Assembly (NCBI RefSeq): GCF_002078015.1
Contig: NZ_LWBP01000134.1
Span: 62,001 to 126,000 of the forward strand
Length of the DNA stretch: 64,000 nucleotides
Source of the DNA: Niastella populi
GTDB taxonomy: Bacteria; Bacteroidota; Bacteroidia; Chitinophagales; Chitinophagaceae
Direction: 5' to 3'
Made by a program: the position numbers and the translations under genes. Position 1 is the stretch's first letter. Each line of letters starts with the position of its first letter. Positions 1 through 64,000 of the stretch are shown piece by piece. Under the pieces are notes generated by a model, which worked only from the letters and a program-made list of their open reading frames with translations, made no database searches and was not told where the DNA came from.

Positions 1-391
1 AATGTTATCCACACATTTGCGATGCGTTATTTATCAAACGCTTATACAAACAATATGCAGCAGCTTTTGTTAAGTTAAGCAGTTTATAATAAAGCCGGCA
101 GCGTATCTTATGAAGAAGCTAAAATACAGGCTGATTATCACTTAAGCAGCTTTTTAAATATGAGGATTTGACAATTAAAAGATTGGCATAACAACAAAAA
201 TGAATTAAATTCGCATCCCTTTACATGTTTTGCCTATAACATTCTTATCCTAAAAGGCCTGATTTAAACCCATACACTGACGATTTGCTAAAGGGCAACA
301 AGTACCATTTATTGACGTTAAAGAAAACGTCAATCAGGCTTGGTAATTAATATTTTCTGAAACAATCTGTGCGAAGGAAACACTTTGAGCA
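1..391. other. Intergenic region upstream of recQ
   Basis: AT-rich and without a convincing gene. It holds one perfect DnaA-box-like 9-mer, TTATCCACA, at 5-13 and a short palindrome, ATTGACGT / ACGTCAAT, at 311-334. The palindrome has no T-run after it, so it is more likely a protein site or chance than a terminator. The end of the preceding gene is not visible. Confidence 0.5.
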
Positions 392-2698
392 ATGTCAACC
401 ACATCAAAAAAAATACCGTCAAAAACGGCAAAAGTTCAGAAAGACAAAGACAATACAGTAGCAAAGAAAAAAACTGCAGATTCTTCTTCTACTACCTCTC
501 CCATTACAAGCGCATCTTTGCATCAGGCTCTCCAGGAGCAATTTGGATTCGATCATTTTAAAGGCAACCAGGAAGCCATCATCAAAAGTTTATTGGCGGG
601 AAAAGATACGTTTGTAATAAAACCTACCGGCGGCGGAAAAAGCTTATGTTATCAGCTGCCGGCCATCATCAGCGAGGGAGTGGCTATTATTATCAGTCCG
701 CTTATTGCATTAATGAAAAACCAGGTTGACCTGGTACGCAGTTATAGCAGCAAAGATGATGTAGCGCATTTTCTTAACTCCACCTTAACAAAAAAGGAAA
801 TTCGCGAAGTGCATGACGACCTGGTGAGCGGACGCACAAAAATGTTATACGTAGCGCCAGAAACCTTGACTAAGCAGGAAAACCTCGAGTTTTTCTCCGA
901 TCTGAAACTTTCGTTTTTTGCGGTTGACGAGGCACACTGTATTTCAGAGTGGGGACACGATTTCCGCCCCGAGTACAGAAGGCTGCGTGAAATGATGACA
1001 CAAATCAATCCCGACATTCCGGTTATTGCATTAACAGCGACCGCAACGCCTAAAGTTCAAAGCGACATTATCAAAAACCTCGGACTGAAAGAACCCGAGA
1101 TCTTTATATCTTCTTTTAACCGCCCCAACCTGTATTACGAAATACAGCCAAAGATCAAGAAAGATCAAACCATCAAGAACATTGTACGCTTCATCGTACA
1201 AATGAAGGGTAAGAGCGGTATCATTTATACTTTAAACCGTAAGACCACCGAAGAGCTGGCCGACATGCTGATGGCCAATGGCATAAAGGCTGTTGCCTAT
1301 CACGCCGGGCTCGACAGCAAACTGCGCGCTGAACGCCAGGATCTGTTCCTGAATGAAGACGTTCAGGTGATAGTGGCCACCATCGCATTCGGAATGGGTA
1401 TCGATAAACCGGATATCCGTTTTGTCATTCACTTCAATATTCCGAAAAGTATTGAGAACTATTACCAGGAAACCGGTCGTGCCGGCCGTGACGGACTGGA
1501 AGGTAAGTGTATCCTCTACTATTCGCATAAAGACGTTTCAAAACTCGAGCACCTGATGCGCGACAAACCACTCAGCGAACGCGAAGTGGGCGCACAGCTT
1601 ATCAGTGAAACGGTTGCCTACTCAGAAAGTGGTGTATGCCGCCGTAAAATACTGATGAGCTACTTTGGCGAAGAGTATACAGATAAAAATTGCGGACAGT
1701 GCGATAACTGTTTGCACCCGAAAGAGCAGGTTGAAGCAAAAGACAATGTGGTGAAGGTGTTGAAAGTGATCAAATCGCTTGATGAACGGTTTGCTTCCGA
1801 CTACACGGTAAATATTATAATTGGCCGGTTAACGCCCAATATTGCCATGTACCGCCATGAAGGCCTGGCCGAATTCGGTATTGGAAACGATCAGCCCGAC
1901 CATTACTGGAATTCACTGATAAGGCAAATGCTGCTGGAAGGATTGCTGAGCAAGGATATTGAAGATTACGGTGTATTGAAGATCACTAAAAATGGAGAAG
2001 CCTTCAGCAAAAAGCCCAAATCGTTCAAGATTGTATTGAACAATTTATACGAAGAGGCCAATGCCGACGATGATGAAGGTTCTGAAGCAGCTACCGGCGC
2101 AGCAGCCGATGAAAAGCTGTTTGAAATGCTGAAAGAGCTTCGTCAAAAGGAAGCCAAGAAAAAATCACTGCCCCCGTTTGTGATCTTCCTTGAAACTTCA
2201 CTGCAGGATATGGCCACCCTGTACCCTACCAAACTCGAAGAACTGGAGAAATGTTCAGGTGTAAGCAAGGGTAAGGCCATTCGGTATGGTAAACCGTTTA
2301 TTGAGCTGGTAGCCCGCTATGTTGAGGAAAATAACATTGTACGCCCCGACGATTTCGTAATGAAAAGCGTGGTGAACAAAAGCGGTAATAAAGTATACAT
2401 TATTCAGCAGACCGATAAAAAGATCCCGCTCGAAGTTATTGCCAAGAACAAAGGCTGGCGTATGGATGAAATGCTGGAAGAAATGGAAACCATTGCCGCC
2501 AGCGGAACCAAACTGAACCTTGATTATGCCATTGCCGAAATGCTCGATGAAAACGAGCAGGAAGACATCATCGAGTATTTCAAGGGTTGTGAAACTTCAT
2601 CGCTGCAGGTTGCACTGGATGAGCTTTCAGATCAGAATTTTACCTGGGAACAGCTGAAGATCATGCGGATCAAGTTCCTGGCACAGTACGGAATGTAA
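392..2698 (+). CDS. recQ: ATP-dependent DNA helicase RecQ
   Basis: A 3'-5' superfamily 2 DNA helicase of recombination and replication-fork repair. Visible in order: a Lys/Ser/Thr-rich N-terminal extension of about 40 residues; a Q-like motif near 51-64; Walker A TGGGKS at 79-84; a DEAH box with the RecQ aromatic loop (DEAHCISEWGHDF) near 178-190; motif VI with QETGRAGRDG near 363; a four-cysteine zinc module (C..., CGQCDNC) near 420-440; an RQC winged helix; an HRDC-like segment near 590-650; and a C-terminal helical extension like the HTH_40 domain of Bacteroidota RecQ. At 768 residues it is longer than E. coli RecQ (about 610), mostly from the two extensions. It is transcribed alone, with an intrinsic terminator 27 bp after the stop. 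The function call is firm. Confidence 0.96.
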   Translation: MSTTSKKIPSKTAKVQKDKDNTVAKKKTADSSSTTSPITSASLHQALQEQFGFDHFKGNQEAIIKSLLAGKDTFVIKPTGGGKSLCYQLPAIISEGVAIIISPLIALMKNQVDLVRSYSSKDDVAHFLNSTLTKKEIREVHDDLVSGRTKMLYVAPETLTKQENLEFFSDLKLSFFAVDEAHCISEWGHDFRPEYRRLREMMTQINPDIPVIALTATATPKVQSDIIKNLGLKEPEIFISSFNRPNLYYEIQPKIKKDQTIKNIVRFIVQMKGKSGIIYTLNRKTTEELADMLMANGIKAVAYHAGLDSKLRAERQDLFLNEDVQVIVATIAFGMGIDKPDIRFVIHFNIPKSIENYYQETGRAGRDGLEGKCILYYSHKDVSKLEHLMRDKPLSEREVGAQLISETVAYSESGVCRRKILMSYFGEEYTDKNCGQCDNCLHPKEQVEAKDNVVKVLKVIKSLDERFASDYTVNIIIGRLTPNIAMYRHEGLAEFGIGNDQPDHYWNSLIRQMLLEGLLSKDIEDYGVLKITKNGEAFSKKPKSFKIVLNNLYEEANADDDEGSEAATGAAADEKLFEMLKELRQKEAKKKSLPPFVIFLETSLQDMATLYPTKLEELEKCSGVSKGKAIRYGKPFIELVARYVEENNIVRPDDFVMKSVVNKSGNKVYIIQQTDKKIPLEVIAKNKGWRMDEMLEEMETIAASGTKLNLDYAIAEMLDENEQEDIIEYFKGCETSSLQVALDELSDQNFTWEQLKIMRIKFLAQYGM

Positions 2699-2724
2699 AG
2701 ACCTCACTTAATGTTATCAATATT

Positions 2725-2757
2725 AAAATGTATGCCCCCTGGCATACATTTTTTATT
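2725..2757 (+). terminator. Intrinsic terminator of recQ
   Basis: Stem AAAATGTATGCC / GGCATACATTTT with a CCCT loop, running into a T-rich tract. It lies directly behind the recQ stop. Confidence 0.85.
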
Positions 2758-2914
2758 TATGCCCCGGCCTGTATTCGATATCATTCATCGAACAATAGGG
2801 ACATTTAATCGAAATAAGGGGCGCATTTAGCTACCTGTTAATACTTTACATTACCTAATGGCGTTTAAGAGTAAGCAATCTGGTTTAACTCCTGAACGCT
2901 AAAATTAAATCCTG

Positions 2915-3373
2915 ATGAAAACCATTGTACTCATGGGCATTTCATGCCTTATGCTGGCTGGTGTGTATGGAGTAATGATCAAGAAGAGCGAGGTCAGCAA
3001 TCTTTTGTCCTTCAACAAGGACTACAATAACAATACGGTTCCCTCATTTGGTTCTGATAACCCCGACAAAGCCGCTCCGGCTTTCAATGGTACAGAAAAT
3101 AAAAAGTCTGCCTCCAAAACATTAGATGACAGTCATTGGATCGATGATCCGCTTTTTGAGAAAGCGGCAGGGTCTGAATTGATCATAGATTCTGAAGGGG
3201 AAGTGGCAGATGCCGGCCCAAAAACCAATCCCGAAACAATAAAAAGGGCAGCGCCGGAGCAGGACAAGAAAGAGATCACGAATCAACTCACACCTGAAGT
3301 AAAGCAGTTGATTTTGGAATTGAATCCTGATACATTGGCCGAGAAGAAAAAGGTGCCGGTGGAAGTGATTTAA
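2915..3373 (+). CDS. Hypothetical protein with N-terminal signal/anchor
   Basis: A 152-residue protein I do not recognise. Residues 1-20 form a hydrophobic segment after a single Lys (MKTIVLMGISCLMLAGVYGV), which fits a signal peptide or signal anchor. The remainder is hydrophilic, low in predicted structure and rich in Asn, Asp, Lys and Pro, ending in a Lys/Val tail. It probably lies outside the inner membrane. It is flanked by the recQ terminator upstream and its own terminator about 70 bp downstream, so it is a single-gene unit. The ORF is open over its full length and codon use looks coding, but there is no family evidence. Confidence 0.6.
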   Translation: MKTIVLMGISCLMLAGVYGVMIKKSEVSNLLSFNKDYNNNTVPSFGSDNPDKAAPAFNGTENKKSASKTLDDSHWIDDPLFEKAAGSELIIDSEGEVADAGPKTNPETIKRAAPEQDKKEITNQLTPEVKQLILELNPDTLAEKKKVPVEVI

Positions 3374-3440
3374 AACTGAATTTTTGTACGAAATAAAATA
3401 AAGAGACTGCAATAAGGGCATGAATAATGAATAAGCCGAC

Positions 3441-3471
3441 AGCATCCCACCGAACCGGGATGCTTTTTTTT
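3441..3471 (+). terminator. Intrinsic terminator
   Basis: Stem AGCATCCC / GGGATGCT with an 8-nt loop, followed by eight T. It ends the 2915-3373 unit. Confidence 0.85.
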
Positions 3472-3509
3472 AAAATTAATGCCAGAAAGCAGGAATTCTT
3501 TTTAATTTT

Positions 3510-3543
3510 TTTGCCGTTTTGTTAGGAATATCTCCTATTTTTG
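3510..3543 (+). promoter_or_regulatory. Bacteroidota-type promoter of tRNA-Phe
   Basis: A -33-like TTTG at 3510-3513 and a -7-like TATTTTTG (TAnnTTTG) at 3536-3543, 22 bp apart, about 36 bp before the tRNA. Confidence 0.55.
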
Positions 3544-3579
3544 CTGCCCGATTTAACCAATGGGTTTCAATCGGGAAAA

Positions 3580-3652
3580 GGTGCGGTAGCTCAGTCGGTA
3601 GAGCAAAGGACTGAAAATCCTTGTGTCGGCGGTTCGATCCCGCCCCACACCA
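3580..3652 (+). tRNA. tRNA-Phe (GAA)
   Basis: A 73-nt class I cloverleaf. Anticodon loop CTGAAAA gives anticodon GAA. The D stem is GCTC/GAGC with a GG-containing loop; the T arm is GGCGG-TTCGATC-CCGCC. The discriminator is A and CCA is not encoded. The acceptor arms GGTGCGG / CCACACC leave a C5-A68 mismatch where a T-A pair would be expected. A terminator follows at once, so this is a single-tRNA unit. Confidence 0.95.
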
Positions 3653-3663
3653 CGAAGAAAAGC

Positions 3664-3702
3664 AGGCAGTTATGAAGCAATTTCATAGCTGCCTTTTTCT
3701 TT
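3664..3702 (+). terminator. Intrinsic terminator of tRNA-Phe
   Basis: Hairpin AGGCAGTTATGAA / TTCATAGCTGCCT with one T-G mismatch, followed by TTTTTCT. Confidence 0.8.
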
Positions 3703-3848
3703 GGCCGGGGTTTCTAAGGAAATCCCTGCCTTCCGGCCTGAAGCCGCCAACGGCCGTTAATATCCTCCCAAACTTTATAGATTGAAAGTGATCATTATGA
3801 AAGTTATGATCGCTTTTTTATTTTTAATCAATCAACGAACTCCTCCGC

Positions 3849-4499
3849 GTGAAGACAGCTGCCTCCATACTGGGTTCCTTCATTGCATATGTAGCACTCT
3901 GCATTGGAACATACCTTATGCTACATATGGCTATTGAATATTCTTCCTTTGAAACAGATATCCATTTTCTCAGGTACAAACAGGATTACATTAACATTCC
4001 ACTATGGAAAGCGGCCTTCTATACCCACGTGTTCAGCAGCGTGCTGGCGCTTGCCGCCGGCCTCACGCAGTTTTCAGATGTCATCTTAAAAAAATACCGG
4101 CGCTTACACCGTATTGTAGGGTGGATCTACGCAGTGGATATTCTTATCATTAATTTTCCCGCAGCCATGATTATGGCATATTATGCAAACGGGCTGCTTC
4201 CTTCGAAAATCGCTTTTATACTTCTTGACTGTCTTTGGTTCTGGTTCACCTTAAAAGCTGTTATAGCCGCGCGCAACAAAGAGATCAATAAGCATAAACG
4301 ATTCATGATCCGCAGTTTTGCGTTGACCTTCTCGGCCATCACTTTGCGTTCATGGAAAATAATTCTTGCGGGCGTATTTCACCCCGACCCGCTTACCCTA
4401 TATATGATAGATGCCTGGATGGGATTTGTTCCCAACCTGTTGCTGGCTGAATGGTTTATCTGGAGAACAAATAAAAAACAGGCTATCGCTCAAAGCTGA
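3849..4499 (+). CDS. DUF2306-like integral membrane protein
   Basis: A 216-residue multi-pass membrane protein. Hydrophobic stretches are near residues 5-27, 58-78, 95-112, 118-140, 153-172 and 180-200. The pattern of helices with conserved His (LHRIVGWIYA, NKHKRFMIRSFALTF) matches the DUF2306 family, a group of predicted membrane proteins of unknown role in Bacteroidota. The start is a GTG at 3849; no better ATG lies nearby in frame. The last 17 bp overlap the 3' end of the convergent small membrane gene. The family call is moderate and the function is unknown. Confidence 0.75.
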   Translation: MKTAASILGSFIAYVALCIGTYLMLHMAIEYSSFETDIHFLRYKQDYINIPLWKAAFYTHVFSSVLALAAGLTQFSDVILKKYRRLHRIVGWIYAVDILIINFPAAMIMAYYANGLLPSKIAFILLDCLWFWFTLKAVIAARNKEINKHKRFMIRSFALTFSAITLRSWKIILAGVFHPDPLTLYMIDAWMGFVPNLLLAEWFIWRTNKKQAIAQS

Positions 4500-4689
4500 T
4501 ATTGAAAAGTATCAGCGCAAGTATTGCGGCCAGGATAACTATATAACTCCCAATCATTGTTATAATGCGAATCACTTTCGCATTCGGTTTCTCGGCTTTG
4601 GCCAGCGTTTTATATACAGCAAGGGAAATATGGTGAGCACCTAATACAGGTATCAGCAAAACGGCCAGAATTAACAACGGGAAGAGCAT
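4483..4689 (-). CDS. Small two-helix membrane protein
   Basis: Read from the ATG at 4689 this is 68 residues with two hydrophobic segments, near 1-20 (MLFPLLILAVLLIPVLGAHH) and 44-64, joined by a Lys-rich linker. A longer frame back to 4761 exists, but its extra residues look unlike a protein N-terminus, so I prefer the internal Met. It overlaps the 3' end of the convergent DUF2306-like gene by 17 bp. It lies about 100 bp downstream of tRNA-Tyr on the same strand with no terminator between, so it could be reached by read-through from the tRNA array. Function unknown. Confidence 0.5.
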   Translation of the reverse strand: MLFPLLILAVLLIPVLGAHHISLAVYKTLAKAEKPNAKVIRIITMIGSYIVILAAILALILFNISFER

Positions 4690-4787
4690 AACATAACGGT
4701 TATACCATAATATTACTCTTTTGTTTTGAAAACTAAAAGTTAAGTAAATTCTAATTGTCAACTCAACTCCATACTTAGATGAAAACC

Positions 4788-4876
4788 TGGTAGGGCGTGA
4801 AGAATTCGAATCTTCTGTGTTTCGTGTGTACCAGATTTACAGTCTGGCGTAACGCCTCCATGGTTACCGACGCCCT
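4788..4876 (-). tRNA. tRNA-Tyr (GTA), atypical; last gene of the array
   Basis: The anticodon stem CCAGA/TCTGG holds loop CTGTAAA, anticodon GTA. The T arm GAAGA-TTCGAAT-TCTTC is canonical, the discriminator is A and CCA is encoded. Oddities: position 8 is C, not T; the first pair is A1-T72, whereas bacterial TyrRS normally reads G1-C72; the D stem pairs over five bases (GTAAC/GTTAC); and the 15-nt variable region is nearly all A and C and cannot form the usual class II stem. Confidence 0.8.
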
Positions 4877-4920
4877 GAAAATATCCGCCTTTGCCGCTAT
4901 CTGACAGCTTTGACTTACAA

Positions 4921-5015
4921 TGGCGGAGAGCAAAGGAATCGAACCTTCATCCCGTGGTTAAACGAGAAACATCTTAGCAGGATGCCGCAGCAAACCAATA
5001 TCTGGCCTACTCTCC
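4921..5015 (-). tRNA. tRNA-Ser (GCT), irregular D arm
   Basis: A 95-nt class II tRNA with anticodon loop CTGCTAA (anticodon GCT), discriminator G as SerRS expects, and encoded CCA. The variable arm pairs TCTCG with CGGGA and the T arm is GAAGG-TTCGATT-CCTTT. The D arm does not fold in the usual way: position 8 is A, and the best local stem is AGGCC/GGTTT directly after the acceptor, leaving about six unpaired bases before the anticodon stem. Confidence 0.82.
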
Positions 5016-5096
5016 GTGAACTCATGTGTTAATGCCCGCCTTCGCCAGAGCTTCGGCGGGTGATGTCTGCTGTCGCTAATGCTTCAACGGACAATG
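5016..5096. repeat. 81-bp spacer in the tRNA array with a GC-rich inverted repeat
   Basis: This spacer is far longer than the others in the array, which are 5, 9, 11 and 44 bp. It contains CCCGCC (5035-5040) and GGCGGG (5055-5060) as an inverted repeat, with TTCG/CTTCGG in the loop. There is no T-run, so it is not a terminator; it may be a processing signal or a small inserted repeat. Confidence 0.5.
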
Positions 5097-5183
5097 CGGA
5101 AGGTACAGGACTCGAACCTGCAAACGCTGTTATACGTACGGCAGTTTTCAAGACTGCTTCATTACCGGTTATGCTAACCTTCC
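5097..5183 (-). tRNA. tRNA-Ser (TGA)
   Basis: An 87-nt class II tRNA. Anticodon stem GCAGT/ACTGC holds loop CTTGAAA, anticodon TGA. T8, A14, G18G19 and A21 are all present, the T arm is GCAGG-TTCGAGT-CCTGT, and the discriminator is G. CCA is not encoded. The variable arm pairs only weakly (ACG/CGT). It is the most regular of the two Ser genes here. Confidence 0.9.
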
Positions 5184-5192
5184 AATAAGTTG

Positions 5193-5268
5193 AGAGCAGG
5201 ATGGGAATTAAACCCACGTTAAATTGGTTTTGCAGACCAATCTCCATGTCAGCATTGAGTACCTGCTC
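5193..5268 (-). tRNA. tRNA-Cys-like (GCA) with altered elbow
   Basis: The acceptor GAGCAGG/CCTGCTC pairs fully; anticodon stem TTGGT/ACCAA holds loop CTGCAAA, anticodon GCA. The discriminator is T, the main CysRS identity base. Two features are abnormal: the T loop is TTTAATT, so the near-invariant C56 is T, and the D loop (ATGCTGACAT) has no GG, so the G19-C56 elbow contact cannot form. The D stem has only three pairs. CCA is not encoded. Confidence 0.7.
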
Positions 5269-5273
5269 AAATG

Positions 5274-5348
5274 TAGCCGCACCGGGATTTGAACCTGGAC
5301 TGTACAGATTTTAAGTCTGTTGTCTCCTCCCTGTTGGACTATACGGCC
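5274..5348 (-). tRNA. Class I tRNA with Leu anticodon TAA
   Basis: A 75-nt cloverleaf: acceptor GGCCGTA/TGCGGCT (two wobbles), T8, A14, G18G19, anticodon stem ACAGA/TCTGT with loop CTTAAAA (anticodon TAA), a five-base variable loop (ACAGT), T arm CCAGG-TTCAAAT-CCCGG with one A-C mismatch, and discriminator A. Bacterial tRNA-Leu is normally class II with a long variable arm, which is absent here. A14 and A73 suit LeuRS. CCA is not encoded. Confidence 0.7.
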
Positions 5349-5359
5349 GGGCATACACG

Positions 5360-5432
5360 TAGCCCCTGTGAGATTCGAACTCACACTATACTGTTTCTAA
5401 GACAGCAGCCTCTCCCGTTGGGCTAAAGGGCT
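5360..5432 (-). tRNA. Class I tRNA with Leu anticodon TAG; first gene of the array
   Basis: A 73-nt tRNA with acceptor AGCCCTT/AGGGGCT, T8, D stem GCC/GGC, A14, G18G19, anticodon stem GCTGT/ACAGT with loop CTTAGAA (anticodon TAG), a five-base variable loop (ATAGT), T arm GTGAG-TTCGAAT-CTCAC and discriminator A. The geometry is fully canonical class I, yet the anticodon is Leu (CUA/CUN), whose tRNAs should carry a long variable arm. Its 5' end directly abuts the T-run of the upstream terminator. CCA is not encoded. Confidence 0.75.
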
Positions 5433-5465
5433 AAAAAAAAACCCTTCAAGTTTTTACCTGAAGGG
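5433..5465 (-). terminator. Attenuator terminator before the tRNA array
   Basis: On the minus strand the stem CCCTTCAGG (5465-5457) / CTTGAAGGG (5450-5442) has nine pairs with one G-T wobble and loop TAAAAA. Nine T follow (5441-5433), then tRNA-Leu(TAG) starts at 5432. The 5' arm can instead pair with ATCTGAAGG (5532-5524) inside the leader ORF, nine pairs with one wobble, which would prevent the terminator from forming. Confidence 0.88.
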
Positions 5466-5494
5466 CTTATGCTTATTTAAGTTATGTATTTACT

Positions 5495-5587
5495 TTAACT
5501 CTTATTCGCATGAATATAACCGTCCTTCAGATCGTTGCTGTAACAACTGAGTGATAAAGACAGTAAATATGAATTGTTGCGAATCAT
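5495..5587 (-). CDS. Leader peptide of the tRNA array (Ser/Leu/Tyr/Cys-rich)
   Basis: A 30-codon ORF from the ATG at 5587 to a TAA ending at 5495. Residues 6-17 read SYLLSLSLSCYS: five Ser, four Leu, two Tyr and one Cys codon, with no other amino acid. These are exactly the four amino acids carried by the six tRNAs downstream, and each array anticodon can read at least one codon of the run (TTA; CTG/CTC by wobble; TCA; AGT/AGC; TGT; TAT/TAC). The terminator lies 30 nt after the stop. The antiterminator segment at 5532-5524 starts five bases after the run. By analogy with trp, his and leu leader peptides, ribosomes starved of these tRNAs would stall in the run and let the antiterminator form. 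The peptide itself probably has no role after synthesis. There is no Shine-Dalgarno site. Confidence 0.82.
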   Translation of the reverse strand: MIRNNSYLLSLSLSCYSNDLKDGYIHANKS

Positions 5588-5591
5588 ACAG

Positions 5592-5619
5592 CAAAGCTAG
5601 TAAGAATATTCAAATCAAA
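5592..5619 (-). promoter_or_regulatory. Promoter of the leader-tRNA array transcript
   Basis: A perfect TAnnTTTG -7 box, TAGCTTTG, at 5599-5592 with TTTG at 5619-5616 (16-bp spacing, slightly short). The leader ATG begins only 4 nt after the -7 box, so the message may be leaderless. Confidence 0.6.
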
Positions 5620-5629
5620 AAAGAATGGA

Positions 5630-5677
5630 TACGTTTTTTTTATAAAATAAAACAAGGCTTCCCATTAGGAAGCCTTG
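5630..5677 (-). terminator. Intrinsic terminator of fusA2
   Basis: Perfect 10-bp stem CAAGGCTTCC / GGAAGCCTTG (5677-5653) with loop TAATG, followed on the minus strand by TTTTATTTTAT and more T. It separates the EF-G paralogue from the tRNA array, so the two are distinct units. Confidence 0.9.
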
Positions 5678-5694
5678 TACACATCGTATCATGA

Positions 5695-7758
5695 TTAAAC
5701 AACTACCACATTATCAGGAGCCAGCTGATAATCATGGAACGTTAAAGAAACTGCCGCCCTTCCGGACGAAATGCTTCTTAACGTATTGATATACCCGAAT
5801 AAACACGACAAAGGAACTTCTGCCTTAATACACTGCACATTAGCTTTCATCTCAATTCCCCTGATGATGCCGCGCCGGCGATTTAAGTCACCGGTAACAG
5901 CGCCTGTATATTCGCCGGGTGTAGTTATATCAACCTGCATAACAGGCTCCAATAACTTTGGCGCGGCTTTCAACGCAGCTGCCTTAAAGCCCATGCCGGC
6001 CACCTGTTCAAAATCCTGTGCATGAGAATCCTTTTGATGAATATCGCCATCGAACAATCGTATACGCATAGATTGTACAGGATAACCTGCCAGCATACCG
6101 CATTGCATGGCCGCCGCAAATCCTTTTTGAACGGAAGCAATGAACTCCCTGGGTATGGCGCCGCCTTTGACCTCATCAACAAATTCCAGCCCCGGCGAAT
6201 TATGTTCACGTGGAGAAAGTTCAAAATGGATCTCTGCAAAATTGCCAGAGCCCCCATTCTGTTTTTTAAACACCTCCCTGTGAATAATGGCCTGGGTGAA
6301 TATTTCCTTATACGCGATCTGCGGCTGCCCCTTATTCACCTCCACTTCATATTCAGTGGCTAACCTTTCCAGCACAACTTCCAGGTGCAACTCTCCCATT
6401 CCTTTCAGAAGGGTTTGACCCGTTTCCCTATCTGTTTCTACCAAAAGGGTAGGATCTTCGTCGAGCAACCGCGCTAATGCTTCGCTTAACTTACCGGTTT
6501 CCTTCGATGATCTTGCTTCGATTGCATACCCTATCATAGGCTCGGGAAAAACAATGCTTTCCAGCAACACCGGCCTGCCAGGATCTGCCAGCGTATCGCC
6601 GGTCCTTACTTCTTTCATTCCTACCATTGCGACGATATCGCCTGCGCCAATCTGCTCAACCGTTTCATACTTATCACTCATGATGCGCATTAAACGGCTC
6701 ACCCTTATTTTCTTTCCTGTGCGGCTGTTCCATACAGTATCTCCCTGCCGCAATACACCGGAATATACTCTAACCAACGCCAGCTTGCCTGTATAATCAT
6801 TCGTGATGATCTTGAAAGCCAGTCCGGCGAATGGCGCAGCAACGTCTGTACTTACGGTTTTCAGTTTGCCGGTCAATGGATCCGTTCCTGTAACATCAGC
6901 AATATCAGCCGGTGAAGGCAGGTATTGCACAACCGCATCGAGCAACGGCTGAATGCCTTTGTTCTTATACGCGGCACCGCATACCACCGGCACCACCTGC
7001 ATATTTATAGTTGCTTCGCGCAAGGCGCTATAAATACTTTCAGCTGGTATGGCCGATGCATTGCTGGTAAACTGCTCAAACAACGTTTCATTTGTAAGCG
7101 ATAATTCTTCCAGCAAATGATTTCGTTGTTCCTCCGCATAGGGTAATAAATGATCCGGGATGCCGCCCACTTCAAAACGCTTTCCATCGTCGCTGTTCCA
7201 AAGCAATGCCTTCATGGTTATCAGATCGATAATACCGCAAAAATCATCTTCTGCGCCAATGGGCAACTGTATCGGAACTGCATTTGCATGTAACTGCGTC
7301 TTTATTTCATGTACCACATGCATAAAATGTGCGCCCTGCCTGTCCATTTTATTGATCATTACAATACGTGGTATGTTATACCGGTCGGCCTGGCGCCATA
7401 CCGTTTCCGATTGCGGTTGTACGCCCGATTTTGCACAAAACACCGCAACGGCTCCATCCAGTACACGCAACGATCTTTCTACCTCGGCAGTAAAATCAAC
7501 GTGACCAGGGGTATCGATAATGTTCACCTGGTATCTTTCTCCTGAATGATCCCAATAAGTGGTTATGGCAGCCGAAGAAATTGTGATCCCTCTTTTCTCT
7601 TCCTGCGGATCGCTATCCATCACCGTATTGCCATCGTCGACATTTCCTAACCGATGAATAAAGCCGGTATAATAAAGAATGCGTTCCGTAATTGTTGTTT
7701 TACCTGCATCCACATGAGCCATAATTCCTATATTTCTGAATTGCTGTAACCGTTTCAT
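5695..7758 (-). CDS. fusA2: Elongation factor G paralogue (EF-G2)
   Basis: A 687-residue translational GTPase, the usual EF-G length. EF-G drives tRNA-mRNA translocation and, with RRF, ribosome recycling. All GTPase motifs are present: AHVDAGKTT (14-22), the switch I RGIT (57-60), DTPGHVDF (82-89) and NKMD (136-139). Domains II to V follow, ending [13 protein letters not shown]. It stands alone, not beside rpsL, rpsG and tufA, so it is most likely the second EF-G of the genome and not the housekeeping copy. The sequence fits EF-G and not a tetracycline ribosomal protection protein. Two leader ORF-terminator units lie between its promoter and its start, so expression appears to depend on reading through two attenuators. 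Bacteroides EF-G2 is known to support translation under nutrient limitation; whether this is its orthologue cannot be settled here. Confidence 0.92.
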
Positions 7759-7782
7759 AAAGTATTTCTATAAAGAATGAAT

Positions 7783-7818
7783 AAAAAAAGCCTCCCGTCA
7801 CGCGGCGTGACGGGAGGC
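7783..7818 (-). terminator. Second attenuator terminator before fusA2
   Basis: Perfect 14-bp arms, GCCTCCCGTCACGC (7818-7805) and its complement (7803-7790), with a near-zero loop, then seven T, ending 24 bp before the fusA2 ATG. A termination signal placed inside a gene's own 5' leader implies conditional read-through. GTGACGTTAGG (7850-7840), which spans the stop codon of the preceding leader ORF, can pair with the 5' arm (six plus three pairs around a 2x2 internal loop). Confidence 0.85.
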
Positions 7819-7846
7819 TTCTGCAACATGCAAAACATACCTAACG

Positions 7847-7900
7847 TCACCGAACATGTTCAGTGAATACGCTGATTATTGTTTTGAGTATGAATTTCAT
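7847..7900 (-). CDS. Leader peptide 2 of fusA2
   Basis: A 17-codon ORF, MKFILKTIISVFTEHVR, whose TGA stop sits inside the segment GTGACGTTAGG that can pair with the 5' arm of the next terminator. A ribosome reaching the stop would cover this segment and favour termination; a ribosome stalled earlier would leave it free and allow fusA2 expression. There is no strong codon bias toward one amino acid apart from four Ile, so the signal may be general slow translation. No Shine-Dalgarno site is visible. The ORF is short and rests on its position relative to the hairpins. Confidence 0.6.
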   Translation of the reverse strand: MKFILKTIISVFTEHVR

Positions 7901-7957
7901 ATTGCTGATTAATAATTAATATCTAAAGGCCTGGAGAATTGTTGCGGGGAGACAAAC

Positions 7958-7986
7958 AAAAAAGCCCTCCCGGATGCCGGGAAGGC
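7958..7986 (-). terminator. First attenuator terminator before fusA2
   Basis: Stem GCCTTCCCGG / CCGGGAGGGC (10 pairs, one wobble) with a three-base loop CAT, followed by six T. It lies 24 nt after the stop of leader ORF 1. CCGG and AAGG of the leader's last codons can pair with CCTT and CCGG of the 5' arm as an imperfect antiterminator. Confidence 0.82.
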
Positions 7987-8009
7987 CATAGTATATTGAT
8001 AGTATACGA

Positions 8010-8138
8010 TTACCCCCTTTTATCCGGTAACGGGTTTGTCTCCCCATTTCCTATAAAGACAATACAAGTACTGGCAATTACAGCCCTGATGACTGCATTG
8101 GCGTTTATACCTGTGTTGTATGTGGTGGATGTAATCAT
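8010..8138 (-). CDS. Leader peptide 1 of fusA2
   Basis: A 42-codon ORF starting at the ATG at 8138, about 30 nt after a good promoter. Its first 28 codons are rich in Ile, Thr, Val, Ala and Asn (for example ITSTTYNTGINANAVIRAV), and it ends GNGETNPLPDKRG. The end overlaps a sequence partly complementary to the following terminator. The pattern resembles the leader peptides that control branched-chain and threonine biosynthesis in Bacteroidota, but the gene downstream is an EF-G paralogue. A longer frame upstream to 8240 crosses the promoter and is rejected. The assignment as a leader is inferred from layout. Confidence 0.62.
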   Translation of the reverse strand: MITSTTYNTGINANAVIRAVIASTCIVFIGNGETNPLPDKRG

Positions 8139-8167
8139 GATACTTAATGCGCGAAATAATTTCGATG

Positions 8168-8198
8168 CAAAACTATATAAATATTTCAAAACAACAAA
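8168..8198 (-). promoter_or_regulatory. Promoter of the fusA2 leader transcript
   Basis: TTTG at 8198-8195, exactly 19 bp, then TAGTTTTG (TAnnTTTG) at 8175-8168: an excellent Bacteroidota sigma-A-type promoter. It lies just after the bestrophin stop and directs transcription into leader ORF 1. Confidence 0.75.
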
Positions 8199-8252
8199 TC
8201 CCCGGTCCAAAAAGGGAGGAGATCTGTTTTCACCTGACACACGAAGCTATCT

Positions 8253-9164
8253 CTACATGATATAATAATATTTTTCCTGGCGCTTGTCTTCAGGCAGGTC
8301 CTGATCATGCATCAATTGTTTCAGATCTTTTTCTATAGTGCCGGCTATTGCGGTCATAGGCGTATCGGTTGGTTTGTTCTCAAACGGGTCCTGTAAATGA
8401 ATGGCCATTTTTTCAATCAGTAAAAAAGAGGCACTGATGGCTACCACCAACGGCACTTCAAGAAAACCGAAATAATCGATCACGCCGAAAGGCAGCATGG
8501 CTATAAATAACAACAAAGAGAAATGGATATATAAACTATAGGTACTTGGAAATACGGTATTCTTTATGCGTTCACATTTGCCCATGGCATCGCAGAGGCG
8601 GGTAAGCGTTTTGTCAATTTCCATTTGCTGATATCTGTTTATATAACCTTCTTCGAGGGCACGACGAAGGTCTTTTCCATGCTGATCGAGCATGGCCATG
8701 GGAACGTTATTGAAGCGGGTAAGGTATTCCATTTCCTTTCTGCTTAAATATTTCTCCAACCCGATGGTAGGGTTCAGGCGGCGCAGGCTTTGCCCCAGTG
8801 CATAACACCAGGCAATTTGCCGGCGGATCATCCGTTGACGCCAGATATGCACATCATCTTCTTCGTACTGACTACCGGTAAAGTTCAGCACCTGTCGTGC
8901 CAGCGTACGTGAATCGTTCACGATGGCTCCCCATACCTGCCGTGCTTCCCACCAGCGATCATATGCCTGATTGCTTCTGAAACCAAGCAGCAATGATATT
9001 ACGGTGCCCAATACGGCCGGCACCGCTAATGGAATACTTATCGGCACCTCGAGGAACCATTCATGTATTACTGCAATGGCTAAACTATACAACAGTATTA
9101 TGACCAATTCAACCTTTACTTTTCCAAACACATAACCTATCGGTATATTTTTTTTTAGTAACAT
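8253..9164 (-). CDS. Bestrophin-family ion channel
   Basis: A 303-residue membrane protein of the bestrophin/RFP-TM family, pentameric channels for anions in animals and for cations in the studied bacterial homologue. Diagnostic is the conserved block RSNQAYDRWWEARQVWG near residues 63-79 after two N-terminal hydrophobic segments (about 20-40 and 45-60). Two further hydrophobic segments lie near 207-250, and the tail is polar (HDQDLPEDKRQEKYYY). Length is normal for bacterial members. It precedes the fusA2 promoter on the same strand with no clear terminator between, so its message may run into the first fusA2 attenuator. Physiological role in this organism is unknown. Confidence 0.88.
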   Translation of the reverse strand: MLLKKNIPIGYVFGKVKVELVIILLYSLAIAVIHEWFLEVPISIPLAVPAVLGTVISLLLGFRSNQAYDRWWEARQVWGAIVNDSRTLARQVLNFTGSQYEEDDVHIWRQRMIRRQIAWCYALGQSLRRLNPTIGLEKYLSRKEMEYLTRFNNVPMAMLDQHGKDLRRALEEGYINRYQQMEIDKTLTRLCDAMGKCERIKNTVFPSTYSLYIHFSLLLFIAMLPFGVIDYFGFLEVPLVVAISASFLLIEKMAIHLQDPFENKPTDTPMTAIAGTIEKDLKQLMHDQDLPEDKRQEKYYYIM

Positions 9165-9229
9165 CCACGTAAAGTTTAGCTTAATGAATCAAGATTCATA
9201 CAGTTCATCAACCGAAAACACGTAACTCA

Positions 9230-9739
9230 TTAACGTTGTGCGTTCAACAGTCTCAGCAGGGCAACAGCTTCTTCTTCCACAGCCTGGATCTCGGGCATGG
9301 TAATTACCCGGCGTTTTGATTTAAACTGGCGCAGTAAAGGAAGGCCGCTTTTTTTGAACATCTGTTCAGGATCTACGCTATCGGCGTGCACCTTGATGAA
9401 CTCATGATCTTCGGGGTAAATAATAAGATCGATCTCATTGGCATCAACAAAATTGCGGAACACCGCAGGCGTATTGCCATACAGGTGACGGAATGTAATT
9501 GTATTTACCTTTTTAGGATACTGTTGTTTTATTTGTTTGCAGTTATTTCTAAAAGCATCCGTTAACAGATCATGATATGGCTTCCGTTGATTTCTTATAA
9601 GGTCGCCGGCAAAAAATGGCATTTGAAAAGCGTGGAACAACATGATGTTCAATACCTGTTCGCCCATAGTTTGAATGGTATTCTCTACCAGATCAAAAGT
9701 TGCAGGAGTAAAATCGGTGGGTACCAATACATTGCGCAT
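9230..9739 (-). CDS. Universal stress protein (UspA)-like
   Basis: A 169-residue cytoplasmic protein with the typical Usp start, MRNVLVPTDFTPATFDLVE, placing the conserved Asp of the first strand at residue 8. Alternating strands and helices follow (IMLFHAF, DLIIYPEDHEF). I do not see the G-2x-G-9x-G(S/T) ATP-binding signature at the C-terminus; the end is instead a helix (PEIQAVEEEAVALLRLLNAQR), so it may not bind ATP. It lies 65 bp upstream of bestrophin on the same strand and could be co-transcribed. The family call is moderate to good. Confidence 0.75.
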   Translation of the reverse strand: MRNVLVPTDFTPATFDLVENTIQTMGEQVLNIMLFHAFQMPFFAGDLIRNQRKPYHDLLTDAFRNNCKQIKQQYPKKVNTITFRHLYGNTPAVFRNFVDANEIDLIIYPEDHEFIKVHADSVDPEQMFKKSGLPLLRQFKSKRRVITMPEIQAVEEEAVALLRLLNAQR

Positions 9740-9870
9740 ACTGTAATCATTAAATTAAACAATGACGTTTACAGTTGCAAAGCTGGTATAATGGAATTAG
9801 AGGCCCTTAAGACATACTTAAGAATACATTAAAAAGGAAATAAGAATAGGATTAGAATCATTAAGAAACA

Positions 9871-11244
9871 TTAAGAAGGCTGTGAACGCAGAACGATCTC
9901 TACATTGGTTCCCTTTCCTTCCTGCGAACTTATTAGTAATTCTCCGTTGTGTAACCGGATAATATTACGAGCCAATGGCAGCCCTACTCCATGACCTTCA
10001 AACCTGTCGGTATTGGAAGCCCGGTAAAACGGTTCAAAAACATATTTAAGCTCAGAAGCTGGTATTCCTATGCCTTCATCGACGATGCCGATCTTTATTT
10101 TGTCTTTCACTACATAGAGTGTAAGCTGCACGGGCCGGTCGTTACTGTATTTGCAGGCGTTCACCACTATATTGGTTACAGCCAGTTTCAATAAATGATA
10201 ATTTCCTTCAACTAACAACTGTTGTTCGTTTGGCGGAAGCTCACCAAAATGCAATTGTACCCGGTTATCGGGATGTAATTCATCGATAGCCTGTTTTACT
10301 TCACAAACCAGTTCGTCGGCCCTTACAAGCGTGCGGCGTTGTTTTTTACCATCGAATCCGCTTTGCGCCAGTGCAAGCAGGCTGCTGGTCAAATGATCCA
10401 GTTTGCCGGCCTCATTTAAGATCACCTGTAAACTCTGGCGGTATTCTTCATTGGTGCGGGCCTTCTTTAATGCAATATCTGCTTCGCCCATAATAGTGGT
10501 TAAAGGTGTACGCAGTTCATGCGAAGCGTTGCTCACGAAATTATTCTGAGTTTCAAATGCCGTTTGCAGGCGGTCGAGCATGGTATTGAATGTATGCGCC
10601 AGCTCGGTCATTTCATCTTTACCTTTCTTAAGCTCCAACCGCAGGTGAAGATTATGCGCACTGATGTCCTGCACTTTACTGATCAGTTGCCGCACCGGCT
10701 GGAAAGTTTTGCGGCTAAAGAATATGCCCACTGTAAATACCAGCAACACACCTACAATAAATGTTGCGATCTTTGCCCGCAGTAAGGTGCCCAACAGGCG
10801 GTTGGCGTAATCGTTCACCGCCGACTTTATAACCAGGTACTTCTTCCCGTCATCATGATATAAAATGCCTGCATAATGCACTTTTCCTTTTTCTATATAT
10901 ACCGTATTACCACCCGCTTCTATTACATTCCAGTAAAATGACTGGGGCAGGTTAGGTACCTTAGGTTCAATAGTATTGCTGACACTATCCCAGGTAAGCA
11001 GGTATTCCTGCTCCTTTGGCAGTACTTCGAGGTATTGCCGCCGCAGTTCATGGTAGGTTACGGTCGAAACTTTATTTTGTTCGAACCGTAACTTGGCAGC
11101 TACTCTTACCCGTAATTCAAGCCGTTTCAGAAAATCGTTTGATGCAAACCGGCTTACAAAATAATAAGTTGTAAAGCTGATGAACAGGATCAACAGGGCC
11201 GTAAGTACGGTAAAGAGTAAGGCGGTTTGTGTTTGAATTTTCAA
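9871..11244 (-). CDS. Sensor histidine kinase (HAMP-HisKA-HATPase)
   Basis: A 457-residue inner-membrane sensor of the EnvZ/OmpR class. Transmembrane helix 1 is at about 8-30 and helix 2 at about 158-176, enclosing a periplasmic domain of about 125 residues. A HAMP linker follows (near 178-230), then HisKA with SHELRTPLT and phospho-acceptor His242. HATPase_c has an N box near NIVVNACKYS, G1 DEGIGIP and G2 GHGVGLPLA. The cognate response regulator ends 8 bp upstream, so the two form an operon. The periplasmic domain has no motif that names the ligand; two-component systems of this form in Bacteroidota often sense metals or envelope stress, which is only a guess here. Confidence 0.93.
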   Translation of the reverse strand: MKIQTQTALLFTVLTALLILFISFTTYYFVSRFASNDFLKRLELRVRVAAKLRFEQNKVSTVTYHELRRQYLEVLPKEQEYLLTWDSVSNTIEPKVPNLPQSFYWNVIEAGGNTVYIEKGKVHYAGILYHDDGKKYLVIKSAVNDYANRLLGTLLRAKIATFIVGVLLVFTVGIFFSRKTFQPVRQLISKVQDISAHNLHLRLELKKGKDEMTELAHTFNTMLDRLQTAFETQNNFVSNASHELRTPLTTIMGEADIALKKARTNEEYRQSLQVILNEAGKLDHLTSSLLALAQSGFDGKKQRRTLVRADELVCEVKQAIDELHPDNRVQLHFGELPPNEQQLLVEGNYHLLKLAVTNIVVNACKYSNDRPVQLTLYVVKDKIKIGIVDEGIGIPASELKYVFEPFYRASNTDRFEGHGVGLPLARNIIRLHNGELLISSQEGKGTNVEIVLRSQPS

Positions 11245-11252
11245 GTGGCAGG

Positions 11253-11942
11253 CTATTTTTTGTCTTCTTTAAGAATATATCCCATCCCTATCATGGTATG
11301 GATCAGTTTCTGGGCGGGATTGGTATCAATTTTTTTACGGAGGTAATTCACATATACATCCACCACATTGGTACTCATGTTGAAATCGATGCCCCACACA
11401 TTTTCCAAAAGCTCCATGCGGCTCAACACCCGGCCCCGGTTCTGTAACATGAATTCAAGCAGCCGGTATTCCGTTGCAGTCAGGTTCACCGGTTCACTAT
11501 TCAGGGTGGCCGAACGGGTGCTGGTATTCAGCGAAAGGTTTCCGATCTGCAATATATCGGTTTGCCCGTTGTTATTTCCCAGTGATTTGCGGCGGGCCAG
11601 CGTTCTTAGCCGTGCCTCCAGCTCGGCAAACTGGAAAGGTTTCACCAGGTAATCATCTGCACCGCTGTCAAGACCGGCCACAATATTTTCAGTGGTGCCG
11701 AGGGCGGTCAGCATCAGGATGGGTGTATCAACCTGTTGCCGGCGCAATTCTTTACATAACTGCATGCCGTTCATCCCCGGCAACATAATATCAAGAATCA
11801 ATACATCAAACTGGTTCTTGAATGCCATGTCATGACCAATTAGGCCGTCGGGCGCTACAGACACTTCATATCCCGCTTCCTTCAAACCCTTACTTAGCAT
11901 CCCAGCCAATGCAGCCTCGTCTTCAACTAAAAGTATCTTCAT
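11253..11942 (-). CDS. OmpR/PhoB-family response regulator
   Basis: Read from the ATG at 11942 this is 229 residues beginning MKILLVEDEA; an alternative ATG seven codons upstream is less typical. The receiver domain has the acidic pair at 8-9, phospho-acceptor Asp51 (LILDIMLPG) and Lys101 (YLVKPF). The C-terminal winged helix (about 130-227) ends with the usual wing, YVNYLRKKID...IHTMIGMGYIL. It lies directly before the kinase gene on the same transcript and is surely its partner. Its target genes are not visible. Confidence 0.94.
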   Translation of the reverse strand: MKILLVEDEAALAGMLSKGLKEAGYEVSVAPDGLIGHDMAFKNQFDVLILDIMLPGMNGMQLCKELRRQQVDTPILMLTALGTTENIVAGLDSGADDYLVKPFQFAELEARLRTLARRKSLGNNNGQTDILQIGNLSLNTSTRSATLNSEPVNLTATEYRLLEFMLQNRGRVLSRMELLENVWGIDFNMSTNVVDVYVNYLRKKIDTNPAQKLIHTMIGMGYILKEDKK

Positions 11943-12071
11943 CCTGATCGTATTAGTTTGCAAAAATAATCACCATCGGCGAAATAGCAGCATTAAGGCC
12001 TTTCCCTGCTTTTTTATAACATTTTGAACGAATTGGCGGCAAATTGACTAATCCGGCGCAACAGCACGGGA

Positions 12072-12107
12072 AGAAAAACAAATCCCCTACCAAAAATGGC
12101 AGGGGAT
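12072..12107 (-). terminator. Terminator of the lipoprotein gene
   Basis: On the minus strand the stem ATCCCCTGCC / GGTAGGGGAT (one wobble) with an ATTTTT loop is followed by TTGTTTTTCT, 31 bp after the stop of the lipoprotein gene. Confidence 0.8.
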
Positions 12108-12137
12108 GTCTTTTGCTTTTCGGCTTATACTGAGTGC

Positions 12138-12896
12138 TTAATACTCAAACTTCAACTGAATTTCTCCGTCGTTGGAGGTTAAAGGATATCCGTCCTTATC
12201 ATATGTATACTGTGTTGTGAGTGTGTAATCGAATAAGGTGCCTTCGAAATCATAACCGGCGGTCAACATTTCATTCCGGGCAAAAAACTGAAGCGTGTAC
12301 CCAACATCGAGCAGCCATTTTGAAACAGTTGGAAAACCGGGTCGCTTTATGCCCCAGGTAAAAACAACAGTTCCCTGCATATCGCCTTCGAGCGTTACTT
12401 TCGCCACGTTGCCATCGCTGCCATAAGTAATATTGGCTGTTTCCGTTTCATCGGCCAGTTTCATTTCCTTCACGATCTTTGTAACCTGGTTATTTACTAC
12501 CGTATAGGTAAGCACATCATCCTGGATGATATCATCGGGTTCACCGGCAACTTTTTGAATTGTTTTTACAGTGCCTGAAACCGGAATACCGTCGTGGTAC
12601 GAATAAGTATAGGTGGTATAGTCGTTATGGTCCCTGTACTCAATTTTTGATATATTTCCTGAACCGTCGAGCGTCAACACGGTTGACTCAAGTCCATCGG
12701 CGCTGCTGAATGATCTCAGTTTGCTGCCATTGTAGGTAAGGTTGAATACATTGGTGTTACCATTCTCTGTTTTTGTAACTTTCTTTAACAGTTTCGTGTG
12801 GCCCCCGTTATTGTCATCATTTGAATCTTTGTCTTTCTTACAGGAACTTAAAACCAGCATGGCCATTGCACCGGCCAACAGGAAAACTTTTTTCAT
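12138..12896 (-). CDS. DUF4595-like lipoprotein
   Basis: A 252-residue predicted lipoprotein: signal MKKVFLLAGAMAMLVLSSC with lipobox LSSC (Cys19), then an Asp/Asn-rich linker (KKDKDSNDDNNGGH). The remainder is made of repeated beta-strand units of YD/RHS-like style (TYNGSKLRSF, TLDGSGNISKIEYRD, TYSYHDGIPVSG, YTYDKDGYPLTSNDG), as in the DUF4595 family of Bacteroidota surface lipoproteins. The KKDKD after the Cys lacks the full surface-export signal, so outer-membrane side is uncertain. It is a single-gene unit with its own terminator. Function unknown. Confidence 0.8.
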   Translation of the reverse strand: MKKVFLLAGAMAMLVLSSCKKDKDSNDDNNGGHTKLLKKVTKTENGNTNVFNLTYNGSKLRSFSSADGLESTVLTLDGSGNISKIEYRDHNDYTTYTYSYHDGIPVSGTVKTIQKVAGEPDDIIQDDVLTYTVVNNQVTKIVKEMKLADETETANITYGSDGNVAKVTLEGDMQGTVVFTWGIKRPGFPTVSKWLLDVGYTLQFFARNEMLTAGYDFEGTLFDYTLTTQYTYDKDGYPLTSNDGEIQLKFEY

Positions 12897-13222
12897 ACTT
12901 GTAATTATGTGTTGTTTGTAATTTGTTCATCTTCACCTCTGCGGTATTGGCTATACTTTGCTGGCGGTGAAGCACGATGCAATATTAGCAAGCGAACGGG
13001 GCTGTTGTTTACATGAGTAGTTTGAAATGCATATTATGGTACATGAACTGTAAAAATCAACAATTGTGTCAACATCAAATTCAGCGTATCGTTAAATAAT
13101 ATCAACCGCTTTTACATGTACAATGAATGTTTTTTAACGATTCTTCTGCGTTCATTCACATATTCAATTTCTCTATAAATGCCTGATAAAGAGGGTATCT
13201 TTGCATCATCAAATATTGCACT

Positions 13223-13732
13223 ATGGCGATCCGCATTTTTATTACGGGAGGAACTTTTGATAAGGAATACAATGAACTGAACGGTGAGTTGTATTTTAAA
13301 GATACCCACATGCAGGAGCTGCTTTCATTAGGGCGAAGCCGGTTACCGGTAAATATCAAAACGCTGATGATGATCGACAGCCTTGAAATGACCGCCGACC
13401 ACCGTAATTATATTGCAGATGAATGCGAGCAATGTGAAGAAGAGAAGATCGTAATAACACATGGAACCGATACCATGGCAGAAACAGCGCGGGTGCTGGC
13501 AAACCAGGTTTCCGGTAAAACAATTGTTTTAACCGGCGCCATGATTCCCATTAAGTTCGGTAGTTCCGATGGCCTGTTCAACCTCGGCAGCGCTCTTGCT
13601 TTTGTACAATCCCTGCCGCCAGGCGTATACGTGGCAATGAACGGCCGCTATTTTAACTGGGATAATGTTCGTAAAAACAGACAGACGGGGATTTTTGAAG
13701 AACTGAAATCCGTTAGCACCAGTGCAGAATAA
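13223..13732 (+). CDS. Single-domain asparaginase-like protein
   Basis: A 169-residue protein matching only the N-terminal catalytic domain of L-asparaginase, which is about 330 residues in full-length enzymes. Both active-site motifs are present: ITGGTFDK (Thr near residue 10) and HGTDTMAETA (near 80-89), with the later TGAMIP block. The C-terminal domain, which helps complete the substrate site of the neighbouring subunit, is missing, but the ORF ends cleanly and there is no trace of it downstream. Free-standing versions of this domain are common in bacteria, so I treat it as an intact short family and not a pseudogene. A TATCTTTG -7-like box lies at 13196-13203. Confidence 0.82.
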   Translation: MAIRIFITGGTFDKEYNELNGELYFKDTHMQELLSLGRSRLPVNIKTLMMIDSLEMTADHRNYIADECEQCEEEKIVITHGTDTMAETARVLANQVSGKTIVLTGAMIPIKFGSSDGLFNLGSALAFVQSLPPGVYVAMNGRYFNWDNVRKNRQTGIFEELKSVSTSAE

Positions 13733-13749
13733 AACTGCCGGGAGCAGTT

Positions 13750-13971
13750 TTATTTTTTGGGCGGCAGGTTGAAAGCAACCGCTTCATGTTCAAAATGCCC
13801 TTTGTGTGAGCCATCGCAAAACGGTTTGTTCTGTGACATACCACAACGGCATATGGAAACAACTTCACGGCCACCCAGGTCATATACATTTCCGTTTTTA
13901 TCTACAATCTCAAAATCACCTTCTACCCGTAAAGAACCATTGCTGTTAACTGTAATTTTTGTTGATGCCAT
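13750..13971 (-). CDS. CDGSH iron-sulfur protein
   Basis: A 73-residue protein from the ATG at 13971 (MASTKITVNSNGSL). The C-terminal half carries the CDGSH cluster-binding motif, CRCGMSQNKPFCDGSHKG: three Cys and one His that hold a redox-active [2Fe-2S] cluster. The N-terminal 35 residues form the small beta unit usual in bacterial members. The frame is open further upstream to 14196, but that stretch is Trp/Cys/Arg-rich, unlike protein, and overlaps the neighbouring gene, so I chose the internal Met. The protein probably takes part in electron transfer or cluster delivery. Confidence 0.88.
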   Translation of the reverse strand: MASTKITVNSNGSLRVEGDFEIVDKNGNVYDLGGREVVSICRCGMSQNKPFCDGSHKGHFEHEAVAFNLPPKK

Positions 13972-14044
13972 TGTACTTAGTATGATGTTTTTATAAGGGC
14001 GCAAGATACAGTAAAAGAAGGCAGAAAACTCCTGGCAGTCCATA

Positions 14045-14518
14045 TCAATAAACCGCATCGATCCTAACTTCCTTTCCACCGAATACAAACAGATCACCGG
14101 CTTTTTTGCTATGCAGGGTTTTTGCCAGTGGGGCCAGTGGCGAAAGGTACAGTACCAGTTTTTCTTCCATTGTTTGTTTACCCAAACCCGCCGCAATAAA
14201 AAAGATCATTCCGGCCCCTTCAATACAGGCGCCCGGGGAAACCTTCGTATAAATTACATCGGTTTTTACTTCATGTAACAAGGCCAGTTCCTTTACCTGC
14301 GCGGCCAGCTGTTTCGAATGCATTTCCTTTTCCAACTGGTTCATAGCCCGCGCCGTTTCATATTTATCGCCGGCAGAACTTTTTTCTTCATTATTGGCAG
14401 CCTCCTGCGCATTATCGATAAGCGTTTTCGCGGCAGCGATGCGCTGTTCAATGATGTGCTCGCCGGCCAGCTTTAACCTGTTCTTGAATGCTATTTTTTC
14501 TAATTCCGTCACAACCAC
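14045..14518 (-). CDS. GreA/GreB-like small protein
   Basis: A 157-residue protein starting at a GTG (14518; a second GTG two codons on is possible). The N-terminal half is helical with EKSSAGDKYETARAMNQLEKE near 46-66, like the coiled-coil tip of transcript cleavage factors. The C-terminal half (GACIEGAGMIFFIAAGLG...SPLAPLAKTLHSKKAGDLFVFGGKEVRIDAV) resembles the FKBP-like GreA/B C-domain, including the S/T-PxGxAL-GK..GD style ending. Homologues in Bacteroidota are often mislabelled as 3-oxoacyl-ACP synthase. A role at RNA polymerase is plausible but not shown. Confidence 0.6.
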   Translation of the reverse strand: MVVTELEKIAFKNRLKLAGEHIIEQRIAAAKTLIDNAQEAANNEEKSSAGDKYETARAMNQLEKEMHSKQLAAQVKELALLHEVKTDVIYTKVSPGACIEGAGMIFFIAAGLGKQTMEEKLVLYLSPLAPLAKTLHSKKAGDLFVFGGKEVRIDAVY

Positions 14519-14637
14519 TAAAATAAGCGAAAGAACCCAATCGCATAAATGTTAAAATAATCTAAAAGCAACCTGATATTTTTTATTCGTTTATGTAAAG
14601 CCAAAATGAATGCATCTGAAAAGAAAACCAGAAAATT

Positions 14638-15825
14638 ATGAACACCCTGAATAAGCTGTTTGCCGGTAGTCTTTTGATCATGGGAGCTACCGCGTTCATG
14701 TATTATAAAAAGCCTCTGGCTGCGCAACCAACCTCACCCGAAAACCCATTGCCTCAACATCCAGCTCCGCCTGCCGCCAGAAAAGTACAGGTTGCCGTGC
14801 TGCTCGATGTAAGCAACAGTATGGATGGATTGATAGAACAGGCCAAAGCCCAATTATGGAATATGGTTAGCGTACTGGGTAAAGCTACCTGCAATGACGT
14901 TGCTCCAACCGTTGAAATTGCCTTATATGAATATGGCCGCCCTACCAATGATTCCCGTTCAGGTTATGTAAAACAGATCAATTATTTTACCCGCGACCTC
15001 GATGAAGTATCGCGTAACCTTTTCAAACTGACTACCAATGGCGGCGATGAATACTGCGGGCATGTTATGTACACTTCATTAACCAGCCTTGAATGGGATG
15101 CCAGTCCCGATAACTATAAAGTTATTTTCATAGCCGGCAACGAAGATTTTCTACAGGGTGATATTCCTTTTACCAGGGCGTGCTCAGAAGCAAAGAAAAA
15201 AGGTGTTATCATCAATACCATCTATTGCGGCGACAGAATGCAGGGCATAAAAGAACACTGGAACCTGGGCAGCGAATGCGGTACCGGCAGCTTTACCAAT
15301 ATCAATCAGAATGCTGAAGTGATTGATATTGCCACACCATACGACACTGTTTTATTTCAATTGAATATTCAGTTGAACGCCACGTATATCGGTTATGGAC
15401 AAGCAGGCAGGGCCAATGCATCAAAACAGGCTGAAGTAGATCAATTGAATTACAAAAATAACAAAGCTGCAGCCGCACAGCGGGTTGCTGTTAAAGGCAA
15501 GAAGCAATTGTACAATAATTCAAGCTGGGACCTGGTTGATGCCAGCAATGACGATGCCACTGTTTTGGATAAAGTAGCGTTGAACACACTGCCCGACGAG
15601 CTAAAGAATAAAAGCCGGAACGAGATAAAACAGATCGTCGCCACCAAAAGCAGGGAACGTACAAACATTCAAAAAGAGATCTCCGCTGTATCGGTAAAGA
15701 GAGATGCATTTATTGCTGCAGAAAAAGCACGCCGGTCAACAAAAACGAATGAACGAACACTGGAGAGTGAAATTGAAAAAATAATCAGGCAGCAGGCACA
15801 GAAATACAATCTGAAAATTCAATAA
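14638..15825 (+). CDS. Secreted or anchored von Willebrand factor A (VWA) protein
   Basis: A 395-residue protein. Residues 7-22 are hydrophobic (LFAGSLLIMGATAFMYY), fitting a signal anchor, followed by a Pro-rich linker. A VWA domain begins near residue 50 with the metal-site motif DVSNSM and continues through TNGGDEYCGHVMY and IFIAGNEDF, so metal-dependent ligand binding is likely. From about residue 255 to the end the protein is Lys/Ala-rich and probably coiled coil (KSRERTNIQKEIS, ESEIEKIIRQQAQKYNLKIQ). A bidirectional terminator follows. The partner and role are unknown. Confidence 0.82.
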   Translation: MNTLNKLFAGSLLIMGATAFMYYKKPLAAQPTSPENPLPQHPAPPAARKVQVAVLLDVSNSMDGLIEQAKAQLWNMVSVLGKATCNDVAPTVEIALYEYGRPTNDSRSGYVKQINYFTRDLDEVSRNLFKLTTNGGDEYCGHVMYTSLTSLEWDASPDNYKVIFIAGNEDFLQGDIPFTRACSEAKKKGVIINTIYCGDRMQGIKEHWNLGSECGTGSFTNINQNAEVIDIATPYDTVLFQLNIQLNATYIGYGQAGRANASKQAEVDQLNYKNNKAAAAQRVAVKGKKQLYNNSSWDLVDASNDDATVLDKVALNTLPDELKNKSRNEIKQIVATKSRERTNIQKEISAVSVKRDAFIAAEKARRSTKTNERTLESEIEKIIRQQAQKYNLKIQ

Positions 15826-15850
15826 CGGCAAGGACGGTTCTCGCAATATA

Positions 15851-15906
15851 AAAAGCGGAGGTAGTTAATGCATATAATGCGAGTAACTATCTCCGCTCAT
15901 TTTTTA
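15851..15906. terminator. Bidirectional terminator between convergent genes
   Basis: A 14-bp stem AGCGGAGGTAGTTA / TAACTATCTCCGCT (one G-T mismatch) with A-rich sequence on the left and six T on the right. It serves the VWA gene and probably also the DUF3127 gene on the other strand. Confidence 0.8.
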
Positions 15907-15916
15907 ATAAGGCTGC

Positions 15917-16276
15917 TTAGAATGGCAGATCGTCGTCACCGCCCGATGATGCAGTGAAAGATGTTCCCTGTACATCATTATAGCTGGCGCTGGTGTCGGG
16001 GCCTGAGGCGCCGCCTTTTTTACCCATTTTCCATGCCTTTACGTCGGTGTACCAACGACCATTGTATTCCCGGCTTTCCACATCAAAAGAAACATCAACC
16101 AGATCGCCGGTTTTAAAGCTACCCATATCAATTTTATCGCCCCAAACAGCGATACATACCTTTTTAGGATACTGATCGCCGGTTTCAAGAATAAATTCCT
16201 GTTTTTTCCAGGTACCGTTTTTTCCCTGGCCCGATTGAACCGGTAAGAACTGAATAATTTTGCCGCTGATGTCCAT
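15917..16276 (-). CDS. DUF3127 protein with SSB-like C-terminal tip
   Basis: A 119-residue protein with an OB-fold-like beta-rich core (residues 1-82: GKIIQFLPVQSGQG, KKQEFILETG, VCIAVWGDKID, GDLVDVSFDVESREYNGRWYTDVKAWKM), as in DUF3127 proteins of Bacteroidota, followed by a flexible Gly/Ser/Asp tail ending DDDLPF. The acidic tail with a terminal Pro-Phe closely matches the tip of single-stranded DNA-binding protein, which recruits partners such as RecQ, PriA and exonuclease I. A single-strand binding role is an inference from fold and tail. Confidence 0.8.
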   Translation of the reverse strand: MDISGKIIQFLPVQSGQGKNGTWKKQEFILETGDQYPKKVCIAVWGDKIDMGSFKTGDLVDVSFDVESREYNGRWYTDVKAWKMGKKGGASGPDTSASYNDVQGTSFTASSGGDDDLPF

Positions 16277-16362
16277 AAGTAATATTTTTCCTTTATACCG
16301 GCCAAAGGTATGTTTACGATTTCCATTTTCAGAAAAAGAAACCGCACAATTTTTTAACAGCT

Positions 16363-16872
16363 TTAAAAAGGAATACTATCCGGATCAACATCCTCCCCAT
16401 CATCATCATAATGATCTTTGAGGCCCAGCTCTTTACAGGTGCACCATTCATTGAACGGACAGGAAGGCGGGTCGTACGAACAAAACTCAATGGTTTCAAA
16501 TCCGTTTTCCACAATGGCTACTTTTCTTTCAAGTACGCTTACGAGCAGATTATATTTTTGGGGTGCCGGTAATTTCTCGGGCATTTCTACCCCGATATTC
16601 CAGGTAAATAACAGCTTTTCAAACGCAAGGCTCACCGATTCCATTTGCTCATCGGTAAGTTTTTCCGCCGGCGGAAACTGTTCTTTCTGCAAACCGCTAT
16701 AGTAGCTGAAATCATGTTCCGGTTCATTTTCGAGCCAACGCTCCACTTCCTCGAAATATCGCTCAACGGCTTCCACATCATTTTCGGCGGATGCTGATGA
16801 ATACGTTTCAGGTCGTTCTTCCCGGCAGGCTTCGGCAATATCAGAAAGCAGGTGGTTAATATAGGACTGCAT
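16363..16872 (-). CDS. Acidic hypothetical protein ending in an SSB-like tip
   Basis: A 169-residue acidic protein I do not recognise. The first 110 residues are largely helical and rich in Glu (CREERPETYSSASAENDVEAVERYFEEVERWL). A cluster of three Cys follows near 141-155 (DPPSCPFNEWCTCKE), which could bind metal. The tail is very acidic and ends DVDPDSIPF, again close to the SSB C-terminal tip (DDDIPF). It lies 86 bp upstream of the DUF3127 gene on the same strand, so the two are likely co-expressed. Shared tails in adjacent genes suggest a common partner, possibly at replication forks. Confidence 0.62.
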   Translation of the reverse strand: MQSYINHLLSDIAEACREERPETYSSASAENDVEAVERYFEEVERWLENEPEHDFSYYSGLQKEQFPPAEKLTDEQMESVSLAFEKLLFTWNIGVEMPEKLPAPQKYNLLVSVLERKVAIVENGFETIEFCSYDPPSCPFNEWCTCKELGLKDHYDDDGEDVDPDSIPF

Positions 16873-17093
16873 ACAACAAAACTTCTATTATGCAAGCATA
16901 ATCGTATTTTATAATTAGTTCAAAAGCGATCAAAACCAATTAAATTGAAAAAACAACCGTTTCATTAAGGGTTTAATTCTTCGAATGCAGCGCTGGCTGC
17001 GCTATGAAATATAACGGCGGAAAAGGATTGTACTATAGCCCATACCGTTATATTCTGGTTTTATATATTAAATGGAAAGTTAATTAAATATTA

Positions 17094-17125
17094 CAATAAA
17101 AAAAAGCCCCGATTAGCTCGGGGCT
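17094..17125 (-). terminator. Intrinsic terminator
   Basis: Stem AGCCCCGA / TCGGGGCT with loop GCTAA, followed on the minus strand by a run of T. It ends the 17153-17428 gene. Confidence 0.88.
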
Positions 17126-17152
17126 TCATTTAAAATTTTACAAAAGGTATTC

Positions 17153-17428
17153 TCACGCTGCCATCCGGTTATACAACTGATCGCCTATTGCGTCAGCAAC
17201 CTTCGGCGGAATATTATTCGCGGCAGTACCTCTGTCGATGGCCGTTACTTTCTTCAATTCCGGATGCCATCCAAAAATATACACGGGACTTCCATTTACA
17301 CTTACCCGGTATTGCGTTTCCATGGTGTAGGTTTGAAAAGAGGTGGCTTTTACAATAAACGGAATGTTGTCAACCATCAATTCAAACTCCTCAGTTCTCG
17401 TTCTTGTTGCGTTCTTTCTTGTGTTCAT
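17153..17428 (-). CDS. Small hypothetical protein
   Basis: A 91-residue protein without a recognised domain. After an N-terminal basic stretch (MNTRKNATRTRTEEF) it has a beta-rich core (FELMVDNIPFIVKATSFQ, YRVSVNGSPVYIFGWHPELKKVTAID) and a short C-terminal helix. No signal peptide or membrane segment. A purine-rich AAGGAGGG-type sequence lies just upstream of the start (on the minus strand about 17430-17440), an unusually clear ribosome binding site for this phylum. Single-gene unit with its own terminator. Confidence 0.68.
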   Translation of the reverse strand: MNTRKNATRTRTEEFELMVDNIPFIVKATSFQTYTMETQYRVSVNGSPVYIFGWHPELKKVTAIDRGTAANNIPPKVADAIGDQLYNRMAA

Positions 17429-17613
17429 AAGAACCCTCCTTTTTAAATGTAATTAAAACGGTAATTTCCCAACAACTATGCCGGAATAGCCAGGCAGGCA
17501 GCTGGTAGTTTTACATTAAAACATTTTTAATTGAAGATCCTCTGATCAACAAGTTATAAAACACCCTACCGGTAAGTGGGTACTTTTAACAACGTTATGT
17601 GGAAACGATGGTA

Positions 17614-17766
17614 CTATGACCCTCTTTGAGCACGACCGGCCACACGTGTTGATTTGGCAGCTCCTTTCGTGTTGCTTTTTCCTTTGGTTGGAATGGGCGC
17701 TTTGTTGCCTGTAGTTGGACTGCCTTTCTTTTTGTCTTTATTCTTATTTGTGTTAAACAGTGACAT
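17614..17766 (-). CDS. Very small basic protein
   Basis: A 50-codon ORF from the ATG at 17766 to a TAG ending at 17614. The product begins MSLFNTNKNKDKKKG and ends TRVAGRAQRGS; about a third of residues are Lys or Arg and many of the rest are Gly, Ser, Thr and Asn. It looks disordered and nucleic-acid-binding, similar in style to small ribosome- or DNA-associated basic proteins of Bacteroidota. The opposite strand is also open here, but its translation is an artificial hydrophobic mirror of the Lys codons. Function unknown; the call rests on composition and a clean start and stop. Confidence 0.55.
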   Translation of the reverse strand: MSLFNTNKNKDKKKGSPTTGNKAPIPTKGKSNTKGAAKSTRVAGRAQRGS

Positions 17767-17905
17767 AATTAACAATTTTAAACATGTAAAGTTACAAAAG
17801 CCATTTCAACATCGAATAACTGATCAGGAAGTGTTCAATTTAACGAATTACCGCTTACAAACGTATAACCCAATGTTTTATCATCACAATTTGGGAATCT
17901 TTTAC

Positions 17906-18102
17906 AAAAAAAAGCCATCCTGCAACAGATGACTTTACTTTTTTCATGGCTAAACTTTCTACTGAAACTTACTAACCCGGAATATTCAACCTCTACTGAT
18001 CCTGCCTTACGACATACTAACACTCGTTGTTCTATAATCGCCTGTAATTCAAACACTAACAGCTACAAGTTGATAATTATTCGGTAACACCCTGCAAATT
18101 TA
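17906..18102 (-). ncRNA. Candidate small RNA or 5' leader, about 180 nt
   Basis: On the minus strand a TAnnTTTG box (TAAATTTG, 18102-18095) starts a unit that ends at an intrinsic terminator: AGTCATC / GATGGCT (17934-17913, one wobble), then eight T. The unit carries only a frame that runs through the terminator, so it is probably not protein-coding. The next gene on this strand is the small basic protein 140 bp on, so it may be either a free RNA or an attenuated leader of that gene. Confidence 0.4.
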
Positions 18103-18178
18103 CAATAATTTTCTTAAAACACTCCCTGTCACAGAATATTATTCAGAAATACCCTACTTTTACAGAAAATTCATCGGA

Positions 18179-18649
18179 ATGGATGTTGTTTTAGATAATA
18201 CAGATCTCCAGATCCTCGAGCTTATGCAAGCCAACGCGCGTATTTCCAATGCCGACCTGGCCCGCGAATTAAATATGGCGCCTTCTGCAGTACTTGAAAG
18301 AGTTAAAAAACTTGAGCAGAAAAAAGTGATCCAGGGGTACACTACTCAAATAAACCCCGCCACTATTCAACAGAAATTACTGGCCTTTATTTTTATTCGT
18401 TCTTCAGAAGGGTTTACCTGCAGCAGTAATACAGCGCAGTCGCTGGCGGCTATACCTGAGGTGCAGGAAGTGCATCATATTGCCGGTGAAGATTGTTATC
18501 TTATAAAGGTGCGTACCGCAGATTCTTCATCACTGATGCAACTGATGCGAACGCAACTGCAAAAGATCCCTAACATAGCATCCACTAAAACAACCATCGT
18601 TTTGGAAACCGTGAAAGAGCAACAACAATTGGTGATTCCTAAAAATTAA
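18179..18649 (+). CDS. Lrp/AsnC-family transcription regulator
   Basis: A 156-residue regulator. The N-terminal winged helix-turn-helix has the family pattern LDNTDLQILELMQANARISNADLARELNMAPSAVLERVKKLEQKKVIQGY (residues 4-53), and the C-terminal half is the RAM ligand-binding and oligomerisation domain (VQEVHHIAGEDCYLIKVRTAD). Such proteins bind amino acids or related small molecules and often control transporters. It sits 4 bp upstream of an EamA-type exporter on the same strand, so it probably controls that exporter and itself. Confidence 0.93.
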   Translation: MDVVLDNTDLQILELMQANARISNADLARELNMAPSAVLERVKKLEQKKVIQGYTTQINPATIQQKLLAFIFIRSSEGFTCSSNTAQSLAAIPEVQEVHHIAGEDCYLIKVRTADSSSLMQLMRTQLQKIPNIASTKTTIVLETVKEQQQLVIPKN

Positions 18650-18653
18650 ATCT

Positions 18654-19661
18654 ATGTCCACTGGTACAAAAAGAAGCGCTAGTCCTGTAATGGTTGTTAT
18701 TGCCTTTGCAACCGTTTACCTGGTATGGGGTTCCACGTATTTCTTTATCCAACGCGCCATCGAAACAATTCCGCCATTTATTTTAGGCGCAATCCGTTTT
18801 CTTATTGCGGGCGGCCTGTTACTCGGCTGGGGTATTATAAAGGGGGAAAAGTTATTTAACTGGTCACATATAAAACCGGCGCTGATGAGCGGTTTGCTGA
18901 TGCTTTTCATTGGTAACGGCGCTGTGATCTGGGCCGAACAATCGTTGGCAAGTTCGCTGGTAGCCGTATTGGTTTCATCGGCGCCCATTTGGTTTGTTGT
19001 GCTCGACAAACCTAAATGGCACGAAAATCTTACCAGCCGTAATACCATCATTGGATTGATCGTAGGCTTTATTGGCGTTATATTGTTATTCAGTGAACAA
19101 ACTACCAAGGCGCTGGGCGCAGGTAATGGCCACCAGGTGATCGGGCTCATTGTGCTTATCATTGGCGCCATGAGCTGGGCCGGCGGTTCTTTATACAGTA
19201 AATACAAATCAACATCAACCTCTGCTACGGTGAATATCGCCTGGCAAATGATGGCCGCTGGTATTGCCTTCGTTCCGGCCAGTTTCATCAATAATGAATG
19301 GAGCTCATTCAATGTACAGGCCGTAACAACCAGTTCGTGGCTTTCGCTGATCTACCTGATAACAATGGGTTCTCTGGCTGGTTTTAGTGCCTACGTTTGG
19401 CTATTGCAGGTAAGGTCGGCCACCCAGGTTAGCACCTATGCCTATGTAAACCCGGTTGTTGCGGTTTTACTGGGCGTTCTTTTCGCCGGTGAGCACATGA
19501 CTACTTTACAAATTATAGGGTTGGCGGTAATCCTGCTGAGCGTATTGCTGATAAACCTGGCCAGGTATCGCAAAGATCAAAGATCAGCGGCGAATGCAGC
19601 ATCAACCGGTGTAAAAAATAATATCGTCATTCCGTCAAGACAAAAAACTGCAAACGCTTAA
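18654..19661 (+). CDS. EamA/DMT-family transporter
   Basis: A 335-residue inner-membrane protein with about ten hydrophobic segments arranged as two EamA repeats. The first repeat starts ATVYLVWGSTYFFIQRAIETIPP with the familiar WGS..F.I pattern and contains RFLIAGGLLL; the second includes a GxxSWAGGSLYSKY block and NPVVAVLLGVLFAGEHMT. Members export amino acids and metabolites by secondary transport. The close link to an Lrp regulator points to an amino acid or related substrate. The C-terminus is polar and cytoplasmic. The substrate cannot be named. Confidence 0.9.
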   Translation: MSTGTKRSASPVMVVIAFATVYLVWGSTYFFIQRAIETIPPFILGAIRFLIAGGLLLGWGIIKGEKLFNWSHIKPALMSGLLMLFIGNGAVIWAEQSLASSLVAVLVSSAPIWFVVLDKPKWHENLTSRNTIIGLIVGFIGVILLFSEQTTKALGAGNGHQVIGLIVLIIGAMSWAGGSLYSKYKSTSTSATVNIAWQMMAAGIAFVPASFINNEWSSFNVQAVTTSSWLSLIYLITMGSLAGFSAYVWLLQVRSATQVSTYAYVNPVVAVLLGVLFAGEHMTTLQIIGLAVILLSVLLINLARYRKDQRSAANAASTGVKNNIVIPSRQKTANA

Positions 19662-19733
19662 GGCGGAACGAAGAACGCCGCCCGGGAGCATCGGTGCGGG
19701 ATGGGCTTACCGCATATCGCAATATATTCAAAT

Positions 19734-19777
19734 GCCGGCCGGCTGTGCTTTTTAGCATCACCGGCCGGCTTTGCATT
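19734..19777 (+). terminator. Terminator of the Lrp-EamA operon
   Basis: Stem GCCGGCCGG / CCGGCCGGC with an 18-nt loop, then TTTGCATTT, about 75 bp after the stop. The T-run is weak. Confidence 0.6.
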
Positions 19778-19847
19778 TGGTAAATGTTAATTCCGGCAGG
19801 CCGCCTATACCGATGGCGGTTTAATTGTATATTGTGCCACCTCGTAA

Positions 19848-19883
19848 GTTCAAAGTTCCCAGCTGAAGCAGCGAACTTTGAAC
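19848..19883. repeat. Inverted repeat in the gap before the PBP gene
   Basis: Perfect 11-bp arms GTTCAAAGTTC / GAACTTTGAAC around a 14-nt loop, without a T-run. The rest of the 19662-20024 gap shows no gene. Confidence 0.6.
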
Positions 19884-20024
19884 CTGAACTTTACTTTAAA
19901 CTAAAAACTTGGAACTTTTCTTCCCTACCGTTGAAAATAATAGGGCTTATTACTATTTTTAGCGCCTGTCATTATATTAGCTTTTTTAAAATTCAAAGCG
20001 TACTGTACCTATAATCTCTGATCT

Positions 20025-22337
20025 ATGAAAAAGGGAATAAAAATCTTCTGGTGGGTCTTTTTTAGCGGATTGTTATTTGGAATTCTGCTTATCGTAGCTG
20101 CCAATATTGGTTTGCTGGGCAAAATGCCTTCCATTAAAGAGTTGTCGAATCCCACCGCACTTGTTGCCAGCCAGGTATATGCCGAAGACGGCAGCCTTAT
20201 GGGCAAATACTTAATTGAAGACCGCATCGATGTAGAATTTAAAGAGATCAGCCAGCAGGTGATCAATGCCCTCGTTGCCACTGAAGACGAGCGTTTTTTT
20301 TCGCACAATGGTATCGACGGCCGTTCGCTCGCCCGTTCATTATCTTCTTTTGGTACCAGTGGCGGCGCCAGTACCATTACCATGCAAACCGCCAAAAACC
20401 TGTTCACCGAAGGTTGGGGCACCCGTAATATCGTTCTGCGCATGATCCAGAAATTAAAGGAAGCCATTATAGCGGTAAAGCTGGAACGCAATTTTTCGAA
20501 AGAAGAGATCATTACGCTTTACCTGAACACCGTTGCGTTTGGGGATAATGTTTATGGTATCAGAAATGCCGCCAAAACCTTCTTTCAAAAAGAACCCAAC
20601 GATTTAACAACTTCTGAAGCTGCAGTACTCGTAGGTATGCTTAAAGGAGAGATCTATAATCCCCGCCGCTTCCCGGATCGTGCTAAACCAAGACGGAATA
20701 CAGTCTTACACCAAATGGTGAGAAGTAATTTCATTACCGAAGCAGAAGCCAACGCACTGGGCAAAGAGCCAATAAAACTGAATTATAAAAAGCTGAATGA
20801 AAATACCGGCCTCGCTCCTTATTTCCGCAGCGTACTGGGCGAAGAATTAAAAAAATGGTGTAAGGAACATGAGAACCCGGCGACCGGAAAACCGTATAAC
20901 ATCTATAAAGACGGTTTGAAGATCTATACAACCATTAACCCACGCATGCAGCAATATGCCGAAGAAGCGGTTTCAAAGCACATTGCCAAAATGCAGAAAA
21001 TATTGAGTGCGCAAAAAAATATAAAGAACGGTTCCGTATGGAAAAACCATGAAAATGTGCTGGAGGCGGCCATGAAACATAGTGATCGCTGGAAAAGCAT
21101 GAAAAAGAGCGGTTCAAGTGACGATGAGATCCGTAAATCGTTCTTTGTAAAAACGCCAATGAACGTTTTCGCCTGGAATGAAAAACGCCAGATAGATACG
21201 GTAATGACGCCATATGATAGCATCAAATATAGCCGTGCCATGTTACAGGCAGGCTTTTTGGCCATGGATCCGCAAACCGGCGCCATAAAGGCCTGGGTGG
21301 GCGGTATCGATTTCAAAACTTACAAATTCGACCACGCAAATACTGGTACAAAACGGCAGGTTGGCAGTACCATTAAACCGCTGTTATATGGCCTTGCCAT
21401 AGAAAACGGCGGCTTTACTCCTACCACACCGGTGGAGGACGTACAACAGAACTTTGAAGGCTACGGAGTTGTACCTGCTACCACTGCTTCCTGCAGCAAC
21501 CAAACCATGCCCATGGCCGAAGCGCTTGCCCAATCACGTAACTGCGCAACCGCCTTTATAATGAAACAGCTCGGCAACAAGGGCAATGATGCCGCCGTGC
21601 GTTTTGTTGAATTTTTGAAAAATGTGGGTGTGGAAACCAAAATTGAACCTGTACCGGCCATATGCCTGGGTAGTGGTGAAACTTCATTATACGAAATGAT
21701 GCACGCCTACAGCATGTTCCCTGCAGGCGGTTTTTCGGTAAAACCTATGTACATTACCCGCATCGAAGACAAAAATGGTAATGTGCTGCAGTCATTTACT
21801 TCCGAGCGTAAAGAAGTGATCAGCGCGGCTACAGCTTACAACATTATGACCATGATGAATGGTGTTATGAAACATGGCACCGGTAAACGCGCCGCCAGCT
21901 ATGGCATCAACGTAGCCAATTTTTCAGGCAAAACCGGTACAACCAACGACAACAGTGATGCCTGGTTCATGGGGTATTCACCACAATTGTTATGCGGTGT
22001 GTGGACGGGTTGCGATGATCGTTTCATTCGCTTCAGCAGCACAGCCGTTGGTCAGGGTTCTTCCGTGGCGTTACCGGTTTGGGCTTACTTCTATGCAAAC
22101 TGTTTAAAAGATAAAACCACCGGGCTCGACAGTAAAGTAGCGTTTGTTAAACCGGAGGGTATGGTAGTTGACACACTGCGCGACTGGACCGAACCCAAAG
22201 GGGATTTTATAGAAGGCGAAATGAATGGAAGCGGCACATCGGCTGATGATTACGGCGGTACGCCCGCACAACCAGCCCCACCGGCCAAAAAAGACAGTGT
22301 TCCAAAAACCGGCGCGCCAAAACCGAGCGATTATTAA
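20025..22337 (+). CDS. Class A penicillin-binding protein (PBP1A-like)
   Basis: A 770-residue bifunctional peptidoglycan synthase. A membrane anchor at about 8-30 is followed by a GT51 glycosyltransferase with catalytic Glu87 (ATEDERFFSHNGID) and the GGASTITMQTAKNLF block. The transpeptidase domain has Ser448 in GSTIKP, an SxN motif at SRNC, and the KTG box at Lys636 (GKTGTTND). The C-terminal tail is Pro/Gly/Asp-rich. It acts on the periplasmic face, polymerising and cross-linking lipid II. It is a single-gene unit; a strong palindromic terminator follows. Confidence 0.94.
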   Translation: MKKGIKIFWWVFFSGLLFGILLIVAANIGLLGKMPSIKELSNPTALVASQVYAEDGSLMGKYLIEDRIDVEFKEISQQVINALVATEDERFFSHNGIDGRSLARSLSSFGTSGGASTITMQTAKNLFTEGWGTRNIVLRMIQKLKEAIIAVKLERNFSKEEIITLYLNTVAFGDNVYGIRNAAKTFFQKEPNDLTTSEAAVLVGMLKGEIYNPRRFPDRAKPRRNTVLHQMVRSNFITEAEANALGKEPIKLNYKKLNENTGLAPYFRSVLGEELKKWCKEHENPATGKPYNIYKDGLKIYTTINPRMQQYAEEAVSKHIAKMQKILSAQKNIKNGSVWKNHENVLEAAMKHSDRWKSMKKSGSSDDEIRKSFFVKTPMNVFAWNEKRQIDTVMTPYDSIKYSRAMLQAGFLAMDPQTGAIKAWVGGIDFKTYKFDHANTGTKRQVGSTIKPLLYGLAIENGGFTPTTPVEDVQQNFEGYGVVPATTASCSNQTMPMAEALAQSRNCATAFIMKQLGNKGNDAAVRFVEFLKNVGVETKIEPVPAICLGSGETSLYEMMHAYSMFPAGGFSVKPMYITRIEDKNGNVLQSFTSERKEVISAATAYNIMTMMNGVMKHGTGKRAASYGINVANFSGKTGTTNDNSDAWFMGYSPQLLCGVWTGCDDRFIRFSSTAVGQGSSVALPVWAYFYANCLKDKTTGLDSKVAFVKPEGMVVDTLRDWTEPKGDFIEGEMNGSGTSADDYGGTPAQPAPPAKKDSVPKTGAPKPSDY

Positions 22338-22360
22338 TTTTAATTAGAATATTCAATTAC

Positions 22361-22398
22361 AGGTATGGCACACTTTGAAAGTGTGCCATACCTTTTTT
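22361..22398 (+). terminator. Palindromic terminator after PBP1A
   Basis: Near-perfect 16-bp stem AGGTATGGCACACTTT / AAAGTGTGCCATACCT with a one-base loop, then TTTTTT. The GGCACACTT core resembles a dispersed palindrome family seen elsewhere in the window. Confidence 0.88.
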
Positions 22399-22431
22399 AT
22401 TTATATTGCTGAACGTTAATTATACACCTGC

Positions 22432-24375
22432 ATGTACAAGTTATTATTATCAGTCACAGCCGTTTTACTTTTTTCATTTCCTGGTTTTACCCAATCGAAA
22501 TTCAATCCGGCAGAAGCCTTTGCACCGGGTTTTTATAAAAATAATGGCAATACCATTAGGTCGGCAAGTGGCGCACCCGGACCAGCCTACTGGCAAAACC
22601 GGGCAGACTATAATTTGCAGGCAATCATCGACACAGCCAAACAACAGCTGACCGGGTATACGATCATAAAGTATACGAATAACAGTCCCGATACATTAAG
22701 ATCATTATGGTTATTGCTTGAACAGAACATCTATAAGAAAGGCGCGCGCAGCAATTTCCTGTTCGATCAGCAACCACAGGAATTCACCCCTGGTTTTGAA
22801 ATTGACGAAGTGAAGATCGGCCAGGGTGCTGCTACAACCCCGGTGAAGTACATTGTGACCGATACGCGTATGCAGATCCGTTTGGAAAGGGCGCTGCCGG
22901 CAAAAAACGGCGTCGTAAGCATTCATATAAAATATCATTATACCATTCCGGGCGCTTTTGGCGGCCGAACAGATTATGTAAGAACTAAGAACGGTACCAT
23001 TTATGAAATTGCACAATGGTATCCGCGGATGTGCGTATACGATGATCTGCAGGGTTGGAACACCCACCCATTTCTTGGCAGCGGTGAATTTTATTGCGAA
23101 TACGGCAATTTTGATTACAGTGTAACGCTGCCCTGGAACATGATAGTGGCCGGCGCCGGGGAATTACAAAACCCCAATGAAGTACTTACTCAACTACAGA
23201 TGCAACGCCTTAATGCAGCCCGCGCCAGCGATAAAACGGTAATGGTTCGTTCTGCAGCGGAAGTAACCGACCCTAAAAGCAGGCCGGTCGGGAAAGGCAT
23301 GCTTACCTGGCGGTTTAAAATGAATAATACGCGCGATGTAGCTTTTGGCGCTTCCGCCGCATTTATGTGGGATGCCGCGCGGGTTAATTTACCCAATGGA
23401 AAAAAATGTCTTGCTATGTCGGTTTACCCGGTTGAAAGCGATGGCTATGATGGCTGGAGCCGTTCAACCGAATACCTGAAGGCTTCTATTGAACATTTTT
23501 CTCAAAAATGGTTTGTATATCCCTACCCTGTTGCCATCAATGAAGCAGGCATTGCCGCCGGAATGGAATACCCGGGAATCCTGTTCGATGGAATGAATGA
23601 TAAGAACAAGGAACTGTATTGGGTAACGGCGCATGAAATTGGCCATAACTGGTTTCCCATGATCGTTGGTTCCAATGAACGCCGCAGCGCATGGATGGAT
23701 GAAGGCTTCAATACCTTCATTGGTATTTATGCATCGGATGCTTTCAATAAAGGCGAGTATGCGCCTAAACGAGATAGTGAGTATGCACCGGGCGGTGGCA
23801 ACCCGGCCGATGAAATCCTTCCCTGGCTAAGCGATCCCAAAGCACCGTCAATGATGATGGCTGCTGACGCAATTCCCGAAACCTATCGCCATCCGGTCTC
23901 TTATTTCAAACCGGCATTTGGGTTGTACCTATTGCGTGAATATGTGCTGGGACAGGATCGTTTTGATTATGCATTCAAAAGATATATTCAGCAATGGGCT
24001 TATAAACATCCTTCGCCTGAAGATTTCTTTCGCACAATGGATAATGAAAGCGGAGAGGACCTTAGCTGGTTCTGGCGCGGCTGGTTTCAGCATAACTGGT
24101 CGCTCGACCAGGCGGTACAACAGGTGACCGTAGCCGATAACAAGGCTAATATCACTATTACCAACCTCGACAAACTGGTTATGCCGGTTGTTGTGCAATT
24201 GACGTTCAACAATGGCGGCACACAGCGGATGCAATTGCCTGTAGAAACCTGGTTTCAACATTCGAGTTATACGTTCTCCGTTCCGGTAACGGGCGCTGTA
24301 ACCACTGTTACCATCGATCCCGACCAGGTGTTACCCGATGCCAACCGGCAAAACAATGTGTGGAAGATTAAATAA
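22432..24375 (+). CDS. M1-family zinc metallopeptidase
   Basis: A 647-residue secreted aminopeptidase-like enzyme. Residues 1-20 form a signal peptide ([20 protein letters not shown]). After an N-terminal beta domain the catalytic domain carries HEIGHNW (His401, Glu402, His405) and the third zinc ligand Glu424 in WMDEGFNTF. The exopeptidase GAMEN motif appears as AAGMEYPG near 378-385, which is close enough for an M1 member. A C-terminal beta domain ends the protein. It likely trims peptides in the periplasm or outside the cell. Only 56 bp separate it from the next small gene on the same strand. Confidence 0.9.
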
Positions 24376-24419
24376 TCAGGCAAGGAACAGTTGGTATCTT
24401 TACAATAAACCGGGAACGA

Positions 24420-24695
24420 ATGACCCTGACAGAAAAATTATTATTCGTAGCGTTTGGATTTCTTCTCATTATTTTTATTTCCGTTGGCTTTTTGAATAAA
24501 AGCGATAAATTAAAAATGCTGAAAGATAAATACGATGCTGCCTTACAGGGAGAAGACAGGGACGAAGCAATTGCTGCCGGGGAAGCGTATTACCGGGCGC
24601 TAAGAGGCGGTGAGCTTACCCTTACCGATGAAAAAGCGATATGGAAAGATGTGGCTCATTTGCCGGAGAAGGAAGGGGGTGAAGTAGGTAGTTGA
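24420..24695 (+). CDS. Small membrane-anchored hypothetical protein
   Basis: A 91-residue protein with one N-terminal transmembrane segment (about 7-25, LLFVAFGFLLIIFISVGFL) and a soluble helical remainder of mixed charge (KLKMLKDKYDAALQGEDRDEAIAAGEAYYRALRGG), resembling a single TPR-like helical pair. A promoter-like TATCTTTA lies about 25 bp upstream, so it can be expressed independently of the M1 peptidase gene. No family is recognised. Confidence 0.65.
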   Translation: MTLTEKLLFVAFGFLLIIFISVGFLNKSDKLKMLKDKYDAALQGEDRDEAIAAGEAYYRALRGGELTLTDEKAIWKDVAHLPEKEGGEVGS

Positions 24696-24906
24696 GGCGG
24701 GGTTGATAAAGGTGATATGGGGAATACAGAATATTGAATTGCGAACTTCAAGTAGATAGTTGACGAGTTAACTGGTTGATGAGGCGGAGTTAAATAGTTG
24801 AAGAACAGCGCCTGCAGCCCGTTCGGCTTGCTCCTGTATTTTGCTTTCGGCTTTGAGCTTTAGGCTTTCGCCTGTATTTGTATTCGCGTGTAGCTAGCAG
24901 CTGTAT

Positions 24907-25713
24907 TTACCATTCACCATTCAGCTTCACGCCGCATCCCATATACATCGTTCCATTATACTTTGCCTCTACCTTATATTCATACCAGTTATCGCTCATA
25001 CCATCGCTGCAAAATTGAGGCGTTATAATTACTTGCATAGAATCTGAATTTTTGCCCGTCGTGTAAATATACCGGCGGTTTTGAATTATCGCCGGCGCAT
25101 AGGGAAATACGGTGGGTTCACTGCTATCAACCCGTAGAAATCTGATCTGTTTATCCACATCAATTTCCATCAGCCAGAACGGCTCGTTGCCAAGCGCAAA
25201 AAAATCAATCCCGGCTTTCTTCTTCTCCATCCAGGCAATATTATCGGCGCCAATTTGTATATGGCTTAAATAATCATTGGGATACAATGGAACAGGCGCA
25301 CCGGTCATACTCAATTCACTCAGGCCTTTATTCGTAACCGCAAAGCGTTTGAACACTTCTTCGTTTACCAGCAACTGCAATTGATCGTTGGTTGTTTGCC
25401 AGCGGCCTTCCGTTTCAAGCGGCGGCGACTGAATTCCATTGAACTCATCTTTCAAATGAAACTGGTGATCGGTTAAAAAAAGAATTTTCCGCGTAATGCT
25501 GCGGCAATCGTTACATGGTATTGTGCCGGTATAATAACCGGGAACAAAAGAAGTGGGTGAACCCGATTCATCCGGAATAAACTGACCAGCATTAAATACC
25601 GAATCGGTAGTTGATGTGGTATCTGTCGTTTGAGGTACGTGTATGGGTGTGCGACTGTTGCATGCTACGGCAACTAACATTAGCAGGCCAAAACAGCATT
25701 TCATTGTTTTCAT
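24907..25713 (-). CDS. Lipoprotein with NlpE-like and COG3650-like domains
   Basis: A 268-residue lipoprotein: signal MKTMKCCFGLLMLVAVAC, lipobox near VAVAC, then a Thr/Ser-rich linker. Residues 58-150 resemble the NlpE N-terminal domain, with GYYTGTIPCNDC matching the conserved G-x-Y-x-G-x-x-P-C-x-x-C signature. Residues 170-268 resemble the COG3650 domain (FFALGNEPFWLMEI ... YMGCGVKLNG). In E. coli NlpE is an outer-membrane lipoprotein that signals surface and envelope stress. The two-domain combination is seen in Bacteroidota. The role here is inferred by homology only. Confidence 0.72.
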   Translation of the reverse strand: MKTMKCCFGLLMLVAVACNSRTPIHVPQTTDTTSTTDSVFNAGQFIPDESGSPTSFVPGYYTGTIPCNDCRSITRKILFLTDHQFHLKDEFNGIQSPPLETEGRWQTTNDQLQLLVNEEVFKRFAVTNKGLSELSMTGAPVPLYPNDYLSHIQIGADNIAWMEKKKAGIDFFALGNEPFWLMEIDVDKQIRFLRVDSSEPTVFPYAPAIIQNRRYIYTTGKNSDSMQVIITPQFCSDGMSDNWYEYKVEAKYNGTMYMGCGVKLNGEW

Positions 25714-25903
25714 TTTTTCAAAGACTTCTATAATATAGTTCCTCCTTTGCCTGTTTATGCAAAAGCAGGTATTATGGAAGTTTACCGGACAGCGTTTGAG
25801 GGATACTATATGAGCAAAGAGTGGGCCGTTTGTTATTAATAGAAAGAAAAAGTAGGGTACGGATGCTGGTAATTTGCCCTTTTGTGGTCAGGACCCATCC
25901 CTG

Positions 25904-26155
25904 CTAGCTTGCTTTGCCTTTATGTTCCCAATATTCTTTCACAATGCGGCCGTTGGCCATTTGGCGAAGCCGGCGCGTAAAGCGCTCGCCTTTTATATGA
26001 CCAGTATCATCCTTACGGCCAAGAACCAATACAATGGCATCCCCCTCCTTATCGGTTTTAAATGCCATGTCGTAGCGGTTACAATGCGTTTCAATAAAAG
26101 AAGACGGTTGGTACTTCTTACGTAAAATTTTTAAAACAGGTTCTTCCAGCTCCAT
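25904..26155 (-). CDS. Small conserved hypothetical protein
   Basis: An 83-residue basic protein (MELEEPVLKILRKKYQPSSF...), mixed alpha/beta with a strand pair around MAFKTDKEGDAIVLVLGRKDD and a basic helix GERFTRRLRQMANGRIVKEYW. No signal peptide or membrane segment. I recognise the general form from Bacteroidota genomes but no domain name. It lies between long non-coding gaps on both sides. Confidence 0.6.
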   Translation of the reverse strand: MELEEPVLKILRKKYQPSSFIETHCNRYDMAFKTDKEGDAIVLVLGRKDDTGHIKGERFTRRLRQMANGRIVKEYWEHKGKAS

Positions 26156-26856
26156 AATTTTGATTTTTTACATGAGCAAATGAATTATTGAATTTTCATA
26201 GTTGGGGTGGGCCTGCTTTCATTGCCGTTATATATATGTTAACCTTAAACGAATAAATTCTATGCGATCAGGGGGAAGAGTTTGCTATTTTGATTGTTGA
26301 GCCTTTGAGTTGGCCGATGCTTTACAGTGCGATGGTTAATACGCACGAATCATGTACTTAATGTTAAAGCGTTGTTTAAAAATGTTGAAATTATAATGCC
26401 ACTCCCGCTAAAGCATTTTGCGTTTAAAAAATTGCATAATTTTTTTCGCACATATACAAAAGCGTGGCATATGTTATACAAATCAGGGGAAGGATTTACG
26501 AACAAGGTGTGTATATTTTAATGTGCAGACACAGGTTGTCCGTGCGATGCAACGATAATGGGAAGAGTACGGCATATCCTTCGCTTCAAAAATTATAGCA
26601 GGTATTTTCAATCAATAAGTCTTAGGAGTGCGTTGTACGGGATTGTGGCGATAGTTATACAGTTCTTTAAAGTTACAACTTTACAAATTAAAAAGATCAA
26701 CTCCTGTCATCAGTTTGCACGATCGGGCAACATTTTATCAAATGTCAAACGACCCTTTTATGTTTATCCCGCCTTTTTATACTAAGGGCTCGTCGCAATC
26801 GTTTATTTTCAACTTTTTGTACCAAACACTCGTTAAAATACGTACTTTAATTACCC
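26156..26856. other. 700-bp AT-rich gap
   Basis: I see no gene, RNA or strong hairpin here. Short open frames exist but have no coding character. The stretch is richer in A and T than its neighbours and could be a decayed gene. Confidence 0.5.
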
Positions 26857-29079
26857 ATGGATTATCTGAAGAAGTATAAGAGCTTTTTGTACAGTTATTA
26901 TCTCAGTTCCGGAGTACGTATTACAGCAGGCGTGGTGCTGCCTGCGCTCATTTTCAGCTATTTCGATATGTTGTCGCAAGGGGTAGCCATCTCGCTGGGC
27001 GCCATGTGCGTCAGTGGCACCGATAACCCCGGCCCTATTCACCACCGGCGTAATGGTATGCTAATCTGCCTGTTGTTCCTTGTTGTGGTAGCAACTTTAA
27101 CCAGTTTAACCGCAGCCTATCCTTTTATGCTGGGTACGCTTATAACTATTTGCTGTTTTGTTTTTTCCATGATCGGCGTTTACGGCAGCCGCGCCATTTC
27201 AATAGGGGTGTCAGCGCTATTGATCATGGTTTTGCAGATCGGGCATCCCAGCCAGGGTAAAGAGGTGATCATTCAGGCCGCTTATATTTTATTGGGCGGA
27301 CTTTGGTATACCGGGTTAAGTTTGTTATTACACAAGTTTGCCCCTTATAAACTAGCACAACAGGCGTTAGGAGAATGTATCGCCGCCACCGCCAATTACA
27401 TCCGCATCAGGGCATTGTTCTATGATGAAACAACGGATTATGACAAAGCGTATCGCCAAATGATAGAGCAACAGGTGACCGTTCACCAGGAGCAGGAACT
27501 GGTACGGGAACTATTGTTTAAAAGCCGTTACATCGTTAAAGAATCAACCAATACGGGCCGAACCCTGTTGATGTTGTTCAGAAGCCTGGTTGATCTTTTT
27601 GAAAAGATCATGACCACCTATCACGACGATTATAAGGAACTGCACGCCACATCTGAGGGAACCGAAATAATGGAGCGCTATCGTCAACTTATTTTACAAC
27701 TGGCGGCGGAGCTCGATGACATCAGTATTGCCGTAAAAAGCGGCCGCCGCTCACGCGAAACAACAGTCCTTGCCGATGCCATAAAAGAAACCCGCATATT
27801 TTATATAGAACTGAGGAATAAAAACAGAACGCCCGACACGCTCGGGTATTTCATTACCATGCGGAACATCCTGAGCAACATTGAAGACATTGCCAATCGT
27901 ATTCACAACCTGCACTTATACACCAGTTATCAGCAAAAGGTCACTCCTTCCGAGCCGGCCGATTATGACAAATTCGTTCACCGGCAGAACTTCAGCCTGA
28001 AAGTGCTTACCGATAACCTGAGCATGCAATCGAACTTTTTCAGGCATTCACTACGGGTAAGCCTGGCCACACTGGCCGGTTATATCATTTCCATGTTCCT
28101 GCAGGTTGGTCACAACTACTGGATACTTCTTACCATTATCGTAATCCTAAAACCCAATTACAGCCTGACCAAAAAGCGAAACTTCGAACGGTTGTTTGGC
28201 ACAGTGGCCGGGGCCATCGTGGGGTTGGGGATCTTATATTTTGTACATGACAGAACCGCGTTGTTCTTTATAATGCTGGTGTTGATGCTTGGTACATATA
28301 GTTTGTTACGCACCAACTATATGTGGAGTGTTATTTTTATGACGCCTTATGTACTGTTGATATTTCAGCTATTATACGCTTCCCCTGTCAAAAACGTGCT
28401 TACAGACAGACTGCTCGATACTACCATTGGCTCGGCCATCGCCTTTATTGCGAACCTGTTACTGGTACCGCTTTGGGAGCATGAGCAGATCTCGGGTTAT
28501 ATAGCCACGGCCATTGAAAAAAACACCGCCTGGTTTAAAACCGTGGTTACCGAATTTATGGGTAAACCGGTTCTCCCTACCGAATACCGCGTAAGCCGTA
28601 AAGAAGCATTTGTTGCCCTGGGGAATTTATCAGATGCGTTTACCCGAATGCTGGCAGAACCCAAATGGCAGCAAAAAAATGTCAACACCGTTCACCAGTT
28701 TGTTGTGTATAACCACCTGCTCACTTCACATATTGCCACCCTGTCGCATTTCGGCCAGCAATTCGCCGCCATCAATGCAACAAAGGATTTTGTTCCCGTA
28801 ACCAATTATATCGAATCGGAACTGTGTGTTTCAAAAGCGATCATCGATGGAGAAGAAGCGCCTGCAGAGCCCATGCGTGAACCGCAATGGCAACAGATTG
28901 ACAAACGGTTGAGCAATCTGATGATCAACCGGCAAAAAGAACTGCAACAGGGATTAACTGATACAGACACCCGTAAATTACTGCGGGCGGTAAAATCAGT
29001 TACCGATGAATTCAGAATAATTCATGATGTCACTTCCGATATCAGGAAAGCAAGCATACAACTGGCGCATAAGGCCTAA
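26857..29079 (+). CDS. FUSC-family (YccS-like) inner-membrane protein
   Basis: A 740-residue protein with two clusters of hydrophobic helices, near 20-165 and 395-525, each followed by a soluble helical part. This duplicated layout, with GAMCVSGTDNPGP near 48 and YWILLTIIVILKPNYSLTKKRNFERLFGTVAGAIVG near 420, is that of YccS/FUSC proteins (aromatic-acid efflux and fusaric-acid resistance relatives). YccS has unknown substrate; AaeB-type relatives export aromatic acids with a membrane-fusion partner, which is not present here. Single-gene unit on a 390-bp spacer. Length is typical. Confidence 0.85.
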   Translation: MDYLKKYKSFLYSYYLSSGVRITAGVVLPALIFSYFDMLSQGVAISLGAMCVSGTDNPGPIHHRRNGMLICLLFLVVVATLTSLTAAYPFMLGTLITICCFVFSMIGVYGSRAISIGVSALLIMVLQIGHPSQGKEVIIQAAYILLGGLWYTGLSLLLHKFAPYKLAQQALGECIAATANYIRIRALFYDETTDYDKAYRQMIEQQVTVHQEQELVRELLFKSRYIVKESTNTGRTLLMLFRSLVDLFEKIMTTYHDDYKELHATSEGTEIMERYRQLILQLAAELDDISIAVKSGRRSRETTVLADAIKETRIFYIELRNKNRTPDTLGYFITMRNILSNIEDIANRIHNLHLYTSYQQKVTPSEPADYDKFVHRQNFSLKVLTDNLSMQSNFFRHSLRVSLATLAGYIISMFLQVGHNYWILLTIIVILKPNYSLTKKRNFERLFGTVAGAIVGLGILYFVHDRTALFFIMLVLMLGTYSLLRTNYMWSVIFMTPYVLLIFQLLYASPVKNVLTDRLLDTTIGSAIAFIANLLLVPLWEHEQISGYIATAIEKNTAWFKTVVTEFMGKPVLPTEYRVSRKEAFVALGNLSDAFTRMLAEPKWQQKNVNTVHQFVVYNHLLTSHIATLSHFGQQFAAINATKDFVPVTNYIESELCVSKAIIDGEEAPAEPMREPQWQQIDKRLSNLMINRQKELQQGLTDTDTRKLLRAVKSVTDEFRIIHDVTSDIRKASIQLAHKA

Positions 29080-29489
29080 AATTAATATCGACAATTTCCG
29101 GTTCATAAAAAAACCACAGGCATAATTTTTCACCTGCAGCGCTTGTTTTTATAGCCATGTTGGTAAAATCATTCTTACCTGATGACCGGTTTACTATATA
29201 ATACGATTCAAAATGGTGTCATGCAAACAGGGCCCTGCCCGGTCTATGCCACCGGCCAGGTGCCTGGTTGTATTAAATAAACCTGGAAAAAGTAGATCTC
29301 AAAGATGCCGTGGAGGAAGCAAAATTTGCATGAGTTGTCATTGAATTTGTATGAACTGCCGCCATCAGAAATTTTCCGGCTCAATTCATTATCCATTTTT
29401 GCCGGTTCAACACCATTATCAACAATTCATCGTTACAAATTCACATTTTATCTTTTCAAAAGTTATATTTGTCAATTCATTATTTTTTT
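29080..29489. other. Gap with promoter of the propeller sensor
   Basis: About 390 bp without a gene. Near its end a TAnnTTTG box, TATATTTG (29464-29471), probably starts the sensor transcript; this argues that translation begins downstream at the GTG at 29490 and not at a TTG inside the box. No terminator is evident after the FUSC gene. Confidence 0.5.
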
Positions 29490-32400
29490 GTGCAGCGTTT
29501 ATCCCTAATCATTTTGTTTTTGTGTGTATGCAGCCTGGTTTGTCTGTCGCAGGATGAAAGGCAATACACATTTGCACATTATTCAACTGATAAAGGACTG
29601 GCGGGGCATGAAGTAAAAGCCGTTATTCAGGATAAAGCCGGTTATATATGGGTAGGTACGGTAACAGGTTTACAACGTTTTGATGGCACCCGTTTTGTTA
29701 CTTTCCGTCACCGGAAGTCAGACCCGGGCAGCATTCCCGAAAACAACATCAATCATCTTTTCCGCGATAAAAAGGACAATCTCTGGCTATTGACAGCCGC
29801 AGGTCATGTGGGCACCTTCGACACCCGGCGCTTCCGGTTCAACCCCGTGAATATCGCGTACACAAAAAAGAATTCCGTACAGGCCGATAAAAAGTTTTTT
29901 ACCGATAGCCGCGGCAATATCTACCTGCTATGTTTCAGAACAGAATTGCTTGTGTATGATGAAAAAGTAAAACAATTTGTGCCGGCCAGTCATTTGATCC
30001 CTCTTCCGCCCAAATGGCCCGTTCTTTCTTTTTGCGAAGATGCGCAGGCGGGCAAATTTTATATTGGCACCGATTCCGGACTGGTAGTTTTCAACACCCG
30101 TACCAACAACCTGAGTTATTCAGGTCACAATGTTGAAAAAGAACTGTTGGTTGAACAATATGGGCATATTCCCAATGTGGCGCCTATGCTGCTCGATTCA
30201 AAACACCGGTTTTGGTTCCTCAGTTGGCCGCCAACTGTAGGCTGTCCGGTTTTTTATTGTTACGATCTGCAAAACAATTCCACCGTTCTAAAAAACTACA
30301 GCTTTTTACCGCTGATAAAGGAATATCACGAGCCCAGCGCTATGATAGAACAAAAGAACGGAACCATCTGGATTAAGGGCGGTAATATTTTTGCCAGCTA
30401 CCTCGAAAAAGAAAACAAATTTCAACTCGTACACAACGGTTACATCAATGGCCAGAGTATTTCTTTTGAAACGGTGCATGACCTCAGGGAAGACAGGGAA
30501 GAAAACCTTTGGGTAGCCACCAATAATAATGGGTTGTTCCGGTTCAACCCCGGCCATGAATTTTTTCAGAATGTGCATCACATGAACCGCACAAAGAACA
30601 TACCCGGTGAAGGTTCAGCCCTTTGTTTTTTAACCGACAATAACAACACCACTTTAATGGGCGCCTGGGGTAATGGAATTTACCGCTACGACTCCTCTTT
30701 CAAAAACATACCGCTGAACATCAAAGGCATTCCTGAAAATAATAACATCGTGGTTTGGTGCATGCAGCAAAGCAATGATGCTGATATAGTATGGATGGGC
30801 ACACAGCCGGGCGGGTTATATAAATACAACCGGCAAACAAAAAGTGCGGCTTATTTCGATGTGCCCGCGCTTGAGCAATCGACGGTAAGGCAAATTGCCG
30901 AAGATAAATACGGCAATCTGTGGATAGGAACCCATACACGCGGTTTGTTCAAATACACCAGAACAGAAACGGAATATAATTTCACCACGAACGTTGAAAA
31001 AATTACGGAAGTTGATGCACGCACCATTAACGCCCTCACTATTGATAAAAGCGGTAATTTATTGGTAGGAACCAGCGCAAACGGCGCTTATGTCGTCGAT
31101 ACCAGGAACAACCGCGTTATTCATCATTTTACTACCGACGGGCCACCGCAACAACGGCTGCAAACCATGGTGGTTACTTCGTTTTGTATTTACAACGATA
31201 CTGCGGTTATGATTGGCGGCGGCGGGTTTAACGTGTACAATCCTGTTAAGCAAACCATTCGAAAAATAATAACACCGTCGAGCATGCCCTTTGATGTGTC
31301 TGCCATTCAAAAAGATAAGGATGGATACCTGTGGGTAACGTTAACCACCGGCATGTTCAGGCTCAAACCCGAAAATTTGCGGGTGTTTATGGTTTTCGAT
31401 CGCATCGATGGCATTGCCAACGACCGGTTCGTTACCGGGTCGTCAGCTACTTTGCCCGATGGGCGAATGGTGTTTGGCAGCACCAATCAGTTCATTGTTT
31501 TTAATCCCGGAGATTTTGTAATGGTCGACTCATTGCCCGATGTGGCCATTGCCGGTTTCAAAGTGCAAAACCAGTCGCTGCCGGTTGATTCGTTGCTCAG
31601 CCTGAAGCGCATTGAGCTGGGGCCGAACCAGAACGCCATTACCATCGAACTTTCTTATCTCTTATTTCAGCGTAACTCCCTGCTTAAATACAAACTTGAA
31701 GGTATCGATAAAGGCTGGGTACATGCCGATATTACCAATCAGGCGGTGTATCCGTATTTACCGCCGGGCACTTATACTTTCAAAGCGCTTACAGAAGATG
31801 CTGAAGGCAGACCCGCGAAAAATATTACAACACTTATCATTAAAGTAAGACCCGTTTGGTGGCAAACCTGGTGGTTCTTCGGGTTGATCGTTTTTGTTTG
31901 CCTGGGCGTGTTCCTGTGGATCGACCGGTTAAGGTTGCAGAAAATAAAAGCCACAGAAAGCGTTCGCAACCGCATTGCAACGAGTTTAACCGAAGACATG
32001 GGTAATTCGTTAAGCAGTATCAACATCACCAGTGAGCTGGCCAAAACAAAGATCGATACCGATACGGAACGAACCAGGGAATATATTAACCAGATCAGCG
32101 ACAGCAGCAATCGTATGGTACAGGCCATGTACGATATGGTTTGGAGCATCAATCCTGAAAGTGATACACTGCGGCATACCATCGACAGAATGAAAGATTA
32201 TGCGGCTGAAATGGAAAGCATGTATACGCCGTCGATCATATTTCAGGTAGATGAACAGGCGAAGGACCTGCGGTTACGAATGGAAACGCGGTATGAAATG
32301 CTGAGCATTTTCAAAGAAGCGGTGAATAATGCCGCCCGGCATGCGCAGGCAAAATACATCGAGGTGAACCTGCAATATAAAAACCCTGCACTAACGTTAT

Positions 32401-32558
32401 GCATTCGCGACGATGGTAAAGGATTTAACGTGGAGTTGGTTGAATTGTCGAGAGGCCTGAGCGAAATGCGCCGCCGCGCCGGAAACGTCGATGCCAAATT
32501 CACATTGAAGTCGGAGATCAATACCGGAACCACCGTACGTTTATCTATGAATCAATAA
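29490..32558 (+). CDS. Two-component-type propeller sensor lacking the phospho-acceptor His
   Basis: A 1022-residue sensor read from a GTG start. A signal peptide (SLIILFLCVCSLVCLSQ) precedes a large periplasmic part made of Reg_prop repeats, seen as GYIWVGTVTGLQRF, NLWVATNNNGLFRF and NLWIGTHTRGLFKY, then a Y_Y_Y domain (LKYKLEGIDKGW). One transmembrane helix (WWFFGLIVFVCLGVFLWI) leads to the cytoplasmic kinase part. The HisKA_3-like segment reads RIATSLTEDMGNSLSSI; family members have His where this has Thr834 (LTED for LHDD). The HATPase domain is intact, with N box EAVNNAARHA and G1 DDGKGF. It probably cannot autophosphorylate in the normal way. A LytS/LytTR pair lies just downstream on the other strand. 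Confidence 0.88.
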   Translation: MQRLSLIILFLCVCSLVCLSQDERQYTFAHYSTDKGLAGHEVKAVIQDKAGYIWVGTVTGLQRFDGTRFVTFRHRKSDPGSIPENNINHLFRDKKDNLWLLTAAGHVGTFDTRRFRFNPVNIAYTKKNSVQADKKFFTDSRGNIYLLCFRTELLVYDEKVKQFVPASHLIPLPPKWPVLSFCEDAQAGKFYIGTDSGLVVFNTRTNNLSYSGHNVEKELLVEQYGHIPNVAPMLLDSKHRFWFLSWPPTVGCPVFYCYDLQNNSTVLKNYSFLPLIKEYHEPSAMIEQKNGTIWIKGGNIFASYLEKENKFQLVHNGYINGQSISFETVHDLREDREENLWVATNNNGLFRFNPGHEFFQNVHHMNRTKNIPGEGSALCFLTDNNNTTLMGAWGNGIYRYDSSFKNIPLNIKGIPENNNIVVWCMQQSNDADIVWMGTQPGGLYKYNRQTKSAAYFDVPALEQSTVRQIAEDKYGNLWIGTHTRGLFKYTRTETEYNFTTNVEKITEVDARTINALTIDKSGNLLVGTSANGAYVVDTRNNRVIHHFTTDGPPQQRLQTMVVTSFCIYNDTAVMIGGGGFNVYNPVKQTIRKIITPSSMPFDVSAIQKDKDGYLWVTLTTGMFRLKPENLRVFMVFDRIDGIANDRFVTGSSATLPDGRMVFGSTNQFIVFNPGDFVMVDSLPDVAIAGFKVQNQSLPVDSLLSLKRIELGPNQNAITIELSYLLFQRNSLLKYKLEGIDKGWVHADITNQAVYPYLPPGTYTFKALTEDAEGRPAKNITTLIIKVRPVWWQTWWFFGLIVFVCLGVFLWIDRLRLQKIKATESVRNRIATSLTEDMGNSLSSINITSELAKTKIDTDTERTREYINQISDSSNRMVQAMYDMVWSINPESDTLRHTIDRMKDYAAEMESMYTPSIIFQVDEQAKDLRLRMETRYEMLSIFKEAVNNAARHAQAKYIEVNLQYKNPALTLCIRDDGKGFNVELVELSRGLSEMRRRAGNVDAKFTLKSEINTGTTVRLSMNQ

Positions 32559-32792
32559 ATATCATTTTACCCTGAAAGTTGCTGTTGATTGTCGTGAAAC
32601 GGCTTCTATATTTCGAACCGAGCGCTTTTTTCGTGAAGATCAAATGCAAAACAGAAGCTGAAGGCACAAGGCCCACAGGCCAAACCCATTATGCGTTTCA
32701 CTTCGACATTGAACATTCAATATTCGATATACTTATTCTCTTTATCAACCCTTCCTGTATTCCATTATCGAATTATCACATTAGCAAATTAG

Positions 32793-33572
32793 CTACTTCC
32801 CCATCCACTTCTTAAAATCGGTAACCTTCTCGCGGCTAACGATGGCTTCTTTATCAACAATGGGTTTTAAATTCAGTAATAAGCGATTGCCGAAATAATC
32901 GTGGATCTGGTCGATACTGTTTACCGCAACGTAAAATGCGCGGCTGATACGGAAGAACTGATCGGGATCGAGCATATCTTCCAGGTCATCCATGGTATAA
33001 TCAACAACGAATTTGCGGTTATCAGTTGTTTTGAAAAAGTTCAGCCGGCCATCGCTGTAGAAATAGGCGATCTCTTCAACATCGACACTTACCAGTTTTT
33101 GGGCATGTTTTACCAAAAAGCGTTTGCGGTATTCTTTTGGTTGCAGTTTTTGTTGCAACTCTTTTACCAGGTTATCAACATTGAGCGAAGGGGCGGCTGT
33201 GTTATTGGCATAGAGCGTTTTCAGCCCTTTGAGTTTTTCCAGCGCCGCATGCAGGTCTTCCTTTTGTATGGGCTTTAATAAATAATCGATGCTGTTCACC
33301 TTGAATGCTTTCAGGGCGTACTCATCGTATGAGGTGGTAAAAATAACCGTGCTTTTCACTTCTACTTTATCGAAGATCTCGAAGCTCTGGCCATCTGCCA
33401 GCTCTATATCCATCAATATCAGGTCGGGAGATGGATTCTGCTGCAACCAGCTTACCGAGCTGCGGATACTGTCTGCCACCCCAACTACCTCAGCAGTGGC
33501 GTCAACACTGGCCAACGTTTTTTGCAGCTTTTTTACCGCCAGTTCTTCGTCTTCAATAATAAGTACTTTCAT
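32793..33572 (-). CDS. LytTR-family response regulator
   Basis: A 259-residue regulator. The receiver domain (1-120) has acidic residues EDEE at 7-10, phospho-acceptor Asp55 (LILMDIELADG) and the conserved Lys in LLKPIQ. The LytTR DNA-binding domain (about 150-255) shows RFLVKHAQKLVSVDVEEIAYFYSDGRLNF and FFRISRAFYVAVNSIDQI, the typical ten-strand layout. The sensor kinase gene lies 100 bp upstream on the same strand, so they form a pair. Targets are unknown. Confidence 0.94.
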   Translation of the reverse strand: MKVLIIEDEELAVKKLQKTLASVDATAEVVGVADSIRSSVSWLQQNPSPDLILMDIELADGQSFEIFDKVEVKSTVIFTTSYDEYALKAFKVNSIDYLLKPIQKEDLHAALEKLKGLKTLYANNTAAPSLNVDNLVKELQQKLQPKEYRKRFLVKHAQKLVSVDVEEIAYFYSDGRLNFFKTTDNRKFVVDYTMDDLEDMLDPDQFFRISRAFYVAVNSIDQIHDYFGNRLLLNLKPIVDKEAIVSREKVTDFKKWMGK

Positions 33573-33672
33573 GATGTCCGTGGTTTTGTGGAAGATGCAA
33601 ATTACAAATCATGCGCTGTATCGCTTACCAGGCGGGCATGAATTGCCAGATCGGTGGATGAGTTGTGGTTTT

Positions 33673-34728
33673 TTAAGGGTGAATAAGCGGCACAACAACG
33701 GCAAATTCCTTCCCATCGTCGCGAACACTGATCTCTTCCTGCTTCATGAGCCGGTATTTCTTCACAATATTGCTCAGTCCCACTTTGTTCGATGATACCA
33801 TCCTGTCTTTCCGTTGCAGGTTGTTGCTTACAATGAGCTTTCCGCTGTTGGTAGTAAGCAGCAGGATCTGTAAGGGGTTGTCTTTCAGGATCATATTGTG
33901 TTTTACTGCATTTTCAACCAGCATTTGGAGGGTGAGCGGCGGTATCATATAGCAGAGGAAGCGGTCTTCAATGGTGGCTTTCATTTCAAGCCCGTCGCCA
34001 TAGCGGGTCTTAAGCAAATGAAAATAGGAATATATAAAATCCATTTCGGCCTGCAGGGTGGTTAACCCATCTTCATTGGTGCGCAACAGGTAACGATATA
34101 CCTTGCTCATTTCATCGAGAAACTTTTCGGCTTTTTCGGGATCATCGCTTATGAGGGAGGAAAGGGAGTTTAGGCTGTTGAACAAAAAGTGCGGGTTTAC
34201 CTGGCCTTTGAGGCCTTCGAGCTGGCTTTGCAGGTTTTCTTTTTTCAGTTGTTCCGCTTCATCGACCACTTCGCGCCAGCGCTCAAAAAAGGCAGCGCCT
34301 TCGTTAAGGCTGGTTGCCAAAAGATTACCGAAGGCGCCTGCGATCAGCGTCAACCCGTATGTAGTAAGGCTTATCTGGTAACCCATAAAGCCGGTATAGT
34401 CGTACCCCCAGAATAAAATGCTAAGAGCGGCTATCGTGAGCGCAATGTAAATGCCGAGACCAATGGTTATTCGCCTGAAAGTTTGACCATATTTGGGAAA
34501 GCGATTGCGCAGGCTCACCCCTACCATGCCACAACAAACATATACCAGGGCTATAACGCCCAGGGTTATACCTGTAGAGATAATAAAGTATCCCAACGAA
34601 GAGAAATACTGGGTTCCGAAAATTATGAAGTTCAGTAGAACCGCAAGGGGTGGCAGCAGGATGATAGCAATCACCCTTTCTTTTCGCGAGTACGTTAAAG
34701 GTTTTATATCGCCGGCAAATACCTCCAT
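33673..34728 (-). CDS. LytS-type sensor histidine kinase
   Basis: A 351-residue membrane kinase. Four hydrophobic segments lie at about 20-38, 44-66, 88-108 and 117-138, without a large outside domain. A short coiled coil leads to the His_kinase motif GQVNPHFLFNSLNSL with phospho-acceptor His180. The ATPase part has QMLVENAVKHN and GLSNIVKKYRLM. This short, ligand-poor form is the usual partner of LytTR regulators in Bacteroidota. It precedes the regulator gene on the same strand. Confidence 0.92.
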   Translation of the reverse strand: MEVFAGDIKPLTYSRKERVIAIILLPPLAVLLNFIIFGTQYFSSLGYFIISTGITLGVIALVYVCCGMVGVSLRNRFPKYGQTFRRITIGLGIYIALTIAALSILFWGYDYTGFMGYQISLTTYGLTLIAGAFGNLLATSLNEGAAFFERWREVVDEAEQLKKENLQSQLEGLKGQVNPHFLFNSLNSLSSLISDDPEKAEKFLDEMSKVYRYLLRTNEDGLTTLQAEMDFIYSYFHLLKTRYGDGLEMKATIEDRFLCYMIPPLTLQMLVENAVKHNMILKDNPLQILLLTTNSGKLIVSNNLQRKDRMVSSNKVGLSNIVKKYRLMKQEEISVRDDGKEFAVVVPLIHP

Positions 34729-34920
34729 TCCATCTGTTTACGATTTAAATTACAATTGTTTTGCCCCTCGTTCCTAAAAGGGTGGCACCAATTGACACAT
34801 TTGCCGATGAATTGATCCATTGGCCATGTTAACTGGGTGCTTCCCGATGCAAATTTAATCGTGAAACGGTTAAGAAACTTCAGCATTGATGCGTGATTTA
34901 CGCCCCATCAGGAGCCCGGG

Positions 34921-35643
34921 CTACTCCTTCATTTTTCCCGATTTCTTCAAATACCTTACAAACAGATACGCGAAACCAAGCAGGGGAAGAATGATGGCCA
35001 GCAGTATGTTGCGCAGCCTGGGATCCTCATTGGTAATTTCAGGGTATTTGAACAATAAAATAAGGGTAATGCCGGTGAGCCAGATGTATTGGGTATTGTA
35101 TTCTTTCAGGATCCAGCGGCGCCACCTGAATTGCATACTGTTAAAAGTAGATGAAATGCCATTTAAATCAGGCAGCCAGCGGTTTACGGTCTTTGTATAG
35201 CGGTCGTATTGTTCGCCGAACTTGTTGCGCAGGAATTTTTCTTCGGCAAGCACGATAGCCTGATATACAAAAAGAAAAAAAGGAATAAACACCGAAACAT
35301 ACAACAGGGAATTCGACAACACGCCTACGCCGCATAACATTAAAATGTTTCCTACATACAATGGGTTACGGCAGTGATTGAAAATGCCGCTGGTAACCAG
35401 TTCTTCTGCATACACTTTTCCTTCTTTACCGCCACGAATGATGTAGGCCAGTCCTATGGTTGCTCCCCTTATGAGCTGGCCGCTTACGGTAATGAGCAGG
35501 CCGAAAATCACCGGCCATAAAAAGTAGTTGGTACCAAAATTTTCCGGAGAAAATAATGGAGGCGAGGGAATAAATAAAGCCAGGTACAGGAACAGGAACA
35601 AAAAATTCCTGTACCGGAAAAAGAAATTACCGATCGAGATCAT
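34921..35643 (-). CDS. Isoprenylcysteine carboxyl methyltransferase-family membrane protein
   Basis: A 240-residue multi-pass membrane protein. The core motif of ICMT/PEMT-like methyltransferases is visible: LVTSGIFNHCRNPLYVGNILMLCGVG (His and RNP-Y for SAM binding) and, later, EEKFLRNKFGEQYDRYTKTVNRWLP. Bacterial members methylate small or lipid substrates at the membrane. C-terminal helices extend it slightly. It ends the unit begun by the CmoA-like gene 15 bp upstream, so a two-methyltransferase operon is likely. The substrate is unknown. Confidence 0.82.
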   Translation of the reverse strand: MISIGNFFFRYRNFLFLFLYLALFIPSPPLFSPENFGTNYFLWPVIFGLLITVSGQLIRGATIGLAYIIRGGKEGKVYAEELVTSGIFNHCRNPLYVGNILMLCGVGVLSNSLLYVSVFIPFFLFVYQAIVLAEEKFLRNKFGEQYDRYTKTVNRWLPDLNGISSTFNSMQFRWRRWILKEYNTQYIWLTGITLILLFKYPEITNEDPRLRNILLAIILPLLGFAYLFVRYLKKSGKMKE

Positions 35644-35658
35644 TCTTATTTGGTGCTT

Positions 35659-36387
35659 TTAATTTTTTACGGCAATCAGGCCTGAGAAGTTATACCATTT
35701 GAAAAATATTTCACAATGCGAAAAACCGGCTTCACGCAGGATCAGTATATTCTCACTTAATTTATAGGGGATCAGCACATTTTCAAGCGCTTCGCGTTTT
35801 TGTGAGATCTCCATTTCGCTATAATGTTGCCGCCTTTTATAATTGTAGTAATAGTCGATGAAATCGCGGTTGAACTGACTTTCTTCGGCCAGAATTTTTT
35901 CAACGATGATCAATACACCGTTATCGACCAACCCGTCAATAATTTTTTTGAGCAGCTTTTCGCGGTACAGCGGCCGTACGAACTGGAGCGTTAAACAGAG
36001 GATCACAACGGATGCATTTTTGATCTCCACTCCGTTATTCAGATCCCCAACGCAAAGATCATAGGGCCGGCTAATGCCCGCATCATCCAGCTTGCTCTTG
36101 CATTTTTGAAGCATATCCGCCGAATCATCGATGCCAACAAACCGTACATCCTTCGAGATCGTTTTATCCATCAGCAAAAATGAAGTTCCGGTTGAACAGC
36201 CGAGGTCATACACATTCGTACCGTCAAGTGCATGATTTGCAGCTAATTCCGCAACCATTCGTTGCATTTCGGCATAAAATGGCACCGACCGGTTCACCAT
36301 GTCGTCGAAAACGTCTGCAACTTTTTTACTGAATTTAAAATCAGCCGGTTTGAGTGTCTGTTCCTTAAAAACTTCGTCCTTTAGCAT
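35659..36387 (-). CDS. cmoA: Carboxy-SAM synthase-like methyltransferase (CmoA family)
   Basis: A 242-residue class I methyltransferase fold closest to CmoA, which makes carboxy-S-adenosylmethionine for tRNA wobble-uridine modification (cmo5U). Family-typical are VADVFDDMVNRSVPFYAEMQRMV near 24-46, the SAM loop VYDLGCSTGTS near 58-68, and RPLYREKLLKKIIDGLVDNGVLIIVEK. The transferase partner CmoB is not next to it; a membrane methyltransferase of the ICMT family is instead. It may therefore be a specialised CmoA-like enzyme. The cmo5U pathway would extend decoding by UAG- and UGA-anticodon tRNAs, such as the Leu and Ser tRNAs in the array at 5 kb. Confidence 0.78.
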   Translation of the reverse strand: MLKDEVFKEQTLKPADFKFSKKVADVFDDMVNRSVPFYAEMQRMVAELAANHALDGTNVYDLGCSTGTSFLLMDKTISKDVRFVGIDDSADMLQKCKSKLDDAGISRPYDLCVGDLNNGVEIKNASVVILCLTLQFVRPLYREKLLKKIIDGLVDNGVLIIVEKILAEESQFNRDFIDYYYNYKRRQHYSEMEISQKREALENVLIPYKLSENILILREAGFSHCEIFFKWYNFSGLIAVKN

Positions 36388-36841
36388 TGAATCTGGTTTT
36401 CGTTGGTTTATAATGAGACGACAATCATTGTCGGGAATTGCTATTTTGTCATAAATAATTGTACCAGAATACCGCTACAGCGGGCATTTTAATTGTCTTT
36501 CAGGGCTGGAGGTATCAATTTATGCAAAAACCACCATAAAACCTATCATGTTGCACAGTAAAACCGGCTACATTTAGACAAAATGGCAATTTGTGTAGAT
36601 AAGACGCCTGTGTATTCCAATTTAGATTTTTACGGGTTACATCGTTTTAAGGTTGGGCGTTTTAAGTTAAAAAGTTACCAATATGATCATAACCAGGGTT
36701 GACCGGCGGGTATGTGGAAGTGTTGGCGCTTCTAAAGGCCGCAGGTAGAAATCGGCGTTTGTCGCCCTGCGTGATCTAGGGGTTTGTAAGTAAATTATAA
36801 TAAGTTAAATATAAAGTGCGTGGAATTTCACCGCGAAATTG
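36388..36841. other. Gap downstream-facing the CmoA-like gene start
   Basis: About 450 bp with no gene or hairpin that I can support. The promoter of the cmoA unit should lie in its first 100 bp on the minus strand. The further gap 37085-37346 likewise shows nothing clear. Confidence 0.4.
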
Positions 36842-37084
36842 TTTGAAATGCTTTACTGGCGTAGCATCTTTGTGTTGTTAACAGTTAACGATATCCAATT
36901 CCTGAAATACCCGATCCATTTCCCTTGAAAACTATCTGAATCCAATAGTTGAAAAAACCGTCCGAATCCAACCCTTGTGAAACCTGTCCAATCCTGATGT
37001 TAAAACCAACACGTTTACCAAGGATCCCTTAATGAAGTAATTACCCCGCTCCAGATATCTATCGGAACGGGGTTCTTCTTTTTA
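36842..37084 (+). ncRNA. Candidate small RNA with four imperfect repeats
   Basis: A promoter-like pair TTTG (36842-36845), 19 bp, CATCTTTG (36865-36872) opens a unit closed by a terminator (ACCCCG..TCC / GGA.CGGGGT, 37043-37073, then TTCTTCTTTTT). Between them are four imperfect 20-28-nt units that each begin TGAAA and contain a variant of GTCCGAATCC (starts 36903, 36926, 36950, 36978). All frames are broken by stops, so it is probably an RNA of about 200 nt. Confidence 0.5.
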
Positions 37085-37346
37085 TCAGTACCGGTATAAA
37101 AAGCAATTGCCTTTACATGAAATATGCTTATTTTTACTTATACATGACGGTTGCTTGCATTTGACCCTCAATCAACTGTTATCGTTTTCACTTCAGGCTG
37201 CCGGTTCATTTAATGTTCGATGGTATCAATTTCCCAACCCTGTGACGCAAATATTCCCCGCGCAACATTTTCAATTGGTTAATTAGTCTGGTTAAGCCCA
37301 TAAGGCAATGGTTTGTAACGTTTCGTTTTAAAAAGCATTTCTCCTG

Positions 37347-37775
37347 ATGAAACAAAAACTTATGTGCATTCTATTCATCGACGATGATGAACCAACTAAT
37401 TTCCTGAACCAGTTACTTGTTGAAGAAATGGGTTGTGCGCATCATGTTCAGGTAGTTACCAGCGGTAGAGAAGCATTGGAATATTTAACAGGTACGGGTT
37501 CATTCGATAATGGTAAACAGCACCCCCGCCCCGATCTTATTTTTCTCGATATCAACATGCCGGGTATGGATGGCTGGGAGTTCCTGCAGCATTACCAAAA
37601 GCTGCCGCCAAACCAAAAAGCAAATATTGTAATGGTAATGCTCACTACTTCCTTAAACCCCGATGATGAACTGGCGGCTCAGGAAAATGTCGAGATCTCA
37701 GGATTCGAAAACAAACCCCTTCAACCCGAAGTGATACAAAAAATAATATCGCGTTTTTTTCCGGAGTCATGCTAA
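37347..37775 (+). CDS. Stand-alone response regulator receiver (CheY-like)
   Basis: A 142-residue single-domain receiver: acidic cluster DDDE at 12-15, phospho-acceptor Asp68 (LIFLDINMPGMDGWEF), a conserved Thr-Thr at the switch (MLTTS) and Lys in ENKPLQPE. There is no output domain, so it works by protein contact or as a phosphorelay step. It lies 18 bp before a PAS-type histidine kinase gene, its obvious partner. Confidence 0.92.
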   Translation: MKQKLMCILFIDDDEPTNFLNQLLVEEMGCAHHVQVVTSGREALEYLTGTGSFDNGKQHPRPDLIFLDINMPGMDGWEFLQHYQKLPPNQKANIVMVMLTTSLNPDDELAAQENVEISGFENKPLQPEVIQKIISRFFPESC

Positions 37776-37793
37776 CACCTTTGGAAAGTTATT

Positions 37794-39308
37794 ATGAAAG
37801 ATCAAAATGAAATTCTGCTCGAAAATGAAAAAGCATTCAAATCTTTATTTGAACATGCCACTATCAGCATTTTGGTGACAGATGAAAACGGTGATATCAA
37901 TCTGGTTAATCCCAATGCCGAAAAACTATTTGGCTATACCCGGGATGAACTGGCCGGAAAACCTATAGAGTTATTAATTCCCGAACCGCTAAGAGATATT
38001 CATCGCCATCACCGGCAACATTATTTCAATGCGCCAAAGGCGCGGCCCATGGGATTGGGCAAAGACCTGTTTGCCCGCGATAAAAATGGCCGCACATTCC
38101 CGGTAGAGATCAGCCTGGGTTATTATAAACTAGGCACGAAGAACATGGCCGTTGCTTTTATTACCGATGTAAGTGAAAGAAAAAAAGCCGAAACCATTTT
38201 ACGCGCCAGCGAAGAAACCACCCGGCTCATCATGAACTCAGCCCTCGATGCCATTATTTGTATTGACACCGAAGGATGTATTACTGTATGGAACCCCCAG
38301 GCGGAAAAGATCTTTGGGTGGACTGAGGCCGAAATAAAAGGCAGCCGGCTTTCCGATACGATCATTCCTGAACAATACCGCGCACTTCATGAGGCGGGTC
38401 TGAAACGGTATTTAACCACCCGCGAGCATAACGTTATAAACAAACTGATCGAAATTACCGCCCTTAACCGCCAGGGAAAAGAATTTCCTATTGAACTAAC
38501 CATTATACCAATGCGGCAAAAGGATACCGATTTCTTTTGCGCATTTATTCGCGACATTACCGAAAAACGGGAAGCTGAGGTAAGGCAAAAGGAATATGCC
38601 GAAGACCTCAAGCAGAAAAATATTGAACTGGAACAATTTGCTTATGTGGCTTCACACGATCTGCAGGAACCGCTACGCACCGTATCGGGTTTTGTTGAGT
38701 TGCTGAAACGCCATTATAAAGACCAGTCAGACGAAAATGTGACCAAATACATTAACTATATTACCGATGCTTCAGACAGAATGCGGCGCCTGGTGCAGGA
38801 TCTGCTCGATTATTCAAGATTGGGCCGCGAACGCATTCTTGAACCCATCGACTGCAACCACGTTGTTCAGCAGGTATTGAACGATCTTACCATGGCTGTA
38901 CAGGAAAGCGGTGCGGTTGTACATATCGACAGGCTGCCGGTAATTGCAGGATATGCCACTGAAATGAAACAGCTGTTTCAAAACCTGATCAGTAATTCAA
39001 TTAAATTCAGAAAACCCGGCCAACCGGCCGTTATCTCCATATCGGCAATGCCGGCAGAGGAATACTGGAAATTCAAAATAACCGATAATGGAATTGGGAT
39101 TGAAGATAAATACTGGGAGCGCATTTTCATTATCTTCCAACGGCTGCATACCAAGAATGAATATGAAGGAACCGGCATTGGACTGGCGCACTGTAAAAAA
39201 ATAGCCGAGCTGCACAATGGAAAAATATGGGTTGATTCAACACCCGGCGAAGGTTCAACTTTTTATTTTACTATCAGGAAACGGAATACAGATCCCTGGA
39301 GGGCGTGA
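37794..39308 (+). CDS. Soluble PAS-PAS histidine kinase
   Basis: A 504-residue cytoplasmic kinase with no membrane segment. PAS 1 (about 11-120: FKSLFEHATISILVTDENGDINLVNPNAEKLFGYTRDEL, PAC KNMAVAFITDVSERK) and PAS 2 (about 138-260) are followed by HisKA with ASHDLQEPLRTVSGF and phospho-acceptor His288, then HATPase_c (QNLISNSIKF, DNGIGIE, GTGIGLAHCKKI). It resembles light- or redox-sensing soluble kinases of the bacteriophytochrome type, but without a chromophore domain. The receiver gene 18 bp upstream is probably its partner. Confidence 0.92.
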   Translation: MKDQNEILLENEKAFKSLFEHATISILVTDENGDINLVNPNAEKLFGYTRDELAGKPIELLIPEPLRDIHRHHRQHYFNAPKARPMGLGKDLFARDKNGRTFPVEISLGYYKLGTKNMAVAFITDVSERKKAETILRASEETTRLIMNSALDAIICIDTEGCITVWNPQAEKIFGWTEAEIKGSRLSDTIIPEQYRALHEAGLKRYLTTREHNVINKLIEITALNRQGKEFPIELTIIPMRQKDTDFFCAFIRDITEKREAEVRQKEYAEDLKQKNIELEQFAYVASHDLQEPLRTVSGFVELLKRHYKDQSDENVTKYINYITDASDRMRRLVQDLLDYSRLGRERILEPIDCNHVVQQVLNDLTMAVQESGAVVHIDRLPVIAGYATEMKQLFQNLISNSIKFRKPGQPAVISISAMPAEEYWKFKITDNGIGIEDKYWERIFIIFQRLHTKNEYEGTGIGLAHCKKIAELHNGKIWVDSTPGEGSTFYFTIRKRNTDPWRA

Positions 39309-39311
39309 GTG

Positions 39312-39803
39312 TCACTCATTCTTCTCTTCTTTCAACTCAGCCACCACCTTTCTGATCAACTCGGGCTCATACCCCTTCTGCAATAAGTAATCGGTTGTTT
39401 TGGCCATTTTTACGAACCCGTTCACGCCCGCTCCTTTTACCAGCCCCCATTTTTGTTTGGCCAGTTTGTTTAGCGTTTTTTCATAATCTGCTTCATCGAT
39501 CTCCTTCATGGCTTTGTTTATACAATACGTACTTACCTGCTTTTGCTTCAGCTCATGTTTTATTTTTACGCGCCCCCATTGCTTCATACGGAATTTTCCG
39601 CCGGCAAACTGGATGGCAAAACGTTCTTCGTTCAGGTAATCTTCTTCTATTAACTGCGCCATCGATTCTTCCACCATTTGCTTACGCAACCCGAAAGAAT
39701 ACAGTTTTTCTTTCACCTCTACATGGCTTCGTTCCTGGTACGCGCAGTAATGCCGCAGTTTCTGCAACGCCTGCTCTTTGGTTAATTGCTTTCGTTGTAA
39801 CAT
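39312..39803 (-). CDS. recX: RecX-family regulatory protein
   Basis: A 163-residue protein from the ATG at 39803 (MLQRKQLTKEQALQKL). RecX binds RecA filaments and limits their activity. It is made of three-helix repeats; LRHYCAYQERSHVEVKEKL and LIEEDYLNEERFAIQFAGGKFRMKQWGRVKIKHELKQK are the conserved first and second repeats. The frame is open 33 codons further, but that part is the dispersed palindrome and not protein, so I use the internal Met. The 3' end nearly meets that of the convergent PAS kinase gene. Confidence 0.85.
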   Translation of the reverse strand: MLQRKQLTKEQALQKLRHYCAYQERSHVEVKEKLYSFGLRKQMVEESMAQLIEEDYLNEERFAIQFAGGKFRMKQWGRVKIKHELKQKQVSTYCINKAMKEIDEADYEKTLNKLAKQKWGLVKGAGVNGFVKMAKTTDYLLQKGYEPELIRKVVAELKEEKNE

Positions 39804-39816
39804 GCTGATCAAAAAA

Positions 39817-39862
39817 GGTGTGGCACACTTCGCTGACTGTGCAAAGAAAAGTGTACCACACC
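39817..39862. repeat. Dispersed GTGTGGCACAC-type palindrome
   Basis: Inverted arms GGTGTGGCACACTT / AAGTGTACCACACC around an 18-nt loop, between recX and the HtrA-like gene. Similar arms recur at 22361, 60344 and 63385. Confidence 0.65.
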
Positions 39863-39877
39863 TGATATACTTATTTA

Positions 39878-40975
39878 CTATTCTTCCATCCGGTCCAAAC
39901 ATCCATATTCATTCTTCAACAGATCGTCATAATAATCTGCTTTTTTGAACAGGTTGTCAAACACCTTTACCCCGCCATCTTTGGTAATATCGAGGTCGTA
40001 CATGATGCATGACAATACGATATTCTGGTTCTGACAGCTCAATACCAAACTATTGGTGCGGTAATTCTCCTGCAGCAGGAACTGGTACAGCGGTTTTATC
40101 TTTAGCGCATCCTGCGGAAGCTGACACAAATAGGCATCGCCTACCACAAAATAATTTTCTGCATTGTAAGTGATCTTGATCTTCGCACTGCCTTCACGCA
40201 CTTCCCAGCGATTCACTCCTTCACGGGCAAGTTTTATGTCTTTCCCCAGTTCTTTCAGTATATCTTCAATTGTTTTGGCAACACCGGTAGGCACAGCTTC
40301 CTGCTCGGGCATTACAGGCAGCTTTACCTCGGTACCGCAGGCCGGACAATACTTCTCCGAATCGATATTCCCGGGCAATACCAGGTAATCGCAGCTATGG
40401 CAGCGGGTACTGCTGGTGCCTTTATGCGGTGCATACAACTGCAACGCGGTGCGCAGGTAATTTACCGGTAAGGCAAAACCAAGGTTATCGCCACCCTGCA
40501 CCTTGAACGAATTCACCCCAATTACTTCACCGCTGGAATTTACCAGCGGGCCGCCGCTGTTCCCGGGGTTGATGGCCGCATCGATCTGGATGAACTTCAA
40601 CCCATCGCGAATACGGTCTACTTTTGAAATAACCCCCTGCGTAGCGGAATAATTAAATCCGAAAGGATGGCCAATGGCCAGCACTTCATCCCCGTCTTTC
40701 AACGCATCGTAATTTCCTAAGCGGATAGCAGGTATTTCAGCATTGGCCGGGCCCTGTAAAAAGGCAAGGTCATGCTTGCGATCGGTGTACCAAACACGTG
40801 ATAAGGTTTTTTCAAACGTTTTACCGGCGATGGTTACTTCTGCATTGTCCTGCACCACGTGATCATTGGTTACAATAACATCATACTCCTTTAAATAAAA
40901 CCCCGTACCGGTACCGGTTTGCGTAGCTATTTGAATGATGGCGGGATGAAACTGCCCTATTATATCCTGAACCAT
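39878..40975 (-). CDS. HtrA-like serine protease with zinc ribbon and YbjN-like domain
   Basis: A 365-residue protein without a signal peptide, so probably cytoplasmic. Residues 1-180 are a trypsin-like domain with the full triad: His39 (TNDHVV), Asp69 (KHDLAF) and Ser140 (NPGNSGGP). In place of a PDZ domain there is a zinc ribbon with Cys192, Cys195, Cys210 and Cys213. Residues 225-345 resemble the YbjN/type III chaperone fold (YFVGDAYLCQLPQDALKIKPLYQFLLQENYRTN). This fusion is unusual compared with periplasmic DegP/DegQ. A conserved 437-residue protein lies 90 bp upstream on the same strand and is a likely partner. Confidence 0.85.
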   Translation of the reverse strand: MVQDIIGQFHPAIIQIATQTGTGTGFYLKEYDVIVTNDHVVQDNAEVTIAGKTFEKTLSRVWYTDRKHDLAFLQGPANAEIPAIRLGNYDALKDGDEVLAIGHPFGFNYSATQGVISKVDRIRDGLKFIQIDAAINPGNSGGPLVNSSGEVIGVNSFKVQGGDNLGFALPVNYLRTALQLYAPHKGTSSTRCHSCDYLVLPGNIDSEKYCPACGTEVKLPVMPEQEAVPTGVAKTIEDILKELGKDIKLAREGVNRWEVREGSAKIKITYNAENYFVVGDAYLCQLPQDALKIKPLYQFLLQENYRTNSLVLSCQNQNIVLSCIMYDLDITKDGGVKVFDNLFKKADYYDDLLKNEYGCLDRMEE

Positions 40976-41067
40976 TGATTTGAATATTTTATTGTGGCTC
41001 TAAAGTGTCACACTTCTCCGTGCGCGCAAATGAAGTGTAGCATTTTTAAAGCTTCACATTATAATTT

Positions 41068-42381
41068 TTAGTTAGAATCGAAATTTAAAGCGGTGAGCTC
41101 CGTGCTAAAGCTGCTGTTGAATGCAACCAGGCTGTTGAACTTAAGTGTATCCATCCTGAATTGCAGTTTGGGATATTTACTTTGCCAGGCGCCAATGATC
41201 TCATCTATCCGTTGGCGAATAGCCTCGGGGTTGAATTGATTGGCCAGGATGTCATAATACGGAACGGTAAACCCGAGCGCTTCAAAATATTCCCTGTAAC
41301 TGATCTGCATAAATAACAATACAAGATCACTCAGCGGTTTAGGCAAACTGTAAGAGTACTGGCTGAACGACAGGGCATATTCCATTACATTATTGGCAAC
41401 CGTTGGATAGTTGTTATCGCGGTACCAGACCACATTCTGCGCCGCGGCGTTAATGGCGTCAACCACCGTTTGATGGTGTTGCGGAACCACAATTGCGAAA
41501 GTATGTTTAGCCCTGAACAGGAATGGGTAAACCTCCTCCTTCGTTTTGCTCTGCAGCTTTTTGAACCCTTCTATCATGCCCTGGTTGCGTTCCATGGTTT
41601 GTTTTTCATCCTTGCGGTAATAGATCTCAACGATCTTTTCCAGTTCGTTGAGCAATTTGCCGTCAGGACAAATCAAATAATCGATTCGGAAAGCCAGCGA
41701 AAGCAACAGGTAGGCAATTCCACCCGAAAACTTATCGGCATCCAGTGTGGCGATATAATCAAGCGCTTCCTTTATCCAGCGCATCATGAAGCTGTATTTC
41801 ACTTCTTTCTCTGAATCGGGAATGGTAATGATATGCTCGGTATCTACGGTTTGCAGGGCGGCAAACTCCTGTACCAGCAGGTCGTCGAGTTTGTCGGCTT
41901 TAATGGCCAGTTCTTTTAACCCGTAGTATAATTTATTGGGATTGGCTGCTTTTATATCGCTGTCGAACCGCATGCACAACCGTTCGTTGTCGAGGGCATA
42001 ACGGCTGTAATAGAGGCTGAAATTCATTTCAAGCAGGCGGCGCATAACCGGTACGCTGGCTTGCGGCATCCGGGCCAGGGTAATTTCGGCCTTCAGGCTT
42101 TCTTTGTCAAATTCACCGCGAACGATCTTGGAACCCTGAAAGATCTGGAATGTGCCACTATCGTTATTTCGCTGCAGCACCACATTGCGCTCTTTATCAT
42201 CGGCCAGGTAATCAAAAAAGGCATCGATGCTTTCGTAATACGACTGTTGTTTGAACAGGTTATCGGCATCGGTCCAGCGGCGCACTTTTTCTACCGTTTT
42301 GTTATTATCGGAATAGCGGCCAAAAGAGATATCCGGGTTGTCGGGTTTCTTTTTACCTCGTCCGAACAGTTTGTCAAACAT
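41068..42381 (-). CDS. Conserved hypothetical protein, partner of the HtrA-like protease
   Basis: A 437-residue soluble protein from the ATG at 42381 (MFDKLFGRGKKKPDNPD); a start 14 codons upstream is less typical. It is helix-rich overall. The N-terminal third (RWTDADNLFKQQSYYESIDAFFDYL, FQIFQGSKIVRGEFDKESLKAEITLARMP) looks like a YbjN-type module. No catalytic motif is visible. It precedes the protease gene on the same strand with no terminator between; both contain YbjN-like segments, which suggests that they work on the same partner. I cannot name a function. Confidence 0.7.
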   Translation of the reverse strand: MFDKLFGRGKKKPDNPDISFGRYSDNNKTVEKVRRWTDADNLFKQQSYYESIDAFFDYLADDKERNVVLQRNNDSGTFQIFQGSKIVRGEFDKESLKAEITLARMPQASVPVMRRLLEMNFSLYYSRYALDNERLCMRFDSDIKAANPNKLYYGLKELAIKADKLDDLLVQEFAALQTVDTEHIITIPDSEKEVKYSFMMRWIKEALDYIATLDADKFSGGIAYLLLSLAFRIDYLICPDGKLLNELEKIVEIYYRKDEKQTMERNQGMIEGFKKLQSKTKEEVYPFLFRAKHTFAIVVPQHHQTVVDAINAAAQNVVWYRDNNYPTVANNVMEYALSFSQYSYSLPKPLSDLVLLFMQISYREYFEALGFTVPYYDILANQFNPEAIRQRIDEIIGAWQSKYPKLQFRMDTLKFNSLVAFNSSFSTELTALNFDSN

Positions 42382-42920
42382 ATAAGGTTTTATTGTTTTA
42401 GATACAAAATCAGGTTCCTTCAAAAAGCTTAAGGCCTAACGCTCAATGCTTAACGCTTAAACCACGGAATATCGTATTTCACTTTCATTGTATATCTGTT
42501 CTCGCTACGTTAAGCCATTCGTTCTCTGGCTGGTAGAAACCGGCAACAAAGGCAATTAGCGATGCGGCGATGCGCAAGGGCATAAAATTCCTTTACGAAA
42601 GGCTTCCGCTTTCAGCGTTAAGAGCGTTTCCGCCTTTGGCGGATCCAGCATTTTTTTATGGGAAAGCCGCCTTAACCACCCCGGTCGTAATTTGAATGAA
42701 TTTTGCCGTTTTGCAGTTAACCGGTGCCGACGACCTGCTTATGCTTCCTACGGTTTGGAATGTGGCGTTTTTTGAAAACGGCACCCGGTACACATTTCAG
42801 GGGCCGGTTTTTCAATACCGTTGAAAGGCAAGATAGCATATTTGTGGATTTCGTGTTTTAAAAAAACCGGGTAATTTATTCAGTCAGAACCCTATATTTG
42901 CTCAAATCTTAATCAGTTAT
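42382..42920. other. Gap with the dnaN promoter
   Basis: About 540 bp without a gene. A TAnnTTTG box, TATATTTG (42893-42900), lies 20 bp before dnaN and is its likely -7 element. Farther upstream there are only degenerate GC-rich stretches with short inverted repeats. Confidence 0.5.
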
Positions 42921-44036
42921 ATGAAGTTTATCGTTTCATCTTCGGCCTTATTGAAACAATTACAACAGATTAGCGGGGTGATCAATGCCAATACGGTGCT
43001 GCCTATCCTGGAAGATTTTTTGTTCGATGTACAAAAAAATCAACTATCGGTAGTTGCCACTGATCTGGAAACAGTAATGAAAATTCAGCTGGAGGTTGAG
43101 GCGAAAGATGCCGGCCGTGTTTGTATCCCGGCCAAGATCCTGATGGATTCACTGAAGAACATTCCCGAGCAGCCGCTCACTTTCAATATCGATAAGAACT
43201 ACGCTGTTGAAATAACCAGCGATAATGGTAAGTATAAAGTGATGGGTGAAAACCCCGATAACTTCCCTAAAGACCCGGTGGCCGATGATACCAATTCATT
43301 CACCGTTTCTTCTGCGGCCCTGGTAACCGCCATCAATAAAACCCTGTTCGCCGTAAGTAACGATGATCTTCGTCCGGCCATGACAGGGGTGTTCTTCGAA
43401 ATGGATAAAAAAGGTTTGCAGTTCGTTGCTACCGATGCACATCGCCTTGTTCGTTACAAACGTACAGATGTAAGCTGTCCGAAAACCGATTCGCTCATCG
43501 TACCTAAAAAACCGCTTACGTTGTTGAAAGCAGCCATGCCGGTGAACGATGATGAGCTTACCATCAGTTATAACAGCAACCACCTTTTCGTTACCCATGG
43601 CACTACCCAGTTAAGCTGCCGGCTTATCGATGCGCGTTTCCCCGATTATAAAGTGGTTATCCCTACCGATAACCCCTATAAATTAACGGTTAACCGCACC
43701 GATTTTCAAGGCGCGTTACGCCGGGTTGGAATTTTCAGTAACAAAAGCACCAACCAGGTTGTATTAAGTATCAGCGGCAGCCAGTTGCAGTTAACGGCCC
43801 AGGATATCGACTTTTCGTTTGAAGGTAACGAACGTATGAAATGTCAGTACAATGGTGAAGATCTGCAGATCGCCTTCAACGCCAAATTCCTGATCGAAAT
43901 GTTGAACGCTACCGATACTGATGATATTACTGTTGAATTATCAACGTCAACCAAGGCCGGTATCATTCGCCCCGGTGACCAGGACGAAAATGAAGAACTG
44001 CTGATGCTGGTTATGCCTTTAATGTTAAACACCTGA
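42921..44036 (+). CDS. dnaN: DNA polymerase III sliding clamp (beta subunit)
   Basis: A 371-residue protein, the usual length. It forms the ring that tethers DNA polymerase III. Three repeated clamp folds are recognisable; typical blocks are NTVLPILEDFLFDV near 22, ATDLETVMKI near 46, FVATDAHRLVRYK near 170, FPDYKVVIP near 238 and the end EELLMLVMPLML. It stands alone here and not beside dnaA or recF, as is common in Bacteroidota. A clear terminator follows. Confidence 0.96.
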   Translation: MKFIVSSSALLKQLQQISGVINANTVLPILEDFLFDVQKNQLSVVATDLETVMKIQLEVEAKDAGRVCIPAKILMDSLKNIPEQPLTFNIDKNYAVEITSDNGKYKVMGENPDNFPKDPVADDTNSFTVSSAALVTAINKTLFAVSNDDLRPAMTGVFFEMDKKGLQFVATDAHRLVRYKRTDVSCPKTDSLIVPKKPLTLLKAAMPVNDDELTISYNSNHLFVTHGTTQLSCRLIDARFPDYKVVIPTDNPYKLTVNRTDFQGALRRVGIFSNKSTNQVVLSISGSQLQLTAQDIDFSFEGNERMKCQYNGEDLQIAFNAKFLIEMLNATDTDDITVELSTSTKAGIIRPGDQDENEELLMLVMPLMLNT

Positions 44037-44074
44037 TCGCTATTTTTATATATTTACTTCGCTATTAATACAGC

Positions 44075-44101
44075 AATCCCGCTTCAGGCGGGATTTTTTT
44101 A
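44075..44101 (+). terminator. Terminator of dnaN
   Basis: Stem AATCCCGC / GCGGGATT with loop TTCAG, then seven T, 40 bp after the stop. Confidence 0.88.
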
Positions 44102-44297
44102 TTTTACAGAATGGCCGAAAATAAAATCCGATCAAAAAGGTCATAAAGGAAGTACAGTTTACATTTTTTTTGATAGTGAAAATTATTAACCCTCCCCACT
44201 TAATGAATTAGGCGGCTCCACATGCTTTTAAACCCCCCGCGCCTCATCTCCTGACGGATTTTTTAGCGTAAATTACTGGTACAAACGATGTACTGCC

Positions 44298-45116
44298 ATG
44301 GACGTTTTTATGCAATTTTGGGAGAATATCGCCCCCTGGCAACGAATGGCCATTCTGATGGGCGGCATGATCTTATTCTGGCTGATTGAGGGATATTACC
44401 CTCTTTTCCGGTTTTCGTGGAAACGGTACAAACATGCGGGGGTAAACCTCGTATTCCTGTTCACCACCGTGGTATTGAATATCGTTTTAGGCTCCATCAC
44501 CATCATTGCCTGTAAATGGGTCACCGACCATGAATTCGGTTTACTAAATCTGTTCGATCTTCCTCTTTGGGCCAATATAATTCTGAGCCTGTTGTTTATG
44601 GATTTCTTCGCCCAGTATGCACCGCACTACATGATGCACAAGGTGAAGTTCATGTGGAAGTTTCATATGATCCATCACAGCGATACCAAGGTTGATGTTA
44701 CTACCGGTACCCGCCATCACCCCGGCGAATGGATCTTCAGGGAATGCTTTACGATCATCGGCGTGTACATGATAGGGCTTTCGATCGGCATGTATTTTCT
44801 GTACCGGAGCATGTCGGCCATCTTTACGCATTTCAATCATGCCAACATCAGGGTTCCGCTCTGGCTCGATAAACCTATTAGCTGGATCTTCGTTTCGCCC
44901 AATATGCACAAGGTGCATCACCATTATAAACGCCCGTATACCGATACCAACTACGCGAATATTTTCTCCCTGTGGGACCGCCTCTTCGGCACCTTTGCCT
45001 ATACCGATCCCAAACAATTACATTATGGGTTAGATGTGCTGGAAGATAGTACTGATGAGAGTCTTTCGTATCAATTGAAGCTTCCCTTTAATAAGAATAT
45101 AAAGACCGACTATTAA
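44298..45116 (+). CDS. Sterol desaturase/fatty acid hydroxylase-family protein
   Basis: A 272-residue membrane di-iron enzyme. The histidine clusters that bind the metal are all present: HYMMH near 111-115, HMIHH near 124-128, RHHP near 139, the HFNHAN block and HKVHHH near 204-209. Four hydrophobic segments frame them. Members hydroxylate or desaturate lipids and sterol-like substrates at the membrane. Bacterial relatives of this size modify fatty acyl or ether-lipid chains. The substrate is unknown. Confidence 0.9.
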   Translation: MDVFMQFWENIAPWQRMAILMGGMILFWLIEGYYPLFRFSWKRYKHAGVNLVFLFTTVVLNIVLGSITIIACKWVTDHEFGLLNLFDLPLWANIILSLLFMDFFAQYAPHYMMHKVKFMWKFHMIHHSDTKVDVTTGTRHHPGEWIFRECFTIIGVYMIGLSIGMYFLYRSMSAIFTHFNHANIRVPLWLDKPISWIFVSPNMHKVHHHYKRPYTDTNYANIFSLWDRLFGTFAYTDPKQLHYGLDVLEDSTDESLSYQLKLPFNKNIKTDY

Positions 45117-45221
45117 ACAGTTTGTGGTTTATGGTTTGTGGTTGCCCGAAATTTAGAGGGCCCGATTAATTGCAGGCATGCTGCAATAGCAGAACCACAA
45201 ACAACAAACCATAAACTTTTA
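45117..45221. repeat. Inverted repeat between convergent genes
   Basis: AGTTTGTGGTTTATGGTTTG at the left and a near-complement (AACCACAAACAACAAACCATAAAC) at the right form a long imperfect hairpin. It may end transcription from both sides or be a dispersed intergenic repeat. Confidence 0.5.
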
Positions 45222-46187
45222 TTATTGCTGTTGCTGTATCATTTCCATATACCTTCTGTACGAATTATCGTCACTTTTGTTACCGCCGTTGGTAATTGGA
45301 TGCGGCATTAAGATAGTGGCATGGTCGTCCTGCACATGGCCGTCTTCGTAACTTACCGAAACGCCTACTTCGAGGCTGTGGTTGGAAGTGCCTTTATAAG
45401 TTCCTTTTACGGGCGAACAGTCGCTGAAGTTGCGGCCAACCGCCAGCCGAACATGCAGGTCGTTCACAAAACAATTATTGGTGGGATCGAGGCCCAGCCA
45501 GCCATAGTTGGGAATATAAGCCTCTACCCAGGCATGGGTAGCGCCTTCGCCGCGCATGCCGTTGCGGTTGGGACAAATATACCCGCTTACGTAGCGGGCG
45601 GGAATACTGATCATACGCAGCATCACCAGTAAGATGTGGGCAAAGTCCTGGCAAACGCCGGCTTTCAGTTTCCAGATTTCGTCGGGCGTGGTTTCCACAC
45701 TGGTTACACCCTGTATATATTGAAATTCCTTGTAAACATATTCGTTCAGCTTTTGCGCTGCAACCAGCGGCGTAACCTGCATGTATTGCCCTACCTGCGT
45801 ATCGCTTTTTATTTCACCAACTGCTTCACAGCTTTCCTGCTTAAGAAAATCAATGAACGGCACCTGGGATCTAATAGCCTGTAAACCGGCCCATTGCTCT
45901 TCTTTGGGAATGGTATCATCGGGCAGGGGCCTGCTTTTGGTTACCACCTCAATTTTTGAGTCGATCTTCAGTTCGCTGTGCGCACCGGTAAACATGAACG
46001 ACCCTACTTCATTTCCATAATAATCCTTGTAAACATCTACGGCAGGTTCCCCGGTGATAACGAGGTCCTGTTTCAAAACTGTCTGGTATTCATCCTTTAC
46101 AGGGAACAAAATGATCTGGTTGGCGCTATCGCGAACCGGCACCTCGTAAGTATACCTGGTAACGTGATGAATTTTGAATTGTGGCAT
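45222..46187 (-). CDS. Transglutaminase-like protein
   Basis: A 321-residue protein from the ATG at 46187 (MPQFKIHHVTRYTYEVPVRDS). An N-terminal beta domain (Bact_transglu_N) precedes a papain-like transglutaminase core with the catalytic triad in AGVCQDFAH (Cys), THAWVEAYIP (His) and LDPTN (Asp). It is the last gene of a three-gene unit with an alpha-E protein and a circularly permuted ATP-grasp enzyme. In such clusters the enzymes are predicted to build or cleave unusual peptide bonds. No signal peptide, so cytoplasmic. Confidence 0.88.
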   Translation of the reverse strand: MPQFKIHHVTRYTYEVPVRDSANQIILFPVKDEYQTVLKQDLVITGEPAVDVYKDYYGNEVGSFMFTGAHSELKIDSKIEVVTKSRPLPDDTIPKEEQWAGLQAIRSQVPFIDFLKQESCEAVGEIKSDTQVGQYMQVTPLVAAQKLNEYVYKEFQYIQGVTSVETTPDEIWKLKAGVCQDFAHILLVMLRMISIPARYVSGYICPNRNGMRGEGATHAWVEAYIPNYGWLGLDPTNNCFVNDLHVRLAVGRNFSDCSPVKGTYKGTSNHSLEVGVSVSYEDGHVQDDHATILMPHPITNGGNKSDDNSYRRYMEMIQQQQ

Positions 46188-46217
46188 GGTTGGCAAAAAT
46201 ACAGGTTCCTTACTGTT

Positions 46218-47153
46218 TTAACTATATGCAAAACAACATTGATTCAGTGCATTGGCAATGGCGTACAGATCATTTTTGATGTCAACCAGATACTGATGCA
46301 GGTTTTGACTAATGATCGTTTCCGCCGTTGAGTAACGAACCTTGCTCAGCAGTTTGCCGATCATAAAATCGAGCTGCTGGTAATTGTTCACTTTGCCTTC
46401 TTTTTTCAGCCGGTCGAAATAGCGTTGCAGCCGGGTGATGGAGTATATAATGGAGCGGGGAAAATGATCGTTAAGTACTACCTGTTCAATTACGTTGCGG
46501 GCATCAAAACCCGTGCGATAGGTTTTCAGGTACAATTCATAACCGGCAATGGAAAGCAACAGATACTTCCAGTAAGGCGCATCGGCCGCGGTATCGGAAT
46601 TATACTGGTTATTGATGAACCGTACATTCAAAATGTCAACCGATAAAATGGCGCGTTCGAGGAACTTCCCGATATTCATAAAAGAATATCCTTCCCCGCG
46701 CGACATGGTAATATCGGCCGTTCCGTAATAAAGCAAACCCTGTTTTATCAGCACATCCAGGATGGTGATAGGATCGTCTTTCTGCAACCAGTGGGTCAGC
46801 CATTCTTCTTTGGTGGTATGGTAGTAGTCGTTCAGGCACTGCCATAGTTCCTTGGTGATGTGGTCCTGCACACTGCGGGCGTTTTCCCGGGCGCGGGTCA
46901 CAATGTTCACCACGGCATTGGGATTTCCTTTATCGGCAACAATGTATTGCAGAATGCCGCGGGGATTTGTTTCCAGTTGTTTGGCTTCGGTTTCTTCGAG
47001 GTAGGTGAACAGCCGAAGTACCGGCCGCCACGAAAATTCTGAGATGCTATCCTGCGAATAGGCATAATTCACCTTCAGCATTCGTAAAATACCATCGCTG
47101 CGTTCAATGTAACGGCTCATCCAGTATAAACTATCGGCTACTCTACTAAGCAT
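46218..47153 (-). CDS. Alpha-E domain protein
   Basis: A 311-residue all-helical protein beginning MLSRVADSLYWMSRYIERSDGILRMLKVNY, the signature of the alpha-E family. Later blocks (ARENARSVQDHITKELWQCLNDYY, GEGYSFMNIGKFLERA) agree. It has no known catalytic motif and is thought to assist the ATP-grasp partner. It lies between the ATP-grasp and transglutaminase genes on the same strand, 30 bp before the latter. Confidence 0.9.
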   Translation of the reverse strand: MLSRVADSLYWMSRYIERSDGILRMLKVNYAYSQDSISEFSWRPVLRLFTYLEETEAKQLETNPRGILQYIVADKGNPNAVVNIVTRARENARSVQDHITKELWQCLNDYYHTTKEEWLTHWLQKDDPITILDVLIKQGLLYYGTADITMSRGEGYSFMNIGKFLERAILSVDILNVRFINNQYNSDTAADAPYWKYLLLSIAGYELYLKTYRTGFDARNVIEQVVLNDHFPRSIIYSITRLQRYFDRLKKEGKVNNYQQLDFMIGKLLSKVRYSTAETIISQNLHQYLVDIKNDLYAIANALNQCCFAYS

Positions 47154-47395
47154 TAATCAGTACGTTGTTTTAGTTACAAATTCTCGGGTAACAAGTTTGC
47201 GGTTACCATATAATAAAAGATTAAAGCAAAGGCAACGAGCAAAGCAAACAGCCTAAAGCTGAAAGCAAAACATGGAATTGCCATTTCTCATTTCCTGTTT
47301 TCCACTTCGACATTTAACATTGGACATTCGATATTCAACATTTCTGTGTTACCTTCTTCATTTCTCAGTTCCTTATTTCTAATTTCTCATTTCCA
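47154..47395. repeat. 240-bp gap with dispersed intergenic motif
   Basis: No gene. It contains CGACATTTAACATTGGACAT followed by TTCGATATTCAACA, a low-complexity motif repeated with variation near 32705 and 50730-50800. There is no clear terminator, so the flanking genes may still be one transcript. Confidence 0.4.
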
Positions 47396-48844
47396 TTACC
47401 CCGCCAGCACCCACGTATCCTTACTGCCTCCGCCCTGCGATGAATTCACCACCAGTGATCCTTCGCGCAGCGCTACCCTCGTTAAACCGCCCGGCACAAT
47501 TTCAATCCCGTCTGGCCCGCATAAGGCATATGGCCGAAGGTCAACCCGGCGGGGCTGCAGTTTTCCCTGCATATAACAGGGCGCCGATGATAAGCTTATG
47601 ATGGGTTGTGCAATAAACTGACGCGGGTCTTTATTGATGGCCGCGCAATAATTCGTAATTTCTTCTTCACTGGCATTATTGCCCATCAACATGCCATAAC
47701 CACCGCTTTCATTGGTCTTTTTCACTACCATGTTGGTGATATTGTCAAAAACAAATTGCCGTTGGTCCCGGTTATCGAGGTGATAGGTAGGCACGTTCTT
47801 TAATATGGGTTCCTCGTTCAGGTAATATTTTATCATGTCGGGTACATAACAATAAATGGCCTTATCGTCGGCCACTCCATTGCCCACAGCATTTACGATG
47901 GCCACATTGCCTTTGCGATAGGCATTCATGATACCCGAAACACCCAATACGCTGTTGGGATTAAAAGCAAGCGGGTCGAGGAATTCATCATCTACACGGC
48001 GGTAAATAACATCTACCTGTTGCAGGCCATAGGTGGTTTTCATATAAACCCGGTGGTTATCCACAACCAGGTCGCGCCCTTCCACCAGTTCTACCCCCAT
48101 AAGCCGGGCCAGCGTGGTATGTTCAAAATAAGCTGAATTATAAATACCGGGTGTTAATAAAACAATGGTGGGATTGGCTATTTGCCGCGGAGAAAAAGAA
48201 ACCAGGTTCCTGTGCAAAATATTAGGATATTCTATTACACTTCGCACATTGTTCTGGGGCAGCAGGTCGGGAAAAATGCGTTTGGTTATTTCACGGTTCT
48301 CCAGCATATAGCTTACGCCGCTTGGCGTTCGCAGGTTATCTTCCAGTATATAAAACGAACCATCGTTGTTGCGAATGAGATCGATACCGGCAATATGTAC
48401 ATACAGATCGTACGGCACCGAAAGATTATACATTTCGCGCAAATAATGCGGACAACTATATATCATGTCAATGGGCACTACCCCATCTTTCAATATGAAC
48501 TGGTTGTGATAAACGTCTTTCAGAAAAAGGTTCAGGGCCTTTAGCCGTTGTTTGATGCCTTTTTCGATATGCTCCCACTCGGCGGAGGTAATGATACGTG
48601 GAATTATATCGAATGGAAATATTTTTTCGATGCCCTCGCCGCTGCTGTAAACGGTGAACGTAATGCCCTGGCTCATAAACAGCCGTTTGGCCAGCTCTTC
48701 TTTTTTATTCAGTTCTTCGAGGCTCAATTGCTGCATAAATGCCACCACCCGCTGGTATTGCTCACGAACAGAAGCGTCCATGTACATTTCGTCCCAGGTA
48801 TTGGTATCGACAAAATAAGTCTTCAGCAATTCGGTGGCTTGCAT
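47396..48844 (-). CDS. Circularly permuted ATP-grasp type 2 protein
   Basis: A 482-residue protein from the ATG at 48844 (MQATELLKTYFVDTNTWDEM); the frame is open 33 codons farther but that part is unlike protein. Typical segments are GIDLIRNNDGSFYILEDNLRTPSGVSYMLENRE and VNAVGNGVADDKAIYCYVPDMIKYYLNEEPIL, with the ATP-binding NESGGYGMLMG. ATP-grasp enzymes join carboxylates to amines via acyl phosphates. With the alpha-E and transglutaminase genes downstream it forms a conserved cluster predicted to make a peptide tag or modification. The product is unknown. Confidence 0.9.
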   Translation of the reverse strand: MQATELLKTYFVDTNTWDEMYMDASVREQYQRVVAFMQQLSLEELNKKEELAKRLFMSQGITFTVYSSGEGIEKIFPFDIIPRIITSAEWEHIEKGIKQRLKALNLFLKDVYHNQFILKDGVVPIDMIYSCPHYLREMYNLSVPYDLYVHIAGIDLIRNNDGSFYILEDNLRTPSGVSYMLENREITKRIFPDLLPQNNVRSVIEYPNILHRNLVSFSPRQIANPTIVLLTPGIYNSAYFEHTTLARLMGVELVEGRDLVVDNHRVYMKTTYGLQQVDVIYRRVDDEFLDPLAFNPNSVLGVSGIMNAYRKGNVAIVNAVGNGVADDKAIYCYVPDMIKYYLNEEPILKNVPTYHLDNRDQRQFVFDNITNMVVKKTNESGGYGMLMGNNASEEEITNYCAAINKDPRQFIAQPIISLSSAPCYMQGKLQPRRVDLRPYALCGPDGIEIVPGGLTRVALREGSLVVNSSQGGGSKDTWVLAG

Positions 48845-48972
48845 ACAAATTAGTTTGGTTATGTCAATGACTGGCAGGCAAATCGCTGGAGGAAAAAAGC
48901 AGCTCTTTCCAAATATAATGAAATGAGTGCGTTTAGCCATCATTCATTACTGCTTTTCTTATCTTTATCCCG

Positions 48973-49701
48973 ATGAAAAAAATTGCAATGATCCCGGCCC
49001 GCTATGCGGCAACCCGGTTTCCTGCCAAACTGATGCAGCAGCTGGGTAATAAAACTGTTATTCGTCACACCTATGATAATACCGTAGCCACGGATTTATT
49101 CGATGAAGTATGGGTAGTGACCGATAGTGAAATTATTTATAATGAAATTGTTTCAAATGGCGGCAGGGCCTGTATGAGCCGGCAGCAGCATGAAAGCGGC
49201 AGCGACCGTATTGCCGAAGCAGTGGCCGACATAGAAACGGATATTGTAGTGAATGTGCAGGGCGATGAACCGTTTGTAAAAAAAGAACCCCTTCAAAAAC
49301 TGCTTCAGGTATTTGAGGGCGAAGCGGGTGAAAAAATACAGGTAGCATCCCTGATGCAGGTGCTGAAAGAACCGCAATTCATTGCCGACCCCAATTATGT
49401 GAAAGTAGCGGTTGACAAACATATGAACTCGCTTTTTTTCAGCAGAAGCATCATACCCTATCCACGTAACAACGAAGCGGTGATCACCTATTATGAACAT
49501 ATTGGTGTATATGCCTTTCGCAAAGAGGCCCTGATGAGCTTTACCACCTGGCCCATGACCCCATTGGAAGCGGCTGAAAAAATTGAATGTCTCCGTTATC
49601 TCGAAAATGGCGTTCCATTAAAAATGGTCGTTACCGATTATATGGGTGTAGAAATTGATACGCCCGAAGACCTGGAAAGAGCAGCCAGACTATTACAATA
49701 G
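48973..49701 (+). CDS. kdsB: 3-deoxy-manno-octulosonate cytidylyltransferase (CMP-KDO synthetase)
   Basis: A 242-residue nucleotidyltransferase that activates KDO with CTP for lipid A-core assembly. The start IPARYAATRFPAKLMQQLGNK near 7-27 is the KdsB signature, followed by the CTP/Mg site near SRQQHESGSDRIAEAV and VNVQGDEPFV. The Asp of the metal site lies in QGDEP near 97. Length is normal. It shows that the organism makes LPS or lipooligosaccharide. A KdnB-like KDO dehydrogenase is encoded 3.8 kb downstream. Confidence 0.95.
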   Translation: MKKIAMIPARYAATRFPAKLMQQLGNKTVIRHTYDNTVATDLFDEVWVVTDSEIIYNEIVSNGGRACMSRQQHESGSDRIAEAVADIETDIVVNVQGDEPFVKKEPLQKLLQVFEGEAGEKIQVASLMQVLKEPQFIADPNYVKVAVDKHMNSLFFSRSIIPYPRNNEAVITYYEHIGVYAFRKEALMSFTTWPMTPLEAAEKIECLRYLENGVPLKMVVTDYMGVEIDTPEDLERAARLLQ

Positions 49702-49804
49702 ATAAATTTCCCGTACTTAACCCTTACAGCGCATACGAACTATGGCAATTTGGCCTTTCGAATGTGCTAAATGTATTAATTTAATCGCTTATTCAACCAA
49801 CATC

Positions 49805-50716
49805 ATGACGCAACCACTTTGGGGTATCGACCTGGGAGGCACAAAAATAGAAGGGGTAATCGTTCCTTCATTAGACAACCCGCAGCCCATTTTAAGGACC
49901 CGCATCGATACGGAAGGACAAAAGGGATATGAACACGTTGTTAACCAGATAGACAGGCTGGTACAAACGATGAAGCAGCAATCAGGTCTGCAGCCATCTG
50001 CCATTGGAATAGGAACGCCCGGCGTGCTGGACCCTATTCTTCAGACAATGAAAAATTGTAACAGCACTGCCCTGAATGGACAGCCGCTAAAAAAAGACCT
50101 CGAAACAAAACTCGGACTTCCCTGTGTACTGGCCAACGATGCCAATTGTTTTGCCCTTGCCGAAACGCACTGGGGCGTGGTAAAACAAAAAGCGCCCGAT
50201 GCCAAAATGGTGTTCGGCATTATTATGGGTACCGGCGTTGGCGGTGGTATTGTAATAAATGGCCATGTGTGGAACGGGAAACACGGTATCGGCGGTGAAT
50301 GGGGGCATAACTTTCTCGATGAATCGGGCGGTCCCTGTTATTGCGGCCGTTCAGGTTGTGTAGAAACGGTATTGTCGGGCCCCGGTTTGCAACGGTACTA
50401 TAAAAGCATTACCGGTTCCATGCTTTCATTGAAAGATATTCTGGCCCATGCCGTGCAGGGGAATGATCAGGCCGCTGTAAAAACCATCGAGCGATTGAAC
50501 CATTTTTTTGGTAAAGCGGTTTCGGTGATCACCAATATGCTCGATCCTGATGTAATTGTTGTGGGTGGTGGCGTTGGCAATATCGACAGTATATACACTG
50601 CGGGCGTTGAATCGCTGCATAAATTCATTTTCAATAACCGGGTCGACGTTCAGATATTAAAACCCAGCCTCGGCGACAGTGCCGGCGTTTTTGGCGCTGC
50701 GGCCCTGGTGGCCTAA
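49805..50716 (+). CDS. ROK-family sugar kinase
   Basis: A 303-residue kinase from the ATG at 49805. The ATP motif GIDLGGTKIEGVI is at 6-18; the ROK zinc motif GHNFLDESGGPCYCGRSGCVE holds His and three Cys near 165-185; the second ATP motif is near IVVGGGVGN. It has no HTH, so it is an enzyme and not a repressor. Likely substrates are glucose or N-acetylated hexoses (glucokinase or NagK type). An open frame 21 codons upstream lacks protein character. The gap to kdsB is about 100 bp, so co-transcription is possible. Confidence 0.9.
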   Translation: MTQPLWGIDLGGTKIEGVIVPSLDNPQPILRTRIDTEGQKGYEHVVNQIDRLVQTMKQQSGLQPSAIGIGTPGVLDPILQTMKNCNSTALNGQPLKKDLETKLGLPCVLANDANCFALAETHWGVVKQKAPDAKMVFGIIMGTGVGGGIVINGHVWNGKHGIGGEWGHNFLDESGGPCYCGRSGCVETVLSGPGLQRYYKSITGSMLSLKDILAHAVQGNDQAAVKTIERLNHFFGKAVSVITNMLDPDVIVVGGGVGNIDSIYTAGVESLHKFIFNNRVDVQILKPSLGDSAGVFGAAALVA

Positions 50717-50809
50717 CAAAAAATAATGAATGTCGAATATCAAATGTTGAAGTTATTTTCACTTCATTATTCGTAATTCGACATTCATTATTCAACATTG
50801 TTTTCGCCT
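50717..50809. repeat. Inverted/dispersed repeat between convergent genes
   Basis: GAATGTCGAATATCAA near 50739 and TTCGACATTC near 50777 form an imperfect inverted repeat, a variant of the intergenic motif seen near 32705 and 47310. Confidence 0.4.
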
Positions 50810-51409
50810 TTAGGCGAGAACCGTTATCAACGATTTTATGATCGCTCCGAGTTTTACGCCTTCAAAGATCCGGCTTTCAGAACCGCCATGTTGTAAAATG
50901 GATTGTTCGTGAGAAGTAATACACATTTCACAACCATTGATCGATGAAATAACCAGGCTCACCAGTTCAAAGAACTCCTTGCCTAAAACAGGGTTCATCA
51001 TTATGCTCATTTTTATACCGGCCGGTGTATTGGTATAAAAATCCTTATTCATAAAGTGACGGAACCGGTAGAAGATATTGTTCGCGTTCATCAGCGATGT
51101 GCACGAAACTATTTCTGCCAGTTCGGCCTCAGTTGCACCTGCTTCCTGCGCCTGCGCACGGAAACTTTCTTTCAGCAGATCGAACTTTTCATTTACCGCA
51201 ACGCCATAGGCCAGTAACAACGCTTCCTTTTTATTCAGGTATTGCGTGTTGTTCAGCACATTGCTCACATTGATCTTCAGGTCCTTTATATACTTCGATT
51301 CGGCCGCCAGCAATTGCTGCGCAGCGGCAGAAGGAACATATTCCGGAATCTGCAGATCGTTCAACAGGTTTGAAAAAGTCTCGTTCTGTATAGCTATTCC
51401 CTGGCTCAT
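50810..51409 (-). CDS. AhpD-like carboxymuconolactone decarboxylase-family protein
   Basis: A 199-residue all-helical protein. The active CxxC with the following His is visible as CEMCITSHE near 170-178, as in AhpD, which reduces its peroxiredoxin partner with electrons from lipoate-linked complexes. Its gene starts 14 bp after the stop of the peroxiredoxin gene on the same strand, so the two form an operon and a functional pair. An OxyR-like operator lies upstream of the operon. Confidence 0.88.
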   Translation of the reverse strand: MSQGIAIQNETFSNLLNDLQIPEYVPSAAAQQLLAAESKYIKDLKINVSNVLNNTQYLNKKEALLLAYGVAVNEKFDLLKESFRAQAQEAGATEAELAEIVSCTSLMNANNIFYRFRHFMNKDFYTNTPAGIKMSIMMNPVLGKEFFELVSLVISSINGCEMCITSHEQSILQHGGSESRIFEGVKLGAIIKSLITVLA

Positions 51410-51423
51410 GTTAATTTCTTTTA

Positions 51424-51993
51424 TTAGTTCATGCTTAATTGGGTAGTCAGTGTTTCCTGACCTTTCTGCCAGTTACAGGGGCACAGTTCGTCTGTTTGCA
51501 AAGCATCCAGTACGCGAACCACTTCCTGTACGTTACGGCCTACATTCAGGTCGTATACGCTTACCCAACGTACAATTCCCTGAGGGTCGATGATGAAAGT
51601 AGCGCGGTAAGCGATCTTTTCTTCTGAATCGAGGATCCCCAGTTCTTCAGCCAGTGATTTTGAAGTATCGGCCAGCATCGGGAATTTCAGGTCTTTAAGA
51701 TCGTTATGATCTCTTCTCCACGCTGCATGCACAAATTCCGAATCGGTTGAAGCACCGATCAAAATGGCATCTCTGTCTGTAAATTCACTGTGTTTTTTGT
51801 TAAACTCGGCAATTTCAGTAGGGCACACGAAAGTGAAATCTTTAGGCCACCAGAACATTACTGTCCATTTTCCTTTTGAGGTAGCGTACTCATTCGTTAA
51901 TTCCATGAATTCTTTGCCTTTCTCAATAGATACAACCGCTTTCTTCTTAAATGCCGGGAACTGAGTTCCGATAGACAACACTTTGTTACTCAT
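51424..51993 (-). CDS. Peroxiredoxin (AhpC-type)
   Basis: A 189-residue 2-Cys peroxiredoxin. The peroxidatic Cys lies in the family motif FTFVCPTEIAEF near 51-62, with the conserved Arg near 127 (YRATFIID); the resolving Cys is in CPCNWQKG near 170. It reduces hydrogen peroxide and organic peroxides in the cytoplasm. It is the first gene of a two-gene operon with an AhpD-like protein instead of the flavoprotein AhpF. About 180 bp upstream is a tandem OxyR-type site. Confidence 0.93.
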   Translation of the reverse strand: MSNKVLSIGTQFPAFKKKAVVSIEKGKEFMELTNEYATSKGKWTVMFWWPKDFTFVCPTEIAEFNKKHSEFTDRDAILIGASTDSEFVHAAWRRDHNDLKDLKFPMLADTSKSLAEELGILDSEEKIAYRATFIIDPQGIVRWVSVYDLNVGRNVQEVVRVLDALQTDELCPCNWQKGQETLTTQLSMN

Positions 51994-52161
51994 ATTTTGA
52001 TTTAAATTTTTTAAATGCTAACCGCACTGCTTACCGCAAAAACCAATTTGACATTGGCCTTAAGCGTTCAGCTTTTAGCGTTCGACGTAAAAATGGCTGG
52101 GAAACAATCGATGCCCGCACAGGGGCGTTGGTCAGATGGCGCAAAGATGCCAAAAAATAAA

Positions 52162-52208
52162 ATAGATTTTCATAGTATTATTCTATAAAATGATAGATTT
52201 TATCTATC
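52162..52208 (-). promoter_or_regulatory. OxyR-like operator upstream of the peroxiredoxin operon
   Basis: Two ATAG-N7-CTAT palindromes, ATAGTATTATTCTAT (52172-52186) and ATAGATTTTATCTAT (52193-52207), with centres 21 bp apart, and a further ATAG at 52162. The second is a perfect match to the OxyR core ATAGnTnnnAnCTAT. Half-sites are spaced about 10-11 bp, as expected for an OxyR tetramer on one DNA face. Confidence 0.75.
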
Positions 52209-52274
52209 TGAACTTATAAAGGTAATCGCTTCTTTATTTAAGGCCCTGTTGGGCCACAGCACCCCTCCTCCCTG

Positions 52275-53003
52275 TTAAATCATTTTAATTTCTACCACCC
52301 TGGTTACGGTATCAAGTATCAAAATGCCTTCGCTGCTATCATCCAGCCGGCCAAGCAATGTACCGCCCTCATCCCATGCGGCAGACTTGCCTCCGCATAA
52401 ACCATCTTCACACAGACCAACGCTATTGCTCATTAATACCATCATTCCAAAATTGGCTGCGATCTCGCCCAGGCCCGTCCACGCCTTTTCAACCCCTTTT
52501 ACAGTCTTTGCCACACTGGCCACATATAACTGCGCCCCGCTGTGATGTGCATTTTCCGAATGTTCGCGAACTGAAATTTCATAACAAATGGCCAGGGCAA
52601 CCGGCGTGTTTTTAATGATCAACCCGGGTAAGTTGTCGCCACTCACAAAAAAGGGCTCTTCATCGGCATGCAAATACATTTTTGAGTTGGCCTGGCGCGG
52701 TTTACCCGGCTGAAGTATTACCATGGTTATATGAATACCCTTTGCCGTTATTGTAGGCAGCCCCACTCCAATGCTGATCTGCCTTGCATCACTGAGTTGC
52801 TGAAAAACTGCTAAACGGCTATCGTTGATATCGGTTGCTAATTTTTTTGCAAGGGAGGGCACATAACCGGTCAATGACAATTCGGGAAAAATAATTATAT
52901 CGGCGCCATGGTCCGCAGCCAGTGTGGTAAGCGAAAGATGGTTTTTAATATTGCTGTCGATATCACCGGCTACCGGTTTTGTTTGCGCTACTGCTATTTT
53001 CAT
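52275..53003 (-). CDS. Carbon-nitrogen hydrolase (nitrilase superfamily)
   Basis: A 242-residue enzyme from the ATG at 53003 (MKIAVAQTKPVAGD). The catalytic Glu-Lys-Cys triad is visible: Glu in IFPELSLTGY near 41, Lys in NSKMYLHADEE near 108 and Cys in ALAICYEIS near 141. It hydrolyses an amide or nitrile. The relative shortness and the sequence are closest to amidases of the omega-amidase or carbamoyl-putrescine type; the substrate is not decidable. The frame continues 22 codons upstream without protein character. Confidence 0.88.
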   Translation of the reverse strand: MKIAVAQTKPVAGDIDSNIKNHLSLTTLAADHGADIIIFPELSLTGYVPSLAKKLATDINDSRLAVFQQLSDARQISIGVGLPTITAKGIHITMVILQPGKPRQANSKMYLHADEEPFFVSGDNLPGLIIKNTPVALAICYEISVREHSENAHHSGAQLYVASVAKTVKGVEKAWTGLGEIAANFGMMVLMSNSVGLCEDGLCGGKSAAWDEGGTLLGRLDDSSEGILILDTVTRVVEIKMI

Positions 53004-53471
53004 TGGATGGTTATATTTATACAGGTTACATTTTTTGCGTTGCGGTTCCCTCATCAGGCTTATCACCATTCTGTTAAAGCGGAGGCCCTGCCAATCGTTT
53101 TCAAGTTACGAATTCCCGCGAAGGGGCAGTTGTTCAGTTGCCATATCATCTAAAATGATTAGATTTAGTACACCCTTAAACAGCCCAAACACTACCGAAA
53201 ATGGCGCTACCCGTATTCCAACTGCCAAAGTATGGCCTTTGAAAACGGCGTGGGAGTAAAACAATTTGCAGCAGGCCATAAACAATGGGCAATTTATGGA
53301 TTACCCGGGCCGTTTGACCGGTTTCCAGTGCGTTTGACTGGAAAAATGGGCAGTGATAATCCGCCAGAAGCAAGGAATTATTTGCCGGTTGCCGATTGCC
53401 AATTGCCCATTGATTCCGACCTTCGCACGGCTAAATCACAGTATCTTTTAAAAATCATTTAGCGTAAGCAT
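53004..53471. other. 470-bp gap
   Basis: No gene that I can support. It contains short repeated words (TTGCCAATTGCCCATTG near 53397 and CAATGGGCAATTT near 53283) that form a distant inverted pair. No terminator is clear. Confidence 0.4.
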
Positions 53472-54566
53472 ATGAAGTTCAGAAACTTTAAAATGGTCGA
53501 TTATGTAATATACGGCCACGGCAGTTTTAACCAGCTCGATGAAATTTTAGCTCCTCATAGAAAAGGCGATGCGCCCATGATCTTCCTCGTAGATCATTAT
53601 TTTGAAAAGGGCGCCGCTACCGGCGACGGCAAGCCGCTTGTAAACCGCGTTCCCCTGCGTGGTAAAGACAAAATAATTTTTGCCGATGTTACCTACGAAC
53701 CAAAAACCACCCAGGTTGATAAACTGGCTAAACAATTAAAAGATGAGTTCGGCACTGTGAGCGGCGTTATTGGTATTGGCGGCGGTTCTACCCTCGACCT
53801 GGCCAAAGCGGTTTCCTTAATGATGACCAACCCCGGTTCTTCTGCCGATTACCAGGGCTGGGACCTGGTTAAACAGGCCGGCGTTTACAAAGTGGGTATT
53901 CCCACTTTGAGCGGAACCGGCGCCGAGGTTTCCCGTACCACCGTTCTTACCGGACCAACCCGTAAACTGGGTATGAACTCTGACTTCACGCCGTTCAGCC
54001 AGATCGTACTCGATCCTGAATTAATAGCCAACGCGCCCGTTAACCAGCGCTTTTATACCGGCATGGATTGCTATATCCATTGTATTGAAAGCCTGGAGGG
54101 AACTTACCTGAACGAGTTCAGCAAATCATATGGTGAAAAAGCATTGAATTTGTGCCAGCATATCTTCCTCGAAAAAGATAGCTGGGATACCGAATGCGAT
54201 GAAAAACTGATGATGGCTTCGTATGCTGGGGGAATGAGCATCGCTTATTCACAGGTGGGTGTTGCCCATGCGGTGAGTTACGGCTTAAGTTATTTGCTGG
54301 GCACCAAACATGGTATTGGCAATTGTATTGTTATGAACCACCTCGAGCCGTACTACCCCGCAGGCGTGGCAGAGTTCAAAAAAATGGTGGAGAAAAACAA
54401 GATCGATATCCCCGTTGGCATTTGCAAAGGATTGACCGATGAACAGTTCGATACCATGATCAATGTATCGCTTGGCATGAAACCGTTATGGGAAAACGCA
54501 CTCGGAAAAGACTGGGAAAAAATTATGACCCGCGATAAATTGCGGGCCCTTTATGAGAAACTGTAA
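53472..54566 (+). CDS. Iron-containing alcohol dehydrogenase, KdnB-like
   Basis: A 364-residue group III dehydrogenase. The Rossmann-like glycine motif GVIGIGGGSTLDLAKAVSLM is near 96-115; the metal site includes GMDCYIHCIESLEG near 198-211 and His residues in HAVSYGLSYLLGTKHGIGN near 266-284. The sequence resembles KdnB, which oxidises the C8 of KDO toward 8-amino-KDO in Shewanella and relatives. An aminotransferase KdnA is not next to it, so the KdnB call is tentative; the dehydrogenase class is firm. kdsB lies 3.8 kb upstream. Confidence 0.85.
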   Translation: MKFRNFKMVDYVIYGHGSFNQLDEILAPHRKGDAPMIFLVDHYFEKGAATGDGKPLVNRVPLRGKDKIIFADVTYEPKTTQVDKLAKQLKDEFGTVSGVIGIGGGSTLDLAKAVSLMMTNPGSSADYQGWDLVKQAGVYKVGIPTLSGTGAEVSRTTVLTGPTRKLGMNSDFTPFSQIVLDPELIANAPVNQRFYTGMDCYIHCIESLEGTYLNEFSKSYGEKALNLCQHIFLEKDSWDTECDEKLMMASYAGGMSIAYSQVGVAHAVSYGLSYLLGTKHGIGNCIVMNHLEPYYPAGVAEFKKMVEKNKIDIPVGICKGLTDEQFDTMINVSLGMKPLWENALGKDWEKIMTRDKLRALYEKL

Positions 54567-54747
54567 TTAATAATAATATAATTACAACGGTAATGGTATA
54601 CGAATACGGAGTTGCATTTTGCGCTCCGTTTTTGTTTTGTCAGGAAGTGCCGGCATCAGTAAAAAAATGCCGAACGTGCTGGGTCTGGCGTTAAGCATTA
54701 AACGTTTTGCGTTGAGCGTTTTCGTAAATTCACAAAAAACCTGTTGT

Positions 54748-55317
54748 ATGAAAAAAATCACATTGGGGCTTTGCCTGCTGGCAGCGGCAGCCTCTTCATG
54801 GGCGCAGGACAAATTTGCGCCCGTTATTAAACAAGGCACAAAGCTGGCTTATTCAGCGTATGTAAATGGCCAAACTTTCCCCTGCACTTTTTCCCTTGAT
54901 TCGGTAGGCGCCGGTTATCTTAAAGTGGGCTGGAATGTCGAAGGTTTCGGCACCGGAACCTGGGTTATGAAAAATAAGTCGCTTGAAAGTGGAATGAAGG
55001 GTTTCTGGAGCCAGCCATCGCCCGGCACCGAGGAAGAACTGGCCGATGACCAAACGATCCTGGTTTTCTCAAAAGCCCAATGGGACCAACTGCAAAACGA
55101 CAAAAAATTTGATTTCGATAAACAAAGTTTTGCCGTTAAAACGCCTGCAGAACAACAGCAATTAAAGATCGCCGGCAAACCGGTTGATGCTTTTTTTATG
55201 GAAAATGCCGCTGGTTCTACCCGCATCTGGGTTTTGAACAATGCCGCCTTCCCCGTTATGCTGAAAATTGAAGGAAATACCCTCGGCGCCGACCTCACCA
55301 TTAACGCCGTGGACTAA
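54748..55317 (+). CDS. Secreted hypothetical protein
   Basis: A 189-residue protein from the ATG at 54748, where a good signal peptide begins (MKKITLGLCLLAAAASSWAQ, cleavage after WAQ or SWA). The mature part is beta-rich (FAPVIKQGTKLAYSAYVNGQTFPCTFSLDSVGAGYLKVGWNVEG). I do not recognise a domain. The frame extends 43 codons upstream, without protein character. It is probably periplasmic. Confidence 0.7.
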   Translation: MKKITLGLCLLAAAASSWAQDKFAPVIKQGTKLAYSAYVNGQTFPCTFSLDSVGAGYLKVGWNVEGFGTGTWVMKNKSLESGMKGFWSQPSPGTEEELADDQTILVFSKAQWDQLQNDKKFDFDKQSFAVKTPAEQQQLKIAGKPVDAFFMENAAGSTRIWVLNNAAFPVMLKIEGNTLGADLTINAVD

Positions 55318-55419
55318 TTATAATATATTGTACGCCATTCAGGGCTGCTTTTAATGCCCACACCATGCATAATAAAGCGGAGGGTATTGTATTTCAGATT
55401 TTTTAGCCATTTTTGTTAT

Positions 55420-56517
55420 ATGAGTCCTCAGAAATACCTGCGCTATTTAATGTTGCCATCATTGTTCGGCACGGCCCGAACCAAGGAAATACTGCAGGTG
55501 AATCCTACCATTGTTCCCCAGCGGGAAGAAGCCAAAGACGTAAAGATCTCGGTATATGAGTACAATGCTTCCAAAATACAGGAGTATAATGTTGAAAGCG
55601 TTGCGGAGTGTTTACATTGCAAGGATACCGAATATATCAGTTGGATCAATATAGATGGTTTGCGTAAGGTTGATGTGGAAACCATTTGTTACGGGTACGA
55701 CATCCACCCGCTGGTTATTGAGGATATACTCAGTATTAACCAACGTCCGAAAATGGACGAAGTTGATAATATCCTTTTCTGTTTGCTGAATATGCTTTAC
55801 TACAACCCCGATAAAAATTCAGTGGAAAGTGAACAGATCAGTATTATTCTGGGAAAAAATTTTGTGCTCTCTTTTCAGGAAGATGCAAGCCGCGATGTGT
55901 TCAACCCCATTAGAACAAGGCTGAAAATAAACAACGCCAAGATCAGGCAACGGGGCGCCGATTACCTGTGTTATTCATTGCTCGATATGATCGTCGATAA
56001 CTACTTTACCGTAATGGAAAAAGTAGGAGAGCAAATTGAGGTTGTAGAAGAGGAAGTGATCCGCAATAGCAATACCCGTTCACTGGCCCGCATCAACAAA
56101 CTGCGTAAGGAGCTGATCGTATTGAAAAGGAACTTCGCTCCTGTACGCGACCTGCTGAATGGCATTATCCGCAGCGAAAGCGAACTGCTTGAAGACCGTC
56201 ATACAAAATATTATAAAGACGTTTACGACCACATTGTTCAGGCCTTTGACCTTAGCGAAAACTACCGTGATATTATTATGAGTATGCAGGACCTGTATAT
56301 AAATAATGTGAACCTGCGCATGAATGAGGTAATGAAGGTAATGGCCATAGTAACCTGCTTACTGGCTCCTGCTACCGTTATCGGCGGCATTTTCGGAATG
56401 AACTTCGATAAGATCCCCTACCTGCATAACGATTGGGGATTTTTTATTGCCGTTGGTCTGATGCTGATCATCCCGATCTGGATGCTGTTCTTTTTCAGAA
56501 AAAGAGGGTGGTTTTAA
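55420..56517 (+). CDS. corA: CorA-family magnesium/cobalt transporter
   Basis: A 365-residue protein from the ATG at 55420 ([17 protein letters not shown]). The N-terminal cytoplasmic domain leads through a long helix ([23 protein letters not shown]) to two C-terminal membrane helices. The channel signature GMN lies at the end of the first ([15 protein letters not shown]), and the protein ends RKRGWF, as CorA proteins do. Pentameric; transports Mg2+ or Co2+ along the gradient. The conserved motif and length make the call firm. The start was chosen over one 22 codons upstream because that stretch holds the promoter-like TTTTTG. Confidence 0.93.
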
Positions 56518-56582
56518 CACGAAACCCATCCATATATTATGGGCATGTTGTAAATTCAGCAACTCAACCAAAAATTGTAAAC

Positions 56583-57575
56583 ATGCCCTCGAATCGCCGT
56601 CATTTTTTAAAACAACTGGGTGGACTGGCAGCCGGATTTGGCGCCGCTTCCACCGGATTATCTTTTATTACCGCCTCAAACGATATTCAAACAAATGCTA
56701 ATGCGTTAGGGAACAATGACGCAGCCGCGCCTTTGTTCTTTACCATTTCGCTTGCCCAGTGGTCGTTACACAGGAAGCTGTTTGCAAAAGAAATGGACAA
56801 CCTCGATTTTCCCGCCGTATCGAAAAATACTTACGGCATAAGCGTAGTGGAATATGTAAACACATTTTTTAAAGACAAGGCTAAAGACGAAAAATACCTT
56901 GCCAAGTTATTGAACCGCTGCAAAGACAACGGGGTTAAAAATCACCTGATCATGTGCGATGGTGAAGGCGATCTCGGCGACCTCGATGTAACTAAAAGAA
57001 CACAGGCTGTGGAAAACCATTATAAATGGGTTGATGCCGCCAAATTCCTCGGTTGCACATCTATTCGCGTGAATGCCTATGGCGCCGGCGGTAGTGAAGA
57101 GGTACAGAAATCCGCTATTGATGGGCTTTCAAAGCTGGGCGAATATGCCGCCAAAACCGGCATCAATGTAATAGTTGAAAACCATGGCAGTTTTACTTCC
57201 AACGGCGAATGGCTGGCCAAAGTAATGAAAACCGTGAACAGGAAAAATGTAGGCACCCTGCCCGATTTCGGTAATTTCTGTATTAAACGCGAAGACGGTC
57301 AATTGTGGGGAACCAAATGTATTGAAGAGTACGATCGCTATAAAGGTGTTGCCGAAATGATGCCTTACGCCAAAGGCGTTAGCGCCAAAACCCATGATTT
57401 TGATGAACAGGGTAACTGCATTGAAACAGATTATGAAAGAATGTTGAAGGTGGTGAGAGCTGCCGGTTTCAAAGGTTATGTGGGTATTGAATACGAAGGC
57501 GATAAACTTAGTGAAGAAGAAGGGATCAAAAAAACGAAGGCTTTACTTGAGCGTGTAGGCGCCAGTATAAAATAA
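56583..57575 (+). CDS. Secreted sugar phosphate isomerase/epimerase-like TIM-barrel protein
   Basis: A 330-residue protein from the ATG at 56583. The N-terminus carries a twin-Arg signal ([20 protein letters not shown]), so it is exported by Tat. The rest is an AP_endonuc_2/xylose isomerase-like TIM barrel with metal ligands likely in IVENHGSF (Glu), LPDFGNF (Asp), SAKTHDFD (His) and GIEYEGD (Glu). Members act on sugars or inositol. Substrate unknown. The 3' end meets a repeat-rich gap. Confidence 0.85.
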
Positions 57576-57595
57576 TTTAGGGATTGCTGATTTAA

Positions 57596-57624
57596 GGATT
57601 TCGAGAATACAAATCTCGAAATCC
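57596..57624. repeat. Hairpin repeat in the gap before cydB
   Basis: Perfect 11-bp arms GGATTTCGAGA / TCTCGAAATCC with a 7-nt loop. The right arm with CTAAATC recurs directly at about 57777-57797 near the cydB stop, so the small ORF between is bracketed by direct repeats. Confidence 0.6.
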
Positions 57625-57644
57625 CTAAATCTCTAAATCAGAAA

Positions 57645-57755
57645 TTATCCATTGCAGGTTGCTACAAAGATTATAATTATTCCAATCAAAAGCAGTGCTC
57701 CAAAAAGCATAAGTTTTTTTCGTATTTGAAACTTCCAAAGTTCTTTATCATCCAT
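57645..57755 (-). CDS. Small single-helix membrane protein downstream of cydB
   Basis: A 36-codon ORF from the ATG at 57755 (MDDKELWKFQIRKKLMLFGA) with one transmembrane segment of about 16 residues (LMLFGALLLIGIIIIFVA). It lies 49 bp after cydB on the same strand. Cytochrome bd oxidases often have a third small subunit (CydX/CydS/CydY type) with one helix; this has the right size and place. The sequence does not show a CydX motif, so the role is a guess. Confidence 0.5.
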   Translation of the reverse strand: MDDKELWKFQIRKKLMLFGALLLIGIIIIFVATCNG

Positions 57756-57803
57756 AAATAATTATCCTGCATTAAATCTCGAAATCCCTAAATCAGCAAT
57801 TAC

Positions 57804-58838
57804 TTAATAGCTGGTTTCATCGAGCTTCACTTTTCCCTTGAATGTCCAGAATACAAATGAAGTATAAGTGGCCACCAGTGGTGTACCTATCAGTGCAATG
57901 ATCAATAATATCTTCATGGTCTTTGCCGAGGCGGCGGCATTGTGAATTGTTATACTGTTGGCCGGATTATTTCTTGAATACAATAAATAAGGAAACACTT
58001 CCAGCGCCACCATTATCAACAATAATGAAATGGTTACTGAGGAACTGATAAATGCGTACCGGTATTTCCCGATCTTCAATTGGCGTGGAATATTGGCAAT
58101 GGCCAGTACCATCAGTACGGGGATGATAAATGAAGAGGGATGATCCCTGAAGAAATCGCCCAAATGCGGAACATATAATAATGTATACAAAGTAGTGATC
58201 ACAAAACTCAATACAAAGAAGATGATGAACTGGCGGGCCAGGATATATAACTTGGTGTACAGCCGGTTCTCCGTTTTCATAACCAGGTAAATGGCGCCAT
58301 GCATCATAAACAGGGCGAGGGTAGTTATGGCTACCATTATAGAGAAGAAATTAAAGAACGAAAGCCAGTCGCCATTGAATTCCTTTTGTTCGTTCAATGA
58401 AATTCCCAATGCTACATTACCCAGCATTAAGCCCAGCGATAGGGATATTATTATAGAAGCCACGCAATACACGACATCCCAGGTTTTGCGCCATAACAGT
58501 CCCGGTTCCTTACTTCGGAATTCTATGGCAACGCCTCTGAATATGAGGCCCACGAGGAAGATCATGAACGGTACATAAAAAGCAGAAAATATAGCCGCAT
58601 AGGCTACGGGAAAACCGGCAAATAAAGCACCGCCGCCAATTACGAGCCATACTTCGTTTCCGTCCCATACCGGGCCGATCGCATTCAATGCAATACGGCG
58701 GCTTAATTCTTTATTCAATAAAAGGTGCAATGCGCCGGCCCCCAGATCAAATCCGTCGAGGATGGCATAACCGCTTATCACCGCGCCAAAAACGAGATAC
58801 CACCAAACATTGTAGTCTATACCTAAGAATGTTTCCAT
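57804..58838 (-). CDS. cydB: Cytochrome bd ubiquinol oxidase subunit II
   Basis: A 344-residue inner-membrane protein with about eight hydrophobic segments. Signature blocks are WWYLVFGAVISGYAILDGFDLGAGALHLLL near 12-40, NAIGPVWDGNEVWLVIGGGALFAGFP near 52-77 and GTPLVATYTSFVFWTFKGKVKL at the end. It is the partner of CydA in a quinol oxidase with high oxygen affinity. It follows cydA by 78 bp on the same strand. Length is near the family mean. Confidence 0.95.
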   Translation of the reverse strand: METFLGIDYNVWWYLVFGAVISGYAILDGFDLGAGALHLLLNKELSRRIALNAIGPVWDGNEVWLVIGGGALFAGFPVAYAAIFSAFYVPFMIFLVGLIFRGVAIEFRSKEPGLLWRKTWDVVYCVASIIISLSLGLMLGNVALGISLNEQKEFNGDWLSFFNFFSIMVAITTLALFMMHGAIYLVMKTENRLYTKLYILARQFIIFFVLSFVITTLYTLLYVPHLGDFFRDHPSSFIIPVLMVLAIANIPRQLKIGKYRYAFISSSVTISLLLIMVALEVFPYLLYSRNNPANSITIHNAAASAKTMKILLIIALIGTPLVATYTSFVFWTFKGKVKLDETSY

Positions 58839-58916
58839 TTTAATAATTTATAGCAATGATTACAATAGGCACCGCAGAATTTTGAGATTTCTGATTTTAA
58901 GATTTAAATCCGAAAT

Positions 58917-60311
58917 CTATGCACGCCCGTTCGAGTGATCGAGAATGGGATTATCTCTTTTGCTGCCTTCATCGATATCTTCTTTGGTACCATGATCGAC
59001 CGGGCCGTGTTGAATTTTCTTGTTCAGTAAATAAAGGAACAACACGAATAACAACATATACACTACCGTGAACAGGATGAGTGAAAACACGATCTGGTTT
59101 GCCGTTACTGTTTTCGACAGGGCATCGGAAGTTCTCAACAAACCATATACCACCCAGGGCTGGCGGCCCATTTCCGCAGCAAACCACCCGGTTTGATTAG
59201 CGATCTGCGGGCCCAGAACCGCCCAAACAAAAATCCACATCAGCCATCGTTTTTCAAACAGTTTATTTTTAAAGCTCAGCCACGACGCATATACGGTTAA
59301 CCCGATCATAAACATGCCGATGGCCACCATAATATGATAGAACTGGAAGATGGCATTTACCTGTGTTGGCCTTTCTTCCGGTTTAAATGCATTCAATCCC
59401 TTTACCGGTTTTTCAGAATCGAATTGGGTAAGGAAGGATAAACCGCCGGGAATTTTTATACCGGTAACTTTTTGATTTTTATTATCTACATACCCCATCA
59501 GGTACATATCGGCCACAGCCATGGAATCGTAATGGCCTTCGAGCGCTGCGAGTTTTGCCGGCTGATGTTTATAAACCACATCTGCGCTTCTGTGACCGGC
59601 AAATAATTGTAACAATGAAAATATGGTTCCAGCCAAAAGGGCTATTTTAAAAGAACGTTTTGCAATTTCAAGATGTTTGCCTTTTAAGATATACCAGGCG
59701 TTCACACTTAATACCAGGAAGATGCCGGCGAGGAACGCGGCGATCCAAACGTGAATCAACCGGTCTATGCTGGAGGGATTAAACACCATGGCCCAGAAAT
59801 CTGTGATCTCGGCGCGGGCTTCCAACCCCTTCCCTACAATATGATAACCAGCCGGCGTTTGTTGCCAGGAATTGGCCACAACGATCCAGATGGCAGAGAA
59901 CATAGACCCCAGGAATACCATGAGCGTAGAAAAGAAATGCACCCGCGAGCTTACGCGGTTCCAACCAAAAATGAGTATTCCCAAAAAGCCCGATTCAAGT
60001 GCAAAAGCAAAAATGCCTTCCGCCGCCAGAGCGCTGCCAAAGATATCGCCCACGTATTTCGAATACGTTGCCCAGTTGGTGCCGAATTCAAATTCCATAA
60101 TGATACCGGTGGCCACACCAATACCAAAAATGAGCGCGAAGATCTTTATCCAGAAACGGGTTACCTGTTCGTACATTTTATTGCCGGTTTTCAGGTACAG
60201 TCCTTCAAAAACCACCAGCAATAAACCAAGCCCAATGCTTAAAGGCGGATAGATGTAGTGGAAGGCGATAGTAAATGCAAATTGGATCCGTGCTAATATT
60301 TCAACGTCCAT
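58917..60311 (-). CDS. cydA: Cytochrome bd ubiquinol oxidase subunit I
   Basis: A 464-residue inner-membrane subunit that holds hemes b558, b595 and d and oxidises quinol. Visible are the start [28 protein letters not shown] with the His ligand near 18, [54 protein letters not shown], and the late block [20 protein letters not shown]. The Q loop is short, which explains the length below the about 520 residues of E. coli CydA. It is the first gene of the cydAB unit. Confidence 0.95.
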
Positions 60312-60343
60312 GATTGGCCGGTTTTGGTTTTTTCACTTGTATT

Positions 60344-60386
60344 TGTGCCACATTTAACCTGGCCGCGCAATTGGAAATGTGGCACA
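60344..60386. repeat. Dispersed GTGCCACA palindrome upstream of cydA
   Basis: Arms TGTGCCACATTT / AAATGTGGCACA around a 19-nt centre containing GGCCGCG. Another member with GGCCGCGG in the centre lies at 63385. Confidence 0.65.
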
Positions 60387-60400
60387 CTTCTTATGCGACC

Positions 60401-60430
60401 AAAAAAAAGCCGACGCGGTGGCATCGGCTT
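60401..60430 (-). terminator. Terminator of the DUF2480 gene
   Basis: Stem AAGCCGA / TCGGCTT with loop CGCGGTGGCA region, then eight T on the minus strand, just after the stop. Confidence 0.82.
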
Positions 60431-60437
60431 TCGTTAG

Positions 60438-60944
60438 TTATTTCTTTTTATAAATGGGAACGGTGCTGCAAGGCTCGCCATACATAAGGCTTTTGGCTAC
60501 CGGCATTAACTTCTTTGTTACGGCCAGGTAAGCAAACTCTCCTATCGGTATATCGCCGCAACCTTTTACAACGATCTTCTTATCAGCAAACGGTTCCGTA
60601 TCTATTGCTTCTATATTTTGTACAAACAGTTTCTGACGGGCTGCCTGTTCATCGCCAAAGATCACATCTTTTGCCACCGGCTGCAGATATGAACCTACCA
60701 GCATATACGCCCACATAGGAATTATGGCATCTGCAGTACAGGTAACCGCAACCACTTTGTTCTGATAAACGCTCCAATCGTTATTTTGTAGTGCGACGCG
60801 AAATTCTTTTTCTTTCAGGATCAGCTCCATGAATAAATGCGGCTTCAGGTCAAAGACCGCAATTTCTTCTGCAGGATAATAGCTTTCCAGGTCGAGGGTG
60901 ACCAGCTGGCTTTGTGCGACCTTATTTACAATTTCTTCACTCAT
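60438..60944 (-). CDS. DUF2480-family protein
   Basis: A 168-residue protein from the ATG at 60944 (MSEEIVNKVAQSQLVTLDLESYYP); start codons four or five residues upstream are possible. It is a soluble alpha/beta protein specific to Bacteroidota; conserved blocks include WSVYQNKVVAVTCTADAIIPMWAYMLV and VVKGCGDIPIGEFAYLAVTKKLMPVAKSLMYGEPCSTVPIYK. Cys near 79, 149 and 167 could form a redox or metal site. Function unknown. Confidence 0.88.
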   Translation of the reverse strand: MSEEIVNKVAQSQLVTLDLESYYPAEEIAVFDLKPHLFMELILKEKEFRVALQNNDWSVYQNKVVAVTCTADAIIPMWAYMLVGSYLQPVAKDVIFGDEQAARQKLFVQNIEAIDTEPFADKKIVVKGCGDIPIGEFAYLAVTKKLMPVAKSLMYGEPCSTVPIYKKK

Positions 60945-61110
60945 AATATTCATTTTCACTAAACAGGTACAAAGGTAAGGCGAAAATGTTAACGAGTTAA
61001 TATGTTAACGGGTTAACCAAGTAACACCTTAATTTTTAGCCATTTCTAAAAAAAGAACGGGGTTGACCGGTATAAACCCCGTCAACCCCGTTAACTCTTT
61101 AGCTTATTAC

Positions 61111-63246
61111 CTAGAAAAACTTAATTCTGTTGTCTTTAATGGTAGCGGCTTTTTTCAGCACCTCAATTGTTCTGTAACCGGTCATAGCGCCCATTTGTCT
61201 TTGAATGTTTTCCTGTTGTGTCTTAACATCGAAAGATGGGTTAGGCACAGCGGAAATGTTATCGACTTTTATAACAAATACACCGATCTCGCCTTTGATA
61301 GGAGCAGAGATCTTGGTTTGGTAATCTTTGTTGAAAGCAGCACCCAACACTTTCATTTCGTTACCCACATTTGGAATAAAGGTACTGTTGAAGGCAATGC
61401 TGTCGGCCTTCAATACCTGCTGGCCGGTAGCCTGTGCTACGGCTTCCAGGGTAGAAGCATTACCGATCTTTTTAATGATGTTTTCAGCCTTTTTATTATT
61501 ACGGATCTTGTACTCAACCAATGGACGTGCCTTTTCAACCGACATAGTTCCCTTTTCAAAAACATTGACAAGAGCAGGCACCACATATTTATCACCTACC
61601 ATAAAGGCATGCTCGGCCACTTCGCCTTTTTTTGCATCGTTGAATGCCCAACGTACTATTTCACGTGATTCGCCCAGGCCCATGATCATGAAATCGGATT
61701 CTTTCACTTCAGCCGGGAATTTATTCAATTTTCTTTTTGCAACGTTTGCCTCAAAATCTTTCAGGTTGCGGCTTTCAGCTGCAAATTGAGCGGCAGCTCC
61801 GCTCGCGCCATTTACAGTTTCATCGCTGGGTACAACCGGGCGGCTCAGGTACGCCAGTTTGTACGCGGTTTCAATTTTCTTCTGGCTCAATACTTCTATA
61901 TAATGGTAGCCGCTGTAAGACTGGTTTTCAACCTTCACAACTTTTTTGTCACCGGTATTGCCATAGAAGATCACTTCAGCAAATTCTTTGCTCAGGTTAG
62001 AAAACTGCATGGAAGCGAATTCATACTCGCCGCCTTTTTCTTTGCTGCCGGCATCGTCGCTGAACTTAACAACCATGCTATCGAAACTGGCGCCGCCTCT
62101 GATAGCAGCTTCAATGCTATCGATCAATTTTTTAGCAGCACTATCGGTTCTGGAAGGCCCTTGCGGATCATTGAATTTGATCAGGATATGACGGCTCTTA
62201 ACGCTATCGGGCATGCTGCGACGGTCAACCATTTTCGCGAGGGTATAATTACCGCCATCGAGGTATGGACCGAACACGGCGCCATCGGCCAGTTTGCGAA
62301 GTGTATCGGCATTGCCCATTTGCATATGGCTGCTCAATACATAACCATCGAAGAATGGTGTTTCGCTTGAATTATTGGCAAGTACATTTTGAATTTCCGG
62401 AACAGTATTAGCTGCAGCCAAAGCATCCTTTGCATCAGACACCGTTTTGTACACCGCCTGGCTGTCGGCAGAACTGGGGGCAGCATCAAAAGTTACATAC
62501 ACCAGGCTGCGTTCATTTTCCTGTTTGTACATCTCTTTGTGGTTATTCACATATTCGCGCACATCTTCGTCAGTTACTGTAACGGTAGAATCGCTGATAG
62601 AAGAATATGGAACGTTCACATATGAAATGGAAGAGCGCTGGCTGTTCTCGGTATTGCTTTTTTCGAGCAACCATTTTGGAACATACATGCTTTTTCCGAT
62701 CAGTGAGGTAAATTTCTCCCGTTGACGGCCTTTTTCGAGAGCAGGAATATATTCGCCCCAGAAGCTATTGTATTGAGGAGTACCTTTCTTCAGTGATCTA
62801 ATTGCCTGGTAAGCCATTTGTGCGTTAAATACGCCGGTTGAATCGGTAAACTGTTGCCTTAACATCTGAGGCGGGTTGGCACCATATAATAAATCGCCTA
62901 ATTCTTTGTCAGAAACTGTGATTCCGAGTTTATCATACACTTTGCCCATCAACGCGTCTTCAACGAATTCGTTCCACAGGCTTTCACGGATCTGGTTGCG
63001 CGTTTGATCATTGATAGGATAACCCTGCGCACGTTGGTTTTCTTCGGCCATTTTGTAGCGCTGCTCAAAATCGCGAAAATCGATACTGGTACCATTTACT
63101 TTTCCAAGCGTGGTGGAATTACCGCTGAACAATCCCCCGCCTCCACCCTGAAGGGCATCCTGTACGATAAAGGCTACAAGGGCTAATGCAATCGCACCAA
63201 TGATAATCCACGCTGCTTTGTCGCGGATGGTTTGAATAACTGACAT
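61111..63246 (-). CDS. ppiD: PpiD/SurA-like peptidyl-prolyl isomerase chaperone
   Basis: A 711-residue periplasmic folding factor anchored in the inner membrane by residues 12-30 (AWIIIGAIALALVAFIVQDA). A SurA_N-type chaperone domain covers about 45-240. A parvulin domain lies near 350-455 (SVKSRHILIKFNDPQGPSRTDSAAKKLIDSIEAAIRGGASFDSMVVKFSDD). A long C-terminal helical domain follows. Layout and length match PpiD of Bacteroidota. It acts in outer-membrane protein folding beside the Sec translocon. Single-gene unit. Confidence 0.9.
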   Translation of the reverse strand: MSVIQTIRDKAAWIIIGAIALALVAFIVQDALQGGGGGLFSGNSTTLGKVNGTSIDFRDFEQRYKMAEENQRAQGYPINDQTRNQIRESLWNEFVEDALMGKVYDKLGITVSDKELGDLLYGANPPQMLRQQFTDSTGVFNAQMAYQAIRSLKKGTPQYNSFWGEYIPALEKGRQREKFTSLIGKSMYVPKWLLEKSNTENSQRSSISYVNVPYSSISDSTVTVTDEDVREYVNNHKEMYKQENERSLVYVTFDAAPSSADSQAVYKTVSDAKDALAAANTVPEIQNVLANNSSETPFFDGYVLSSHMQMGNADTLRKLADGAVFGPYLDGGNYTLAKMVDRRSMPDSVKSRHILIKFNDPQGPSRTDSAAKKLIDSIEAAIRGGASFDSMVVKFSDDAGSKEKGGEYEFASMQFSNLSKEFAEVIFYGNTGDKKVVKVENQSYSGYHYIEVLSQKKIETAYKLAYLSRPVVPSDETVNGASGAAAQFAAESRNLKDFEANVAKRKLNKFPAEVKESDFMIMGLGESREIVRWAFNDAKKGEVAEHAFMVGDKYVVPALVNVFEKGTMSVEKARPLVEYKIRNNKKAENIIKKIGNASTLEAVAQATGQQVLKADSIAFNSTFIPNVGNEMKVLGAAFNKDYQTKISAPIKGEIGVFVIKVDNISAVPNPSFDVKTQQENIQRQMGAMTGYRTIEVLKKAATIKDNRIKFF

Positions 63247-63309
63247 ATTATAGGTATACCTCTTTTTGTAAGGATGGCAAAAATAGGAGAAAAAAGTTTA
63301 TGAACAAAC

Positions 63310-63849
63310 TGTGGAAAACCACTCAAAACCAGCAACGAGTAAAGGTTTTAGAATTCACATATATGTTAACAACCTTAATTACATGTGTGCCACAATTACC
63401 CGGCCGCGGAAAATTAAGTGTGGCACACCTATCGTGGAACAGTACCGTGAAAACACTACAAACAGGGGATACTGTATAACCCCGAAAACCTGTGGATAAC
63501 CCCGGTTTTTGCACTTCGCTTTCCGTGGATAGTTGGCCGATAAGTTCTGGTGAATAGTTTTCCCTACCACCCGGTGGGTACAAACCCTTAGTTATTCAAC
63601 ATCCATCTAACAGACTTTTTATGTGCTAACATCGTTCTATTTTTCCCGGTCGTTTTTAATCCACCGGCGTGGAAAACTACCTAAAACCTAAGCCACTGCA
63701 CGATTGTTTATTGTTGAAAGAAAGTGGAAAACCGTGGATAACCAGGTTGTTGTAACTTTACCAAATTTCACGGCTTTCATTTTATCCACGAATTCACAGC
63801 CGTAATAATAATAGGTATTTTATAATAAAATAGAATTAATATAAATACT
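63310..63849. other. DnaA-box-rich, AT-rich gap; candidate replication origin
   Basis: This gap holds a cluster of DnaA-box-like 9-mers: TGTGGAAAA (63310), a perfect TGTGGATAA (63491), and near matches at 63524, 63668, 63723, 63733 and 63783. Two are exactly 10 bp apart. An AT-rich tract of about 45 bp follows (63800-63845), as a DNA unwinding element would. No gene lies here. Whether it is oriC cannot be told without skew data. Confidence 0.45.
63385..63428. repeat. Dispersed GTGTGCCACA palindrome
   Basis: Arms GTGTGCCACA / TGTGGCACAC around a 24-nt centre with CGGCCGCGG. Related to the elements at 60344 and 39817. Confidence 0.65.
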
Positions 63850-64000
63850 ATGGAAGATATCCACCTTGCTGCAGCAAAAAAAAATGTGATGAAGGCCGGG
63901 TTCCTCGACATTGAAATTGATCCAACGCTCGATCTGTTTCATGAGATTGAAAGATTGAAAAAAGAAAAAAACGCCATCCTGCTCGCGCACTACTACCAGG
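63850..64000 (+). CDS. nadA: Quinolinate synthase A, 5' part
   Basis: The first 50 residues are visible before the window ends, starting at the ATG at 63850 (MEDIHLAAAKKNVMKAG). The block LKKEKNAILLAHYYQ is the N-terminal signature of NadA, where the His and Tyr line the substrate site. NadA condenses iminoaspartate with dihydroxyacetone phosphate to quinolinate in NAD synthesis and holds a [4Fe-4S] cluster whose ligands lie beyond the window. The gene is cut by the window edge, not broken. Confidence 0.85.
   Translation, partial: MEDIHLAAAKKNVMKAGFLDIEIDPTLDLFHEIERLKKEKNAILLAHYYQ

Follow-up and report, generated by a model that had tools for sequence, protein, structure and literature searches.

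Why would six tRNA genes stand behind a short open reading frame and a strong intrinsic terminator? This arrangement lies in the window, the 64,000-nucleotide stretch of Niastella populi DNA analysed here. The trp, his, leu and ilv leaders are ribosome-mediated attenuators of amino-acid operons, and the original prediction held that in this case the tRNA genes are attenuated through a leader peptide made of their own amino acids.

Anatomy of the operon

On the minus strand, the sequence, the ORF calls and ARAGORN showed the predicted order: first a promoter-like element, then the ORF of 30 codons, a strong intrinsic terminator and, last, the six tRNA genes (array A). The elements are:

5592..5599, minus: promoter-like -7 element TAGCTTTG, 4 nt 5' of the ATG, read from the sequence
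5495..5587, minus: leader ORF of 30 codons, MIRNNSYLLSLSLSCYSNDLKDGYIHANKS; homologous ORF in the same place in 9 relatives
5537..5572, minus: Ser/Leu/Tyr/Cys run, codons 6-17; boxes UCN, AGY, UUR, CUN, UAY and UGY
5578..5584, minus: 5' half of the outer clamp, ATTCGCA, pairing with 5504-5510 (MFE fold, pair table)
5504..5510, minus: 3' half of the outer clamp, TGCGAAT (MFE fold, pair table, consensus fold)
5559..5564, minus: strand 1, ACUGUC within the run, pairing with the 3' part of strand 2 (consensus fold)
5534..5547, minus: inner hairpin GUUG..CAAC over codons Ser-Cys-Tyr-Ser; 5/5 pairs in 10/10 units
5522..5532, minus: strand 2, the antiterminator strand AUCUGAAGGAC, which mimics the terminator 3' arm
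5439..5468, minus: predicted intrinsic terminator (strands 3 and 4), 13-pair stem, T run to 5433
5359..5432, minus: tRNA-Leu(UAG), 74 nt, short variable loop (ARAGORN, Rfam scan)
5273..5348, minus: tRNA-Leu(UAA), 76 nt, short variable loop (ARAGORN, Rfam scan)
5192..5268, minus: tRNA-Cys(GCA) (ARAGORN, Rfam scan)
5096..5183, minus: tRNA-Ser(UGA) (ARAGORN, Rfam scan)
4921..5015, minus: tRNA-Ser(GCU) (ARAGORN; best Rfam match tRNA-Sec, 32.1 bits, below the cut-off of 47)
4788..4876, minus: tRNA-Tyr(GUA) (ARAGORN; Rfam 27.8 bits against a cut-off of 29)

A generic sigma-70 promoter scan found no promoter at the window operon. The motif TAnnTTTG, which we take to be a Bacteroidota-type -7 promoter element, was positioned four bases 5' of the ATG in 10/10 array-A units, and a looser element of this type was seen at 28 of the 39 leader-1 units described below. 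Judging from this position before the ATG, array-A leaders probably have leaderless mRNAs. The T run of the window abuts the first tRNA gene. The Rfam scan of window positions 3000-8300 gave no known cis-acting RNA above threshold; on the other strand there was a Phe_leader match (E 0.66) far under the cut-off, which we took as chance.

The leader codons match the array and are constrained

Codons 6-17 indeed encode only Ser, Leu, Tyr and Cys (12/12), and each of the six codon boxes read by the array tRNAs is represented among them. The estimated rarity of such a run (22% combined frequency, near 1e-8) held up as well: these residues make up 20.4% of the long ORFs of the window, which gives a chance of about 5e-9 per start. 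It is the sole 12-residue run of this kind among the 127,996 six-frame residues of the window. In the array-A units the run was complete in six of ten, with 11/12 such codons in the other four. Within the run pN/pS was about 0.29, compared with 0.62 after it (7 units of the window's genus), and by this measure constraint on the protein sequence is stronger in the run than in the downstream part of the leader. The leader ORF is enriched in codons for the tRNAs it would control, and it is conserved and constrained.

The arrangement recurs in relatives

The leader, its codon boxes, the antiterminator strand and the terminator recurred in 10/10 array-A loci found (two genera, one family), the window array and its 9 relatives sharing the leader-terminator-array order. 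This recurrence supports the core claim of an array attenuated by a leader of its own amino acids. The loci were detected through similarity, in part that of the leader, and leaderless arrays could have been missed. A DNA search of 394 genomes of the family gave matches in 26 and no array-A leader beyond genera g1 and g85, outside which only short stretches matched, most of them at the first tRNA.

All six tRNAs were kept in 3/10 arrays by ARAGORN (the window, G007 and G005). No Tyr tRNA was detected in G008, Leu(UAA) was absent or broken in G009, G001, G003 and three g85 genomes, and additional tRNA genes were lost or broken in G001, G003, G093 and G297. The leader codons outlast the lost tRNAs (UUR in G009, G001 and G003; CUN in G297). 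We dropped agreement between leader and array tRNA by tRNA.

Ordinary genes for Leu(UAG), Leu(UAA), Cys, Ser(UGA), Ser(GCU) and Tyr tRNAs are present elsewhere. By gene content, array A is redundant with this ordinary set for all six anticodons. The array tRNAs are low-scoring and the array Leu tRNAs have no long variable arm, so their function is uncertain.

Predicted terminator and antiterminator folds

The leader RNA has a predicted architecture of competing 1:2, 2:3 and 3:4 pairings. The proposed pairing strand ATCTGAAGG was correctly placed at 5532-5524, but it follows the run by four bases and not five. The antiterminator pairing recurs in relatives. The window copy contains an A.C mismatch and alone is not beyond chance (matched in 13.5% of synonymous recodings). 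Such recodings, drawn from window codon usage in place of an earlier null of the leaders' own codon pool, gave P<=0.05 in 8/10 array-A units, 8/25 leader-2 units and 14/39 leader-1 units. The leader-2 antiterminators of the genus with a split set (see below) were not better than chance under either codon null. In array A, the antiterminator pairs were present in 94.4% of cells, compared with 12-64% in slid controls, and the leader fold including the terminator was paired in 96.3% of cells, compared with 36-45%.

Covariation was sparse. The array-A antiterminator columns showed none, and the observed values were reached by 500/500 shuffles. In the array-A 1:2/3:4 fold three pairs change on both sides, which 40/500 shuffles reach, and leader 1 has one pair with a double-sided change.

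The GTTG/CAAC hairpin proposed as the 1:2 structure is conserved, with two pairs doubly changed in G009, but it is only the inner part of the competitor. From the consensus, the conserved competitor of the antiterminator appears to be mainly ACUGUC in the run paired with GG(G/A)C(A/G)GU, plus the outer clamp, which has four pairs in the consensus fold and 87.5% of cells paired. The strand-1 pairing is kept in 9/10 array-A units; in the tenth (G169) a shifted equivalent may form, as judged by eye.

We folded the leaders with and without a ribosome, as had been suggested. With a stalled ribosome and strand 4 absent, the 2:3 pairing formed with a mean probability of 0.70-0.78 in array-A units, but in equilibrium folds of the finished leader the terminator prevailed in all array-A states tested (0.82-0.96). 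This means that switching needs kinetics. The absence of 2:3 pairing with the ribosome at the stop codon was built into the test. Array-A strand 2 ends 23-32 nt 5' of the stop codon, which means that it would stay partly uncovered when a ribosome has reached the stop.

The terminator was found 18-33 nt past the stop codon in 74/75 leader entries (74 distinct loci, with G004 leader 2 counted twice), many of which were originally detected through closeness to a terminator. The single entry without a terminator corresponds to L326 of the named-record survey. The terminator was absent from the 60-nt stretch in 6/26 leader-2 ORFs of the named-record survey, in which several loci end at contig edges and some 'new' leader-2 sequences are earlier ones with another start. 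In three of these six (L271, L273 and L283) it was positioned at +29 to +32, which shows that the 60-nt stretch was too short.

Leaders of the larger arrays span nearly all amino acids

The same genome has a second array, array B, with many tRNAs of other amino acids and two leader-terminator units of its own. It adjoins AAA, RNase H-like, slipin and RtcB genes, an RNA-repair operon. The RtcB gene (PF01139) is at the array B locus and there is none in the window operon. Loci of the family often carry one or two such units, with peptides holding nearly all 20 amino acids. The original prediction had expected the Ser/Leu/Tyr/Cys run in homologous arrays. Larger arrays of other genera lack it, but this does not refute attenuation since their leaders carry nearly all amino acids.

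All 20 amino acids were present in 17/26 leader-2 entries (0.73 expected) and in 5/39 leader-1 entries (about 0 expected). The mean number of kinds was 18.26 for leader 1 and 19.62 for leader 2, compared with 14.74 and 17.15 in window-protein stretches of equal length. Coverage also exceeded that of column-shuffled alignments in non-redundant sets. Leu made up 2.3% of leader 2 in the split genus, which has its Leu tRNAs in array A, compared with 7.0% in 18 units elsewhere. Leader 2 of the second split genus (L170) showed no Leu poverty.

Among 80 loci from named records, leader 1 was present in 30/35 with at least three ARAGORN tRNAs and in 13/45 with fewer. Both leader 1 and leader 2 were present in records named N. 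vici, N. caeni, N. yeongjuensis and N. soli. In four genomes RtcB was about 0.7-1.1 kb from leader 1 and no tRNA array was detected. The largest single array had up to 18 ARAGORN tRNA genes. On a recount, the backup arrays cannot be called near-complete.

A leader-1 profile search of the order matched 16/298 genomes, 15 of them within the family. The sole match outside (G485) has an internal stop and looks like chance, as does a partial match in G362. A search of the phylum found the AAA ATPase in 12/296 genomes; at the 12 loci examined there were no tRNA clusters within 1.5 kb and one single tRNA (ARAGORN). Leaders were found at 0/10 AAA loci in records named Chitinophaga.

Proposed mechanism and alternatives

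The anatomy of the operon, its conservation, the codon-box match, the redundancy with the ordinary set and the association of RtcB with the larger arrays are read from the sequences themselves. On these grounds the operon is likely a ribosome-mediated transcription attenuator guarding backup tRNAs, and part of a larger Chitinophagaceae regulon. We infer that it is transcribed, that ribosomes stall on it, that its RNA switches, that its tRNAs function and that the natural signal is tRNA damage and not amino-acid shortage, as follows. Transcription would start at about the ATG. During normal growth, a ribosome would traverse the Ser/Leu/Tyr/Cys codons just behind RNA polymerase and pass over strand 2; with strand 2 covered, strand 3 would pair with strand 4 and transcription would terminate before reaching the tRNA genes. 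Were the ordinary tRNAs for Leu, Ser, Cys or Tyr cut, depleted or uncharged, the ribosome would stall in the run and mask strand 1, and the freed strand 2 would pair with strand 3. No terminator would form, and the array tRNAs would be made until decoding recovers. In the wider regulon, backup tRNA arrays and the RtcB repair operon would stand behind leaders that lack few if any of the 20 amino acids, and release would follow when almost any tRNA fails.

We lean towards a broader reading in which the Chitinophagaceae have 'pangram' leaders, selected for about all 20 amino acids, that sense general decoding failure. Loss of any tRNA, for example to an anticodon nuclease, would stall the ribosome and release a large backup tRNA set and the RtcB operon. 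In two genera the set would be split, with a leader limited to Ser, Leu, Cys and Tyr guarding the split-off part seen in the window.

Like the trp, his, leu and ilv attenuators, the system has a short ORF rich in regulatory codons, an intrinsic terminator, a predicted antiterminator and a predicted 1:2 fold. Unlike them, it would control tRNA genes and RNA repair, it would sense four amino acids in array A and nearly all 20 elsewhere, its array-A start is probably leaderless and its strand 2 lies within the ORF. T-box leaders are cis-acting RNAs that sense the state of a tRNA through a choice between terminator and antiterminator. A similar choice is predicted here, with sensing through translation of an ORF. 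No T-box matched in the Rfam scan of window positions 3000-8300 (E up to 1) or in scans at gathering thresholds; among the matches listed in one of these (150 of 201), all were tRNA. The rtc RNA-repair operon, which also has RtcB, is linked to damaged tRNAs and regulated by RtcR (PMC7790460); here RtcB sits behind leader-1 units.

It is possible, though less probable, that the leaders sense ribosome stalls of any cause, such as antibiotics, that their amino-acid make-up matters little and that the arrays serve against translational stress in general, as in Anabaena. The Anabaena PCC 7120 trn operon is a second tRNA set, besides the house-keeping tRNAs, which is silent until antibiotics that target translation induce it; when its repressor TrcR is lost, rtcB and a slipin gene are raised as well (PMC10272220). 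Array B likewise lies beside RtcB and slipin genes. Moreover, in our folding any stall 5' of strand 2 would free strand 2. A codon-blind sensor would not need leaders almost restricted to their own array's amino acids, as in array A, or coverage in leaders 1 and 2 above that of protein stretches and column-shuffled alignments. The control also appears to differ, a repressor protein in Anabaena and a cis-acting RNA with leader peptides here; the main text of the trn paper (PMC10272220) makes no mention of a leader or attenuation.

Amino-acid starvation, with the tRNAs merely a co-regulated output, would fit the anatomy shared with biosynthetic attenuators, and uncharged tRNA stalls ribosomes equally. 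We consider this unlikely since the outputs are tRNAs in the window and tRNAs with RNA-repair genes at array B, no biosynthesis gene was recognised among them (with the small ORF after the window array A left out of annotation), and extra tRNA would not relieve an amino-acid shortage. The equilibrium preference for the terminator in array A, the few double-sided changes and the T run touching the first tRNA in the window would suit an ORF that arose by chance or encodes a short functional peptide, before an ordinary terminator or processing signal and with no switch. This is very unlikely given that conservation extends to frame, run and strand 2 together in 10/10 units, that the leader-1 strand-2 GCGGGGC persists under differing reading frames (L180, L219, L170, L172 and L177) and that the terminator is separate from the first tRNA in L214-L216.

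Significance

Among the papers listed by the literature searches, none described an attenuator of tRNA genes. If the proposed mechanism is true, this would be, as far as we know, the first case of tRNA genes attenuated through the codons that they themselves read, and the first of a leader peptide designed to include every amino acid. Leaders matched to their array and pangram leaders are a natural contrast for codon-specific attenuation, in a system far wider than the window operon. It would make the loss of any tRNA detectable without a dedicated protein sensor and would give a testable answer to the odd second tRNA sets found beside RtcB in some genomes.

The tRNA operon and its leader

The genome containing the window is 8.6 Mb in size. 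The operon under study (array A, window 4788-5599) had been predicted to run on the minus strand from a promoter through a 30-codon ORF and a terminator to six tRNA genes. We recovered this order, the promoter being a promoter-like element. The features of the region are:

5695-7758, minus strand: EF-G paralogue, just 5' of array A
Four bases 5' of the leader ATG, minus strand: TAnnTTTG element
Between the leader ORF and the tRNAs, minus strand: predicted intrinsic terminator, 13 pairs and a T run
5273-5432, minus strand: the two array Leu tRNAs, both without a long variable arm
5024-5066, minus strand: short inverted repeat CCCGCCGAAGC...GGCGAAGGCGGG, between both tRNA-Ser genes

Residues 6-17 of the leader (the run) are SYLLSLSLSCYS. 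The original prediction considered twelve consecutive Ser, Leu, Tyr and Cys residues improbable by chance, and our estimate of about 5e-9 per start agrees; the six frames of the window hold no second run of 12. Its codons belong to the boxes UCN (3), UAY (2), UUR (2), CUN (2), AGY (2) and UGY (1), exactly those six that the anticodons of the downstream array read.

An EF-G paralogue was also positioned directly upstream of array A in two genomes of the same genus (G007 and G008) and about 1 kb upstream in G009. In G001 its place is taken by the end of what is presumably a bestrophin-like gene. A stretch of the tRNA-Ser spacer (query 555-597) gave five further matches of 27-40 bases in same-genus genomes, which look like an interspersed repeat.

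Conservation of the leader and decay of the array

Array A is present in seven of the ten genomes of the genus, the window's own counted. The same-genus search gave no match in the near-complete G002 and G004, nor in the 61% complete G006. The leader ORF stands at the matching position in all seven loci and was also found in three genomes of another genus, g85, whose loci were retrieved through similarity to the leader, terminator and first tRNA. In all ten units, no fewer than 11 of the 12 run codons encode Ser, Leu, Tyr or Cys. The G009 run has a rearranged end (SLSSCYYE) made of the same residue types, and the hairpin over this end is altered on both sides, from GTTG..CAAC to GTAG..CTAC. 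Among the seven units of the window's genus, pN/pS was about 0.29 in the run versus 0.62 in the part after it.

Counting against the attenuation reading, the tRNA arrays decay. ARAGORN detected all six tRNAs in three of the ten array-A loci (the window, G007 and G005), and by ARAGORN alone G008 showed no Tyr. By eye, three tRNAs are lost in G001; Leu and Tyr genes are broken and Leu(UAA) is absent in G003; G009 and G169 are without Leu(UAA), G297 is without either Leu gene, and in G093 the Cys gene is broken and Leu(UAA) missing. Codons for some of the lost tRNAs are still found in the leaders. The g85 leaders hold 1, 0 and 0 UUR codons versus 2 in the window's genus (1 in one unit), which fits the absence of Leu(UAA) in g85; G009, G001 and G003 do not fit.

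RNA architecture and proposed switching

In most array-A units the putative antiterminator strand (strand 2) is CUGAAGGGC, which lies inside the ORF and resembles the 3' arm of the terminator (strand 4). Its pairing with the other arm (strand 3) held in 94.4% of cells versus 12-64% when slid, and these columns showed zero compensating changes. Between the end of strand 2 and the stop codon lie 23-32 nt, a departure from the textbook geometry of the trp attenuator.

The consensus fold of the ten leaders has a clamp, an inner hairpin and a helix in which ACUGUC of the run pairs with GGGCAGU, overlapping strand 2. This helix is broken in G169, where a shifted equivalent, read by eye, may replace it. 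Adding the terminator gave 96.3% paired cells versus 36-45% when slid, and 1 of 500 shuffles matched the unslid value; only three pairs had both sides changed, and 40 of 500 shuffles reach three. The window leader folded better than any of 200 shuffles (z -5.2).

A ribosome stalled in the run had been proposed to open the terminator. In the predicted folds, with such a ribosome in place and strand 4 unmade, the window reached 0.84 for pairing of strands 2 and 3, and the ten units had a mean of 0.78; without the ribosome the window gave 0.01 and other units up to 0.79. In complete array-A leaders the terminator is favoured at equilibrium, and the switch would therefore have to operate while the RNA is still being transcribed.

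A second set of tRNAs

Ordinary Leu(UAG), Leu(UAA), Cys, Ser(UGA), Ser(GCU) and Tyr genes are present elsewhere in the window's genome. Fourteen anticodons occur in an array as well as among the ordinary genes fetched; between the two versions the anticodon stem differs in 14/14 and the seven-base loop in 7/14. The array Leu tRNAs measure 74 and 76 nt versus 85-87 nt for the ordinary ones.

The same genome has another array (array B, G000:C224), with Pro, Gly, Asp, Gln, Arg, Lys, Asn, Glu and Phe tRNAs by ARAGORN and His and Trp tRNAs also readable by eye; the array of G002 additionally has two Ile, Met and Trp. Genes for an AAA ATPase, an RNase H-like protein, a Pfam-less protein, Band-7/slipin, a DinB-like protein and RtcB follow 3' of array B. 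Elsewhere in this genome (G000:C196:51885-52581), four tRNA-Lys(UUU) genes stand in tandem with a regular 208-base spacing.

Leaders in the wider family

The AAA gene was found in 87 of 294 genomes of the family Chitinophagaceae. Its match (L048:8605-9735 and homologues) spans one in-frame stop in G007, G003, G287, G167 and others, which may lie just 5' of the true start. The scanned material comprised 80 loci, taken at AAA genes and array-like matches, together with seven earlier loci. Same-strand clusters of at least three ARAGORN tRNAs were present in 43 of the 87, the largest with 18 tRNAs (L221), and an Rfam scan of 19 of these loci gave 201 matches, 150 of them listed.

Upstream there are often one or two units of leader and terminator: leader 1, of about 30 codons (e.g. 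MLRIQLHIESVNWFSPKADYTVCGACNAAG), followed by a GCCCCG-type terminator, and leader 2, of about 50 codons, followed by a CCCGGTCG-type terminator. Most carry near their end a copy of the terminator 3' arm; among those where this copy is weak or has disappeared are the leader-2 units of L222, of L156 and of the window's genus. Among 75 leader entries (10 of array A, 39 of leader 1 and 26 of leader 2, with G004 leader 2 counted twice, as L073 and L233), a terminator lies 18-33 nt past the stop codon in 74; leader 2 of L185 is the sole exception, with no terminator after the stop. In L222 leader 1, strands 2, 3 and 4 share one concerted change of a pair (GC to AT); other leader-1 substitutions disrupt pairs, with GGA for GGG in five units. 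Leader 1 of L180, L219, L170, L172 and L177 keeps the antiterminator nucleotides under a different reading frame. Leader 1 and its terminator also precede RtcB in four genomes (G011, G091, G110 and G182), at loci including L244, L234, L241 and L245, where no array was detected.

A second set of 80 loci from named records, sharing many genomes with the first, contained leader 1 at 43 loci and leader 2 at 26. Where ARAGORN found three or more tRNAs, leader 1 was present at 30 of 35 loci, versus 13 of the 45 loci where it found fewer. When sequences identical to earlier ones are left out, a terminator was present in 28/28 cases for leader 1 and, within the stretch looked at, in 13/18 for leader 2.

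Amino-acid content of the leaders

The mean number of amino-acid kinds was 18.26 in leader-1 peptides versus 14.74 in equal-length stretches of window proteins, and 19.62 versus 17.15 for leader-2 peptides. All 20 occur in 5 of 39 leader-1 peptides (practically zero expected) and 17 of 26 leader-2 entries (0.73 expected). With near-duplicates removed, coverage exceeded column-shuffled alignments for leader 1 (18.20 versus 17.27, n=35) and leader 2 (19.61 versus 18.76, n=23), 0 of 2000 shuffles being as high in either case, an excess that shared ancestry may inflate. The new second-set sequences averaged 17.7 kinds for leader 1 (all 20 in 3/28) and 19.7 for leader 2 (13/18). Leader 1 at loci without an ARAGORN cluster tends to fewer kinds (15-17 in L162, L171, L175, L179, L168, L173 and L212); L210 has 18 and L233 has 20. 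The array-A leaders showed no such breadth, with 13.80 kinds versus 14.89.

The tRNA set is split in the window's genus, where array A carries the Leu, Ser, Cys and Tyr tRNAs. Leader 2 of array B there (6 units) has 16.1% Leu/Ser/Cys/Tyr residues and 2.3% Leu, versus 23.7% and 7.0% at other loci (18 units), a comparison that concerns one clade, whose members G002 and G004 gave no array-A match. A Leu-poor leader 2 was not seen in the other split genus (L170).

Relation to known systems

Among the literature matches listed, none described leader-peptide attenuation of tRNA genes or leaders with all amino acids; this absence is weak evidence since most subscription papers fall outside the coverage. 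One study describes a silent second tRNA operon of Anabaena under TrcR repression, and reports that mutation of trcR raises rtcB and a slipin gene (PMC10272220). In another, an rtc RNA-repair operon is described as responding to damaged tRNAs under the control of RtcR (PMC7790460).

The best reading of these sequence comparisons, and in our view a quite probable one, is that array A would be a backup tRNA array under leader-peptide attenuation. The array would likely protect against tRNA loss rather than against amino-acid shortage or any stalled ribosome.
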